A DNA stretch of 64,000 nucleotides from Macrocystis pyrifera. Taxonomy: Eukaryota; Sar; Phaeophyceae; Laminariales; Laminariaceae. A program made the translations under genes and the position numbers. The first letter of the stretch is position 1. Every line of letters starts with the position of its first letter. Under the pieces are notes generated by a model. The model did no database searches. It was not told where the DNA came from and saw nothing but the letters and a program-made list of their open reading frames with translations. The stretch spans positions 9,236,528 through 9,300,527 of the forward strand of contig JASSKH010000020.1 in NCBI GenBank assembly GCA_031763025.1, read 5' to 3'. This document shows, in pieces, positions 1 through 64,000 of this stretch.

Positions 1-116
1 AGAGCGTATGGTGTCCACAACATGATGACGTCGATTCAAATTACCACATACATACAGAACATGACATACCTCGAATATCGTGGGATGAGTGCAAAATATC
101 CTCGAGATGGCTATCG

Positions 117-500
117 ATGGATAGCTTCTACAATCTATATGGCCGGCAATGGCCATCGATAGACATCTCGTACAATCTATTGTGGCCGGCAACGGCCATC
201 GATAGACATATCGCACAATCTATTGTGTCCCGCAATGGCCATCGATATACCTCTCGCACAATCTATTGTGGTCACCAATGGCTATCGATAGACATCTCGC
301 ACAATCTATCGTGGCCGGCAATGGCCATCGATCGACATCTTGCACATTCTATTGTGGCCTGCAGTGGCCATCGATGGACGAAGTTCACCATCTATTGTGT
401 TAGACAATGCCTATCGATCGACAATATCACCAGTCCATTGTCGCCGACAATACCTATCGATAGATACTTTCCACATTCTACTGTGGCAGATAATTAATGT
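117..500. repeat. 43-bp minisatellite, about 9 units
   Basis: A tandem array in which the block ACAATCTATTGTGGCCGGCA, followed by a copy of ATGGCCATCGATAGACATCT, recurs about every 43 bases (unit starts near 130, 172, 215, 258, 301, 344, 387, 429 and 472). Units diverge progressively towards the right end. The array happens to be open on the plus strand for 126 codons, but a 43-bp period is not a multiple of three, so the frame changes from unit to unit and the open frame is not evidence of a gene. The core ATCGAT is palindromic. Confidence 0.9.
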
Positions 501-642
501 ACACCGATAGATTTCCCTCCTCGTCTATTGTCGAAGCAGTAGACTATTGTTGTGTCCATTGTCCAGAGTGTGGTCGAGCACCCCCGAGGCCTAGGTACTA
601 CTGCTGCATGTAGGTACATCGTCAACAATATTGAAAAGGCTG

Positions 643-752
643 TTATTACGGGGGTCCATAGTTAATAGGACCTGTGGTATGCATAGAAAACTATATATTT
701 ACCTATTTTTACTAACAATATTTGGTCCTATTTACTATGGTCCTCCGTAATA
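643..752 (+). mobile_element. Family A TA-flanked MITE, copy 1
   Basis: Inverted-repeat element of about 105 bp. The left end is TA then TTACGGGGGTCCATAGTTAA, and the right end is the complement of the closely related GGGGGACCATAGTAAATAGG followed by TA. The interior reads CTATATATTTACC, then TTTTTACTAACAATATTTGG, which is called plus orientation in this annotation. No coding capacity. Known families with TA duplications and short TIRs are the Stowaway/Tc1-mariner type; assignment to that superfamily is inferred from the duplication only. Confidence 0.9.
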
Positions 753-759
753 ATACACT

Positions 760-960
760 AGCGGTCCCTCTCTAGTGCCGATATGCGCCAGCCGAAAATA
801 CAGGCGCTATAACTAGCGGCAATACTGTAAAGACCAATAAAGTAGCGGTTCCTCTATTATAGTGTCGGTGTAAGCCAGCGAACAATACCGGCACTATATT
901 AGTCGCCTCTACCCCGAGACTGGTTAATCCCACACCACTCTGAGCAAAAATGTAAAAACC
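760..960. other. GC-rich inverted motifs between family A copies
   Basis: The motif pair AGCGGTNCCTCT ... TAGTGCCG / GTGTCGGT appears twice (around 770-800 and 842-870), with ACCGGCACTGTAGAGGGACC as a further relative at 1187-1206. This looks like remnants of another short inverted-repeat element, but its ends could not be fixed. No gene was seen. Confidence 0.4.
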
Positions 961-1029
961 ATTGAAATTCTGAGACCGTTTTTATGTTTCAGGTCACAGA
1001 TTGATATGTACCAAGCGAATTCACACGCA

Positions 1030-1141
1030 CTATTACGGCGAGCCACAGTAAACAGGACCAAATATTGATAGTAAAAAACTGGTAAATACATAGGTTTTTG
1101 TGTGTACCGTAGGTCCTATTTACTTTGGTCTCCCGCAATAC
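1030..1141 (-). mobile_element. Family A MITE, copy 2
   Basis: TATTACGGCG at the left and CCCGCAATA at the right, both ending at TA. The interior is in the reverse orientation (ATAGGTTTTTGTGTGTACCG). Several TIR substitutions mark it as an older copy. Confidence 0.85.
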
Positions 1142-1760
1142 CTGTTTATTGTATACATACATAGCCGGCAACCGGCACGACGCAACCGGCACTGTAGAGG
1201 GACCCCTACTACTGTGCCGGTAATTAAGCTACAACTATATTGTTAAGGACTGCAGGTCCTTTTTGCCGATAAACCAGTCAATTTTTTTTTAGTAGTTCCC
1301 ACCAAACCGGGACGACAGCCCTCCTATGAAAAGGAGGGTTAATGAGTCCGGAAAATCAGAAATACTGCCTCATGAGGCAAAAGAAAGGCTATATTATTAG
1401 AGATGATACTTGTCAGTAGCCATCATAGTCGTTACTCGATAACACTTATTTTGTCCTCTGGTATACATTTACGCTTGTTTTTCGAGGTACAACAGACAGC
1501 TTTCCAGTCTGTGGGTTATAGTTTGATACAGCCGCCATACCCGATCAACAATGTTCGGCATGCCCTGTCGCAGCACACGTCTGATTCAAGGGAAATATTT
1601 GTTACAACTACGCCGGGCCCAAAGGATGATGTCCTACGTACTCATCTGAGTAGGTTTTACACCCGTCTGTCCACAAACATTTAGTGTATCGATCGTTTGT
1701 TCGGTAATATTTTACGTAAAATATAACTGAAGCAAGACGAGGTGGCATTAAAGTACTAAT
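1142..1760. other. No gene recognised
   Basis: Mixed-complexity DNA with a short palindrome-like stretch near 1187-1225 and a hairpin at 1316-1340 (CCCTCCTATGAAAAGGAGGG). A 93-codon open frame at 1403-1684 has no recognisable motif and is not called a gene. Confidence 0.4.
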
Positions 1761-1885
1761 TATCACGGGGGACATAATAGTAAATACCTGGTAGCACCTA
1801 CGGTATATACAGACAAAAAACCTTTAGACGATTTCCCTATTTTTACTCAAAATATTTGGTCCTATTTACGATGGTCTCCCGTGAC
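1761..1885 (+). mobile_element. Family A MITE, copy 3, with CCTGG inserted at a TA
   Basis: A degenerate copy with ends ATCACGGGGG and CTCCCGTGA. The left arm normally reads AGTAAATAGGACC. Here the TA of AAATA is followed by CCTGG and then a second TA, giving TACCTGGTA at 1785-1793. This is a clean 7-bp gain that duplicates a TA. Confidence 0.85.
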
Positions 1886-2185
1886 AGTAGGCACAGCTCC
1901 TTGGCCGAACAGGCCCGTCGTCAGTGGAAAATGATCGGGGTCACACGTGCGACCAACCCCTCGTACCACCCTGTACTGCTTGCTACGAGTCCCACAGCAA
2001 ATTTTCAAGAAATTTCTATCGAATAGACGGATGACCTTTTCGGCAAAATGAGACTCCCTGGAATCACCGAATACCTGGTAGTTGTTAGTTTTTGGGATTA
2101 TTTTTTTTTTCCGTGCCCGTGACTGAGCTCAGCTTTTCGCTTCGATTTGAAAGGACCCGAGGAGGAAACGCGGAAGCAAGTTCCA
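1886..2185. other. No gene; one TACCTGGTA motif
   Basis: Unique-looking DNA with TACCTGGTA at 2072-2080. Nothing else was recognised. Confidence 0.4.
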
Positions 2186-2252
2186 TTACCGGGTACCATA
2201 GTAAAATAAAATAGGACCAAATAGTGTTGGTAAAAATAGCGAAATACAAGGG
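2186..2252 (-). mobile_element. Family A MITE, left-end fragment
   Basis: ATTACCGGGTACCATAGTAA, then GGACCAAATAGTGTTGGTAA and AATAGCGAAATACA. The right half is missing, and a GC-rich stretch follows. Confidence 0.7.
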
Positions 2253-3159
2253 GGGCATTGCCGCGGCGGGCTGACGCCCGCGTGCGGCTCCGCGCATGCC
2301 CGCAATGGCTGATATGCAACTAGAGGCTGTTACTGCGACAGTACTGCCAAGGGGCGCAGTGGAAAAAACATCGTTCGTACAGCAGCAAGCAGCACTGCAA
2401 AGCACTACCTGGTACCTGGTACGTACGAGACGCTCGGCATTCGTATTGTAGACTGCGTATGCAGAGACTCAAAAAAAGGTAGTTGAGCAGCAGTCGATCG
2501 AGCTACAGTAGTCGACAGTGCGAAGCGCCGGCGATTTCGTTGGTGCAGCAAACGCAGCAGCAGCAAGCAGCATCGCGTCCTGGTACGTATCGTACAAAAA
2601 CTACGCTGGCACGAGACTTCCGCCGAGACGCCAAACTATTGTCAATTGCGAGACGATACTAGTACAGCTTCCGAAGCAGATGGATCCGTCTTTCAGCTTT
2701 TAGATGCAGAGACACATCACCGAGAGGAGTTGACTTGCATAATAATCATGTTCACCGGGGTCAACAGCGAAGAAATATAGCAGACATAACAGCACCACCA
2801 GCAGCACAACAGCACAGCAGCAACATATACCAAGCAGCAGCACCAGAACAGTAGCTTCACGTAGCAGCAGCCGCAGTAGCACATAATGCACGCTCGGCGC
2901 TGCCCCTGGCACAACAGTCGAGGAAGGGCATCCCGGTTGTGCACGAGGAGTTTAGGAATAATACTACATCTTAGGCCGACCTGCTTCGTGAGGCGGACTG
3001 CGTGAGCAGCAGCAGCATCAGCAACACAGTAGCTTCACGTAGCAGCAGCAGCAGTAGCACATCACGCGCGCCCGAGGCCGCTCTCGACACAGCACTCGAG
3101 GCAGGGGAGCACGGTGGGACACGACGATGGAAGGCAAAAGGGTGTCCCAGACGGAGTTC
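2253..3159. repeat. CAG/CTG-rich low-complexity region
   Basis: Imperfect AGC/GCA triplets occur at 2560-2580, 2780-2890 and 3005-3060. A dispersed segment CGCCCGAGGCC...GGCAGGGGAGCACGGTG at 3068-3115 recurs near 8390-8440 and, more diverged, at 2885-2935 and 10345-10440. Two overlapping TACCTGGTA motifs lie at 2406-2421. The short open frames are triplet-repeat translations. Confidence 0.6.
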
Positions 3160-3375
3160 CTTTATAGTGGATGAGTCCCGTTCCTACTAAAGTCAAGTTG
3201 CAGGTTCGAGTCTCATCGAGTGCGCGCGCGTACTCTTGAGGAGTTTTTCTTGCGTAAAAACTAGACGAACCGAAAGTGTGAAATCGTGAGTTAGCAAAAA
3301 TAAAATGAACAATCGACGAGCATCGGGAAAGCTGAACCCCCTGCGCTATAAAATGACGGCACTCACCGGGGGGCG
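3160..3375 (+). mobile_element. tRNA-derived SINE relic, truncated by the LINE end
   Basis: A B-box-like block (GGTTCGAGTCTCATCGAG, 3203-3220) is followed by the SINE body: TTCTTGCGTAAAAACTAGAC, then ATCGACGAGCATCGGGAAAG and CTGAACCCCCTGCGCTATAA. This matches the minus-strand SINEs at 41.2-41.5 kb and 58.2-58.5 kb. The A-box part is badly decayed. It ends at CACCGGGGGG, where the 3' end of the minus-strand LINE begins. Confidence 0.7.
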
Positions 3376-3391
3376 GGCGGAGGGGGCGTAC

Positions 3392-4204
3392 TCATTTGTT
3401 GCTTGCCTTAGTCATTTGACCATTGACCACGCATCCCTTTCGAGACGGAGCACCGTTCCTACTCCTAATAGAGACACCTCCATCAATTGGGCGCTCATTC
3501 CGTTGTTTCCATATATTACATAGAAACTTTTTGCTAATCTTATCCCCTTCTTGTTTGGCCTCCTGTGGCCACCATCTATCTCCTAGCATAGCGATCGTTT
3601 TCTCGCTGCTATTCATTGTATCAAACTCGTCTATTTCCCTCATCTCCTCTTCTAACACATCCCGTTCCTCCTTGTATATTTCACATTCTCCTACAATGTG
3701 AGTTCTACTCTCTATTGCTTTGCCTACGTCCTCCTCCTCCCGGTTACTGGTGTACCTCTTTCTTCTTTCTGGCAGGTCCAGGTCCCCTACACGAAAGCGC
3801 AGTTTCAGCGTTTTCGTGAAGTCCATTGGGCCATGCAAATACGTTTTCATTCCTATTCCTTCCCTCAATCCCCCGAATATCTCTGAGTGTTTTTCCGATT
3901 CCACCTTGTTTCTTAGCGCTAGCCTTTCCCTTCTTTCCATCCTTTCTTCTACTGCTGCCTTGTACCTCCCAAGCTTCCCGGCGGACATCATCTCTTGTCG
4001 GTTTCCCCCTATATCCTTCCATACGTTCTCAACTACGCCATCCCACCTTATTCCAGCTCGCCCTTTTCTTACTTTCTCCCATACAGCTCTATTAACTATG
4101 GCTGGCAACCTCTTTTTTGGCATGTTCCTTATTTTATATTGCCAGTTCAACTTTCTCATGTTCCTATTTGTCTTGAGTGGGCGCATTCCCAGCTCTGCTC
4201 TCAA
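3392..4204 (-). pseudogene. LINE C-terminal region
   Basis: A 270-codon frame following the RT after a frame change. Features are LRFRVGDLDLPERRKRY, then ESRTHIVGECEIYKEERDVL, where one Cys and one His lie in the arrangement seen in the C-terminal domains of APE-type LINEs. It ends GCVVNGQMTKASNK, stop. The same last 16 or so codons are repeated at 63.94 kb, which confirms the true 3' end of the ORF. Confidence 0.7.
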
Positions 4205-4225
4205 TACTGTATTACTAGTCGCACT

Positions 4226-5354
4226 TCAGCATCGTAGGATTTTTTTAGCTGCTGGTATTTGTACTGTTTCCAACTGTTTTACGAGTTTCGTGTTTCCTTC
4301 CCATACTTCTCCTGCATATTCTAGCTTTGGTACTATCAAATTCATCAAGATACATCTCTTAACCCTAGTGTCAAGGGGCGAGTATGTTAGGATCGCATCC
4401 ATCTTGCCTACTTGTGCCTTACCCTTTCCTATTACTTTTGCTATATGTGTATCCCAAGAGCAGTCCTTTGAGATCTCTACGCTAAGGTATGTATACTGGT
4501 CTACGACGGGCATTTCATCTTCTCCCCACTTCCAACTGAAATTTGCCGGGTTTACTTTATCTTCGTTACAAACAGCTACTGCGCAGTTCTTGACGTTCGC
4601 CGTCACCCTCCATTTCCTGGTGTATTCTAGCGCCTTCTCTGTTTGTTTCTGCAATCCTTCGGGATTTCCCGATATCCCCACGAAGTCATCCGCAAACATC
4701 AATCCCGACACCGTATCTTCCCCCACCGTGACCCTCTGCCTTGCTGCCTCGACTGCTACTATCAGGTCGTTAATATACATCTTGAAAAAGTTAGGTGACA
4801 ACGTATATCCCTGTGCAACTCCTTGTAAAATATCAACATACTTCGCTATTTCCCCGTCCAGCATCACAGCACTTCTCGCACATTCCATCATATTTTTCAT
4901 CATTCTCCACATATTTCTTCTGACTCCTATTTCCCACAGTTTTTTCCACAATCCATTTCTCCATACTGTGTCGTAGGCTTTCTGCACATCTAGAAAGAAA
5001 CAGTACGTTGTTAGTCCCGCGTCTTTCCTACCTTGAATAATCTTACCTAAGGTGTACACATGGTCTACGCAGATTTGGCCTAAACCCTGCTTGTCCTTCG
5101 CTTATTTTGTCTTCCTTCTCCATCATCGTTCCCATTCTATCGTTCAAAATCTTACAAAATGTTTTGCCTACTGTGCTTAGTAGCGTTATCCCTCTATAGT
5201 TCCCCGGGTCAGCCTTATCTCCTTTCTTGAATAAATTTACTACTACTCCTTCCCTCCACCACCTAGGTGCGTACTCGTTTTTCCATATCCAGTTGTACAA
5301 CATAACCATCATGGTAAGCATTTCTTCTGCCCCGTACTTCATAAATTCATTCAC
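4226..5354 (-). pseudogene. LINE reverse transcriptase
   Basis: The first frame (5043-5354) has FKKGDKADPGNYRGITLLST and ISEGQAGFRPN, typical RT0-RT2 motifs of non-LTR elements. A frame change near 5050 leads into 4226-5059, which carries FLDVQKAYDTVW (motif A Asp), GVAQGYTLSPNFFKMYINDL (motif B) and MFADDFVGIS (motif C, the catalytic Asp pair). The thumb follows to about 4226. All catalytic Asp residues survive, so the frameshift rather than point loss inactivates it. It would copy LINE RNA at the nicked target. Confidence 0.9.
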
Positions 5355-5828
5355 TATTTGGTCTGCCCCTGCCGCTTTTCATTTTGTTTAGCTTAGCCAC
5401 ACACTTCTTGACTTCTTCCTTTGTGAACTCTCTCTGTAACCCTCTCAAACCACTGTCTCCCCTTTCTGATGTATCTACGTTCGCCTCTGCCCACGCGTTG
5501 ATTTCTTTATCGAATTCTGCGTCGAACGTTTCGTTGGCTGTGGATGTTCCTAGCTTTCGGCAATGCTCTACTACTGTAGGTCTTCCCTTTTTCCCTTCGA
5601 ACTACTAACCATTTCACCGTTTTGCGCTCTTAGAGTAGCTATTCCCGTGTCTGCCTCTCCTGCTTGTTTGCCAAGTATCCCTTTTATCCCTACCCACATC
5701 TGCTTCATCCCGCCCTCAAAGTCTTCATTCGTTTTATTTACTACGTCTTTCCATATCCCTTTCTTCTTCTCTACCATCTCTTTTACTTTCTTTTTAGCTA
5801 TAGCATATTCCTCCCACCCTGTCTAAGT

Positions 5829-6488
5829 TTAACTCGACGTATGCCTTGCGTGTGCCTTTCTCCTTGCTCTTATAGCCTCTTTCACTTCTTCATGCCGCCA
5901 TTTTACTGCTCTGTTGCATACTATCGACTTCTCCCCTATTACTTTACTTGCTGTGGTCTTGACCAACTGCTCCCATCCTTCTATTATCCTAGCTCCTGCA
6001 TCATCCCTCTCTATATCGTTCCTTGTTGTACCTATTCTTTCCAACAGCTCGGAAAATTTCTCTGCATTTTTGGCCGTCTCTTCTCGGAACTCTTCCCGTT
6101 TCTCTTTCACTTCTAGTTTATCTATTTTCCATCTATACAATTTCCTACCTCTTCTATGTTTGATAACTCTCGTCAGTTGGCTGTCTGTCCATATTAGACA
6201 GCGATCCGTAGTTCCTATTTCCGCTGCGCATACATGTAGTTCCGTTTCCCTACCACCTCCATTTTCTACTACTATAACGTCAAGGATAGAGCTTTCTCCC
6301 TTTTGTATGCACTGTCTGGTCCATTCCAGTTCTGCCTTTTTTACTCTGTCGTTCAACGTTTTCATCTCGTTGTGCTTGAGTAGCCCGAACATCTCTTCCC
6401 CATTAATATTCTTAGTTACTTCCCCATATTGTCCAATGTTCTCATTGAGTTTGCTTGCCTTCCCAATTATTGAGTTGAAATCTGCCAC
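5829..6488 (-). pseudogene. LINE endonuclease C-terminal part and linker
   Basis: A 219-codon frame. It begins ADFNSIIG, matching the GDFN motif of APE-type endonucleases with Gly replaced. About 90 residues on, GTTDRCLIWTD sits where the family has S-D-H, with His replaced by Arg. Together with the frameshifts, the loss of this catalytic His says the copy is dead. The rest is a Lys/Glu-rich helical linker (KLEVKEKREEFREE...) towards the reverse transcriptase. A short frame at 5571-5777 continues the linker. Confidence 0.75.
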
Positions 6489-6489
6489 T

Positions 6490-7106
6490 CTAGTACTACT
6501 TCTACTTGCCTCTTATACTTCTGTACATCTGCTGCTATTTCTCCGAACTTCCTCTGCATAGCTTGTATCGTATTCGTCGACTCTGGGGGCATATATATGT
6601 TTCCTAAGAATTAATATTTCGCTCCTTGCTCCCCTGGTATTTTAATCCATATGCTTTCGTCGAATTTAGTGTCTTTGATCACCTCTATTATGTCACACAG
6701 GTATTCTTTGACTAGGAGCCCCACACCCCCCGCCCACCTATTCTTGCTATTCTGTTCCTTCCTCTTTTTCCTTATCCATGCATATTCTCCAACTTTGCAT
6801 CCTATATCCCCTCCTTCTTTCTCCCACGACTCTTGAATTCCCACTGTCTAGGTCGCGCTTACTTACTTGTTCGTCGATTTCGATTCTTTTGCGCTCTTCC
6901 GTGGTGAAGCCACATACGTTCCATGGTCCTATTCTCAGCCTCCTTTTCGTTTCATTATCCGCTCTAGTCTTACTTACCTGTTCTTTCTCCGTTGTCACCA
7001 CGAGTATTTCTGTTATCTCTTCTTTGAGCATTATTTCCGTTTCCGTTCCTGTTCTTGTCTGCTTGTTCTGCGCCCCTATGTTTCTCCCCCATTCCCTTTG
7101 AGCCAC
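6490..7106 (-). pseudogene. LINE endonuclease, N-terminal part (frameshifted)
   Basis: LRIGPWNVCGF at about 6930 matches the 'xxxNVxG' entry motif of the exonuclease-endonuclease-phosphatase (APE-like) fold, and IQESWEKEGGD after a frame change near 6840 matches the 'QE' metal-ligand motif. These two halves lie in different frames (6747-7106 and 6611-6844). Further homology continues to about 6490, where a third frame takes over. The domain would nick target DNA to prime reverse transcription, but this copy cannot be translated intact. Confidence 0.75.
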
Positions 7107-7188
7107 TTGCGGTTTCCTGCCTCCCCCTACCTTCGTTCACCCTAGGACTACGTCTTAGTTTCGTTATTCCATTAGCTATACATACTCT

Positions 7189-7494
7189 TCATCCTAGTCT
7201 TTCAATCCATGCCGACACTTTTTCTGTCTCTATCCTCTGCCATCCCATGCTCGCTTTCGGCTCCAGAGTGACTCGAAAGTGTTCTGCCTCTCGTTCTACG
7301 TTTCCTATTGCAAAGCAGTACAGTCCTACGTCGTCGCACTTCCTCTTGAACTCAATCCTTGTCATCTCGCTAGGGACTCCAAATACAAGCACTACTAGTA
7401 CTTTTCCCCGCCAATCCTTCTTTCTCCACCCACCCTTCCTCACCGTCTTGCTCCTAACCTCTTCCGAGAATATCTCCAGCTTACTTGTGTTCAT
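7189..7494 (-). pseudogene. LINE N-terminal segment (ORF1-like or pre-endonuclease)
   Basis: A 101-codon frame at the 5' side of the LINE relic, beginning MNTSKLEIFSEEV. It is rich in Lys, Arg and Glu and contains VLVVLVFGVPSEMTRIEFKR, which has the alternating hydrophobic look of an RNA-binding fold; no domain can be assigned with confidence. It lies immediately upstream of the endonuclease frame on the same strand and reads towards it, so it is most simply part of the same element. Confidence 0.55.
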
Positions 7495-7500
7495 AGTGGT

Positions 7501-8000
7501 AGTGAGAAATGTTCAAGTTACTGGGACTTCCCAATCCTATTACTCGTTGAGGGTCTGATGTCTTTCAGTTCTTTTGCCGGCGCACCACACTAAATAGTGT
7601 CTCCAACACGGGCTCGTATCCTGGAGCCAAGTTCAACACCCTGAACACAAGCACCCACGTTTGTGTCAGGCGATCTGCATGGTAACCATCCTGGCGTTCC
7701 ACGCTTGTATCTTCTATCTTCTTGCCCCGTTGCTGTACTGGTGACTTTCCTCCAGGGAGGTCATTTTGACCGTGCACGGTTCAAGGACGACTTGCACAAC
7801 ACAAAGTCTTACTCACACATCGGGAGGTCCCGTACGTTGCTTTCTCCGTCATATGTACGTTTCACCACGGGTAACTACCCCACTAATGCTCCCGAGTAGA
7901 CCTTCACTGCCGAAAGCTTGGCCAACAATCCCCCCACACTTTGTACCGGCTTCTATCCTTCAAGATATCAAGATATCTACGTACCGCTTGGTTCTTACCG
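7501..8000. other. No gene recognised
   Basis: Moderate-complexity DNA between the LINE 5' side and a SINE relic. Short open frames (70-101 codons) carry no recognisable motif. Confidence 0.4.
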
Positions 8001-8218
8001 GGGGGGCTTTTTCTAGCGTAAAACCTAGACGAGCCGATAGCCCGAGAGCGTGGGTTGGCCAAATTCGATGAGTAACCCATGAGCGTGAGGAAGACTGAAC
8101 CCTCTGCGCGATAAAAATGAAGGTGGTAACCGGGGGGGCAAAAGGGACGTCATTCCTTGCCCAGAAGCTGGAAAGTAAAAGTTAGACTAAAAAAATAAAA
8201 AGTAAAAATAAAGAACTA
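8001..8218 (+). mobile_element. SINE relic, 5'-truncated, with A-rich tail
   Basis: The body matches the other SINE copies: AGCGTAAAACCTAGACGAGC, CTGAACCCTCTGCGCGATAA, AACCGGGGGGGCAAAAGGGA and CCAGAAGCTGGAAAGTAAAA, followed by an A-rich tail to 8218. The tRNA-like head is missing. Confidence 0.8.
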
Positions 8219-8560
8219 CGACTTCGAGCCTCAGCAACGAAACATATCGCATGCTGACCTATTCCACGAGGGGAGCTGCGTGAGGAGCAACAGCAGCAGA
8301 ACAGCGCAGCAGCAGTGGTACATTGCAGTAGCAGCAGAAGCAAAAACAGCGGCAGTGGCAACAGCAGCAGCAGCAAGCAGTACACCACGCACGCCCGAGG
8401 CCACCCCACGGCACATCAGTTGGGGCAGGGAAGCACGGTGATCGAGGGGGGAACTATTATCGTAGGTTCTGGACACTGTTCTAGGGTGGGCGTGGGGGGA
8501 AACTCGCCCTGTGGTCGTAAATCATCACTTTTTTTACTTTTCTTACACACGGAAGCGGGA
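8219..8560. repeat. CAG-rich region and dispersed repeat
   Basis: AGC/GCA triplets (8285-8380) are followed by the CGCCCGAGGCC...GGCAGGGAAGCACGGTG segment that also occurs near 3.07 kb. Confidence 0.55.
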
Positions 8561-8570
8561 GAAAACCCTT

Positions 8571-9062
8571 CTATTTTACTCCATTCAACTCTACTCGGAC
8601 TGAAGATGGGGATGGGGGAAGGTTATCCATATCTACTCCATTCAACTCTACTCGTACAAAAGACGGGGAGGAGGGGAGAAAGTCACCGGCATCCACTCCA
8701 TTCGGCTCTACTCGTACTGCAGGCGGGGGCCAGAGGAAATCGTCAACATGCACTCCATTCATCTCCGCAGGCGTAGACGGAGGTGGAAGGAGATCGTCAA
8801 CATGAACTCCATTCATCTCTGCAGGCGTAGACGGAGGTGGAAGGAGATCGTCAACATGAACTCCATTCATCTCTGCAGGCGTACGAGTAGGCGGAGGCGA
8901 GAGGAAATCATCAACATGCACTCCATTCGTCTCTACGGCAGGTGGCGGAGACGGGAGGAAATCATCAGCATGCACTCCATTCGTTCTTACAGCAGTAGGC
9001 GGAGGCGAGAGGAAATCATCAACATGAACTCCATCCGTCTCTACAGCATTGTTGCAGTAGAC
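8571..9062 (-). CDS. Tandem-repeat ORF, NGVHVDDFLPPP repeats (possible coding repeat)
   Basis: On the minus strand the repeat encodes units starting NGVHVDDFLxPPP, with spacers such as STPAEM, AVRVEP and AVET, of 18, 18, 19, 20, 19 and 20 residues. Unit lengths differ at the DNA level (54, 57 and 60 bp) but all are multiples of three, and the acidic DD and Pro-rich parts persist through many synonymous and conservative changes. That pattern suggests translation. The frame is open upstream of the first available Met to about 9060, where a 2-bp gain shifts frame into a further unit (9100-9170). No signal peptide or known domain was seen. It may instead be a non-coding minisatellite, or an exon of a larger gene. 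Confidence 0.35.
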   Translation of the reverse strand, partial: VYCNNAVETDGVHVDDFLSPPPTAVRTNGVHADDFLPSPPPAVETNGVHVDDFLSPPPTRTPAEMNGVHVDDLLPPPSTPAEMNGVHVDDLLPPPSTPAEMNGVHVDDFLWPPPAVRVEPNGVDAGDFLPSSPSFVRVELNGVDMDNLPPSPSSVRVELNGVK

Positions 9063-9200
9063 TGAGGCGAGAGGAAATCGTCCACATGGACTCCCCGCTC
9101 GTCTCTACAGAAGAAGGAGATGGAGGCGGTAGGAAAACTTCAACATGCACTCCATTCGTCTCTACTGCAGCAGGCACGACGAGGAAAGGCATTAAAATTC
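8571..9200. repeat. 54-60-bp minisatellite
   Basis: About eleven imperfect units centred on TCAACATGAACTCCATTCAT, followed by TCTGCAGGCGTAGACGGAGG or variants. The two most recent units (8760-8870) are nearly identical, and divergence grows outwards on both sides. Confidence 0.9.
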
Positions 9201-10540
9201 CCTCGAGGGTCAGCAACGAAGCACATTGCAGGAGGGTGCAAAAGGAACGCTACGTCGTGGTACCCTCGTTCATATCTTTTTTAGTTTTTTAGCGATTGCA
9301 TGATAAAAAAAAAACGCACAACACAACAAATCCCCATGATGTGGCACTGCCTGCTGCGTATACAAAAATACAGAATTGTAGACACCGTTTGTGCCTCCAC
9401 CCTCCGCCACCGCACCGCTCCCCCCGCGTCGTAGGGTGAGTGGATTCGGTCGAAACCAAAGACCCCGTCATCTCTGCCTTAGGGAGTCTGGTCGTCCGGC
9501 GTACACGGTAGCCGAAGAGGCTCGCGACGCTCGTTTGGCGGCTAAAAACTAGTATACGAATCACAACATTTTTGCTCAAAGCTCGTCCTTTCACATGTAA
9601 AATAGCCCGAATCGGAATTTTGAAATTCGTTTCTGGAACGCCCAGCCCTCAGCGCACGAGCAACAGCGGACTATGTATTGGTTGTGCTCAGAAACACGAC
9701 GGAGATGTTCCATCTAACATTAGGGAGTTCCATATATTGATGTGGGATTATAGGAGAGGGATATTTAGACAGATATTCTGCGGGATAAACGGGAGGTTTA
9801 TTCCTGCAACCTGTTGGATAACAACTTGCATACGATGCATGAGCTTGTCACCCGACAGCTCGGATATAATATATGAGGAGTTCCGTGTTACTGTCTGGGG
9901 TCAACCACGCGTTCCCGTGCCAGCTGCGCCTATACCTTTAGAGATCAATCAACAGCATGAGACCGGCCACCCCAGCTCATATTACCCGCACTCTTGCCGC
10001 CATGAGTTGTCAAAAGAGACGGAGGCTGCGGCCGGTCCCGTTTCGGCCAAAGGAGAAGAGGTCCAATCCGGGTGCTGGTACCGAAAATCATAATATATTG
10101 ACCGTCACGAGCGAGCATAGATGTCGGTTGACGGCACATTTTCGCTTTGACTGGCAGCCCTCAAGGAGACCCCAACGGCCAAAGCTATCATATTTCACAA
10201 GAGGGCTTGACGGGCCAAAGGTAGGCCGTCAACCGAAATCTTTGACCACGAGACTAATTTAATTGTATGATAAATTATGTATCGGCCTTTCAACTAACTG
10301 ATCCCACTCACAGCTGACGTACTTTAAATATTTCTGTAAAACACGAGCACGGCCAGCCAGCAGACAGGGCACGGCGCAAGCATGCCCGAAGCCGCCCCTG
10401 ACACAGTCGGGCCCGGGGATCACGATGCGGCAGTTTCGTCCCGTGAGGTCAACCTCATGACGCGCTAGCACGAATAACGCAAAAAAAAATACGCCTAAGA
10501 AACACTGAGGAGCGCTGAGAGCACAGGGCCAATAATATCG
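9201..10540. other. Non-repetitive region; one 173-codon open frame, unrecognised
   Basis: The longest plus frame (9572-10093) starts MLKARPFTCKIARIGILKF and contains LCIGCAQKHDGDVPSNIREF; no family was recognised. Composition is balanced, unlike the flanking repeats, so it could be an exon. It has no convincing acceptor or donor, and overlapping frames of similar length exist. A fragment related to the 80-bp repeat (CTCACAGCTGACGTACTTTA, 10309-10328) and the CGCCCGAAGCC dispersed segment (10380-10430) follow. Confidence 0.3.
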
Positions 10541-10544
10541 CGCC

Positions 10545-10603
10545 CATATTTACAGTTTTTTTTTTGTACCGTGGATCCTATTTAACATGGTCCCCCATAA
10601 TAC
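10545..10603 (-). mobile_element. Family A MITE, right-end fragment
   Basis: TTTTTTTGTACCGTGGATCC then TATTTAACATGGTCCCCCAT and AATA. The left half is absent. Confidence 0.7.
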
Positions 10604-10920
10604 TACAATAATAGGTTGCAGACTCACGAACACGCACGAGCCACATACAGATGCCTCTCGAAAACGAAAAGTCAAGGTTCGAAGTGACATTTGTTCGAAT
10701 CAACCCTCAACCTGCATGATGTATGCGTGGGGGGGGAGGGGGGGGGGGGGCGTAACACAACTCCCCTCGTGGGAACAAACCAGTCCATTTATTTGGTACG
10801 TACTTTCTCCCGAAAGCCAGACCGACTGCCGTCCTACAGGCGTCAAGCCCTTTCTCTTTACGACTACACTCACTCCCTGCATGTTACCTGGAGTTAGAGT
10901 ACATTTAGGTTTCTTTACAG
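10604..10920. other. No gene; G homopolymer
   Basis: An interrupted G run lies at 10729-10750. The open frames here read through it and are not supported. Confidence 0.4.
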
Positions 10921-11275
10921 CGGCGTTCTACGATAGGGCTTCACGCTAATTTTCCTCACTAAAGGAACTCCATGCCTTACACCTCACCCGAAAACTGACG
11001 TCAGCAAAAAAAAATCAAATTGCATCCCGACGAATAATCCGGCGGCCCAAGCATACCCAAACGTCGTTTTTCGAAACAAGCTCGACCTTCCGACGATTTT
11101 GGGTCGAAAAACCTCGTGACCCAGAAAACGTGCTATTACGGGGGTACGTAGTTAACAGGACCTATGGTATACATTAAAACCTATATATTTACCTATTTTT
11201 ACTAACAAAATTTGGTCCCGTTAACTATGGACCCCCGTAATAGCGGAAATGTGCTTCCTCTATCGTAGAACGCGT
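10921..11275 (+). mobile_element. Family C TIR element (~250 bp), interrupted by a family A MITE
   Basis: The ends are GGCGTTCTACGATAGGG and CTCTATCGTAGAACGCG, which are inverted repeats. The internal blocks CAAATTGCATCCCGACGAAT, TTTTTCGAAACAAGCTCGAC and CTTCCGACGATTTTGGGTCG are shared with the copies at 34.02 and 15.16 kb. A family A MITE (11134-11242) sits inside near the right end, dating it after this element. No coding capacity, so it is a non-autonomous DNA element by structure. Confidence 0.8.
11134..11242 (+). mobile_element. Family A MITE nested in a family C element
   Basis: Well preserved: TATTACGGGGGTACGTAGTT...AACTATGGACCCCCGTAATA, with a TA at each outer boundary. It belongs to the subfamily whose arm reads CATAGTTAACAGG. 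Confidence 0.95.
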
Positions 11276-11409
11276 CCGCAGTACAGTGAGTATCAACAGT
11301 TACTACTGTAGCAGTAAAAGGCCCAACAAACCCAACCCTTCCTTTCAGAACCCCACCGTAAGGCTCGACAATTCAAGCATACCTAGTACTACAGCGGTTA
11401 CCGTAGTGG

Positions 11410-11519
11410 TATTACCTGGGACCATAGTAAATAGGACCTACGGAACGTACAAAAACCTGTCTATTTTCCTTTTTTTACTAGCAATATTTGGTCCTGTTTA
11501 CTATGGTCTCCCGTAGTAG
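11410..11519 (+). mobile_element. Family A MITE
   Basis: Left end ATTACCTGGGACCATAGTAA and right end TTTACTATGGTCTCCCGTAG. The interior is in plus orientation. Confidence 0.85.
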
Positions 11520-12207
11520 TAGAACATCGTTTGTTTGTTTGTTTGCTGCTGCAGAAAAACAGGCAACTATTAACAACTACCTGGTAGTACGTACATACTG
11601 TGTACTACATACAGTGGCAGTGCTGGCTATCTGTATGCACTTTGCCGATAAACCGACTGGACCATACACCGACTGAACCCACTCAACCGAACGAATATAT
11701 TTTGCTTGAAATTCCCAGGGCGGGACGCCATCAATACAACTTTCATAGGATGATATCATGGGAATAAGCACTGCACATCATCAATGTCAGGTAGCAAATG
11801 GAAACAACCTATGTTAATATTAATAGCATCGATTAGTATAGTGTTTAACGGGTCATATCTGGATACGGTTGATTGCTCGCCCATTACTGCAGCATCATAG
11901 ATTATCGATCATCTCCGGATACGACGGATTGCTCGTCTACTACTGGATACGTCACGGGTCAAATTTCCGGACATGGTTGATCGATTTAGCATACCTGGTA
12001 TATAATAAGAGGTCATCTCCGGATACGCCTGATTGTTCGCCTACTTCAGCATAATAAGTAATGTATATACGGCATGAATAATATGCAAGACATCCCCCCC
12101 CCCCCCACCTCCCAAACGAATCTCCGAGGGTAGTTCACCAGCTCTCTGATTCCTGTTACCTGATGTTACCTGATGATACACATTTGGAGAAATAGTTTAT
12201 CTACCAC
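11520..12207. other. No gene; diverged local repeats
   Basis: It contains the motif TACCTGGTA at 11578-11586 and 11992-12000, and TATTAATA at 11818. A loose ~65-bp direct repeat (ATCTCCGGATACG..TTGCTCG..CTACT) spans about 11850-12055. A C run lies at 12096-12107. Confidence 0.5.
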
Positions 12208-12316
12208 TATGACGAGGGAACATAGTAAATAGGACCTACGGTACACACAAAACCTATATATTTCCCTATTTTTACTCACAATATTTGGTCCTATTTACTA
12301 TGCCCCCCCGCAATAA
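12207..12316 (+). mobile_element. Family A MITE
   Basis: TATGACGAGGGAACATAGTA ... TACTATGCCCCCCCGCAATA, bounded by TA on both sides. Confidence 0.85.
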
Positions 12317-13177
12317 TACTGTTGTAACCCCAGCCCTGGATACGCGGGTGTGTATGTGTAACCGAAAGCCTTTAGCCGCGTGCTAAGACCGAAGGGGGGG
12401 GCGCGTGGCATGCTTAGGCCAAACAGTTTTCCTCAACAGATGAAACTTGTGATTTACACTATTAATACTATTAATATAATACTGCTGCTCCAAGTAAAGT
12501 CTCGAACATGGAATGGACTGCGTTTTCTCACACTACTTGTTGATTTACTGTAACTCATCCGGTCATTTAAACGTGCGATTTATATATATATATACTCTCT
12601 ATGGGCAATGCATGTCATTGTAAAAAACGGTTGTCATTGTATTCGGAGTCACCCCACGGTAGGGGTTGCACTTTTTGGGTGAAAGGTTTCTGACCAATTG
12701 AGTTCCTTAAGTGAGGAACTACCAGTTAGGATGAAAAACAATCACGTATATTCGTTTTAGGACTAGCGCGTACAAGTGCCGGTCGGATGAACCGAACGAA
12801 TTTCTTCCAAGTATTGTATCGGGTGAGATATTGAGTTCCCAATGTGAGGGGCTCAGGAACGTCGGGTGCACCCCTACTGTGGGATGGCTCTTCGTCGTTC
12901 GCGAGGCCAAGTTATACTACAGTATATTTCCGTTGCCATCTGCCACTGTGCAGCTCTTCTTCCAATCATACCATCCTCATGCAGAAGGGTAGCTAGTCCA
13001 ATAAGAGCCCGATGACTTGAAAGATGGAAGGCGCTATCAACCGGACCTGAATACCTGACACACATATGCCAGTATATTAGCCCCCCCCCCTTATGAATGA
13101 CTCTAAGGTCAGGTCGTATCGGATGCGGGTGTAAGGAGCTCTCCGCAAGTGAAAATCTTCAAACGATATTCGATGCT
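12317..13177. other. No gene recognised
   Basis: Two TATTAATA motifs lie at 12460-12476 and an (AT)n run at 12580-12595. The remainder shows neither coding nor repeat signal that could be assigned. Confidence 0.4.
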
Positions 13178-13290
13178 ACTACTACGGGGGTCCATAGTTA
13201 ACGGGACCAAATTTGGTTAGTAAAAATAGGCAAATATATAGGTTTTTATGTACACCATAGGCCCTGTTAACTATGGACCCCCCGTAATAT
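13178..13290 (-). mobile_element. Family A MITE
   Basis: CTACGGGGGTCCATAGTTAA...TAACTATGGACCCCCCGTAA, reverse orientation, CATAGTTAAC subfamily. Confidence 0.9.
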
Positions 13291-13517
13291 CCCATCGTAA
13301 AAAAATATACCTCGCGTCCCGACCCCAACCGAAACGCAATAAACCAGCCAGTCCTCTTTGTCTCGTACACAGCTCGTAGCGTGCGCAAAACATTTAGGCA
13401 GCAGTGCCGAAAAGTAGTGGCTCCTCCACAGTGCCGGCTGAGTATTGCCTTGTGGTGTCATAGTGCCCGTGATGTCGCTTGTGGCACACATAGGCGGGAT
13501 TCATCAGCAAGTAGTAG

Positions 13518-13627
13518 TATAGCGGGGGGCCATAGTAAACAGGTCCAAATTTTGTTGGTAACAATATGGAAATGTATGGGTATTTGTGTGTACCGTAGGT
13601 CCTATTAACTATGGTCCCCCGTAATGG
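13518..13627 (-). mobile_element. Family A MITE
   Basis: TATAGCGGGGGGCCATAGTA ... AACTATGGTCCCCCGTAATG. It is reversed. Confidence 0.9.
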
Positions 13628-13645
13628 TTGCCCAAACAGTGTTCA

Positions 13646-13862
13646 TATTACGGTAAGGGTCCATAGTAAGTAGGACCAAATATAGTTATTATTGGGGTTC
13701 ATATTTAACGAGACCAAAATTTGTTAATAAAAATACGTGAATATATAGGTTTTTATGTATACCACAGGTCCTATTAACTATGGACCCCCGTACTAGTAAA
13801 AATAGGTAAATATGTAGGCTTGTGTCCAACGTAGGTCCTATTTTCTATGTTCCCGCGTAATA
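13646..13862 (-). mobile_element. Family A MITE (outer copy) carrying a nested copy
   Basis: The outer ends are TATTACGGTAAGGGTCCATA and CTATGTTCCCGCGTAATA. The outer interior is interrupted after CCAAATATAGTTA and resumes at TAGTAAAAATAGGTAAATAT, with TA present on both sides of the insert. Comparison with intact copies (GTTAGTAAAAATAGG) shows that TA was duplicated. Confidence 0.9.
13689..13793 (-). mobile_element. Family A MITE nested in another family A MITE
   Basis: The inner copy starts TTATTGGGGTTCATATTTAA and ends CTATGGACCCCCGTAC. It has the same orientation as its host. The empty site is known from the other copies, so it defines the insertion target as the TA of GTTAGTAAAA. Confidence 0.9.
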
Positions 13863-14783
13863 GCACGATCCGCTGAACTTTCCATGCAGGTTTCCTGGGC
13901 GACGGGGAGGGGAGAGCGCGAACCAACGCCGATCGGTCGATGCATCTATACCGAGAGTTTTGACACAATCACGCACAAAAACACGCACGCACGCACGCGG
14001 GAATCTTTCTTTGAAAAAACGAAGCGTCCCAAGCGTGGATTCGAAACGAGTGTTATCTACGTATGTCTGCCTCCGGCCTTAACCCCCTGTTTTTACCTTC
14101 TTCTTCTTCAGCGTTGCCCCTCTCTGAGCCCTTCTCGAGACAAACAGCGCTGATCCTGTAGGTATCGTACGTGTGGAAGGGGGAGAAGAGCTACTCTGGC
14201 ACCTCGGATCTGAGTTTCAGCCGAGGGGGGGACAGGAGCAAGAAGGGGGAAGAGAATACGAGCATGGATGGGATGAAAGACACACGTTGAACAAAAGGCC
14301 GATCCTTGTGATAATACGCACGGTGGTGGGAGTTGCATTAGTACCCCCACAACATCTCGACATGCATTGCACGTTAGAATTTGCAAGCCCAACTGGTGGT
14401 GTGTTCGGGCCTAGGCTACGATACTGCTGTCTCTGTACAGAGTTGTTTCGAAAGCCAGCCGCGATTTGGTTGCGTTGTGCACGCCTTCAATCGTTGTTTT
14501 CGATAAAACAGGATCGTTAGCTCCATCCAAGGGTGGCGTGCGTTATCTTGCGTGTTGTTCAGTGCCACTACGTTAGTTGGTGAGACGGCTACCGAAATTT
14601 CAATGAGCGTGTCTCTGTAAGTCTATCTCGTTGTCTCAGTAGAGAGTGTCCTGTACTGTCTACTGTGTACATAATCCTACTCTTACAGCTTCGTTGATAA
14701 TTTACTAGACGTCGTGTGGATTGGGGGGAAGAGGAGGCGGACGCCCTGCTTTAGAAGTAGATAAAGCAAGTAGGCAAATGCCA
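13863..14783. other. No gene recognised
   Basis: Contains a short ACGC tandem repeat (13981-13998). A plus-strand frame at 14173-14520 and a minus-strand frame at 14108-14392 overlap and neither has recognisable motifs. Confidence 0.35.
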
Positions 14784-14881
14784 TGACGGGGGACCATCGT
14801 AAATAGGATCTATGGTATACAAAAAACCCCAAAGATTCCTCTGTTTTTACTTGGTCCTATTTACTATGGTCCCCCGTAATG
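14783..14881 (+). mobile_element. Family A MITE, internally shortened
   Basis: TGACGGGGGACCATCGTAAA...TTTACTATGGTCCCCCGTAA. Part of the interior (ACTAACAATATT) is deleted. Confidence 0.9.
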
Positions 14882-14993
14882 CCTCTTCTCGCAGAAAGTC
14901 TCGCTTACCACAAAGGTAGCTATCTCCTGTCTTCTAGATGCTTTCTCTCTCAATGCGAGGTCGCCAGTAGGCTAGGACGCAGGTAGGCAGACT

Positions 14994-15026
14994 CCCCCCC
15001 CCCCCCCCCCCCCCCCCCCCCCGTAA
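14994..15026 (-). repeat. C29 homopolymer ending in a family A terminus
   Basis: A run of 29 C ends CCGTAATAAT, identical to the right end of family A (CCCCCGTAA plus TA). The homopolymer may be an expansion of the C5 of the TIR. Confidence 0.7.
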
Positions 15027-15157
15027 TAATGTGGGCGTAAAAAAAAACAGTATCGTGGAGACATTGAAACGTCAAATGTAGCACACCAGTACGTAGGCGT
15101 GCCGAGTTGAGAAGTTGTCGACATCTTGTTGTGGGGTTTTTTACGTTTGTGGGAGGG

Positions 15158-15423
15158 ACGCGTTCTACGATAGAGGTAGCACAAGTCCGCTAAAATGTTT
15201 TCTGATGACCGACGGCGTTTCTTAGCGTAAAATCGTCGGAATGCCAGTCTTGTTTCGAAAAATGACGTGTTTGTATACTTGGTCCATGTTTGGGATTATT
15301 CATCGGGATGCGATTAGAGTTTTGCTGAAATCAGCTATCGGGTCAGGCACGGAGCTCCTTGAGGTCAAGCGAGGAGCCTCAGACGATTTGGGGTGAACTT
15401 CTATCATCGTCGTAGAACGCCTC
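15158..15423 (-). mobile_element. Family C TIR element
   Basis: The left end is ACGCGTTCTACGATAGAGG and the right end ATCGTCGTAGAACGCC. The internal blocks AAAATCGTCGGAATGCCAG, CTTGTTTCGAAAAATGACG and ATTATTCATCGGGATGCGAT are the reverse complement of those in the 10.9 and 34.0 kb copies. The minus-strand open frame at 15300-15854 starts outside and runs into this element, so it is probably not a gene. Confidence 0.75.
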
Positions 15424-16026
15424 CGTGGGGGTGAGTGACTCCCACCCTTGCCTTTCATGGTCGTTTGGATCGCCTCACCAAGGACGATAACAAGTTGTAC
15501 AGGATTACGTACACCTTCTTCGCAGTCGTTTTCGTGAACGTTTAGCGTTGGGGTGAGAGCATCGAAATCTCCACTCCCGCATCGTGCTGTGTCCTCCAAG
15601 GCGACGGCAAAAAAAGTATTAATAGCGTTCGACTGCGAGGCGATCGGAGCATCCAGACTTCCAATCGACAAAACGCCGGGAGTGGAGCCTGGATGCGGGT
15701 TTGGAGGCAAATAAACACGTGGCCATACTACTACTGTCGAGATTTTCCCATATAGACACCCCCCTTGGAGTCCGCACACTCGATTCGTTGCCGAGAAACT
15801 TCGCTCGGAATTTCGTAAGAGGGTGCCAGTTCTACAGCGTCTTGGGTGATACACCGGAAAACGGTACTTTCCAAGTAATAAGCAACATGCGAAACGTTCC
15901 CGTTCGTTGACTAGGCAACCGTAATCGCGTAACCTGTTGTTCTCGCATTAACTCACCCAGACAAAACATCCAGTCCGTGAACAAACAGCCTGCAGCAGGG
16001 CTCCAAAGATGGGCCTGAAGGAGGAC

Positions 16027-16144
16027 TATTACGAGGGAACATAGTAAATAGGACTAAATATTTACGGTAAAGATGGGTATATATATATATATATATATGT
16101 TTTTCTGTACCGTAGGTCCTGTTTAGTCTGCCCCCCCCGTGATA
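16027..16144 (-). mobile_element. Family A MITE with internal (TA)n expansion
   Basis: TATTACGAGGGAACATAGTA...CCCCCCGTGATA. The internal TATATA has expanded to about 22 bp (16078-16099), giving a longer copy. Confidence 0.85.
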
Positions 16145-16376
16145 GAAGAACAAAACCCAGCGCTAGGATACAAACAGAAAAAAAAAAAACCACGAGAGTC
16201 GTGAGATACGTATTCGAGGTTGTGTATTCATGCGTCAAACGCGCACCCGACGCATGTATATATGTGTTCTTTCGTACCGATTTTATACATGAACATACGA
16301 CGTAGGTATGCCCGACGAGCCATCTTTTGATTTTCGAAGAAATAGATCAGAATGCATATGTGTGTGACATGTTACT

Positions 16377-16485
16377 GTTACGGGGGACCATAGTAAATAG
16401 GACCAAATATTGTTAGTAAAAATTGCAAAATATATAGGTTTCTGTACGCAGCGTAGGTCCTATTTAATATGGTCCCCCCGCAGTA
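16377..16485 (-). mobile_element. Family A MITE
   Basis: GTTACGGGGGACCATAGTAA...TTAATATGGTCCCCCCGCAGTA. It is reversed. Confidence 0.9.
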
Positions 16486-16609
16486 GTTAGCATAGCCGAT
16501 CTACAGCAGTACAGCAGTAGTACACATTGTTGTGTGCGTGCGACGTTGTTGTATTTGCCCTATATGTCACCCACGACAGCGGCAGCGCCGATCACCGAAA
16601 AATCACAAC

Positions 16610-16722
16610 GATTACGGGGGACCATACGTAGTAAATAGGACCTAGGGTACACACAAAAACCTATATATTCCCCAATTTTTACTAGCAATATTTGGTCCTA
16701 TTTACCATGGCCCCTTATAATA
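16610..16722 (+). mobile_element. Family A MITE
   Basis: ATTACGGGGGACCATACGTA (4-bp internal ACGT gain in the arm) ... TTTACCATGGCCCCTTATAA. Confidence 0.9.
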
Positions 16723-16939
16723 TTCGCCGAAAGAAGAACAAGTTCACGGGGAACAACCGTTTCGTTTGGCTTGACTCTTGGATCACAAAAGAGACGAACG
16801 TTATGTAACGTCCCAGATCTCAGACCGAATCTTGAAAGATTCAGCTGCTCAAAACGACAGGTCTGGGTTGTGGAGATCGGTTCGACTAGCAGTCCGCACG
16901 CATAGAGAGCGGTAGACCCATTCTTAGCCCTGTGGAGGC

Positions 16940-17020
16940 AACAGTCCCGTTCTGGGATATACTACTTGAAATTCCAGTGGTTCGTCTCCCTAACGGTACT
17001 GCGGTCCTAAACGAGCCCTC
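16940..17020. mobile_element. Family B palindromic element, degenerate
   Basis: CAGTCCCGTTCTGGGATATA, CTACTTGAAATTCCAGTGGT and ACGGTACTGCGGTCCTAAA resemble the two arms of the palindromic elements at 40-42 kb. The arms no longer pair well. Confidence 0.55.
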
Positions 17021-17322
17021 CGGTTCAAGTCTTTCGGGTGGATGAGACCATCTGGGAAAAATAATGGCTTAGGGTCGATCTTAACGAGGAGTGGTTTTCA
17101 GGTTTTTCCAGCATTTTCCCGAAATTTCGGTATTTTCTCGGTTTGTTGTCGAGATAAGACGACAAATCCCCGGCACCGAAAAAGAAATGACGTCTCGACT
17201 TTTTTCAGGAAGTTTAGGTAAAGGCTGTAGAGGATCGGGCATCTCCACCGCCCGAGCTATGCCACCACTCGCGAGTGCACAAAGCCGACAAGGGTCGTTC
17301 CTAAGGTCATTTCGTTCGCAAG

Positions 17323-17661
17323 TCATGGCCGAACGCAGAAGGCGCAATAGCTTTCTGGGCTCTCGTGGCCGAGTTCACGAGGTGACTTCGCCGAGGCGGC
17401 CGACCGACTGAGCTCGGTAAGGGCAATAGCTGCGACTTTGTCGCGTTGGGCGTTGTAGCGTGACGGGTTGGTGATGTATTTCACTCCCCAAGGCACCTTT
17501 GACCTGCCTACGAGTCTGGCCGATGACAGTGGGACCACTGCGCGGATGGGTTCCGCGAGCGCACCTAGCTGCTGTATATAGTAGTGACGGTTATGTGCCG
17601 GGTGGACGATTGTTTCGCGAGCCAACTGAGGGACGTACTCGACAAGATTCAACCCTCCCTG
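17323..17661 (-). CDS. Possible terminal exon of an unrecognised gene
   Basis: The minus-strand frame contains NLVEYVPQLARETIVHPAHN, ALAEPIRAVVPLSS and WGVKYITNPSRYNAQRDKVA, and ends ESYCAFCVRP, stop. It has balanced composition and no repeats, unlike most of the window. Immediately upstream on that strand, GCCAATTTCAG is a plausible 3' splice site, so translation need not start at the Met near 17652. No donor-linked upstream exon was identified. It could also be a fragment of a retroelement gag-like region. The family was not recognised. Confidence 0.3.
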   Translation of the reverse strand, partial: QGGLNLVEYVPQLARETIVHPAHNRHYYIQQLGALAEPIRAVVPLSSARLVGRSKVPWGVKYITNPSRYNAQRDKVAAIALTELSRSAASAKSPRELGHESPESYCAFCVRP

Positions 17662-17883
17662 AAATTGGCGAAATGCCGAAATTTCAGAAAAAGAACGAAA
17701 TATAATATGTGTCGTTAAAATCGACCCATCACGACGAAAACACTTGGAAGCAGTAGTATAGGGTAATTTTTCATTCCTCGTAGAAGATAGTGCAATATTT
17801 CGAGACTAGCCCAGCTGAATTGCCTGTCCCAAGGTGGTCGTTGAGTGAATATGCCACTCACTGCTGTTGTCTCTGTTTGAACT

Positions 17884-17991
17884 ATTACGGGGGACCATAG
17901 TAAACAAGACCTACGGTCCACACAAAAACCTATACATTTCCCAATTTTTACTAACAATTTTTGGTCCCATTAATTATGGTCCCCCGTCATG
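17884..17991 (+). mobile_element. Family A MITE
   Basis: TATTACGGGGGACCATAGTA...AATTATGGTCCCCCGTCATG. Confidence 0.9.
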
Positions 17992-19172
17992 GAAAAATAC
18001 GCACGTTAGCTGACTATTTTGCAAGCTTTTACGTGGTGTAATATTTAATACCTCCTCCTTGGTGATACAGAACTACCTGGTTTAATATCAACTTCGATAT
18101 AAAGCGTGCAACGGGATGGGCACGATCGATCATCGTACTGGTGGTGTGCAGACACGCGTGACATCCGTTTGCTCTCGCCTGATGCTGCAAAGAGCTACTT
18201 CCGTATATCGGCAAATACTACAAGTAGCAGTTAGTTGTTGGTGTGAAGGCGGGGAAATAGGGCTCGAGACCCACCGCGAGTATTTGCAGGATCTTACATA
18301 TTGTCTTTCCTGCTACTACTACTACTGCGCCTATCACGTGTAAATCCCGAGCATCTGGCTAGGAATATATGTGCAAGAGGTGCAGAAGTACAGCAGTACT
18401 GCTAACAGTGACCGCCACGATGAAACACATAGCCAAACCACGAAGCAAATGAAATAAAACTCGTGAACCGAAAAAGCACGGAAAAACAACGAAACCGCGC
18501 TGCGACGATAGACGAAAAAGGGACAGGAATATTCAGAGCGGAGCATTTCAGAGGGCGCAATGATCATGCTAGAGGATTAGTCACCGCGCTAGGAAACGTG
18601 ACCAGGGATCATCTTAGCATACAGGGACCTTTAGGTGAAAAAAAAATCGCCAGCACGACAGGAAAAAATTGAAGAAAGCCCGCGATGAGTCTAGCATTAC
18701 ATCCATTCCGCGCTTCCCCCGACCCCCATTTTTTGGGTTTATGTGTATGTACTAATGTATTGTTAGATTCCTCGTGTGTTGCCTGCCCTTTCTAAGTTTC
18801 GCCCAGTTTGTGCCTGTCGTGCTCCTAAAAAAGTTCACAAAGCATGCTACTTATTGCATGAACTACTTACTACATGACATGAAAGGAATTTGCTAATTGT
18901 GCTACGGCATGCTCTTGAACGCGCGCCCAATGATGCTGAATGCCATGTCAGCACAACAGCGTGGTAGCTTGTATGAATCACGTGATATCAAGTGAAACGG
19001 CCGGCAGCGAAATCAACTTGTTCCCCCTTCTGGACATCTGTCGCCTCTGCTATTGGAGAGGGTTGGATAAGCGAGGTGCCTAAGCTACACCCTAGGGCAG
19101 GCAGGGCCAGACGATTGCTAGGGTAGTGACCCACCTAGACAAACCCTAGCCACTGAGCGTCCAGTAAGAGCT
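17992..19172. other. No gene recognised
   Basis: Unique-looking, moderately AT-rich DNA with short frames (60-77 codons). Nothing assignable. Confidence 0.4.
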
Positions 19173-19240
19173 GACGTTTAGCCCAGTGATCAGGGTGTAT
19201 ATCAAATAGCACAACCTGGGGTTCAAATCTCCCCGATGTC
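19173..19240 (+). tRNA. tRNA-like sequence (pseudo-tRNA or SINE head)
   Basis: GACGTT at 19173 can pair with GATGTC at 19235-19240 as an acceptor-like stem. TTAGCCCAGTGATCAGGGTG fits a D-arm/A box, and GGGGTTCAAATCTCC fits a T-arm/B box. The anticodon arm does not fold convincingly, so this is a relic rather than a working tRNA. The sequence following differs from the SINE family at 41 and 58 kb. Confidence 0.4.
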
Positions 19241-19429
19241 CTTCTTTGTAGTAGTCCCGAACGTCATGGACATCTCGGAAGTATACACCTGAAAGTATAA
19301 ATCACCAAAACGTCGGGTTTTCAAGAAAAAACGCAAGCTTGATTTGACCGAATGGGCAATCAACTCCATGGCCTGCGAACTCAACGAATAATATTATGTT
19401 GTTGTAAACTAAAAAACTTATGAAGTATG

Positions 19430-22035
19430 TCTTATTGCTTACTTCTTCAGTTGAGAAGATCCCAGTCAGTCGAAGAAGCTGAAGCTGAAGGCCAGATCTT
19501 GGGAGGGCATGTTCTGCGGGTAAAACCCGAACACCAAGGAATATCGCACCTATATAATGCAACAACACACACGGTGGTAGAGCGCAGGAACGTCGTGTTT
19601 ACAGCAAGGCCATCGAAGGTGGTGTGACCACCGATGAGCGAGACGGACGACATCGACGAAATGGACAACGTCGTCGTAAACAGATGTAAACGACGGACCA
19701 GAGGACGGTGACACACTGCGAGGCGCACCATTAACATTAATAGAGTACACATCGTGCATACACTTCATCGACGACATGACGTCGCACCACACCACCTGCA
19801 TCGTGCGACCGTACGACCCGGCAATCGTCGAGATCCTGACGAACATCCGTGGAGTAACTCAACCACATGTGCTGGCCGGAAAAGAGACACCGGAAGCACC
19901 GGCGGACAGCGTCGGCGGACAAACAATCATCGAGGGATTACGGTGGCAGACAGACGCCGGAAGCAGGTGAAGAAAGCGGGCATCAAGAAGGGTTCGATGG
20001 AGCAATGGCCTCAAACGCAGGTGGAGTGGCACCTCGGAAACCAATTGACGTCGGCAGTGAAAAGGAGCAGCGCTTCTTCAGCTTTACTACCAACAACAGC
20101 GGCCCAGCGCGGACTGGAAAAACTCCGCTTCTAGACCAACACGAGTATTGCCGGATAAGGGCGCACCACAGGGAAATGCTGGTGTACACGGAGCGTGCGC
20201 ATGCCTCTACTTTACGTGCAGCTACAGCATTCGGAGAGGGGGAGAAAATATCGTTGATTCCTAACACGTCCCAAGAAGCTACGGTGCTTCCTGAAGCCTC
20301 TGGTCAGAAGACGACTTCAGTCAAGATACTGGAGAGTCTGTGAGCCCATATGGGTTAAGACCTCACCCCCATCACGCCCATACCACCCGACGAGCAGAAA
20401 GCGGCCAGCGCTCGCTGGGCCTAGACGATCGAGGCGGACAACCGTTCGGGACGCCGAGAAAGTGACTAGACCACATGGCCACGGTTGGTGCTATCAATCG
20501 TCTACAATATATTGTAGGAGCATGCGACCAGCAGCACAGGTAGGTCATCTTGTGGCTACGCCGTAGGACCCCTGGCATTGTAAGTCGGGCACCAATTTCT
20601 ATCACCCCCCCAAAACCGCGTAGTGCCCGTTGCTGTAGTCGTCATGGTTTACGACGGATGTTTCCCGCTGGAACCCCAAGAGGAGTTCGCTTTGTCATGT
20701 CGACGTGGGGGCAAGTGAGGAGGCTCGACAGTGGAGGGACGTTCCCTCCGAGCTTCCGCAAGGTACTCGGTACTGCGGTGGAGATAGGGTGAACGGTCTG
20801 GCACCTCAGTGTTTGCACCTCGGTTGTTTATGCGGACATCGAGTAGAAGATGCCAGGTAAGATGGCCCCGGGAATCCAGGCCATGGAGGAAGACACGGGG
20901 GCTCCTCTTGTCACAGTGGGCTTCAGGCCCGCCTTTCGCCCTAAAGCTAAACCCCAAGAACCAGCATGAAAACATTGAGCCCTCCCTCGTGGGAATCGGA
21001 TCGAAAATCCCACAACAGCGACCCGTGTGTCTGTGTATCTTCAATGCGGTGACCACGGCAAATCAGGGACTCACGACCGACGACGCTGTGGCGGCCGCTC
21101 TTGATCTTCACGCGGACGACGTGCTGCTGGCGGGCGGCAGCAACACCACGCTCGACATGCTCAAGGGAACCCTGGTTAGCCGCTTCATGATGTCAGATGT
21201 TTGCGACGAGTCGCAGATGCCTGTGATGCACGTCACATTTTTCGTCCAAGCAAGATCGCCCGTCATCACCCAGGTGGGCTGCACCAGGGGATTACTCATA
21301 CTGCAAGGGCATACGAGACTGCAGGCCGTTAGGAAGTCCGGGGTATGGCAAGCAGCTGTTCCTGGTGCAATCGGAACAGAGCCACCTGGACGAGAAGGCC
21401 AAGCGACGATGTCAAGCTATTGTCGGCTGCGTCATGGAGATAATCCAGGTGACACGCTACGACATCTCGTACGCGGTAGACCAACTGGCGGGAGCCATTA
21501 CCAAACCCTCAAAAGTGCACACGAGGAGAGGCAACGCATCTTCTTGAATACCTAGCCAGGACGGAGCCCTTCAACGTCACCTACATTCGGACGCCAACTA
21601 GAGTGACAACCCAGACCACGGCATGTCAACTTCAAGATACATCGTCATGATGTGCAACGGTCTCGGAATCTTCATGGCGGACATGTAAAGGTTATCGGCC
21701 AAATCAACTAGGAAAGCGGAGCTTGGGGCGGGAGCATAAGGAGACAGTGTTTCCCAGAGCGTGATGACGGAGGCAAGCTCCAAAGAGGGTTTCAAGTGCG
21801 TCCGGTACCACATCATACGCCTCGACACTACATGTAATCAGGAATCGGACCGCTAGCTCGCGTGCTGAACGCATGGCTTCGACGCACTTAAACAATACGC
21901 GATATCATCAAGGAAGGCCACGCGAGCGTTCACTACATACCCTCGACGGAGAACCAGCGCGCAGATTTATGAATCAAGCTTCTCAACAAACAGCAGAACC
22001 GGTCCTGATCGAGATCGTGAAGGAATTCCAGAGGT
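19430..22035 (+). mobile_element. Copia-type LTR retrotransposon relic
   Basis: Plus-strand decayed pol. The recognisable part is the second half of a Copia reverse transcriptase and the start of RNase H (21.09-21.75 kb). Upstream open frames (19754-20343) include AGIKKGSMEQW and AMASNAGGVAPRKPIDVGSE, plausible inter-domain pol sequence in changing frames. No pair of LTRs or primer-binding site was found, so the boundaries are approximate. Confidence 0.7.
20809..21600 (+). pseudogene. Copia reverse transcriptase, C-terminal part
   Basis: LHADDVLLAGGSNTTLDMLK fits the Copia motif around the catalytic Asp pair (usually YVDD; here HADD), followed by GTLVSRFMMSDV and VMHVT. In another frame (from 21365) come KRRCQAIVGCV and QVTRYDISYAVDQLAGAITK, the conserved Copia segment before RNase H. 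HLLEYLARTEPFN-like sequence follows near 21540. At least two frameshifts separate these blocks, and the element is inactive. Confidence 0.75.
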
Positions 22036-22429
22036 GAATCGAGGGCCGATTCCTTCTGCGGTAGGGGGGGTAGGTCCTACGTTTGCAACCGCACAAGGAC
22101 CACTCGGCCGAGTGACCACTCGATGTTCAGCGGTCTTACATTTTCATGACCTTCTGTTCTCGCGATATGCACCGCCATGACAGGGATTTACTTGATGCGC
22201 TGCGCCAACAACACATTCTCCCTCCAACTTTGGGTGAGAAACCGAGGTCATTCGAGTGGCCTAAACGCGGTAGTGAAAATAGGGGTGCCCCCTCCCTCCA
22301 GCAGTACCCGTCTGCCGCAACATCAAACACATCAGGAACATGGGCAAAGAGCTCTCTGGCGATTGCGCGGAGAGGCTCTTGACGAAGGAATATACCCGCG
22401 GATGTTTGTTTCCCCACGAAAACGGACCG
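22036..22429. other. No gene recognised
   Basis: A minus-strand frame (22136-22651) runs on into the adjacent minisatellite and has no recognisable domain. Confidence 0.35.
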
Positions 22430-22830
22430 TCGGCAGCTGTTGAACGATGGGCGTTTGTCGGGTTTATGTGACGGGTCCAACAATGGTTGGCGATTGTCAG
22501 TCATGGTCGGCACTGGCGTAGTCGGGTTTTTATAGCTTCCGACAAGTAGTGCTGTAGACAGTTCGAAATCATCGATAACTTTAGTCCAGTTTCTATCGCT
22601 TCCAACCAACAGGTGTTTATGATCGACATACATGGTCGGCACTTCAGACAAGTTTCTATCCCTTCCACCAAGTAGTGATGATCGATATCAGTACAGGTAG
22701 TAGTCATGCTAGGTACTCTAGGCTTCAATCTGGCTCCAACAAGTGGCGGTGATCAGTAGCTATGATCGGCCCTCTGGTCAGGTTTCTATCGCGTCTAGCA
22801 CGTGCTGGTGAACTTTGGCCATTCTATCGA
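22430..22830. repeat. Degenerate ~80-bp minisatellite
   Basis: About five units share TCATGGTCGGCACT, then AGTTTCTATCGCTTCCAACA and AGTGGTGATCGA. Units have drifted by substitution and small indels, so the array is old. Confidence 0.7.
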
Positions 22831-23740
22831 TTCTGTCGAAGGCATTATCTCTAACTATATTAATTGAGTGGGGTGTACTTGTATTGGTTGGATAGCCCAT
22901 ACGTACGTGGTCAATGTTCAGCGCAAGAAGTCACTTCCAGCACCGGCAGCAGCAGTGAGCGGCAGATCTGCCGTGTCGACATAACATATGGTCATACAAG
23001 TACACCAAGGGGACCAAGGCGGTGCAATACGAAGCCGGGTCATGAAAATTTAGTGTGTTGCGCCGGAACCTCCAGGAATATCGCGGCTGGACTAGCCTTC
23101 TTCAATATCAGACCATCAGGGCGTTGCTCTGAATAGTGGCACTGGACGAGGACGTCGTGGCAGAGGATGACAGTCCGTGGTTTTAGACGTTATGGCACAG
23201 GAGACAGCCCCACGCCGTCAGTCCACTGCCCATTACGTCACCCACATACAATACGCGTACGTCGAGCCTGTTGTTCGAAGCCAGTTTTTGGTCCCATGGT
23301 TGAATGCACATGCTTCTTATTTTCTTCTATTACGTTAATAGCAAGTGCATCAGCACCAGCCTGAGTGCCCAGCGGCTCCGGACCTAGCCTAGCCGACCAC
23401 GCGATATTTTAGGGACACGGACAGAGCAACCCCTGGTACTCTACCAGATGCAGCCTCCACAACCAGCTGCTCAATTCTCGATCGCTCGATCGAGGCAGCA
23501 GGAAGAAGAGAGCGCTCGAGACACAGAAGACGAGAAAGCTGTTCGTTTTCGGGATTTTGTCTCAGTAATAAAGCATTGGTTCGCAAGGTTACCAGCGATT
23601 TTTTGCCACCTGCGTTCGCCCCTAAAATTTGATATACTGTCCTTCTTCTTGTCGCTCCTTCTATAACGTACCCTTATGTCATTGTACTATTATTAGTCTA
23701 ACAGTCTAACGTGTGCCTTAACCACCTACTGTAGTTATAT
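22831..23740. other. No gene recognised
   Basis: Moderate-complexity DNA. Plus frames at 22864-23136 and 23448-23666 lack motifs, and neither has clear splice or start context. Confidence 0.35.
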
Positions 23741-23743
23741 CCG

Positions 23744-23851
23744 AATACGGAACACCATAGTAACTAGGACCAAATATCGTTAGTAAAAATAGGTAAATAT
23801 ATAGGTTTTTATGTGTATCATAGGTTCTATTAACTATCGTCCCCCGTAATA
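23744..23851 (-). mobile_element. Family A MITE
   Basis: AATACGGAACACCATAGTAA...TAACTATCGTCCCCCGTAAT. The uninterrupted interior GTTAGTAAAAATAGGTAAAT gives the empty-site reference for the nested insertions. Confidence 0.85.
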
Positions 23852-23887
23852 TTATCATCCTCACTCAAACGATCGGTGTTAGTCTGC

Positions 23888-23912
23888 CACCCCCCCCCCC
23901 CCCCCCCCCCAG
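23888..23912. repeat. C-homopolymer, about 22 bp
   Basis: A nearly pure C run after GCCAC. Confidence 0.9.
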
Positions 23913-25960
23913 TGCTCTGTTCAGCCTCTTGTCAAACTCGTCCCACTCTGTTTCCAATTAGGTTTTGCCTCGAAGGCATGCTATCTGGAAATGAATTGGG
24001 TGAATGGCTTGCTGGATACGGTAACGCTGATTGTTGAGAGGTTGCGCTTACTTAGACCGGCACCATCGAGAGGGGACAGAGTGAGGCAAGCGAAAGTTTA
24101 CTTTGGGTAGGGCACAGCAGGCACACCAACGAGGAACTGCAGAGCGGAACGGACGAGAACGTCTAAATAGCTGAAACACGATTCGATGCAACTTCTACAG
24201 GAAACCGGAATGGGAAGGGTCCCGCATACCCGTCGGTATAAGTACGTATATGTATGCACAATATATACATTATGGCATTGAATATCATATACCGGTACTA
24301 CTGCTGTCTGTTGCATACCGCAGTATAGACAAGTACTCCCGTGAAATATGGTGCACTTTCGTTCTTCCATGGTACAGCAGTAGTGCATAAAATATATACG
24401 GTGCTTATCAGTGGATGATTACTACACTGCAGCAGAGCAGTAGACCTATCTATGTGCATGTACCGGAACGCTACACTTTCTTCTGCTGTTGTTTCGTGTG
24501 TTGTGTGTTCCGATCGGCGACGTGGTGATGATACAGACACCAAGCAGATGTAGATACCACTGTAAAAAAGGACGCCGCGACAACCATGTATGTGCAATAG
24601 GCATGCTTGCGGGCGGGGAGGAGTGTGTTTTATTTCAACATTCTTCAAGGCAGTTACGTATTTTCTACTTCTGAACTGGTGTACAATGCCACACAGGATA
24701 ACCATACTTACTTGCGGGCGGGGCGTGTGCCTTTTTACGTTCTTCAAGGTTTTCCAGGCTTATACTGTTGATACTTCTAAACTGGGTGTACAATGCGGCG
24801 CAGGTCGACCAGGGAAGAACGGGTTGAAGTCTTCTCGGGATGAAAATTCAAGGCGCGAGCCGCATGCAGTGGAGACGGGGGATAAGGGCTCGCAATACAT
24901 GTGACCCCGGATCTGAGTCACGACTACTACTACTACTGCTACTACTGCTGTTAATGTAGTACGGGGGAGAGACAAAAGAACGGCGGAGAAAAAAAACGCG
25001 ATGAACAACAACAAAAAAAAACGAAATGAAGCAAAAAAACAGCAGTGTAGTACCTGACAGTAAATTCTACCTATTAATAATCAAGCGATGATCCCCCTCC
25101 GAAAAAAGCGAGTGCAGCCGCAAAGAGGTTGCCGATGATGAAGTTGCGTGTGTGCATGTTCTTTCCATTGAACCGTTAGTCGTTCCCGTCGAAGGTAGTA
25201 ATTGGTTACTGCTGTGATGATGGCAGGCGGCAAGGCGGGCGGTGGGTGGGATAATCAGAAAAAATTGATAATTAGACAACTACGTACGGGGGCCCTTCGG
25301 TCCTTGCAGTCATTCGTATAGGGAAGAAGAGAGGGGTGCCTTATAACGTTCCACTTCCCATAATATCTATTACATACAGATGATAAAGCGGGGTACGCAG
25401 CCCACGACCAATCCAGGACGAAGGAATCTGTGTTTGTGACCAATACGTTATGGCCTCAGTGCCTTCTTTCATTGCCTTCTTTCCACCTACCGCGCAAACA
25501 TTTGTTTGGAATATTCGTATACGGATACCTACCTGATGGTGACGTAGCGTGCGTTCGACGTTTCTCGGAATGTTTCTTGTGTGCGTCTTTTTTTTTTCGC
25601 AGTAACGTCTGGCTCCTGACGACTGAACAAATACGAATATCCCACCTGATTTTGAGTATTAATAGCTTCTTCCCAAAGACAGATGGGTGGGGTGCAGAGT
25701 GGACCGGTTGATGGAAAGGGGTGTTGGCGAAATCCCCCCCCCCCTCTCCCCCCCCCCCGTGCTTACGGCTATTCGAAGTACACCGTGCTGTAGGTAAAAA
25801 CAAGAGGGGGAAAGCGCGCTCACAACGGCCCAACACCACATTCGTGTTGCCGTCTTTTTTTTGCAATCGCAGCAGCACCAGAAAAAAGCAGTATTCAGCC
25901 GAACACAAGCACGTGTATGTATGCAGATCTTGCACCTCCTGCCACAACGAACGGTGGATC
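23913..25960. other. Repeat-rich region without a recognised gene
   Basis: A segment at 24790-24930 (AGGTCGACCAGGGAAGAACG ... ACCCCGGATCTGAGTCACGA) recurs at 44990-45122, so it is a dispersed repeat. A TAC/CTG triplet patch lies at 24924-24950, C runs at 25733-25759, and TATTAATA at 25657. The minus-strand frames at 25456-26220 and 25659-25994 read through a family A copy and C runs and are rejected as genes. Confidence 0.5.
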
Positions 25961-25961
25961 G

Positions 25962-26072
25962 TATTACGGGGGGGACCACAGCAAACAGGACCAAATATTG
26001 TCAGTAACGATAGGGAAATATAAACGTTTTTGTGTGTACCGTAGGTCCTATTTACTATGGTTATCCCGGAAC
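25962..26072 (-). mobile_element. Family A MITE
   Basis: TATTACGGGGGGGACCACAG...TTTACTATGGTTATCCCGGAA. The right terminus is altered. Confidence 0.85.
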
Positions 26073-26082
26073 AGTATTCAGG

Positions 26083-26157
26083 ACCAACCATATACACAAA
26101 ACCCTGTAATAGATACTCCGTTGTTTTAGCTAATCGTATTTGGTCCTCGAGTACTAC
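26083..26157 (+). mobile_element. Family A MITE, highly degenerate
   Basis: AGGACCAACCATATACACAA, then AACCCTGTAATAGATACTCC and AATCGTATTTGGTCCTCGA align with the family A interior, without intact termini. Confidence 0.5.
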
Positions 26158-26690
26158 CGTACGTTCCCACGTAGAGGCATCGACGACACAAACACAACGC
26201 GTACATATATATATGCGCACGGCACGCGCTCGAGGTACTTACGTACGAACAAAGTTGTGGTACGAATCGTAGGTGCGGTCGCATTTAGATCCTTTCGTTT
26301 CAGCCGTTTTAGAGCCACTCAGGCGAATGGCCAGTCTATTGCTGCGCAATCTCGAGCATATCGTTATATGTCCCTGGTATGTACCATCTATCGTGCCTTG
26401 CGGTTCCCGGCACCGCGACGGGTTTGCTTGTTACGCCGCACCAACGAAACATTTTCAGCTGGGGTGTCATGAGCGCGGAAGTGAAATTTATGCCATCATA
26501 CCCACTCGCGACCGTAACGCTGGCCAGGTGATAGCACACTACTATTTGTAGTGCTACATCGACCACTACTGCTGTCAGCAACTGGACGTTTGTTTTTGTG
26601 GATGTTCGTGTGAGGTTTAGGACAATGGGTGGTTTTGTGGGCGAGGTATTCTTGGTGCTTGGTGCTTGCCTACTACGCAGTAGGTGCGTG
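26158..26690. other. No gene recognised
   Basis: Balanced composition with overlapping plus frames of about 100 codons (26140-26472, 26273-26551) and no domain. An exon cannot be excluded. Confidence 0.35.
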
Positions 26691-26696
26691 CTCCTC

Positions 26697-26835
26697 TCCC
26701 TCCTTCCTCCACCTCGTCCTCCTTCTCCTCGTCCTATTCCTCCTCCTCTTCGTACACTAGTGGAAACTACTGCAGAAACACTACTCCACCCACCCCTTTT
26801 TTTCTTGCTCTTACTATCGCTGCTACACTACTGCT

Positions 26836-26874
<39 letters not shown>

Positions 26875-26903
26875 GCTGCTGCTACCACTACTACTAGTAC
26901 AAG

Positions 26904-26946
<43 letters not shown>

Positions 26947-26968
26947 GCTGCTGCTGCTACTACTATTG

Positions 26969-27003
<35 letters not shown>

Positions 27004-27004
27004 G

Positions 27005-27063
<59 letters not shown>

Positions 27064-27110
27064 GCTACTGCTACTACTACTACTACCACTACTACTACTA
27101 CCACAGTAAT
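26697..27110. repeat. CTC/CTG/TAC trinucleotide arrays
   Basis: CTC-rich (26697-26755), then (CTG)n with CTA interruptions (26830-26885), then an almost continuous (TAC)n array (26886-27105). The long Leu/Tyr/Ser open frames on both strands are products of the triplet period and not genes. Confidence 0.95.
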
Positions 27111-27126
27111 GGTCCCCCGTAATAAT
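27109..27126 (-). mobile_element. Family A MITE right-end fragment at the edge of the TAC array
   Basis: ATGGTCCCCCGTAATA directly abuts the TAC array. The array may have grown from the TTTACTATGG arm of the element. Confidence 0.7.
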
Positions 27127-27216
27127 AATAACCCATGATGGACACACAAAACACATATTCCCCCATGATCGAGAACTACTTTTGGTTCTGACCACTACTC
27201 TGTATGTTCCCCCGGA

Positions 27217-27275
27217 CATTGCTCCTCCTCCTCCTCCTCCTCCTCCTCCTCCTCCTCCTCCTCCTCCTCCTCCTT
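27217..27275. repeat. (CTC)n array
   Basis: About 18 perfect CTC triplets. The opposite-strand poly-Arg frame is an artefact of the repeat. Confidence 0.95.
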
Positions 27276-28165
27276 GACCTCCTCCTACTACCCCCCCATA
27301 TCTTCGCTACTACTATCCCGCGATGAGACCGATAGGCGGCACATCTTTCAATCTTCTCCCGCACCTCCAGCCACCTACCCACCACGTCAATATCGCTTAC
27401 AGCGGTAGTGTCACAATGCACCTGTACCCAGGTACGTGTTACTGACGACCGGAGGGAGGGTTCGAACTCGATTCCCGAGCGGACCCCCGTGATGTACTGC
27501 AAACGCACGTGGCACTAGGCTCCCGGGGTCAGATGCGATACTTCGCGAACGTAATTCGAGTCACTTTGCTATTATGTACCTCGTAATCTCGCCAATGGTT
27601 TGTTTCGTTGGGTTCTTATCGCGGGAAAACTTGAGGCACAAAAAAGGTTGGCTGCTATTTTGTTGTCGGTACTAGCAGCAGCAGCAGGAACGATTGCCCC
27701 GATATTCGACGAAACGGTCCACACAACAAGCTGTGCGCGAGACAAACAGAGGGGTTGACGGTAAACCATTGGCTGATTAGATCCGAATCCCTCCAGGGTT
27801 TAAGTTGTCACCTTCTGTTAGGGCCGCAGTCCCGTTTGGGAGACAGATTACTTGGAATTAGAGTCAGACATATTTTTACGTACATGACAGTGCTAACAGG
27901 CTTAAAAAGTCGGTGTTTTGTGCTATGTTGTACCTGTCTCGTACACATGGCGTGCCAAACCATTCTATCTAGCACTTTGTAAGCTACCCTCGCCGATGGT
28001 GTGCGTTGCGGATTGGTGGCTTGATGCGCGAACGACAAGAAGACATCAATGACTGCCCGGGTTTTCGGGGTTTTACGTCACACGGTTTTGTGACAGACCT
28101 CTCGCGCTCCACGTTGTGCGCAAAGACAAAGCAGCAAGATTGCTTCACTAAGAAATACCAGGTGC
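27276..28165. other. No gene; half of a family B element
   Basis: GGGCCGCAGTCCCGTTTGGG, then ATTACTTGGAATTAGAGTC at 27820-27870 is one arm of the palindromic family B. Otherwise nothing was recognised. Confidence 0.45.
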
Positions 28166-28169
28166 TTCG

Positions 28170-28282
28170 TATTACGGGGGACCATAGTAAACAGGACCAA
28201 ATATTCTTAGTAAAAATAAGTAAACACATAGGTTTTTGTGTGTACCGTAGGTCCTATTTACCAGGTATGGTCCCCCATAATA
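28170..28282 (-). mobile_element. Family A MITE with CCAGGTA in the right arm
   Basis: TATTACGGGGGACCATAGTA...ATGGTCCCCCATAATA. The arm normally TATTTACTATGG reads TATTTACCAGGTATGG, giving TACCAGGTA at 28259-28267. Confidence 0.9.
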
Positions 28283-28560
28283 GCAGGTGAACTATGGATG
28301 ATACGATAAAAGAGAAAATTGGTTTCGTGTGGGACGCGAGGTGGAGAAAGTGTATGGATACATACCTTAAGATATAGGTGGGGCCGATTACGGCTGGGTA
28401 CAAACACGCACGCGTGCATCCCGCCTCGTTAAGTGGCGCGTTTGCTGCCAAGTCGCCCGAACTGCCGAGGAGGGACAGACCAGGCGAAAACCTTCTCAAA
28501 ACAATGAAAGTGCGGATAAATGGTAAATACTCGGACGATGATATGGTTTGATATTCCTAC
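28283..28560. other. No gene recognised
   Basis: Unique-looking DNA without coding or repeat signal. Confidence 0.4.
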
Positions 28561-28599
28561 TCCCCGTCGGAACCTCCGACACGTAGTGACCCCTGTCAC

Positions 28600-28790
28600 G
28601 TTCACTCTGACCTCAACCCCGCCCCTGACCCCCCCTGTTCATCCTCCCCGCCCTCATCTCTCGCCCACACCCCAGCCCGCCACCCCCGATTCAGCGGGCT
28701 TCCTTACCCCCCCCCCCCCCCCCCCTTCCTCCCTTTCACTCCAATTGCCCCCGCTTGACTCCCCCCACCCGCTCACCCTCGTAAAGATAT
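28600..28790. repeat. C/T-rich strand
   Basis: Strong pyrimidine bias with a C17-18 run (28709-28726). The plus frame at 28520-28792 is Pro-rich because of the bias. Confidence 0.8.
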
Positions 28791-29119
28791 AATGCATATA
28801 TATATATATATGGGTTGGATTCGCGTCGGTTGACGATGACGCTGTAAAACACGCCTCTCACTGCGTGAGCTAGACAACCAGGGTACCGTTCTTTTTGTTA
28901 CTGACGGTCATCACGGCTGGCGGTTGATTTAGATCATTTTTGAGAAGGGAGAACCTTCACTCCGCACAAGCGGGATGGTCGTATCACGTAGTGTGTACCT
29001 GCCATTGAGTAAGGCGCCCACGAAGCAGTCAGATAGTAACCCCATTACTGTCTCTGGAAGTGGCCACACCAGAAAATATATCAATTTGTCGCCGCTGCCA
29101 TCCATACGCAAGAAACTTC

Positions 29120-29310
29120 GCCTCAAAAGCGGTTCTTAGTAGGATGCAGCTCACCCTTCATGCGACCGGCCAAACACATCACGGTACGTCGCGCTTGGTG
29201 CAAGCAAGGTCCGCCTGGTCGGTGAAAACCCGATGTGCTCCGTCCCGACAATGTAAGCATGCAAAGATCTATGGTTATACGACTACGACCATGCATGATA
29301 TTGAGTACCC
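29120..29310. repeat. ~190-bp dispersed repeat, copy 1
   Basis: AGGATGCAGCTCACCCTTCA, AAACCCGATGTGCTCCGTCC and CATGCATGATATTGAGTACC match the reverse complement of 49480-49670, including the junction to a C run. Origin unknown; no TIR or poly-A tail was seen. Confidence 0.75.
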
Positions 29311-29765
29311 CCCCCCAATCACCTTTTGCCCCTCCTTGACTCCTACCTACCACCGAAGCCCCCCCTCAACCCCCGCCCCCCGCCTCACTGCCCCTCATCC
29401 CCACCATCGCTTCCCTTCCCGCTCTGCATCACCCCCCTCCTCCCTCCGTTCAACGTCCCCTCTCTCCACCCCCTCCACCAACTAAACTACCCCCCCACCA
29501 CCCATTCCGCTCACCTTACTTCTCCTCATCCCGCCTGCCCCCACCCCCCCCTCTACTCCTGACATTCAGCTCTCCCCACCCCTCCCTGCCTCCAGCTGAA
29601 CCTCGCCCTGTTACCCGTACCACCACCCCCTGCTGACCCCCCCACTGACCCCTCCGCTCTTGCTCTTCCCTTTCGTTCCCTCCCTCCACCGTCAACCCCC
29701 TCCCATCCCTCTCCCCACCGCCTCCACCACCGTCCCGTCTCCCGCACTCTTCACACCGCGCACCC
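29311..29765. repeat. Long C/T-rich strand
   Basis: About 450 bp of CCCC, CTCC and CCAC blocks. The strand asymmetry makes Gly/Arg-rich frames on the minus strand (29516-29773), which are rejected as genes. Confidence 0.85.
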
Positions 29766-30098
29766 GGCTCCAAACCTGTTGTCTATTGTACGTAGTTTTA
29801 TACTAAGGAGTTTGGTGCGACCGTACGTACGTTCAAGCGTGTTGCTTGAATTTTAGCCCTCCGAGATCAAGGTCGCATCTCGATCGCTATCGTTAGTGCC
29901 AGTGAGAAAAGGACCCCCGTCCTACTTGAAGGACATCCAAAGAGGAAGCTACCATGCGTCAGTTGGGTTGTGTACTTTTTCGCCGACTCCGCTTGCCTTT
30001 GTTCGAGCTCAATTGTTAGGTTAGGGTGTGGATTCGTTGTTGGCGCTTGGCGCTTGTTTGACGCCCAGAACAACTACTTACTGATCCTTCTTCATACG
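29766..30098. other. No gene recognised
   Basis: Unique-looking DNA. A short minus frame (29867-30073) has no motif. Confidence 0.35.
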
Positions 30099-30211
30099 AT
30101 TGCGGGGGTCCATAGTTAACGGGACCAAATTTTGTTATTAATAGTAAAACTAGGTAAATATATAGGTTTTTATGTATACCATAAGTCCTATTAACTATGG
30201 GCCCCCGTACT
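30098..30211 (-). mobile_element. Family A MITE carrying a TATTAATA footprint
   Basis: TTGCGGGGGTCCATAGTTAA ... TAACTATGGGCCCCCGTACTA. The interior, GTTAGTAAAAATAGG in intact copies, reads GTTATTAATAGTAAAACTAG here, with TATTAATA at 30136-30143. The extra 6 bp sit exactly at the TA where two other copies carry a full nested element. Confidence 0.95.
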
Positions 30212-30243
30212 AGTTCGACGTATTGACGTTGCGTAAACGCTAC

Positions 30244-30352
30244 TACTACGGGGGTCCATAGTTAACGGGACTAAATTTTGTTAGTAAAAATAGTTAAATA
30301 TACAGATTTTTATGTATGCCATAGGTCTTATTAACTATGGACCCCCGTAATA
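30244..30352 (-). mobile_element. Family A MITE
   Basis: TACTACGGGGGTCCATAGTT...AACTATGGACCCCCGTAATA, 33 bp from the preceding copy in the same orientation. The interior is uninterrupted (TTGTTAGTAAAAATAG). Confidence 0.95.
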
Positions 30353-32640
30353 TTATATTTTTTGTTGTGGAGTACAATATTTCTCGTAGCACATTTCTTT
30401 ACAGAGTATAACCCGCGAAACGAAATACCGTTTGTGCGCACGCCCCTTATGATGTTCGCACTATTTCTTCCAGCTCCCGACTACGTACATGCAGAGCCGA
30501 GTTCACGTAGCAGACCTCTCTCCCTCCCCCCCCCACGGCGCTCACGTTCGCTTTTCTCGCGAGAATAGTTCAGGGTTTTCTTGTCTCCTCGACTCGCGCT
30601 GAATATGGCATACATACACACAGGCTTGATGATGTCCGCGTCTAGGTTGGCTTAGCAGGAATATACGCCTCGGGGGCTCGGCGGAGACTCGGACGCGCGG
30701 AATCGTACCCGATCCGTTGTACACCGTACGCCGTGCTCCCCAAAAAATATACCAGAACTTGAGCGTTTCTTCCGGCTTTTCCCCAGAACCTTTTACCTTT
30801 CAAAACATGCAATCAACAGCATGCAGCAAAAGGAAGCAAGACATCAGCTGCCCAGCCGCATGCACCTACAGAAAGTAAGAGTGCCGCAGCTGCTGCGCGC
30901 ACTTCATGGAGCTTCACCCGAACTGCGAGTCTGGGCTCCGTCTTGTGTTCTCCTGCGCTCGGTGTGAGTTTGTTGTGTTTGATGGCCGAAGGTGCTCGCC
31001 ATTTTGACATGGAAGCTGGTCGCGATATTGCTGTGCTGACGGCAGGAGCCTCCGTCGTTCAGCACAACTACACCAGACAGCATTATTACAGTCTCCTAGT
31101 CGCGGGCACCCACTGTCGAGGCGGCTGGGCTCCCCCAGCATCACAAATAGGAGTTCTGCAACCGACCGCGTTTCTGCCCTCCCCGCTGTACCCTTGTATG
31201 CTTGCTGGATGCACACTCACCTACAATCCCCGTGTGACAATTTAGGCTTGGTTTGTTCATGTCTGCATGTGCATGCAGCCAGTGTGACTACGTACGGGTT
31301 CGGAATTAAATTGTCATGTGTCCTGGCGGTTGTGCCGGGGTTCAAATCTTGGGGCGTTTCTTTCCACGCTAAGTTCAAAAACAAGGACAGAAACAGAGGG
31401 TCATAGTAAGCGTCAAAGTCGATGACGCTCCCAATTCTCTACTGTAGTTGCATGGTGTGGTCCATGCAAGGACATGCATGCCAGCGCATCAGCAATACAC
31501 CCGCGGACATGCCAGATGACGGTCCCCGGAAGCCACAGTCTTCTTCCGTCGTTGAAAATGCTACCGCGCGAGTATTGCTTTGAAGAATGCAAATCAACGG
31601 GCAGTGGAAACGCTAAATGAATCGTACGAGCAATGATATCTATATAGTGCACGTTCAGAGCTTAGCCGAAGGGAAGACGCCAGCGACAACGGGTTTCCTA
31701 GGATGCCGAGTAGCGCAAGAAAACACAAGGAGTTGCGCTGGAAATTAAATGTGGTGCGTGCTGGTTTGTATCTGGCGACATCCACACTACAAGTCGGCGA
31801 CAGGTTCAAACAACCTGCTGCGCGAGTTTCTAACGACAGCTATGCTACAACGGAGTGTATACACGGTAGTGTCTGCGGAGTTTACCACAACAGTTTCACT
31901 AGAAGACCGCTGGGGACACCGGCTTGGTTGGTTTTCGTGTACGCCTCACAAAAAGCTGGAACTATCGTACCAGTCGGATGGCAACGAAGACAGCACCTAT
32001 CGAAAACACAATTCATTGCGTTACGTACATGATGCACAACAAAAACAAAATGCACGGACCATCACAAATATTTGCCGGCATGTGTAGTACAGAAAAAACG
32101 CATGGCCAACGACAATGTTATCAAGTCGAGCATATAGTACCCGGTAAATGTAATTACGAGACAGCAGACAAACAGGTGCTCAGGTCAGGGGATGACAAGT
32201 CGAACCATAAATTTATCGCTAAAATCGTTGTTCACCACCAGGAGTTTTTAGAGAACATTACTTCAAGATGCAACCCTCACAATCCTTGTCTATAATAGTA
32301 GTCGGGTAGGGGGGTGGGGGGATACGCGAAAGGGCGGAAGAGGCTGCAAAACGATCTATCAAAGTACTACAGCAGTGTGATGACAGTTTCGAGTATGCAC
32401 TTGGGGACATCACCTTTCGTTGTTTGTCGTTTGCCGTTGGTCATCATTCATGCTCTAGAGGGCAGTTTCACGATTTTCGCGGTGCGACTCGTACGTGTGA
32501 TCGAATTAGACCCGACCGGGATCTATAAAGGCTTGATGATTGTTGGGGTTATGTTGCTGCCGTGTTGTCGTGTTGCTGCGTTGCTGTTGTTGTGTTGTTG
32601 TGTTGTTGCATTTCTTTTTAATCTGCAGTACCAGGTACAC
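30353..32640. other. Low-repeat interval with unrecognised open frames
   Basis: The least repetitive stretch in the window. Plus frames at 30943-31245, 31703-32032, 31749-32087 and 31924-32295 overlap in different frames. The last contains IVPGKCNYETADKQVLRSGD and VVHHQEFLENITSRC. No domain is recognised and no consistent exon structure could be built. A B-box-like GGGGTTCAAATCTTGGGG occurs at 31337-31354 without a matching A box. TACCAGGTA lies at 32629. Confidence 0.3.
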
Positions 32641-32656
32641 CGTATATGTGTACAGG

Positions 32657-32769
32657 TATTACGGAGGGGCATAGTAAATAGGACCAAATATTGTTCGTAA
32701 ACATATGAAAATATATGGGTGTATATGTGTACCGTAGGTCTTATTAACTGTGGTCCCTATATAGTAATA
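32657..32769 (-). mobile_element. Family A MITE
   Basis: TATTACGGAGGGGCATAGTA...TTAACTGTGGTCCCTATATAGTAATA. The right terminus is degraded. Confidence 0.85.
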
Positions 32770-33334
32770 GAAGGCTTGACAAGCTAGCCGCATCTGCCAC
32801 GCTCCTCGTTCCCACCGTTCTTGGAATGAGGGGCAAACCTCAAGAGAGGGTGAAGCGCAGCCAGAGTTTCCCAATCCCTTCGTCTAATCACCGGGTGTGG
32901 GGGTGGGGTTGGTGGTACAAGAAGGGACTTAAACGACTGAAACTGTATCTAGAACTGCGACAGCGTGCCGATATTCACCAAAATTGGATATAAAGACATT
33001 TGTCGTCTGCGTTTCATCTTTTTTTGTCGTTTGCTCGTTTGTTCGTTCGTTTTCTTTTCGTGTTTACCGTGCGAAACTTACACCGAACTGATCGAGATAC
33101 CGCCGAGTTCTACACACGGCTGAGGTTGAGGCCGTCCGTCTTGTGCTGTTCGAAGTGAACGCCGTGCTGAGGTCGGCAAGAGATCGGCCTCTGCGTCTCT
33201 AAATGGGACTGTGCACCTCAAAAACACAACCATGAAGAAGGAACCACCACCACCATCGCCACTACGAGCGAGAAGCTACTCACTTATGGTGGCGTTTGTG
33301 GTGGTGACTACTTCTGCTCGGGATGGTTGCGATT
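32770..33334. other. No gene recognised
   Basis: GT-rich and mixed sequence; a GTTTGCTCGTTTGTTCGTTC patch lies near 33028. Nothing assignable. Confidence 0.4.
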
Positions 33335-33400
33335 ATTGTGGTGGTGGTGGTGGTGGTGGTGGTGATGTTGTGGTGGTGGTGGTGGTGGTGGTAGTGGTAC
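33335..33400. repeat. (GGT)n array
   Basis: About 20 GGT/GTG triplets with one interruption. The minus-strand frame 33308-33964 (poly-His/Pro) and the plus frame 33211-33594 derive their length from this and neighbouring triplets. Confidence 0.9.
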
Positions 33401-34017
33401 TGTGCTCGCCGGCGTCTGCATATCACGCCGTTGTTCGAGCTGTTGTTGGTGTGCTAATACAACTATTCGTCGGGCATCACCACCTCCATTCACCACTGCC
33501 ACCACCAGCAGATAAGGAGCTGTCCACTCTTGGTGGTGATGGTGGTGATAGTGGTGGTAGTGTGTTTCGTGGCGCTCGCTCGTTGGGGTTGTAATATTCG
33601 TGTCGCGGCAGCTCTTGGTGTTGTTGGCAGGCAAGCTGGCTACCCCACCGTGCGCGCCACCAACACCGACGTCCAAAGCGTTCGGTGTGATGAAGGTGCA
33701 CAGCAGCAGCAGACTACGCAGCAGCAGGAGACGATACAGCATACAAGAAAAGAATGAAGAGGGGCTGAAATTGCACCTCTCGTCTTGAGCCTCTGTATTC
33801 CGGGTTCCTGATGCCGTAGAGATCTTAGGATGATGAACACGGACACACACACGCAGAAACACCGTTCGTGGTTGTCTCAGGGGGAAGATAAAAAACGCGA
33901 CTGCTGTTGTACCGCGGCTGCCTAGCATGTGGCATGCGAAGACAGGGCCGCTGTGGTGTTTCATAATAGCACCAGAGCGAAACGAAGAGGATGGTGGAAA
34001 AATGAAAACAAATGAGA
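33401..34017. other. CAG/GGT triplet patches, no supported gene
   Basis: GGT patches (33530-33560) and CAGCAG (33700-33730). Long frames on both strands follow the triplet period. Nothing recognised. Confidence 0.4.
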
Positions 34018-34276
34018 GGCGTTCTACGATAGAGGTTCACCCTTCATTTGTCTGAAGCTCCTCACTTGAGGAGCTCCGTACATGACACCTCACCGGAACA
34101 CCGACTTCAGCAAAACTCAAATTGCATCCCGACGAATAATCCCATGGCTCAGGTAGACAAACCTGTCATTTTACGAAACCGAGATTGACCTTCCGACGAT
34201 TTCGGGTTGCGGAGCCCCGTCGGCCAGAAAACATTTCAGCGGAAACGCGCTGCATGCATCTGTCGTAGAACGCGTC
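34018..34276 (+). mobile_element. Family C TIR element, best-preserved copy
   Basis: GGCGTTCTACGATAGAGG at the left and TGTCGTAGAACGCG at the right, about 258 bp. The internal blocks CAAATTGCATCCCGACGAAT, TTTTACGAAACCGAGATTGA and CTTCCGACGATTTCGGGTTG are shared with 10.9 and 15.2 kb. No ORF. A target duplication could not be resolved. Confidence 0.8.
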
Positions 34277-35098
34277 ATGACAAGTTGGGGTTTCTATCGG
34301 CTTGCTTGGCTCTGGCCCGGCGGAAAGCGATTCCACGGAAAGAGCAAAAGGTTGCCGAGACTTGGAACGCCCAGAGCACGCGCCACATGGGCCGGTCGGG
34401 CCCCAAACATACGTTTAGTGTGCGTGCTCCGCAACCGAGAGCTCGAGAAAGAACACGCGGCCAGTAAATGAAAGGTTTCCGGTGTGCAACCAAAGGGAAC
34501 TGAGTTATTATGTCCACATGCATGCGTGTGATGGAAATTGTAGTTCGGGCAGATACGTATTTATCGTAGACCTCGGAATCAAACATTTACCGATCACCGG
34601 ACGACACAAACGTCAAGCCTGCCTATAAAAAGGGCGTGCCGAGCCAGCGGTATCAGGTCGCAAACGACTCCTTCGTTACGAGGGATTGTCGACCTCTAAT
34701 CATTGTGGAACCAAACTTGCTGGGTCCTGAAACAACGTCACTGCGAAACCAGCCCCGAAGAGGGCATTACTATTATTAATAATAGCTCCAAATGAAAATA
34801 TACATATATATATGCATATATTACTGCAGTAATTTATCACACCAGGTACTCATACTACTGCTGTACATGTCAGAAACCTGGCACGCATGTATAAAAAAAA
34901 AATACTGGTTTGATGCGTCGTACTCTGCTTGTAGTCCACTTCGTAGCAAAAATAATTTTCACTTTCTTTCGCAACTTTGCCTTTCAAATTGGGTACTTGA
35001 GAGTGGAAAAACGAACTTTGGCAGGCGTCACGACAACAGTACGAAAAAATTCGCGGCTGGACTTCTTATTAAAAAACTACCAGGTAGGCCTGGTATGT
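34277..35098. other. No gene recognised
   Basis: Frames at 34207-34467 and 34275-34586 overlap family C and lack motifs. A TATTAATA motif lies at 34774 and TACCAGGTA at 35078. Confidence 0.35.
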
Positions 35099-35100
35099 GT

Positions 35101-35221
35101 TATTACGTGGGACCACATAGTTTAATAGTAAACAGGACTTACGGCACAGACAAAAAACTATATAAGTACCTCCTTTTTCCGCCAATATTTGGTCCTATAT
35201 TTACTATGGTCCCCCGTAATA
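35101..35221 (+). mobile_element. Family A MITE with TA-bounded insertion in the arm
   Basis: TATTACGTGGGACCACATAG, then TTTAATAGTAAACAGGAC; right end TTACTATGGTCCCCCGTAATA. CATAGTAAAC of other copies reads CATAGTTTAATAGTAAAC here, an 8-bp gain, possibly another imperfect footprint. Confidence 0.9.
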
Positions 35222-37140
35222 GTTCGTTATTTAGCTACTACGTACGTACGGACGTACACTGCTGTTCCTATTTTCCTCAGTTTGCCGGCAACTTTGATTC
35301 TCCTTGATGCACAAAATATACCTTTCGCACATACATACGTCCAGCCGTGACTTTTTTGTTGTTGTTACACATAACAGAGCCAAATAAATGTTATTGTTTA
35401 ACAAGTGGCGTCGTCGGCAGGATATATAGCTGACCTGGTACCGGCAAGTATAAATCAATAGGAGCTACAAAGGTATTTATTGCTTGAGAAGAAGAAAAAA
35501 ACAAGGGAAAAAATGAAACAGAAGAACAAGCAGAACATAAAGAAGAGGAAAAAAAAAAAATAGGAGGAGAATCCCGCAAGCCTTTCTTTGTTGTATTTTC
35601 ATTAAAGAAAACTTGATTTTTGTGGAGCAGCAGCGTTTGTTTGCCTGTCCCTCGTGCAATTTTTGTGCTATATTAATTTCTATTACGTGAGCATTATCGT
35701 AGCTATGTGAAACGGTGTGATACAACAGCAGTACAACTTCGACTCCAAAAATATACGGATAACTTTCCAAATCTTCCACTTTGAGCTACGGTATTAATTA
35801 TCATATACCGTGTAAAAAAACTGTACATCCATTTTGACTTCCGATTATTATGTAGTATATAATTTTTTTTTAATGTAGATAGATACATTTTGACTTCCGA
35901 TTATTTTCGATTGGTTGACGGAAACGGCCCTCAACAGCCCATCAGATTCTCGTCGCGGGTGACTCTACGGCTCTACGGGCAACGAAATTAATTTGTTTTC
36001 ATCGATAGAGCTTTAGGACTGACTGACTGCAGTCACAGCCAGCCCGGTGTGTTTGGGGACAAAAACCACTCAATTTTTAGCAGCTTGACCCCAAGACAGG
36101 CAAAGCGTGATCCTTGCGCTATGTATCATGAAAAATCCCGACAAAGAACAGCGACACTACATACATGACACCTCGTGCCATTTACCTGATTTTTTATACT
36201 GGTATCATATATTATACTGGTCGGTGTCGGTATTAAAATAGTACTGGTCTGCTGCCTTTTTCTAAAGTGAAGTAAATGCATGACAAAAATAGAATTTTGC
36301 TCGTGGTCAGCAGCGACAAATTACCCCGGGAGTCCGACGCCTTTGATTGGCTGACGGAGAAACAAATTGCTCGGCATCTCCGGATATCATGACACTTGGT
36401 ACTACCAGCCATGTAGAATTTCTCGGAAATTTATGTTGTGCGTGGGTCTGAGATTGGCTGGTGGGTTTTCGGGGCCCCCTCGATGTCAGACCTGAGAGAT
36501 TTTAATTTTTATGCGGCAATCACAAAAACTATTAATATTTAATAGCCTCTTGCACGTATCATAGCATTTTGTAGCCTAAAATAAATGAGAATACTACTTC
36601 TTACCTGTATTTCGTATTGAAAAAAAAAAAACACAATAATATATTACTATGGAGATAGCAGTTGTAAAGGGTATGTTGGTGAAGCTGTGAAAGCTGTGAC
36701 CTTTCGTATTTGACAGATTTTGTTTTGTATTTTCTCGTGCACCGCCGACGCTCCACACACCATCTTCCTTGATATTGGTTTCTTGGGCAACAGTTTTTAT
36801 TTTTCGACAAATTTCAATTTTTCCACTTTGCATAATCAATCGAATACATACATACCTATATATGCATAGGGACACATTTACATGGAGATATAAATCAAGT
36901 TTTGCACTCAACACACACGGGTTGCTACATCAACATACATATATATATATCAAGGTTGTATCTTTTTAATAGTAGGCGCTAATCCATACACGGCGGCAAT
37001 ACATATATATGTATATATGTATAGTATGTATATACAAAAGTTGCGCGGGTCTGCCGTGGATAATCTCCCTTGGTTGATCCGCTTTATTTACTTGCTCTGC
37101 TGGCTCGGGGTGTGTGGGCTATAACGAACGAACGACATAT
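35222..37140. other. AT-rich region without a recognised gene
   Basis: AT-rich sequence with an A10 run (35550-35560), a duplicated CATTTTGACTTCCGATTATT (35831 and 35887), TATTAATA (36530) and TATATA runs near 36940 and 37010. Short frames only. Confidence 0.4.
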
Positions 37141-37954
37141 ATATCAGCCCAAAAGCAACCGCAGCAGTACCAGCGGCAGCAGCAGCAGCAGATCGCCCTC
37201 ACTTTTTTTTCGTAGTTTTACACGGCCATCAAGTTTTCTCTTGTCCCTTCTGCTGCTGCTGCTTCTTATGCTGGCAGCTTGGTGGTGCTCCTTGTGTAGG
37301 CTGTGTTCCGGGTAACATAGCTGAAGTGCGCGGAGCGCCCTCTGCCCCGTCGACTACCACCACTCACTACAAAACACTGTACTACTCTCGGCCGCCGCCA
37401 GCGCAAGACAAGGCGGCTGGGAAGGAAACAAAAGGGCCTTACAACAAGCAGCTACTATAGCTATCTGGCTGTAATACTGAGGAGGAGCATCGGACTGGTG
37501 AGAGAGGCTGAGCTTATTTTATATTCAGGTACGATGATTAATCATCATGTAATATATACCAGGTACAACACAGCAGCATTGGGCAGTGAGCCGTGAGCAG
37601 TACTAACTAATAGTGTTGTAGTACGCCAGGTACGGTACCTGGTACGTGTCTCACCCTGAGCTACTTGGCACAGTAACGCAGCAGGCACAAAATGCATTAT
37701 TAGATGGAGTTGGAACCGATTTGGGCGAACATCATGCATGATCAACAAACACATCGTTGTGCGCCGCAGTACTTACTTACTGTAGTATGCTGTGTGTAGT
37801 AAAATAGTACCACCAGTAGTTATGGCGATCAAGGTACAGCACAGCAGTCAGTGTGTTCTTTTCACAATATAATGTAATATAATATAATAGTACGTTCCAC
37901 GAGCAACGATACCACCAGATACAATACAAGGTAAATGCAGCAACAACGGCGAGC

Positions 37955-37994
<40 letters not shown>

Positions 37995-40128
37995 CAGCTC
38001 GTTTTATGGTTGCGGCGTAAGACAAGAGGGATCCCCTAACTATATAGGGAGATCCCCTAACTCGCAACACGGCTCTCTCTCTGGAACTGGCTACCTCTGC
38101 TGTGTTGTATCGAACTGGCTATATACGCCTCTTAATAGAGCTGCTGGCTGACTCAACCCTCAAAGCTAACGTTTTGTGCACCCGGTACCTGGATACGGCG
38201 TGGTGGTGTCTTGTATCTGAAGCTTGGGGAAGGGATTTTTAGCCCACGGCAACTTGCTACGAGTACCAGGGTGTGTGGTTTTTAATCTCGCTGTTGTCTC
38301 TCGTGTCTCTCTCTCGAACGCCCACAACCAACAACAATAAAAACAATCAACTACAGAAGGACATCGATATCTCTCTGTCGGGAAACGTTTTCGCTAAAAT
38401 AAATATAACGATCGTTGTAAGTGGTCGAGTTGATGACAATTAAACCTACCTGGTACTCTTCTCGCGCACAGGGGCAAGACAAAACGCGCAACGTGAGAAG
38501 GAAGAGGTTGGCTGGTGGTTCATCCCAACCAAGCCTTTTTTCTCACTGCTGCTGCTGCTGCTGTTGCTGCTGTGGTTCGTTGCCCGGCAGCCAGCTGAGG
38601 TGAGGCTCGCACCCAGACGAGCGGCGAATCTTGAGCGAATCAAACCGGTTTTTCTTTTTTTGTCTCGCCTTTGTTTTTTTTGTGGGCCAGGCTTGCTTCT
38701 AGCTTTTTGTGTAACATGTGATCACATGCTATCTATATACAGCAGTATAGATAAATAAATGTACAAGTTTGCAACAACACATACACTTTTTTGTACACCG
38801 GCCTAGGGTACTGGAATAAAAATATTATCCACATACTTTAATCAGTATGTACCCGGTATGTATACAAAAGTAAACTACAGTATGCTTTAGTAGTGGTGCC
38901 AAGTACCAAGCTATAATAGTATATAATTGGTTGGTATGTTGATATTACTCTAGTGTTCGTACTTCGACGCACTGCTTCTGTAACATCTGCTAAAATAATG
39001 TTGTTGTATACCAGGTGGTATTCGCAGTAAAATCCTGAACACCAAAACAAAACGAAAAAGAAATGGACGCGAGCAAGTTGGTTGCACATTTTTTGCAGCA
39101 TAGACAGCAGTACCTCCTGGTACGTATAATACCGTGTAAAAACACAAACGAATTACTACAATACAGCAGTTGTATTCGTGGTAGCTGGTATGAATATAAT
39201 TTTACTGCTGGTGTTGTGGTACTACTGTAGTCTGTTCACCTACATGTTGCAACCTGATCAAAGGCATACGGGAGGGGGTACGAGAGTGTTGGTGGGTCAT
39301 GATGATGGTCAGATCGAGATCATATCAGGCACCAAGCAAGGAAAACGACGAGCGATAACCATACAAGCGATCGTGCTCCGTCCATCTTCTGTGCTTTCGA
39401 AGTACACCGCAGCGGCATTGGAGCCAAAGACATAGTTGAAGCATTTCCATCATGCTACACATAACCGGGAGGTACGTCCTAAAAGTCTATAGCCAGCCGG
39501 AGGTACACCTGCAGGCAGGTATTAATAGCTGATAGTAGGTCGGAAAGCAGCAGCAGCTATTTATATACCAGGTACCAGTTAAGTATATAATTTCTGCATC
39601 TACTAATACCTGTGGTACACATGCAGTATTAATAGTACATGATTTAAAATACCAGGCTTGGAGTGCACGTACCTGGTATACATTTGGCTCTCATGATAGT
39701 AATATGTGCCGCTGTAGCTGATACATACTCTTTCGGGGCACCGAAGTAATCAAGACCCATCATGTAGACAAAAACATATATATTGCGGTATCGTTAGAAG
39801 GCATATGTATTTAAGTCCTGATTACTTAGTATGACCGTAAATAAAACTGTTTTTCTATAATAACCACGCGCGTGCGTCTACCAGGTATAATATCATACTG
39901 GTATGACAAACCACGAGGTAAAAGGGTAATCTATACGGACGGGTGGGTAACCACAGGCCACAACGTAGCTGCTAACACTGAAGAGGGGCAATACCTGCGG
40001 TGGTACTGCTGTAGATAAAGGATACGCTGAAATCTGAAAGGGTCTTCAGGCTGATGTTTCGTGTGCAAGTACATATCATCAGCGGTGTGTGCTCTTCACG
40101 TTTTTGAGTACTCGCCGCGTGCCGATTC
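37141..40128. repeat. Triplet-repeat and TACCWGGTA-rich region
   Basis: (CAG)n lies at 37955-37990 and (CTG)n at 37250-37265 and 38547-38575. TACCAGGTA/TACCTGGTA motifs occur at 37557, 37636, 38447, 39566, 39670 and 39879, and TATTAATA at 39520 and 39627. Short frames here have no domain. A plus frame (39178-39435) contains LFTYMLQPDQRHTGGGTRVL, unrecognised. Confidence 0.5.
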
Positions 40129-40262
40129 TTAACCCTTTTAGAACCGCAGTCCTACTCGGGGACAAATTACTTAGAATTTGACTGGTTTGTCCCCGAAAGG
40201 GGAGTGCAGTACTAAAAGAAGAAGTAAACAAGCCCTGTGGTCACAAAAAACACGACACAGCA
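40085..40262. repeat. Dispersed repeat D, interrupted by a family B element
   Basis: GTGTGTGCTCTTCACG, then GCCGATTCTT, and after the family B insert GCCCTGTGGTCACAAAAAAC and ACGACACAG. The uninterrupted relatives are at 50953-51085 and 60121-60257. Confidence 0.6.
40129..40218. mobile_element. Family B palindromic MITE, piggyBac-like ends
   Basis: TTAA, then CCCTTTTAGAACCGCAGTCC, loop near TTAGAATTTGAC, and the second arm TTTGTCCCCGAAAGGGGAGT, GCAGTACTAAAAG. The arms are inverted repeats. The right TTAA is lost (GAAG). Confidence 0.75.
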
Positions 40263-40379
40263 GTCAGAGGCACCAAATTGTAAAGCTGTCAAATGCAATG
40301 CCATCTTATAATTGTACTGGGTACGTCAGGCACGGCATATACGTCCACACAACTACAGAGTGGTACTGCTTTAGCTCTT

Positions 40380-40479
40380 TTAACCCATTTAGTACTACTG
40401 CAGTTCCGATTTGGGGACGAACCACTCTAATTCCAAGTGGTTTGTCGCCACGTCAGGACTGCAGTACCAAAAGGGTTAA
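40380..40479. mobile_element. Family B palindromic MITE with TTAA at both ends
   Basis: TTAA + CCCATTTAGTACTACTGCAG ... GACTGCAGTACCAAAAGGG + TTAA. The 4-bp TTAA duplication and CCC start match piggyBac-superfamily rules. Between the arms lies CTCTAATTCCAAG. Almost the whole element could fold as one hairpin. Confidence 0.85.
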
Positions 40480-40939
40480 CACTGCAGTGAGTCTCGCTTT
40501 GGGGACCAACTGGGGACAACACTGCGCAGAATTGGCATCGTTTGTCCTAAAAATAGGGCTTCAGTACTACTACCTGTAAAAGGGATAATAAGCCATCGTA
40601 TTTTAGTAGCAATCCCTCGTTGAGGCGAGGAGGCTAAAAAATCCCGATTAACCGCCGCACTCCCAGCCGCCTGGACTAAATTGTATACACATCATTTCAT
40701 AGCAGTAGTATTAATAGTCGCCATGTTGACACAAATAGCAGAACTTTTTCGTCACTTTAGTCGCGGTGGAAAAACTATGGGTGAGACGGCACTTCCCAAA
40801 GTTGTGAACACCACTTATCACCACAGGTTTGTATCGGTTTCATTTCATTTTGTTGCAATTTTATCTGTAAATAATTATATAAAAATAATGTTCGAAAATT
40901 TATGAGTGCTTGTAAAATTCAGTAAAAATGGAATATAGA
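40480..40939. other. No gene recognised
   Basis: AT-rich; a plus frame at 40681-40905 is unrecognised. TATTAATA at 40709. Confidence 0.35.
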
Positions 40940-40949
40940 CGGGAGGAGA

Positions 40950-41036
40950 CGTACTACGCAGCTGCTTCCAAAGTTGAGTATCAACTACTTAAGCAGTCGA
41001 ACTCACAGCTGACGTATTTCATAAATTTATAAAATG
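40950..41036. repeat. 80-bp repeat unit, isolated copy
   Basis: CTACGCAGCTGCTTCCAAAG, TTGAGTATCAACTACTTAAG, CAGTCGAACTCACAGCTGAC and GTATTTCATAAATTTATAAA, the same unit as the tandem array at 41.57 kb. Confidence 0.85.
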
Positions 41037-41178
41037 AAATGAAAAGGTTTCTACATGTTGCAACATCATATCAACATCCCTTGTTCGGGTTATATAAAAA
41101 ATGGTTTTTCAAATTGTCCTGTTGACCCGGGCAGCATCCAGGGGAGCCGCTGGCCTATATCTTTGACAAGGAATCACA

Positions 41179-41511
41179 TTTTTTTTTTTTTTTTTTTTAT
41201 CATCACTTTTACTTTCCAGCCCACTCGTAGGAGGTTTTACCCTCGACGATCTTCTGGACAAGCCGTGGTCACAGGTGTCGCCCCTTCTCCCCCCCGGTAC
41301 GGGCCTTTAGTTTTTATCGCGCATAGGGTTCAGCATTCCCACTGCTCGTCGATTTTCATCGAATGTACAGCGAACTCACGCTCTCGCGCTTTCCGCTAAA
41401 ATCAATTTTATGCAAGAAAAAGTCCCTATGAGCATGCACTCGGTGAGACTCGAACTCACGAAATTGATCTTGATAGGCTCGCGGACCACCTACCAAGCCA
41501 CCGGGGACGCC
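41179..41511 (-). mobile_element. tRNA-derived SINE, full-length
   Basis: On the minus strand the element starts GCGTCCCCGGTGGCTTGGTA (A-box region GTGGCTTGGTAGGTGG), followed about 45 bp on by GAGTTCGAGTCTCACCGAG (B box). It runs through a ~240-bp body and ends AAAGTGATGAT plus about 20 A (41179-41198 as T). This is the layout of a pol III-transcribed SINE. The minus-strand frame at 41356-41601 crosses it and is not a gene. Relatives lie at 3.2, 8.0 and 58.2 kb; it depends on an unidentified LINE for movement. Confidence 0.9.
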
Positions 41512-41573
41512 GGCATATAGAATACGAGCGCTCGATTTGTTCATCACAATACTTGTAATATAGACGAGGCGTA

Positions 41574-41888
41574 TTACGCAGCTTGCAAAGTTGAGTATCA
41601 ACTATTTAATCAGTCGAACTCACAGCTGACGTATTTCAAAATTTATTAAAAAGTTACGCAGCTTGCAAAGTTGAGTATCAACTATTTAATCAGTCGAACT
41701 CACAGCTGACGTATTTCAAAAATTATAAAAAATTACGCAGCTTGCAAAGTTGATTATCAACTATTTAATCAGTCGAACTCACAGATGACGTACTTCAAAA
41801 ATTATAAAAAATTACGCAGCTTGCAAAGTTGATTATCAACTATTTAATCAGTCGAACTCACAGATGACGTACTTCAAAATTTATAAAA
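41574..41888. repeat. Tandem array of four 79-80-bp units
   Basis: Units start at 41574, 41654, 41733 and 41812: TTACGCAGCTTGCAAAGTTG, AGTATCAACTATTTAATCAG, TCGAACTCACAGCTGACGTA, then TTTCAAAAATTATAAAAA. The last two share substitutions (GATTATCAAC, AGATGACG), showing recent duplication. GTTGAGTATCAAC and AGTCGAACT are internal near-palindromes. Confidence 0.95.
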
Positions 41889-41988
41889 AAAAAAAACGTC
41901 AGCTGCTGTGAGTTGCACTGATTGAAGAGTTTTGCTACCATGCGCTGCTGTACAATGTAGTCAATAGGCAGGTAATCACGTAAGCTTA

Positions 41989-42087
41989 TTAACCCTTTTA
42001 GTACTGCACTCCCGTTTCGGGGACAAACCAGTCAAATTCTAAGTAATTTGTCCCCAAAATGAGACTGCGGTTCTAAAAGTGGGAACG
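41989..42087. mobile_element. Family B palindromic MITE
   Basis: TTAA + CCCTTTTAGTACTGCACTCC ... GAGACTGCGGTTCTAAAAGT + GGGAAC. Left TTAA present, right TTAA mutated. Confidence 0.85.
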
Positions 42088-43020
42088 GGGGGAACTCTAT
42101 GCTGTCCTTTGATTGGAAAACCGCGGCCATGTTACCACACATTGTACGATCAGTTTGGATGCGCCTTCTTCGTCTTAAGTGAGAAGCGTCGTCGTGCTGC
42201 TCGGCCGATTTAAAAAAAAATGGGTTTTCGAATCTATATGGTGGGCTCCGGCAACCTTTCTTTGTTGTGTGACCACGGACTCCTTGATTTGAGACTTAAT
42301 AATGTGAAATCAACAACTCTTAGATCTACTCAATAACTAATTGCCGGTATACTGCAGTTTTTTTTCCACGAGTGTTTTTTTTTGTATCATATCAGGTACG
42401 TACATGGTCTGTGGTGCACCCGGTATATATTAATACATACAGCAGTCACCATGCACAAAGAAGTACTGGTAGGAATTATTGTTCGTGATATCTGGTAGTT
42501 CGTACGTACGTACCAACTATTGGTACTACTACTATTAATACTTGTGTTACCAGGTATTTGTTTATGATGCACACCTGTATATCCATCAAATAGGACAGCA
42601 GTGGGTATATTGATGCCAGGTGCTGGTTTCATTTCAGGATGATAATGGTTTGGTACTATACCGCTACTATACAGGAGTTGCTGTAGGTTGCAGCAGTGTA
42701 GTAGTACCGTTCTTCGCAGTAAAGGGATACTCTGCACAGACACTGGCTCGTACGTACGTACTATGTGCTGGACATGTTATGTAGGGTGATGTTATGGGCT
42801 CTTCGACAGACGAAGGTTGTTACACCACATCAGTATGTACCTGTGAAAGAAAGCAGAATAACAAGAACAAAAGTTGTTTCCGCCATACCTTCATTATTAG
42901 TACAGCAGTAGAGGGTGGTGGGTGCGGCGGGTTTTTTTTGGCAGCTGGGCGTAGCCAGCTTGCTGGCAAGAGTTTTTGCTGTGCCCGTCCTCGGTGTTGT
43001 TTACATAATTTGTGTGTGGT
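42088..43020. other. No gene recognised
   Basis: Contains TATTAATA at 42428 and 42533 and TACCAGGTA at 42548. A minus frame at 42387-42743 runs over these motifs, unrecognised. Confidence 0.35.
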
Positions 43021-43021
43021 G

Positions 43022-43131
43022 TGGTACGGGGGGCCATAGTAAATAGGACCAAATATTGTTAGCAAAAATAGATAAATATGTAGATGTTTGTGTGTACCGT
43101 AGGTCCTATTTACTATGGTCCACCGTAATAG
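43022..43131 (-). mobile_element. Family A MITE
   Basis: GGTACGGGGGGCCATAGTAA...TTTACTATGGTCCACCGTAATA. Confidence 0.9.
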
Positions 43132-43157
43132 TGTGCCGCTGTTTGTATTGATAGCTG

Positions 43158-43427
43158 TTGCTGGGCTCGGGCGCGTACGATTCGGTGCACCGCTGGCGAT
43201 ACACTACTGCAGCAGCTGTTGCTGCCGTTTTATTTTTGTTGAAACACATGAATAAATTAAACGAGCACCAAAGAAAATCGCGGTGGTACATTGAGCAAGA
43301 AAAAGATGATGGGACAACTGTTGCTTTAAAAACCAACAGCCTCGTAGAACCTGGTGGAACATGTAGCTGTGTCGTAAACTTCCCTAAAGTATGTTTGGAC
43401 CTTGAAAAAGAAATAATATTCAAATAG
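43158..43427 (+). CDS. Small unrecognised open frame
   Basis: 89 codons of fairly balanced composition: a hydrophobic stretch TTAAAVAAVLFLLKHM, then a charged part (NEHQRKSRWYIEQEKDDGTT) and LVEPGGTCSCVVNFPKVCLD. There is no repeat inside, and it starts just after a family A copy. No family is recognised and no splice evidence was found; chance cannot be excluded. Confidence 0.15.
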   Translation: MLGSGAYDSVHRWRYTTAAAVAAVLFLLKHMNKLNEHQRKSRWYIEQEKDDGTTVALKTNSLVEPGGTCSCVVNFPKVCLDLEKEIIFK

Positions 43428-44985
43428 TATAACAGGTACCGGTATAGACTACTAATAATTATTATTCGGTAACATTCGGCGCGAGTGGACGAGAGGATGA
43501 AAATTCACAATCGTTCACACCACGAAAACGCAGTGAGTGTGCCGTAGGGGCCAAGGGGGGGGGGGGTGGGGGCTATATAAGCCCGCATCTGCATTGTGTT
43601 TAGGGGATTGGGAGGGCAGAAGGGATAAGACAATGCGTGGGACGAAAATTGAAAGTACTAGAAAAATACAGTACGAATACAAAAGATTCGGTCAGATTCA
43701 GTGGCCCTGACATACACAAAATGTGTAAGTGCGTCGCACGCCACAAGAGCCAGCTACAGTAGCAGCGACGAACGTTCCAGAGCGTGTTCCAGACCCCAGA
43801 TAATGAGCACGTAAACATGATGACATCACCACTTGTCTTACCCGGATTCCACAAATATTCGCGCACTGCTGTATGACCATCACAAGATGAACCCACGATA
43901 TCAACGAAGGTAAAACTCCGCTGCTCGAGACGAAAAAGAATTGACCTTACGGCTTTCTTCGGGTTTTCCCACGAGCTTGGCTACAACTCTACAGCCGTGG
44001 TGCACATTCGGCCCGAGTTCAGCTCCAGCGCGCGACCACATAACCGACATACCAGCTACAAAATACTCCTCCTGTCTGTGCACTGACTGTTACGCAAGGC
44101 TGTGCAGGATATCACCACAACCAACTTGACTATACTACCGGCTGCTTCTCTGTAGCATAGCCATATAGCCCATATCGGCCAATTACCGGCTGTGGGAAGC
44201 CGCTCCGCTGCTGCAGTATACGACTTATATACACCGCTTGAATGCGACCACGGCTTCCTGGTACTTGTCGGGCCATCAAGCGCTGACCTCGGCGGTGAGT
44301 GGTGAACGCAAATGAAATGCAACTGTTTGGTATGCTGGGTTGAAACATGCTCTTTGATCATGGCATTGCCTACTCTCTTTCACCCCATTATCTTGCGGTG
44401 CACCTGGTATGTACTCTTGTATAGGTACACATGAAGTATATACTGCGGTATTTCTGTCTCTTCGTGCCACTGCCCAGCACCACGACTACAACAGCTAACC
44501 TTGCTACGATACACCCCCCACCACCGCGCGCCACAACAAGCAACAGCCCGCTGCAAGCCCCCCCCCCTCCCATGCCATTTTGGTATCTGGGATAGGCGGC
44601 GAGGTGGTGGTGGGCGATGGAACAACGGATGGAAACCGACGCACACTCAATCTCGGGATGCGTGTGTACACTCAATCTCGGGATGCGTGTGTGCAGGCGC
44701 ACTGTGGAGCAGTGTGTGTTTGCCTTTCGTTCTTCGTACGATCTGGAGCTGCAAGAAGAGTAGACGATGACAAAGGCATGGACTCGAACTGGGTACGACA
44801 AGCACAGCGTTCGCAGATTACTACGTGTAGCAATCCAGATACAGAAAGGCAAAGAAACCAAATAATCAATTCAGCAAGAGACACACCTTTCCTCGCCCCG
44901 GTGTTCTCGTAGTACCCTGGAATTCTGTTGGAGTTGATTCGGTGTCAAGAAGAACTAGATCAACTGCTGAGGGCGCGTACCGTGG
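43428..44985. other. No gene recognised
   Basis: G11 (43555-43566) and C11 (44559-44570) runs, and a directly repeated CTCAATCTCGGGATGCGTGT (44647 and 44670). Overlapping frames on both strands lack domains. Confidence 0.4.
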
Positions 44986-44989
44986 GTAG

Positions 44990-45125
44990 GCACAACTCGA
45001 CGCGAGTCGACGAGGGAAGAAAGGGCCGAAGCCTTGTCGCGAAAATAACGGAGGCACGAGCGGTGGCGGAGAGGGGAGAGGAGAGCCTGCTACTGAAGGC
45101 GACCCCGGATCTGAGCCACGACTAT
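44990..45125. repeat. Dispersed repeat shared with 24.8 kb
   Basis: GAGTCGACGAGGGAAGAAAG ... GCGACCCCGGATCTGAGCCA, CGACTA parallels 24.80-24.93 kb. It is followed by a short direct repeat GAGTATCGTGGATAAAGCAT at 45232 and 45270. Confidence 0.6.
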
Positions 45126-47450
45126 TTTCTGAAGGACAAGAGATAAGAAGGGCGAATATAATATAAGGGAAGACTACATAATAGGAAATCTCGTGTATAC
45201 GAATAGATAGAGGAAGAAGCGACAGCAACACAGAGTATCGTGGATAAAGCATAGGAGAAAGTGAGGCACGAGTATCGTGGGTAAAGCATAGGAGAAAGTA
45301 GACATAGAAGGCAGATAGACCTTGTGCATAGATAGGTTTTTCCTTTTTTTGCGGGGATTTCTTCTTTCAGGATTTTTTTTTGACTGATCAACATTCAAGC
45401 TCATGCTGTACTTCACATTGTCGGATGGCAAGCATAAATAATATATAGCGCACTTGCTGATGGGCACGAAAGAACACAACGTTTTTTTGTCTTGCCAGGT
45501 CATATTGCTGGATTGGATCATGTCATACGCTCGTAGGATCATGATCAATATATCTGAATGAAAGGAGCTCTGGTCCGGGTCCTGTTCGGTTTCCCCCCTT
45601 TGTCATCATCACATTTTGTTTTTTCATTGTGTGGGACGTTCACGACGAGTGCTCAACGTTGAAGCTCATTCTTCACACTGCTGGTCGGAAGGCAAATATA
45701 GAGATGAAAAATGTGAACAACTGGCCGGTATTTATTACCACATCATATCAGCCGATGTGTTACACGTATTAAACCTACTGCCCGTTATACAAGAAATGTT
45801 TCTGTGAACTAAAACTTTTCACGACCCAATTAAGATCCAGTCCGTGCCGCCACATCCTTAAGTTAGGTGAAGATGCATTATATTTAACACTGCTGTAGGA
45901 CTGTACCATATCACATTTCCTTGTGATAACATAATAACACACGGACGATAACATAGCACCCACCGCTGGAACTGATTTCCGAGACGAATTTCGCTGAAAC
46001 TGTCAATAGGAGGGCACACCCAACGAAAATGGCGTGGCGTTAAGACGAACTCGTCGAGATCTTTCGACAGAAACATCGCTCGGCATTTGCACCCTCTCCG
46101 TTCTCGAGAAAATCGGCTTGGGAATTCGCAGCAGGGGGTGTGCAATATTATCACCCCGTGTGATACGGTATATCTAGAACACGTTCCGACACAACCCAGA
46201 TCCAATGAAGATCCAAAATGTGCGTTCGATATATGCTATTATTAAACGTGTCTGCTAAAGGTGCAAGTACGGCGATAATGTGTTGCACGTGCACCTGTTA
46301 ACAGAACAATCCGGCCCTGTCATAGTGCAATCCAGGTTCAATTCCTGTATTTTCGCTTCCGTCGAATACATGCATGTTCGATTGGCCGATTGATTGAATC
46401 GATCTTCCGTGTATTTTGGGTGCGCTCGTGTGCGCCCACAAACCACAAGCAAACCATACACCACACGGCGCCGGAATCAACCGTTTGCCACCACCACCAC
46501 CAGCATTGCACCAACCTTCAGCAAGCAGCACCACCACCACGAAAACTGGTTGGAGACCAGCAGCGGCTTGACATGTAATATGTGCATCCGTTTGCTCCCA
46601 CACGCCACAAACAACCTGCAATCGCACACCGCTCCAGAATTTACCACATGCCACCACGGCGGTCAATCCCATCACAACCACCACGCCATAGATGATTCTA
46701 GTTCAGGTGTTAAGAAACGTAGCTTTTGGTGTCCAGACTTTTTCCGGCCTTGATCTAATTCTGTTGTACAGGGTGCAGAGTTGGTCCCACTGATAAGATG
46801 TGTTTCTTATCCCAACCTTCTCAATTGTTCGTGCCTATGTGAGCCTATTTTTCTCAGCATCACGATCTTCAACTGCGAGCGCCTCACCGCAGGCGACTGA
46901 CATCGCCCCGCCCCCCCCCCCCCCCCCCTGTCTACTGGTTCCCCCCTACATAAATTCAAAGAATCAAACATTACCACCACCAATTACATTCAGCTGCAAC
47001 AACCTCCAGTAAAACAAAGTATATACACTGTACTGAGTATAATTGGAAGGGGAAACGCGGCCATGACGCACCGATAGCGACCGGTCTCCTACAGAGCATC
47101 TTTCACCACCGACAACCACGAACAACAGGGAAAATTGCCAACCCCCGCCCGCCTCACGTTTCGGAGCGCAAATCACTTGGAATTAGAGCTGGTCGTGTTG
47201 GGGGTACACAGAGAAACCAGACGAGGTGTTTTGAAAGCATCGACACCGATGGATTTCAGACAGCACCCAACCTCCCTCAGTGCTTGGCTACTTGTGTGGT
47301 ATGGCCGGCTTACAGAACGGTAGTACAATATTAATGGTGTTAATAGCGTACCGGTAGCTGACATTACGTATTGTGGTGTTACAGTAGTAGTGATAGTTTA
47401 GAGTATTAATTACTCCGGGGCAGAGTAGTAGATAATATACGAATGCTGTT
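45126..47450. other. No supported gene
   Basis: Mixed sequence. CAC/CCA triplet patches at 46490-46545 and 46650-46690 create His-rich frames (46394-46753). A C22 run lies at 46908-46929. A short balanced plus frame at 45616-45807 (FHCVGRSRRVLNVEAHSSHC) is unrecognised. Confidence 0.35.
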
Positions 47451-47452
47451 GC

Positions 47453-47562
47453 TATTACGGGGGGCCATAGTAATTATCACCCAATATTGTATGTAAAAAT
47501 AGGTAAACATGTAGGTTTTTGTGTGTAACGTAGGTTCTATTTTCTATGGTCACCCGTAATAG
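47453..47562 (-). mobile_element. Family A MITE
   Basis: TATTACGGGGGGCCATAGTA...TTTCTATGGTCACCCGTAATA. The left arm is altered after AATTATCACCC. Confidence 0.85.
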
Positions 47563-48633
47563 TGAAATGTTATCTTTAAAGACAGCGCGTTACTGTATAT
47601 TTCCGAAAATGTGGGAGCAGCTGTATGTACGGCAGATTCAGTCGGGTCATTCACTCTCAGCAGCTTTCTGAACAAGCCCTACTACTGCTACTACAACTAC
47701 TACTACTACTACTTCTACTACTACTACTGCTAATGCTACTGCTGTAGTGGCTATTACGACAAATCTAAGGGTAGCGGTTGTAGCGCGCTTGAAACATGTT
47801 TTTCCACCGGTACATACGTAGCTTTTGCCGCGCCGAGGGTACATCATTCCTACAGGTCGTCGGCTACAATATATCATACCCTGGTATAAACTTGGTGAAC
47901 TCTCGCTTTCGGCGACAAGGATACGGCCGCACACACACACGCACACCACGCGACGACGCTTGCCTGTGAGTCTTCCAAGTATTTGCGATGTGAAAGAGCA
48001 TTAATTGCCGGACACCTGGCCCGACGTTTCGACTGAAACAACAACACTTTGCGTGAGATGAGATAGATTATTACTGGTAGCTCCTTCTGTACTATTAATA
48101 ATAAGATACACTAGTGAACAGTTGGGGTCTGGACAAAACAGAAATGTTACTGCAGTAAGAAAGTGTTCTCGCGTATACACTACTACTGTACATCTATCTG
48201 TCCGGTGGGTCACTCCGCGTGTCCCCTCCGCATCGTAAGAAGGCGCCATCGCCTCTCTCCAGGGAGGGCGCACCCACTCTCTCGCGCCCTTCTGACAGCA
48301 GTCACAACAAATAATGACGAGTATCCAGGTCTGATCGGTAACATTTGTCATTGCCTGGAGTCATCGGATCCTGGATTCCCTTTCATAGGTGGGTGGTATG
48401 AGGGGAACAAGTGCTGCTGCTGCTGCTGCTGCTGCACACATTGTCAGAGACGGCAAACGAAATAGCAATATTATCGGGTGGGACCGCAACAGATCAGACA
48501 CCCGCCTCGACGACCCCAACCGTCGTGGTGCTGTTGCTGCAATGCTGGCTCATGCTTGCTGCCCGTTGGCGTTGCCGCGGAGGGGACAATAACGAAAAAA
48601 ATCGGAAGCGCGCGGAGGGGGTTGGGGAGAGGG
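47563..48633. repeat. TAC and CTG triplet patches
   Basis: CTACTA patches (47680-47740) and (CTG)n (48412-48435); TATTAATA at 48093. No gene recognised. Confidence 0.5.
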
Positions 48634-48658
48634 GGGGGCGTACTCATTTGTTGCGCCC
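48634..48658 (-). mobile_element. LINE 3'-end fragment
   Basis: GGGGGCGTACTCATTTGTTG is identical to the reverse complement of the LINE 3' terminus at 3385-3402, with the same adjacent G run. Only about 20-25 bp remain. Confidence 0.55.
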
Positions 48659-48793
48659 CTGAGGAGTAGTCATTCGTGGGGGGGCGCAATATATTTTCAT
48701 GTACCTGTGTGAAAGATGACGCGTTTCGTGATGATGTTTCCGGCCCATTGCGGGTATTCGTTGCACAGAAAGATAGAGCGTAAACCTAAAACA

Positions 48794-49269
<476 letters not shown>

Positions 49270-49479
49270 CTCCCCGTCCGATTCACTTCCCATCTGGTGG
49301 ATATTCGAGTGCATTTTATCATACCATAACCGACGCAGTGTCTCTTTCTGCCTTACGTGGTGGCGTTGTTTTCTGATTGCTGCCTGGTCTCTCTCGCCGG
49401 TGCTGCTGGTAGAGGGAAAGCACAAAATACAAGCCAGAGACGGGTTGGGTGCGGGCGGGGGGGGGGGGGGTGTACTCGA

Positions 49480-49670
49480 TAAGAGAGATGTACTCGATCT
49501 CATGCATGGCCGTAGTCGTATGACCATAGACCCCTCGCATCCCTACAATGCCGGGACGGAGCATGTCGGGTTTTCACCGACCAGGCAGACATTGCTTGCA
49601 CCACGCGCGAAGCGCTGTGAGGTGTCCGGCGAGTCGCATGAAGGGTGAGCTGCATCCTACGGTGCGGGGG
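49480..49670. repeat. ~190-bp dispersed repeat, copy 2 (inverted)
   Basis: CATGCATGGCCGTAGTCGTA, GGGACGGAGCATGTCGGGTT and GAAGGGTGAGCTGCATCCTA are the reverse complement of 29.12-29.31 kb. G runs flank it on both sides. Confidence 0.75.
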
Positions 49671-50952
49671 GGGGGGAGTTACTGGGTGTTTGTTCTACTC
49701 CCCGCTGCTGTATCTGCGAAGTTTCATATGTATAACCCCGCAGCTCAATGCAGATATACAGGCAAGTACCCTATGTACTTAAGTTATACCCAGACCAGGT
49801 TATACTGCTGTAAATACCCCCATTAATATATGACATATAATCCCGACCAATAGTGCTCCACTCTGTTCTTTAGTGTAGTTGCTGGTGCGCTGACAACGTA
49901 GTGAGAAGTGCATGAGTCAACGGATGGCCGTTGAATTCAACGGTTTGTTCGTAAGTTATTGTGGCTGAGTCAACGACAAGTCAACAGGTTATTGTGGTTA
50001 TACGTACCGCGAGTTCAACTGCATCTACTACTGCGGCTATGTGGGAAAACGATTGGGTTTCACGTTTCACCAATAGACTACACCAGTAGACTACCATCCT
50101 ATTAATAGCTTTACAAAGTCTATGCGTCGAAATACCCGGTACTTACTGGTGAGTGGACATTCCTTCTATGCATACGTACTGCCGTACCTAACTGCAGCAG
50201 AAGTATTGCAGCTTTGTGCCAGTATCCATGATCGTGTTGTCGCTTGGTTTCTCGCAACCGATGTCATCAGTGTATTTTACCAAGGTACCAGGTATAGAAC
50301 AATATCCTGAAGCAAGTATACCTGTACATGCATCGCATGTTTCAGCCGGGCCTGAAGCCAGTGCTCCACTTACGTGAAGGAAAACATACAACAGACCTTT
50401 TGAGGCTAATCAGACATACAGGATGTCCCAAAATACAAACAAAAGGTATATTACACCCCATCTATTCTACTATCGGAAAGCCCTTGGTCCTAGTAATGGT
50501 TCAATCATACAAAGCGGTCGATGTTACACCATATCTCATTTTCGTATATACATACCAGGTACATAATAGCACGTGTAACAGATACAACAGGAGCAGGAGT
50601 GTAGCCACTGGCACACTGCTGTGAGCTGGCTACATAAGCCGCCGGCTATTCTCCTGTAGTTCTTACAGCGATCGACTTTAGAATTGCTAATACAACTAGC
50701 AGTAGCTACAACGGCGGTAGTAGTTACGTGGGGCGTTTAGCGGGACTTAGCGCCTGTTCACCTGGCCACGTAGCACGTTTGTGCGTGGATCCGCGTCTGT
50801 ATAGCATAAGACGGATATGTAGTTGTTGACGAAACCTAACTGAGTCGGTTCGTTCGGTGGCTTGTTTCATCAACCGCATGGCTAGCCAAAAAGTCGTCAT
50901 CACAGTGCGATCACAACTCAGGGCCCTACTGCAGTATTAATAATACCTGGTA
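49671..50952. other. No gene recognised
   Basis: Unique-looking sequence with TACCAGGTA/TACCTGGTA at 50286, 50553 and 50944, and TATTAATA at 50100 and 50935. The last pair lie 1 bp apart. Confidence 0.4.
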
Positions 50953-51085
50953 TATGTGTGTGTTCTTCACATTAAACCGTTCTTCTACTCGTCGACATCC
51001 AGCAAGCCCAGTGTCCGTGCTCTGATTCTTCACCCTAGAAAGATACGAGCTCTGTGGTCACAGACTACGACACAGAGATAACACA
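50953..51085. repeat. Dispersed repeat D
   Basis: TGTGTGTTCTTCACATTAAA, CTCGTCGACATCCAGCAAGC, CCAGTGTCCGTGC and GCTCTGTGGTCACAGACTAC, shared with 60.12-60.26 kb. Confidence 0.8.
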
Positions 51086-51307
51086 CCGTAATGCATTAAT
51101 AGCCTACGCAATACCATGCCTTCGCACTAGGTGCGCCCGACACAACGTACATACATACGCCAGCAACCAAAATAGTAGCACAAGAATAACCACAGCAGCA
51201 ATAATAGTACGACCCCTGTTGCAGGTACTCGATCCGGCAGAAGGCGGCCGACCGTACCAATCGATCACTCCAGGAGTCTTACCTTTGTCACACAATATTT
51301 TCGTTGT

Positions 51308-51413
51308 TATTGCGGGGGACCCTAGTAAATAGGACCAAACATTGCTCGTAAAATAGGTAAATATATAGGTTTTATGCGTACCGCAGGTCCTATTTACTAT
51401 GGTCCACCGTAAC
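51308..51413 (-). mobile_element. Family A MITE
   Basis: TATTGCGGGGGACCCTAGTA...TTTACTATGGTCCACCGTAAC. Confidence 0.9.
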
Positions 51414-51619
51414 AAATTACTGCAGCAAATAGGCGCTTGACCCTTAGGAAATGTTATGTTTACTTCGCTCGTACCAACTCGTCACAGCGTCGCAGCCTCT
51501 TTACATGGACGCGTTCAACCAATCATTGCAACCACGACGGTAGGTAGTCCTGCTCTATTAGGGACGTCGCTCGTATATCTTGCTCCATCCAGATGCCTAA
51601 AAAAATCATCAATTAGCTC

Positions 51620-51725
51620 ATCATGCACACATTCGTTCATTTGTGCATTCATTCATCCATTCGTCCGTTCATTCACTCATTCAACATGTTCATTTGTTCA
51701 TTCACACATTAATTGATTTATGCAT
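51620..51725. repeat. Imperfect (TTCA)n array
   Basis: TTCATTCATCCATTCGTCCG type tetranucleotides. A second array of the same kind lies at 52736-52850. Confidence 0.85.
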
Positions 51726-52735
51726 CCATTTTTTTTTTTTGTTGTAATCATCACTTCGCTCATGATATCAATCCATCTCGTCCATGCGTTCAAAGTTTGT
51801 CAGCCGGTCAGTCAGTTTTCAATGCACACCACTCATGGGCAAATGCCAAAATCAGGTGTATATGATCCGTTGAGCCAAAATCAGGTACACCCTAAACTCA
51901 AATAAAAAACGCGCGCGACGAGCGGTGTCATGTCCGTCCTTGAAAATCCTGCAAAAAAAGAATGCGCCTACATCGTAAAGCTTCAAGCGTGCCACATGGC
52001 CTCCAAAATCTGACTTGTTCTGTTTTCTTCAGGGTGTAGGTACCTCGGGCTCCACTCAGACCTGCAGAGAGTCACTATTAATATAGTTCGTTTGTTTCGC
52101 CACAGCGGGAGCGCCAAGAAGAGTATTTACTCTGCCCCCCCCCCCACAGCTTCAAAGATTTTAAACCGTCCTCGCTGAACCGCCTGGTCGGCACGAATTT
52201 TCCTGCCGTGCCTAATCTGAGACCACCTCGACTGCTGTGTGCAGACGAAATACGGTGTGACGATGGTGCTGTATAGACTGCTTCGACCATAGCAAACAAC
52301 AGAATCCACATCAGAACAACTAACTAACTGGAAGCACATCGCACACCCTAAAGAAGAAAAAGTGAAACCAGCGTACGCATGTATCCATGTGTGTGTATAA
52401 ATATATAAATACGTATTTTTGCCTACGACGTATGAGTACAGAGTTTATACGTCAATTAGAAGAATTTCAACAGGGGGAGGGCAGACGCATACGGAGCGAA
52501 AAAACAGTGCACGTATGGCCTCTCGGATTGGTTCAATGTTGGCCAAAATCAGTTCAAAGCTAGACAGAGTAGAAAAAGTCAGATATACCTTGGGCTTTTT
52601 CGAGCCTACGCAGATACGATGTCACCCTGGTCAGTAGCAGGGCTCCTGGGGTGTGTTTTATACTTGGTTTCAGTTTTCAGAATGAAATTGATTTTGGCCG
52701 AAAAGGTGCAAGGTATACCTGATTTTGGCTAAAAC
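51726..52735. other. No gene; CAAAATCAGGT motifs
   Basis: CCAAAATCAGGTGTATA (51847) and CCAAAATCAGGTACACC (51877) are mirrored by AAGGTATACCTGATTTTGGC (52711), so an inverted-repeat element may span about 51.85-52.73 kb between the two TTCA arrays. TATTAATA at 52076. Confidence 0.4.
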
Positions 52736-52850
52736 CCTTCATTTATTTCTTCATGCATTCAGTCATTCATTCATCCCTACATTCAATAATCCATGCATTC
52801 ATAGATCCATTCATTCGTTCATGCATTCATTCATTCGTTCATTCGTTCAT
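52736..52850. repeat. Imperfect (TTCA)n array
   Basis: CATTCATTCGTTCATTCGTT blocks; it ends directly at TACCAGGTA (52850). Confidence 0.85.
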
Positions 52851-53242
52851 ACCAGGTACATTAATTTATGCACAATCAATCATGCATTTGTTGATACATG
52901 CAATCAATATCCACGCGATGCAAAAACTGTTTTATTATGCGCACAAAGCATGTGCCTGGCTGGTATCATGCGTGTCGAAGCAATACAAAAAGGCTATGCG
53001 CAACAATCGAAATAGATAGCTTCCGTGCAGTGCAATATGTATGTGCAGTCAGGGTTTCAATGATAACTTGTGAAGTACAACGAGTTACATACAGTAGATA
53101 ATAAGACGAACACATTCATTCGTCATCCCTAGGGCTGGGGGGAAATTGAGTATATTTAATTATATATTTGTTTTTTTTTCTGTTCAACCAGCCACAATAG
53201 TATGTGCAATTTTGGAGACCATGAATTGGTCGCCAAATTTCT
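52851..53242. other. No gene recognised
   Basis: AT-leaning unique sequence. Confidence 0.35.
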
Positions 53243-53506
53243 TTGTTCGCGATGGAAAAATACCGGACCCCTAAAGGACTTGATGAAAAGGAGGTGTTTC
53301 CCGAACCCAACAGTGATATCTCCGTGCTAAAACGATGGATAATGGTGTCCCAAACTGGATTTGCTGTCGCTATCTATATCTCCAGTGAGTACATTACATT
53401 TCGATTTTTTGAATGTGGAGACGTAATATTCCCAGTGTGGAATTATGAGGACCGATTGAAATCCATCATGATGTTTGACTCTGAAAAGTGCACCCTAAAA
53501 CGATGA
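53243..53506 (+). CDS. Small unrecognised open frame (87 codons)
   Basis: MFAMEKYRTPKGLDEKEVF, then KRWIMVSQTGFAVAIYISSE, RFFECGDVIFPVWNYEDRLK and SEKCTLKR, stop. Amino-acid use is protein-like, with no repeat content or low complexity, and the frame is the longest in about 1 kb. An inner Met (MEKY) is an alternative start. No family is recognised; it could be a small gene, an exon or a fragment of a mobile element. Confidence 0.3.
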   Translation: MFAMEKYRTPKGLDEKEVFPEPNSDISVLKRWIMVSQTGFAVAIYISSEYITFRFFECGDVIFPVWNYEDRLKSIMMFDSEKCTLKR

Positions 53507-54212
53507 AAAAAAAACTAGTCATTATGGGCTACGAATAGGCAAACAGGGGATCATTCGAAACGAAGTCCGACAGCTGGGAAGCTTTCCGCGACAAGATCAG
53601 CACGTGTGTGTATAGGCAGGGTATGTTTTCGATTTGTAACTACTCGTCTACGACACGAGTCAGGCGTACCCCCTGGGCGCTCGAGAACAACGTAGTAGAT
53701 GTTTCGGCCTCACGGACCACACATGAAGAGCAAAAAAAGCAATAATACTGCTGTGCATGCACCGGGAGCCGACGTGGGGCAAGGAAATACAAGGTGATAC
53801 CGTCCGTCCGTCCGTCCGTGGTTCGTAGAGAGTATCTATCGCGTGAAGATCGTCAATTCGAAGGAGATGAATCAATCCGGATCTCGCGAGGATCCCGAGG
53901 ACTCCGTAAGTCAACATCGAAGAAAGAAAGGACACCAGAAAAATAACCAACGATCGTTCCTCCCCATGGCTGGACATGGCTGGATCCCGATCCCGTCAGC
54001 ACGGATGATGTGAAAGCGAAGAGCAGGTGCAATAGTTATAAATAGTAGATTTCAAGGTGTTCCATAACCTGAGCCCCATCCGCCAGGAAATGCAGACTTG
54101 CGTACAAAAACAAACAAGACTACATACACACACGTGCCAGAGACCATATATAGTTTGTTAACAATACGTAGTATTAGTAAAATGCTGTAGTTTCGAAAAG
54201 TCGAAGCACTAC
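53507..54212. other. No gene; (CCGT)n patch
   Basis: CCGTCCGTCCGTCCGT at about 53803-53818. The minus frame at 53660-53977 has hydrophobic stretches but no recognised domain. Confidence 0.35.
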
Positions 54213-54320
54213 TACTACGGGGGACCATAGTTAATAGGACCTATGTTTTACGTAAAAACAACATATTTACCTATTTTTACTGACAACATTTGGTCCTATT
54301 TACTACAGACCCCCGTAATA
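54213..54320 (+). mobile_element. Family A MITE
   Basis: TACTACGGGGGACCATAGTT...TTTACTACAGACCCCCGTAATA. TACCAGGTA follows 6 bp after its boundary TA. Confidence 0.9.
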
Positions 54321-54401
54321 ATAAATACCAGGTACGGTGATTTGTTCGTTGTCGCGAGCGGTCTCGGTGTGGTGGGCACTTCTTCTGTGGTGTTTCTTTT
54401 A

Positions 54402-54504
54402 TTTTGCGGGGGGCGCATAGTAGTAAATAGGACCCACGGTACACACAAAAACCCTCATGTTTTCCTATATTTACGGGTCCTATTTACTATGGTCCTCCGT
54501 AAAC
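54402..54504 (+). mobile_element. Family A MITE, shortened
   Basis: TTTTGCGGGGGGCGCATAGT...TTTACTATGGTCCTCCGTAA; part of the interior is deleted. Confidence 0.85.
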
Positions 54505-54577
54505 AGTTCTTTTTCGCACCTGCGCAGTGCTTCTTATTTCAATCATGGTATCCACAGGTGTACATGAAAAGGCGACC

Positions 54578-54681
54578 ACTAGGTGGGACCATAGTAAATA
54601 GGACCTACGGCACACACACAAGCCCATGTATTTCGCTGATTTTACGAACAATATTTGGTTCTATTTACTGCTGTGGGTCAT
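54578..54681 (+). mobile_element. Family A MITE, degraded right end
   Basis: CTAGGTGGGACCATAGTAAA...AATATTTGGTTCTATTTACT, GCTGTGGGTCAT. It is the third copy within 470 bp. Confidence 0.8.
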
Positions 54682-55619
54682 GACTGCAGAATAATTCGAT
54701 GACTCAAAAACATGAAAACGTCCAGTGCGTCAACAAAATCATACACCAAGTGCCACAAGGGCGCCCGGAAAACAAAATTGTGAACCGTCACAGAATTGTT
54801 TTTCGCTAGACAAGGCGGGGGGGGGGGGGGAGTCACTATTAATAGAACCAAGAGAGAAGAAAAACGAAAACAATGAAAAGTATGTATACCTGGTTGTATA
54901 TTATGTACCAGTATTTTTTTTCCATTTCATCATGTGACGACAACGGTTGTTAACGGTTTTCGATTCCGACTTGTGCGGGTGTGGTGTGTCGCTTTCTTTT
55001 TTTCACGGACGGACGCCTCTGAGAATCAAGCATCAAGCATGGAGTCCCTTTTCCTGACCGACGTTTCACAACTTAAAATCTGAAACGGTGACAAATCGTA
55101 CTTATTATGCCTGTTGATAATCTTAATACATATTATTAACCGAACAAATCTTCTAACAAGAGACGAATTCATTCGGATTGCTGTTCTTCCTCATTGAAAA
55201 AGGTCGACACGCTCAAAGCACTACAAACAAACATGCTCCGGAACGACCGGCCGACAAAAAAATCAAGGTCCACCACTAAGATATTCTCGGAAAACAAATA
55301 AATTCCTTCCCCATTCCGCTAATGTGGGCAGGATATATTTCTTTCTAACTCATCATCGTCGCCGTCGTCAATCATCGATCACGCGCAGAGACACGTACTT
55401 GCTTCAGCTCGAGGTACAAACCATTGATAGCAGAAAGAAGAATCGAAGTCCACCAAAAAACGTCCATCCACGTACATATGTTACCTGGCATGTGATACGA
55501 TCAACGATCACCAACCGGGTTATGCAGTGTAATTTTTATAGATGCACCTGTCTCACACGTACGAGAATAATACGAATATACCAACTACGTATCGATATAT
55601 TTATTGTGCCTTATCGGTC
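54682..55619. other. No gene recognised
   Basis: G run at 54817-54830; TATTAATA at 54837. A plus frame at 55324-55644 has no motif. Confidence 0.35.
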
Positions 55620-55728
55620 TATTACGGGGGGCCATAGTAAATAGGACCTACGGTACACACAAAAAACTACATAATTCCATATTTTTACTAGAACCATTTG
55701 GTCCCGTTTACTATGGTCCCCCGTAATA
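55620..55728 (+). mobile_element. Family A MITE
   Basis: TATTACGGGGGGCCATAGTA...TTTACTATGGTCCCCCGTAATA, well preserved with TA boundaries. Confidence 0.95.
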
Positions 55729-56584
55729 CGCAGTGATCACCAACAGCAGTACAGATAGGGCGCGCTCTCTACTTCCCCCTCGCACCACCACGACCACCAC
55801 ACTCGTAACAAGTAGTGGAACGCCAGGAGTTCGTCACGATTCATGTTAATAGTGAAGAAACGAACTGGTGCAGCGAACAAGCCACACACTCACCGCGACC
55901 CACCCCATCTTCCCGCCCTCTTCCCGCCCGCCGATCTGGTCCGTCACGTACGTATGCAACTCCAGCAACCGGCGGCAGCTAACAGCAGTGAGATCAGGCA
56001 GAGGGGGGTAGGGGAGGGGGGGCGGCAGGAATGAGCACATCCACCGGAAGGCCGAGGCCGTTTCTCAGCGGTGTTTTCCCGAGCCGCTTGCAACTACTGC
56101 GTCAGGTATGTGTGTGTGTGGTATGTTGAAGTGGACACCTGTATACACATAAATCGTGCCGTCGGGGCACATTGATTGTGATACGATCGACGCACACGAC
56201 TATCACCATCGAGAGCGCTGAGATCGTACAGACAGGTGTGCTTCGAATGTGTTTTTTTGTCCGCGCTCGGTTTGCCTTGGCTCGACAAGAGCAGTAAGGC
56301 TACTGAATGTCGAACATTGTGTATGCTCGGAAGGCTCTCGACCGGTACTAGATATGTCCGAGAAGACCTTGGTTCGGTATTTTTTTAGGCAATCTTCCTT
56401 GCTCCGGAAAAATCAAGAGCTGGAAAACGCCCGCACCCCTTAACTCCCTATTACGATATGTCCGCGCTACGATATATCAACTGGGATGCGGATGCTGTAA
56501 GACACGGGCACATCGTGGCACGATAGTTCTTCTTGTAGATGCACTTCGCCCTTTCACTGATGAGCGCCTGATCAGAGCACACGA
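55729..56584. other. No gene recognised
   Basis: Mixed sequence. Short frames only. Confidence 0.35.
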
Positions 56585-56670
56585 TATTACGGGAGTCCAT
56601 AGTTAACAGGACCCATGGTATACATAAAAAACATATATTTATTTACCTATTTATAATAACAACATTTGCT
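56585..56670 (+). mobile_element. Family A MITE, right end missing
   Basis: TATTACGGGAGTCCATAGTT, AACAGGACCCATGGTATACA and ATAACAACATTTG, then unrelated sequence. Confidence 0.8.
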
Positions 56671-57354
56671 ATTTTTGGTGAGTACTTCAGTATTGTACTG
56701 CATCTGGTACCTGGTAGTACAATAGTGCACACCATCGGTTTCTGATTACAGCAGGTACCAGGTAGTTTAAAGTGTTTCAGGCGGACGTATTCAGAAATTC
56801 AAGAATTTTGCAGCGAAGCGAGTTGTTCTCAGCGAGAGATTTGCTCTCAGCGAGGAATGGCACTCTAAATCATTCACGATAGCGAAAAAAAAATGCGTAT
56901 GCTTCGAAGTACCAGGTATGCTCAGCGTTGGCTTCACCAAATATAAGCCGCGAGCCTCGGCCTAAATATGAGATCGTCAACTGCTGCCGGGTACTGGGTG
57001 TACTATCAAAGTCGAAAAACAAGGCCATCACAGCAGCAGGGCACCGCGACATTTCGATAACGAATTACAGCAGTATACGTAGTGGACACAGACTGAGGGA
57101 TTGCCAGGTGTCTCCTGTGGCATGTAGACTATTTCTATCTGACCCCAAAAACTTATTAGTGATAGTTGTACCTATAGCGGTACTCTCCCGGCCGCGTTGG
57201 TACGATGCACAGATAGTAGTGCAACGACGTTCTGGGGGCAAACCACTTAGGAACGAGAGATAGGCGAATTACTGGTATTTTGTAGCGGTAGTAGCAGATG
57301 GACGCACGGTGAGTGCAAACGTATTTCGGGAACAACAAGCTACAGTACATAGAA
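56671..57354. other. No gene; TACCWGGTA motifs
   Basis: TACCTGGTA at 56708 and TACCAGGTA at 56756 and 56910. The plus frame at 56928-57263 is unrecognised. Confidence 0.4.
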
Positions 57355-57355
57355 C

Positions 57356-57391
<36 letters not shown>
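57356..57391. repeat. C-homopolymer, about 34 bp
   Basis: Uninterrupted C after GAACA, then CGCCACCGG. Confidence 0.95.
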
Positions 57392-57392
<1 letters not shown>

Positions 57393-57926
57393 CCACCGGC
57401 GCGCGCGCTCTCAGGTGTTTGTTTAGCGCGCACAGGAGTTGCACAGTAGGAAGGCAGTGTTGAGCAGCATTTGTTCACGCTGCGCGTTAGCGTGCAGCTG
57501 CCGAATACAAAGGGTTCGCCGGCAGCAGGCAGCAGCGGCAGAAGCAGAAGCAGCAGGAGTAGAAGTAGTGACAAAGCAGCTACCCTAAACCGTTCGAGCG
57601 CTTGCGACGAGGGCGCCTTGCCACGCTCGTACACGCCATGATTAGTACTAATAACAATTGCACTCGCGGAAGATTTAAACAGGGTGTACAGGGTGCACGA
57701 CGCAAAGTATCACTTACACAGCTACCCGCATTGCAAATGTCGGGATTAGGACGGAATTGTCGATCCCACAGCTGGTGGTTTCTAATTTTGCACCACAGGC
57801 ACACCAGAGGAAACTTTTGGCAAAGAAAAACACACACACACAAAAACTTTGAGCTGTGATTATATTATTATCGACATTTCCTCGAAACTCGCGTTCGCAT
57901 GTTTAGTGTGATAACAGATACCGCCA
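57392..57926. other. No gene recognised
   Basis: CAG/AGA patches at 57520-57565; otherwise unique. Confidence 0.35.
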
Positions 57927-57927
57927 C

Positions 57928-58146
57928 TATTACGGGGGACCATAGTAGACAGGACCAAATATTGCTATTACGGGGATCCATAGTTAATAGGACCTATGGA
58001 ACACACAAAACCTATATATTTACCTGTTTTTACTAACAAAATTTGGTCCCATTAACTATGGACCCCCGTAGTAGTAAAAAGGGTAAATCTCGTACATGGG
58101 GTTTTAATGTATTCATAGGTCCTATTAACTATGGACCCCCGTAATA
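57928..58146 (-). mobile_element. Family A MITE (outer copy) carrying a nested copy
   Basis: Outer ends TATTACGGGGGACCATAGTA and CTATGGACCCCCGTAATA. The outer interior breaks after CCAAATATTGCTA and resumes at TAGTAAAAAGGGTAAAT. The TA of GTTAGTAAAA is duplicated around the insert, the same target as in the 13.65 kb pair. Confidence 0.95.
57968..58071 (+). mobile_element. Family A MITE nested in another, opposite orientation
   Basis: TTACGGGGATCCATAGTTAA...AACTATGGACCCCCGTAG, interior in plus orientation while its host is reversed. This orientation differs from the 13.69 kb pair, so the two nestings are independent events at the same TA. Confidence 0.95.
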
Positions 58147-58189
58147 TTTTTTTTTTCCTGTGTTCAGGGCGGCGATGTATCTAACATAT

Positions 58190-58519
58190 ATATATATATA
58201 TTTTACTCATCACTTTCACTTTCCGGCCTAATTCGTAAGAGGTTTTACCCTCGACGACCTTCTGGACAAGCCGTGGTCACAGGTGTCTTCTCTTCTCCCC
58301 CCCGGTACGTGCCTTTATTTTTTTATCGCGCATAGGGATCAACATTCCCACTACTCGTCGATTTTCATCGAATGTAGCTAACTCACGCTCTCGCGCTTTC
58401 CGCTAAGCAATCTCTTTTTTGCAAGTAAAAGCCCCTACGAGCATGCGCTCGGTGAGACTTGAACCCACGAAATTGATCTTGATAGGCACGCGGACCACCT
58501 ACCAAGCCACCGGGGACGC
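58190..58519 (-). mobile_element. tRNA-derived SINE, near full-length
   Basis: Head (minus strand) GCGTCCCCGGTGGCTTGGTA with B box GGGTTCAAGTCTCACCGAG, then the body colinear with 41.18-41.51 kb. The tail AAAGTGATGAGTAAAAT runs into TATATA instead of pure A. No clear target-site duplication was seen. Confidence 0.9.
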
Positions 58520-59173
58520 ATATGCAACCATGTTGTTCTCCTGACCAGCCTAGGCTGGTCCGAAATTCGAAATACCTCCTCCGCTAGATATCATTGATGC
58601 ATTTTTTTCGTTGTTGGTAGGCTCTTTTCTTTTCGCTGCCGATGGCAGTTTCTCCGCCACTTGCCAGTGGTACGCAGTAAGTAGCAGGCTGCAGTGGTAG
58701 CAGTAGCAGCAGTGGCTGCGATCACTAAAAGGGTTCGAGTTGGTCGGGGTGGATTTCGGAGGCTGTAAGAAGAACGAGGTACAGCATTATTATTAATAGT
58801 TTAGTTTACGGTAATTGCTGCAGCAGTAGTAGGAATAGTGGGGTGAAGCAATTAGCGAACTACTACAGCAAGCGGTAGTACATGAATGACTGATTTATAT
58901 AGTTATACCCCGTACGTACCTGGTACCTTGTAATATCAATAGAGTTGCTAAACCTACTCGAGGACTCAATAAATGACCAAATAGCACATACGATAAACAA
59001 TGCTTCGAGCGACGAAAGCTCCCCAGTTAGGTAGAAAAACAAGAAAATTCCGCGAATTGCCAGCCACAACCACTATTAATATTGATAGTTGGTGCTGCAG
59101 TATATGATATATGGGCAACTATTAAGAGCCAGACGTCGACTTTAATAAATAGTATACCAGGTATATACCTATA

Positions 59174-59204
<31 letters not shown>

Positions 59205-59454
59205 AACATATTATATATATATAACTGGTATGTTGTACACGTTCCTAGGCAGCCAGATCAGCAGAGCCCCATAAATATGTAGCTTGTAGGACGTGGTACA
59301 ATAAGCTGTAACTATATACGAGCAGTTACAAAAAATCGAGAGCGGTTGACCCATCCGTCCGTTCTCGATCATCGGCTCTCAAAATTAGGAATAAGGAGCG
59401 GCAGCAACACCAGAACAAGAAAATATATATATTTTACCTGGTATAAAATTCGTC
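58520..59454. other. No gene; AT repeats
   Basis: (TA)n lies at 59170-59225, TATTAATA at 58791 and 59074, and TACCWGGTA at 58917, 59155 and 59435. Confidence 0.5.
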
Positions 59455-59760
59455 ACAGCTGTGAGCTCGACTGATTAAATTGTTGATACTCAACTTTACG
59501 CCTCGTCTATACGCCATTTTTTTTACCGAATTTTACAACAAGCAGCTGCAATGCAAAAGTTGAGTATCGACCGATATCTGCCGATCGGTTGAACTCACAG
59601 CTGACGTGCTTCCTTATTTGTTTATAAAAAAAAAGCTGTGTGGTAAGGCTATCCTATAAATTTATTATTAAGGACGTCAGCCGTGAGTTCGACTGATTAA
59701 ATAGTTGATACTCAACTTTGCAAGCTGCGTAATACGTCTCGTCTGTATTCGATTTTTACC
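59450..59760. repeat. 80-bp repeat units, three copies in mixed orientation
   Basis: Copies at 59452-59515 and 59672-59750 read CAGCTGTGAGTTCGACTGAT, TAAATAGTTGATACTCAACT (inverted relative to 41.57 kb), while 59560-59625 reads AGTTGAGTATCGACC...CTCACAGCTGACGTGCTTCC (direct). These are the same units as the tandem array at 41.57 kb. Confidence 0.85.
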
Positions 59761-60120
59761 GACTTTTACCAAAGTATTGTGATAAACCGAAGCCTATTTA
59801 AAAAAACGAGAATCAATCTATAAAAAAGATAATCGTAAAACACTTACCTGGTATATACATACACCTGGCGTGATTTACTTGCCCCGACTGCCGAGCGACT
59901 CCATTTCAGGTGCGTACGTAAAAAATAAAACCAACCAGAACATTGGATAAAGACTGCACAGGTATTATTGTTATCAAATGGTAGCAGCAGCATTACACAT
60001 TTCTTTCATACGAATCTACTTTGCGTTGCTGTTTGTTGTGCATACTGCTGTGCGAAATATAATAAATATGCACAACAATGTCAGCATGCACACCTACAGG
60101 TGGTACCTGGTGTGTCGTAT
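59761..60120. other. No gene recognised
   Basis: TACCTGGTA at 59845. Short overlapping plus frames after 59968 extend into repeat D. Confidence 0.35.
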
Positions 60121-60257
60121 CTGGTATGTGTTCTTCACACGAAACCGCCGTTCTTTCTACCCGTCGACATCCAGCACAGCCAGTGTCCGTGCCGATTTTT
60201 CAATCCTATACAGATACTAGTTGCTGTGGTCACAAAACTACGCCACAGAGATACGAT
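60121..60257. repeat. Dispersed repeat D
   Basis: TATGTGTTCTTCACACGAAA, CCCGTCGACATCCAGCACAG, CCAGTGTCCGTGCC and TTGCTGTGGTCACAAAACTA. A family A MITE follows directly. Confidence 0.8.
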
Positions 60258-60366
60258 TACGGAGGGGGCATAGTTGATAGGACTAATTGTATACATCAAA
60301 ACCTATATGTTTATCTTTTTTAACTAACAATATTTGGTCCTATTTACTATGGACCCTCTCGTAATA
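60256..60366 (+). mobile_element. Family A MITE
   Basis: ATTACGGAGGGGGCATAGTT...TTTACTATGGACCCTCTCGTAATA. Confidence 0.9.
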
Positions 60367-60955
60367 CGTTGCCAGGTACGGCATGTAAGCACAGAGTGGA
60401 CGATGCAATGCCATGTCATCACTCGTACTGGTATTAATAGTAAGAAAGTATCGCAAAACACACGAATACTGGTAAATATTATGAAACTAATACGTATATT
60501 CAATATTAATACGTCAGTAGGAATTTAGAAGAAAAAATTTTTTGGTGCTTGCTCGTTCCCCCCCTAAGAAAAACAGCGAAGGGAGGATTCGGGGTAAATT
60601 CTTTGTAGTACCTCAGCGAAAAGGTAGGAATTCGACAAAAAGTACGGTACATGTTTTGCCCTCCATGTCGTTGGCTTATGAGCACTGCCTATCTTTCATG
60701 CCTCCACGCTCCATGCTGCTTGCTGTACACAACACTATAACCGCTGAGAGTCAAGTGGCTCGAGAGGTGTAGTAGCTGCAATATAACGCGGACCAGCGGC
60801 GTTGGATTGTGCCAGCCGGCCGCTGGCGGCCCTATGATACGGTACGCTTTTGTTTGGTGTTGTGGGAGTTGCGTCGTTCCAATAGGACCCCTATTCGTGC
60901 TCCTACCGCCTTGCTGCCTTGCTTGTAGAGCGCGACAGCATGACAGCTCGTGTAT
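60367..60955. other. No gene recognised
   Basis: TATTAATA at 60432 and 60504. A plus frame (60542-60772) is unrecognised. Confidence 0.35.
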
Positions 60956-60957
60956 CA

Positions 60958-61040
60958 TTTTATAAATTTATGAAATACGTCAGCTGTGAGTTCGACTGAT
61001 TAAATACTTGATACTCGACTCTGCAAGCTGCATAATACAT
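60958..61040. repeat. 80-bp repeat unit (inverted)
   Basis: ATACGTCAGCTGTGAGTTCG, ACTGATTAAATACTTGATAC, TCGACTCTGCAAGCTGCATA. Confidence 0.85.
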
Positions 61041-61560
61041 TTTTTATATTCCACCATGCCACGGTAGCAGCAGCAGCGATCGAACCATGCAAAACCGAAA
61101 CTGGTGCTACTGGTGGTGGTGGTGCTGCTGCTCATGCTGATGCCGTTTATTTTTTTGATGCTCAAGCTGAATCAGAAAAGCGACCCTAGCGCTTGCTAGC
61201 TGCCGCTTGCTGTGCTGCTGCTTGCGGTCATGGGATGGCAGTGGCGGCGCTGGCAGTGAGGTCAACTCTTGCCACTGACACCGTTCGTTGCTGGGCTGGC
61301 GTTGCTAATCGCACGCTGTTCTTTTGGTTTTCGTTTTTTTGTTTCGTTTGACGCGTTGCCGTAAACACACCAAAATTCATGATGGGAAGGCTTTTTTTTT
61401 TTTTTTTTTTTACACAAGGAGAGTAGATTTCTCGAGACGTTTTCGCAAACACCTCTATTCGAAAAAAAAAAAAAACGACGTAAATTAATTTGGAGTGTAG
61501 CGCTCCCCTCCGCAGCGCTGCGTGCCGGTGCCAAGGACGATAGACACACTGACTGTACAC
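61041..61560. repeat. Triplet and T/A homopolymer patches, no gene
   Basis: GGTGGT/CTG patches at 61105-61135, T20 at 61391-61410 and A14 at 61462-61475. Minus frames read through them. Confidence 0.6.
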
Positions 61561-61561
61561 T

Positions 61562-61630
61562 TATCCCTTTTGGAGACAAACCACTTGGAATTAGAGTGGT
61601 TTGTCCCCAAATCGGGACTGCGGTACTAAA
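61562..61630. mobile_element. Family B palindromic MITE, left arm deleted
   Basis: CCCTTTTGGAGACAAACCAC, TTGGAATTAGAGTGGTTTGT, CCCCAAATCGGGACTGCGGT, ACTAAA. The central palindrome is almost perfect. Confidence 0.75.
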
Positions 61631-61930
61631 TTATAGATGGAAAATCTGAAGTGTAGATGGGTAGATAGATGCTTCGAAGTAGGTAGATAGATCGATCGAT
61701 AGATAAATAGATATAATAGATAGATGGAAACAAATGGCTAGATATGATAACATACGAGTAGAGAGTTGCAGTAGACATATATGCTGGACGTTACGGCCCT
61801 ATCAGTGCGGTGTGTTCAGAATCCACCAGCATGTCACTGTCCTGCCGTAGGCTTCAACCATGTTGAGTTTCCCCATCGAACACCGCCATTGCGACATACC
61901 CTAGATACCAACACTACCTATTCCTGACAG
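61631..61930. repeat. (GATA)n-type region, no gene
   Basis: AGATAGATCGATCGATAGAT around 61675-61730; the remainder is unique. Confidence 0.6.
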
Positions 61931-61934
61931 TCAT

Positions 61935-62162
61935 ATACTATTAACGCAGGACCTACGGTACACCCAAAAACCTATATATTCCCCCGACTTTTTGCTAACA
62001 ATATTTGGTCCTATTTACAAAAACCTCTATATTTCCCGACTTTTGGCTAACAATATTTGGTGCTACTCACTAAATAGGACCTACGGTAGACACAAAAACC
62101 TCTATATTTCACTATTTTTACTAACAATATTTGGTCCTATTTAGTAGGGCCCCCCGTAATAC
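61935..62162 (+). mobile_element. Family A MITE cluster: three partial, tandemly arranged copies
   Basis: GGACCTACGGTACACCCAAA...AATATTTGGTCCTATTTAC, then a second interior (CCTCTATATTTCCCGACTTT...ATTTGGTGC), then a third ending in TTTAGTAGGGCCCCCCGTAATA. The second and third share CCTCTATATTTC, pointing to local duplication. Confidence 0.85.
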
Positions 62163-62763
62163 TGGAAACTTGTTTATACGTGTCGACTGCCTAGCCCATT
62201 GCCAGGGAAGTGACACTCGTGACCGAGGGACCAAGGTGTGTCCAAAGTCCAAAACGCCAGAGGTGACAAATGTGACCGATTATTCAAAATAAACTACGGC
62301 GGTGTGTACCTCACCAGACGACGGCATCTCGCCCCGCCGAAAGCCGCGTGAACCACGATCAGCTACGTGATGCTGCAGCATGCTCTTTCAACCCATTCTC
62401 AAGTGCTGAAACGATCGTACACTAAACCCGCGTACTTTGACCAAGAAAAATGTGGCAGATTTTTCAGGCGGGTCAAGGCGCGATAAAGCCCCCTTCGGAC
62501 GTTTGTTTTCTGGTTGTTCGGTAGGTGTCGGTCACCCAAGGAGATCAAACCAACACCTCCTAGCATTTTGTCCCTTTACTAACTCCGTCGACCTCCTTGA
62601 TACCCCCAACCCGCAACCCCGACTGCCACCGACCACCCCCACCCCTATCCTCACGAACTCCCCCAACCCCACCCCTTCCGCCTCGCACCACCCCCCACTA
62701 CCTCTCGCGTGCTCGCAACCTTCCCTTCCTGGACAAATATGTTTTTGGTTTCGGCGTCAACAG
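62163..62763. other. Upstream or intron sequence of the zinc-cluster exon
   Basis: No exon encoding the first two zinc Cys (CxxC) could be found in frame here. C-rich DNA occupies 62590-62700. A pyrimidine-leaning stretch and CAG (62761-62763) make a plausible 3' splice site. Confidence 0.4.
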
Positions 62764-63094
62764 TAGCAAGCGGGGATGCAGCGGCGGATCCCCCTGCGAG
62801 CAATGCCTCAAGCGGGGCAAGACCTGCGTTTACGCGCAGCGCCGCATGAGCGGGCCTCGGGGCCGCCCCTCTGGCCGCTCTCATCGCGTGCGCTCTCGCG
62901 CGAAGGCCCGAAAGCAGAGCCGAGAAGCGGCAGCGGCGGCAGCGGCAGCGGCAGCCGCAGGAACAGAAGAAACCACGGGAATGCCCGAGGGGGGGGGGGG
63001 GGGAGGAGGGGGGGGGCATGGCCTTGTGTGAGGGGATGGGTACTAGCGGGACGGGAGGGATGTTGCAGCAGCAGCAGCAGCACCAGGGTGGCTC

Positions 63095-63127
<33 letters not shown>

Positions 63128-63219
63128 TGTCCTGCAGCAGCAGCAGGAGGGTGGCTCGCACGGATTGTGGAAGCGGAAAGATGGGCGCGAGGCTGCCGTG
63201 GTGGTGGAAGATGGCTCAG
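62764..63219 (+). CDS. Zn(2)Cys(6) zinc-cluster transcription factor, internal exon (partial)
   Basis: The exon starts after GGCGTCAACAG and encodes SKRGCSGGSPCEQCLKRGKT, then CVYAQRR. This is the second half of a Zn(2)Cys(6) cluster (C-x5-C-x2-C-x6-C), with the basic residues usual before the third Cys. The first CxxC half must lie in an upstream exon that was not found. A basic region (RGRPSGRSHRVRSRAKARKQ), poly-Ala and poly-Gly follow. After a G-run at 62989-63016 the reading continues one frame later as MLQQQQQHQGG, a poly-Gln tract and GLWKRKDGREAAVVVEDGS, ending at CAG|GTAAGC, a strong donor. The family binds DNA as nuclear regulators, mainly described from fungi but also found in some protists and algae. 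The frame change is most simply a G-run length error or polymorphism. Confidence 0.6.
63052..63160. repeat. CAG (poly-Gln) repeats inside the exon
   Basis: GCAGCAGCAGCAGCAGCACC (63065), then (CAG)9-10 (63098-63126) and (CAG)4-5 (63134-63149). In the continued reading frame they encode Gln. Confidence 0.9.
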
Positions 63220-63915
63220 GTAAGCTGAACTTATACTTTCAGCCGGCGTTTCCAGTCTCAGCCGATCGCTTGCGTGTCCTTGAAGGGTCCGTGTGGAGAC
63301 CCCGAGAGTCCGTGGTGGCGGGGCGCGAGAGTGGGGGGAGGGGAACGTCTTGCAAGGACTCACTTCTCCACCTGGTCGCAGAGACGCGATCAGTGGGCCG
63401 TACATTTTTACATCCTTTTTTTCACGTACCACTAAAAGGTGTATGGACTATAGCATGTACATGATGTCTCTGCCCGTGTCGTCGTACCATACTCTGCACA
63501 GTCTGCGGGTTATAGGAACAATAACACTACGGTAGGTTTAAGCGAGAAAACGGAGGTTCACATTCTGCACCAAAGGCACCTAGACAAAACCATCGTCGTG
63601 GTCGGTCCATCGATGTAACGGGGTCTAGAGGCGGGAAAGAAACGCCAAAAAGGCTATCATAGGTTAAACTCCCGTAATACAAACGCACGTGTCGATTGTG
63701 TTTTACACTCAACCCCTCACCCCCCGATCTCTCGTTGCAAACTGGTATATTGTCATTCCTGGAGATCATCAATTGATGAACGGCAACAATACCCTTTCCC
63801 CCTTCACCCCCTAGCGCCTCACGCCGCCGCGCAAGCCCCTTTGTACACTTGCTTTCGCCCCTCCTCACCCCTTCCCTTCCCAACATTTCCCTTCATTTCT
63901 CCCCCCCCCCACCTC
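63220..63915. other. Probable intron; no following exon identified
   Basis: Begins GTAAGC. Contains a family A-like terminus (CTCCCGTAATAC, 63669-63680) and a C/T-rich stretch before the LINE fragment. The frame at 63293-63535 has no recognisable domain. Confidence 0.35.
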
Positions 63916-63919
63916 GCCC

Positions 63920-63993
63920 TCTGCTCCATCTCGAAAGGGATGCGTGGTCAATGGTCAAATGACTAAGGCAAGCAACAAATGAGTACGCCCCCC
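63920..63993 (+). mobile_element. 5'-truncated LINE 3' end, second copy
   Basis: TGCTCCATCTCGAAAGGGAT, GCGTGGTCAATGGTCAAATG and ACTAAGGCAAGCAACAAATG, AGTACGCCCCCC are nearly identical to the reverse complement of 3380-3455, covering the last ~16 codons, stop and tail. It is preceded by unrelated C-rich DNA, so only the 3' terminus was copied, typical of target-primed reverse transcription. Confidence 0.85.
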
Positions 63994-64000
63994 ACGTCGC

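Follow-up and report, generated by a model that had tools for sequence, protein, structure and literature searches.

A MITE copy with a probable excision footprint in the window

The window, by which we mean the whole 64,000-nucleotide stretch of Macrocystis pyrifera DNA under analysis, harbours a family of 105-bp palindromic elements with inverted ends (TA[TTACGGGGG...CCCCCGTAA]TA), for which a profile search of the window (E <= 1e-8) returned 35 non-overlapping hits. One copy is longer than its relatives by a short insertion at an internal TA, which we termed site A. The features concerned are:

30100..30210, + strand: MITE copy with footprint, 111 bp (105-bp family length plus 6)
30136..30137, + strand: site A, the internal target TA (GTTA|GT), a hotspot of self-nested insertion (394 full inserts genome-wide)
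30138..30143, + strand: footprint TTAATA, 6 bp, turning TA into TATTAATA, i.e. TTAA plus one duplicated TA
30246..30350, + strand: neighbouring family copy, 105 bp, with empty site A (GTTAGTAAAA)
23745..23849, + strand: family copy, 105 bp, with exact empty site A (GTTAGTAAAAATAGG at 23779) and decayed left end

The sequence GTTATTAATAGTAAAA was found exactly at 30134-30149, and with up to two mismatches the window held two matches vs. 0.11 expected. This stretch reads GTTA-TTAATA-GTAAAA, whereas family relatives read GTTA-GTAAAA. The 6-bp insertion that an initial annotation had described within a family copy is real, and the coordinates given there were correct to within a few bases, with the exception of one comparison copy. 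Of the two copies cited as intact, the one at 23779 matched exactly, while the one placed at 30290 actually lies at 30280 and carries T in place of the final G. The left end of the 30100-30210 copy is decayed (flank GA, not TA; start TTGC, not TTAC); its final base is C, and the right flanking TA is located at 30211-30212.

Assignment of the family

Short length, terminal inverted repeats, a high copy number and no room for a transposase characterize the family as a MITE. A search of the genome (537,376,219 bases, 223 contigs) yielded 2297 first-look candidates. The intact empty site-A motif occurred 17 times in a 182,210-bp sample, corresponding to about 50,000 genome-wide by extrapolation from what is a non-random sample, namely the window and the surroundings of loci picked because they hold family copies, omitting 12 of 13 segmental-repeat loci (see below), locus L001, loci shorter than 2900 bases and the central positions 1300-1750 of the others. 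This sample contained one TATTAATA, that of the window, and, by a strict pattern, no full nested copies. As in Tc1/mariner elements, the TA target was duplicated, and two nested cases in the window were found without use of a junction pattern; short staggered footprints between two TAs (TTA/TAA, TTAA, TTWAA and TTATAA) were present at site A. From 145 TA-flanked ends out of 183, a set that includes nested copies, a rough target preference of TAC|TA was obtained.

Two other superfamilies were considered and rejected. A piggyBac-like element would target TTAA and excise seamlessly, but the nested hosts in the window read GTTAGT and GCTAGT, with the insert between two TAs. In PIF/Harbinger MITEs (Tourist), a 3-bp TWA target is directly duplicated on either side. 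Here, relative to the known host, TA alone was duplicated; the terminal TTA and TAA are inverted and part of the element. The end base varies (TA-N-TACGGG), but a coupling sequence brought along from a previous insertion site is not our favoured explanation: T occupied position N in 159 of the 183 ends, and nearly all of the 100 nested copies listed began with TTAC (by eye). The remaining end-base variation looks like mutation. These end-base (183 ends) and inverted-repeat analyses omitted 12 of the 13 segmental-repeat loci as well as L001, L055 and L058.

Regarding a source of transposase, no DDE_3 match with E <= 0.001 was obtained in a genome search. DDE_1 (pogo/jerky-like) gave 39 matches, including G000:C202:8066650-8067204, several of them with open frames of >330 aa; within the 3.5-kb stretches at the three of 39 matches examined, no family ends were present. 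A Pfam search of 10 of the 22 listed open reading frames of the window identified one reverse transcriptase, an open frame at 4226-5059 on the minus strand with domain PF00078 (E 7.2e-16).

Full nested copies at site A

Two hosts in the window carry a complete family member at the same TA:

13648..13860, + strand: host family copy with 13689-13793 nested in site A (host GTTA|TAGT)
13689..13793, + strand: full nested family copy, 105 bp, decayed left end TTATTGGGG, in site A of host 13648-13860
57930..58144, + strand: host family copy with 57968-58071 nested in site A (GCTA|GT; host GCTA|TAGT)
57968..58071, - strand: full nested family copy, 104 bp, inverted, in site A of host 57930-58144

Both nested copies, which had been proposed to occupy the identical TA, were confirmed. 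Genome-wide, 394 full family inserts were counted at site A (backwards-pattern control: 0) with a pattern that itself requires both junctions and a TA on either side, so that TA duplication is built into this count. In all 15 inserts fetched of the 394, family-like host sequence was present on both sides, the host at locus L046 being diverged (by eye). The fetched inserts measured 105-111 bp, lay in both orientations and belonged to more than one subfamily. The nested family copy at G000:C141:779725-779854 has its own site A turned into TATTAATA, making it a scarred insert within a host, and shows that a scar could also travel with an element.

Spectrum of footprints at site A

The exact sequence TTGTTATTAATAGTAAAA, in which TA at site A has become TATTAATA, occurred 294 times genome-wide, while the reversed-pattern control gave none. 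Inspection of 72 of these 294 places, the window's own included, revealed 57 distinct contexts. Thirteen of the 30 fetched TATTAATA loci turned out to be one segmental repeat, 3 kb or more in length (L009-L018, L035, L037, L038), about 96-98% identical and located mainly on small contigs. This repeat duplicated one TATTAATA MITE copy, so some TATTAATA copies share a single event.

A slightly stricter pattern for TA-bounded insertions of 0-14 nt at site A gave 572 matches vs. 40 for the control, and all 20 places with variant insertions that were fetched fitted the family profile. Insertions of 4 nt made up 56 of the 100 matches listed, and 45 of these 56 were TTAA. The 3-nt class comprised 102 cases (control 4); typed from the listing of 100 of these, it contained TAA 14, TTA 13, CAG 31 and CTG 21 times. 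Among 24 cases of 5 nt (control 1), we found TTAAA nine and TTTAA seven times. The 2-nt class held 15 cases genome-wide (control 3), with TT 0, AA 3, CA 2 and CG 5. The 6-nt footprint TTATAA appeared once among the 100 matches listed, which also held the double scar TATTAATATTAATA and composites such as TACAGTATTAATA and TACAGTACAGTA. Double and composite scars show that site A has been used serially.

TACAGTA and TACTGTA at site A, including the case at L019:96-208, resemble what Sleeping Beauty-type excision of another family would leave. This CAG/CTG pair, 52 of the 100 listed 3-nt cases, corresponds to the Sleeping Beauty footprint and is the residue expected from a Sleeping Beauty-like family with CAG...CTG ends. 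In the fetched DNA, no TA-flanked inverted repeats of a source family with CAG ends were recognised, the output being swamped by simple CTA repeats.

The composition of the classes bears on how the insertions arose. Replication slippage, the alternative that the initial annotation had named against itself, or a chance AT-rich insertion, could account for certain additional site-A insertions that resemble slippage or internal duplication (1-nt G or T; GTAAAAA). TTAATA, however, is no duplication of GTTAGT, from which slippage can yield neither this insertion nor the matching 3-, 5- and 6-nt classes, and the backwards-pattern control was zero. TTAA accounted for 45 of the 56 listed 4-nt insertions; with A and T each set to 0.35 as null, the TTWAA proportion (16 of 24) had p = 1.5e-26 and the TTA/TAA proportion (27 of 100 listed) p = 6e-8. 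Slippage or a chance AT-rich insertion, already disfavoured as a general cause, is exceedingly improbable.

The same data discriminate between cuts of different length. According to the initial annotation, Tc1 excision leaves TACATGTA, and a Tc1-type event retaining two terminal nucleotides from each side was proposed there for the 30136 site. Of that proposal, the connection between element ends (TTAC...GTAA between TA), target and footprint is supported, but the 2-nt cut is disfavoured (among the 15 insertions of 2 nt, TT 0 and AA 3). The same excision history with a transposase cutting 2 nt inside the ends would leave four end nucleotides and thus explain why TATTAATA has exactly TT and AA between two TAs; a TT overhang with one mismatched overlap could yield TTA or TAA as well, and the three AA cases, which fall outside a 3-nt model, would be accommodated. 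Yet its simplest products, TATTTA and TAAATA, were near-absent instead of predominant, and TTWAA and TTATAA would be impossible. The presence of the TTA/TAA, TTAA, TTWAA and TTATAA classes together with the near-absence of TT and AA in the 2-nt class fits a 3-nt overhang, and we regard a 2-nt cut as unlikely.

Independence of the scarred copies

Another explanation is that TATTAATA marks one inherited subfamily, amplified from a master copy with a 6-bp insertion and possibly spread by gene conversion, in which case most copies would not be independent excisions. The segmental repeat with 13 of the 30 fetched loci fits this idea, as does the nested copy C141:779725 with its own TATTAATA. Furthermore, scarred copies lean towards A in column 11, a subfamily column (40 of 51 vs. 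45 of 101 other copies, the comparison set including loci picked for the other subfamily). In a tree of 152 copies, 51 of them with TATTAATA and with the motif region masked, the scar label nevertheless required 41 changes vs. 42.7 ± 2.6 after shuffling, and 317 of 1000 shuffles were at or below the observed number. A less biased set of 105 copies, which omitted L002-L008 and L039-L053, gave 36 changes vs. 35.4 shuffled (637 of 1000). Within the 152-copy set, pairs of scarred copies had a mean identity of 0.815, mixed pairs of scarred and other copies one of 0.818, and pairs of other copies one of 0.834. Six subfamily columns, each omitted from its own tree, did cluster strongly; none of 300 shuffles matched the clustering observed. 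The trees rest on about 90 columns and omit 12 of the 13 segmental-repeat loci, L001 (the window copy), L055, L058, hits scoring below 45 bits and rows containing over 25 gaps; one further analysis omitted 12 of the 13 segmental-repeat loci, L001 and hits with fewer than 85 profile positions.

As the label was unclustered while the subfamily columns were clustered, the scarred copies do not form a clade. The 57 distinct contexts among 72 places, the 3-, 5- and 6-nt and composite footprints sharing site A, and the presence of TATTAATA at a second TA (74 at site B, see below) likewise speak against a single inherited subfamily, which we judge quite improbable, gene conversion being harder to exclude than a single origin of TATTAATA. 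These comparisons show the recurrence of TATTAATA in apparently unrelated copies rather than its inheritance. It had been conceded at the outset that scars sharing diagnostic substitutions and lacking full-insert relatives would undermine an excision origin; what we observed were 394 full inserts and no clade signal. For the single copy at 30100-30210, the history of an excised insert is supported statistically, on the strength of sequence comparison.

Proposed mechanism of excision

We propose, with a probability of roughly 0.87, that the copy at 30100-30210 served as host for a MITE of the same family, which entered GTTA|GT and was later excised, leaving 3-nt overhangs that were resolved by end joining. 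According to this model, another copy of the TA-inserting, Tc1/mariner-like family would jump into GTTA|GT of the 30100-30210 copy. A transposase acting in trans would then cleave 3 nt into the element at both ends (TTA...TAA) on the non-transferred strand, comparable to Sleeping Beauty and mariner, so that two 3'-TTA overhangs would be left on the flanking DNA. Full overlap of the overhangs, with a T:T mismatch, would give TTA or TAA; the perfectly paired TA:TA register would give TTAA, the commonest product and the one seen in the 30100-30210 copy; a one-base overlap with an A:A mismatch would give TTAAA or TTTAA; and overhangs placed end to end would give TTATAA. In each case, the break would be sealed by end joining.

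Comparison with a second TA and further families

A second internal TA, site B (CCATA|GT), held 18 full copies (control 0), counted with a pattern that again requires a TA on either side, and the five fetched were all in family-like hosts; TATTAATA was counted there 74 times by pattern (control 0). In the 182,210-bp sample, we counted 17 empty site-A motifs and 77 empty site-B motifs. Per empty site, site A thus exceeded site B about 99-fold in full copies and about 18-fold in TATTAATA, ratios that rest on a slightly looser pattern for the 294 and on the small count of 17. The ratio of TATTAATA to full copies was 294:394 at site A and 74:18 at site B, so the number of scars is not simply proportional to that of the full copies still in place.

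Short TA-bounded insertions at site B numbered 1784 (control 231), and TATTAATA accounted for three of the 100 matches listed. The insertions of footprint type most frequent in the same 100 were TACATA (17), TACGTA (11), TACAGTA (10) and TACTGTA (5) (by eye; some in repeated segments). The 2-nt forms TACATA and TACGTA, rare at site A, may have been left by still another family. The element's other TAs carried TACCWGGTA, TACTGGTA, TACCAGTA and similar insertions, in the window at 1760-1883 and 28173-28285 and elsewhere at L019 1439, L024 1456, L036 1429, L041, L043, L045, L080, L087, L102 and L104. Several of these TACCWGGTA-type insertions are at the TA of AAATATA|GG, and they were likely left behind by a further family that prefers a TA of its own. 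From these sequence patterns, different families seem to favour different TAs.

As full copies were about 100 times commoner per empty site at A than at B, it is conceivable, albeit doubtful, that GTTA|GT acts as a self-landing pad where new jumps are parked harmlessly in old copies, turn over by repeated excision and record end joining.

Relation to known systems and significance

For Sleeping Beauty and mariner, a 3-nt staggered cut and a footprint equal to the overhang have been described (PMC7827188). The kelp family resembles these systems in its TA target and in footprints that fit 3-nt 3' overhangs (PMC7827188). It differs in its ends, TTA...TAA, for which the self-complementary TA:TA register is favoured and 4 nt (TTAA), not 3, result. 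For Ectocarpus, 17 Mariner-Tc1 families with almost 12,000 copies, mostly non-autonomous, have been reported (PMC12477816), and the kelp MITE resembles TcMar-N1_Ec32 in being a brown-algal non-autonomous element of TcMar type. The two differ in length (105 bp in kelp vs. 217 bp), and the kelp family has tens of thousands of copies, as extrapolated from the 182-kb sample. Repeated gain and loss at one site is documented for a Stowaway MITE in the Triticeae beta-amylase intron (PMC1925063). That case concerns one intron across species, whereas the kelp case concerns one TA that lies within the element itself and recurs over hundreds of paralogous hosts in one genome. Background is found in accounts of Hsmar2 (PMC3770610), rice (PMC4423477) and ZB (PMC7913693).

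The giant kelp genome paper gives a haploid female gametophyte as the source of the assembly, and its main text does not contain the word MITE (PMC10498591). A search by title and the start of the abstract, with subscription papers mostly outside its reach, found no literature on excision footprints in brown algae and none joining 'footprint', 'excision' and 'TATTAATA'. Already known are the footprints of Tc1/mariner elements, TcMar MITEs in brown algae (PMC12477816) and a Stowaway site with repeated gain and loss (PMC1925063). What is added here is scale, combined with a known host sequence: a single genome offers hundreds of readings of one self-nesting TA.

Studies of genomes usually infer excision footprints in small numbers. 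In the present case, site A was seen empty, filled (394) and scarred (294 TATTAATA and other registers) in one genome, and with hundreds of such cases, overhang length, repair register and target preference become readable from sequence alone. The genome thus retains a record of how excision breaks were repaired. If the self-landing reading of GTTA|GT is true, site A would at the same time record, across a brown-algal genome, the registers in which ends were joined.
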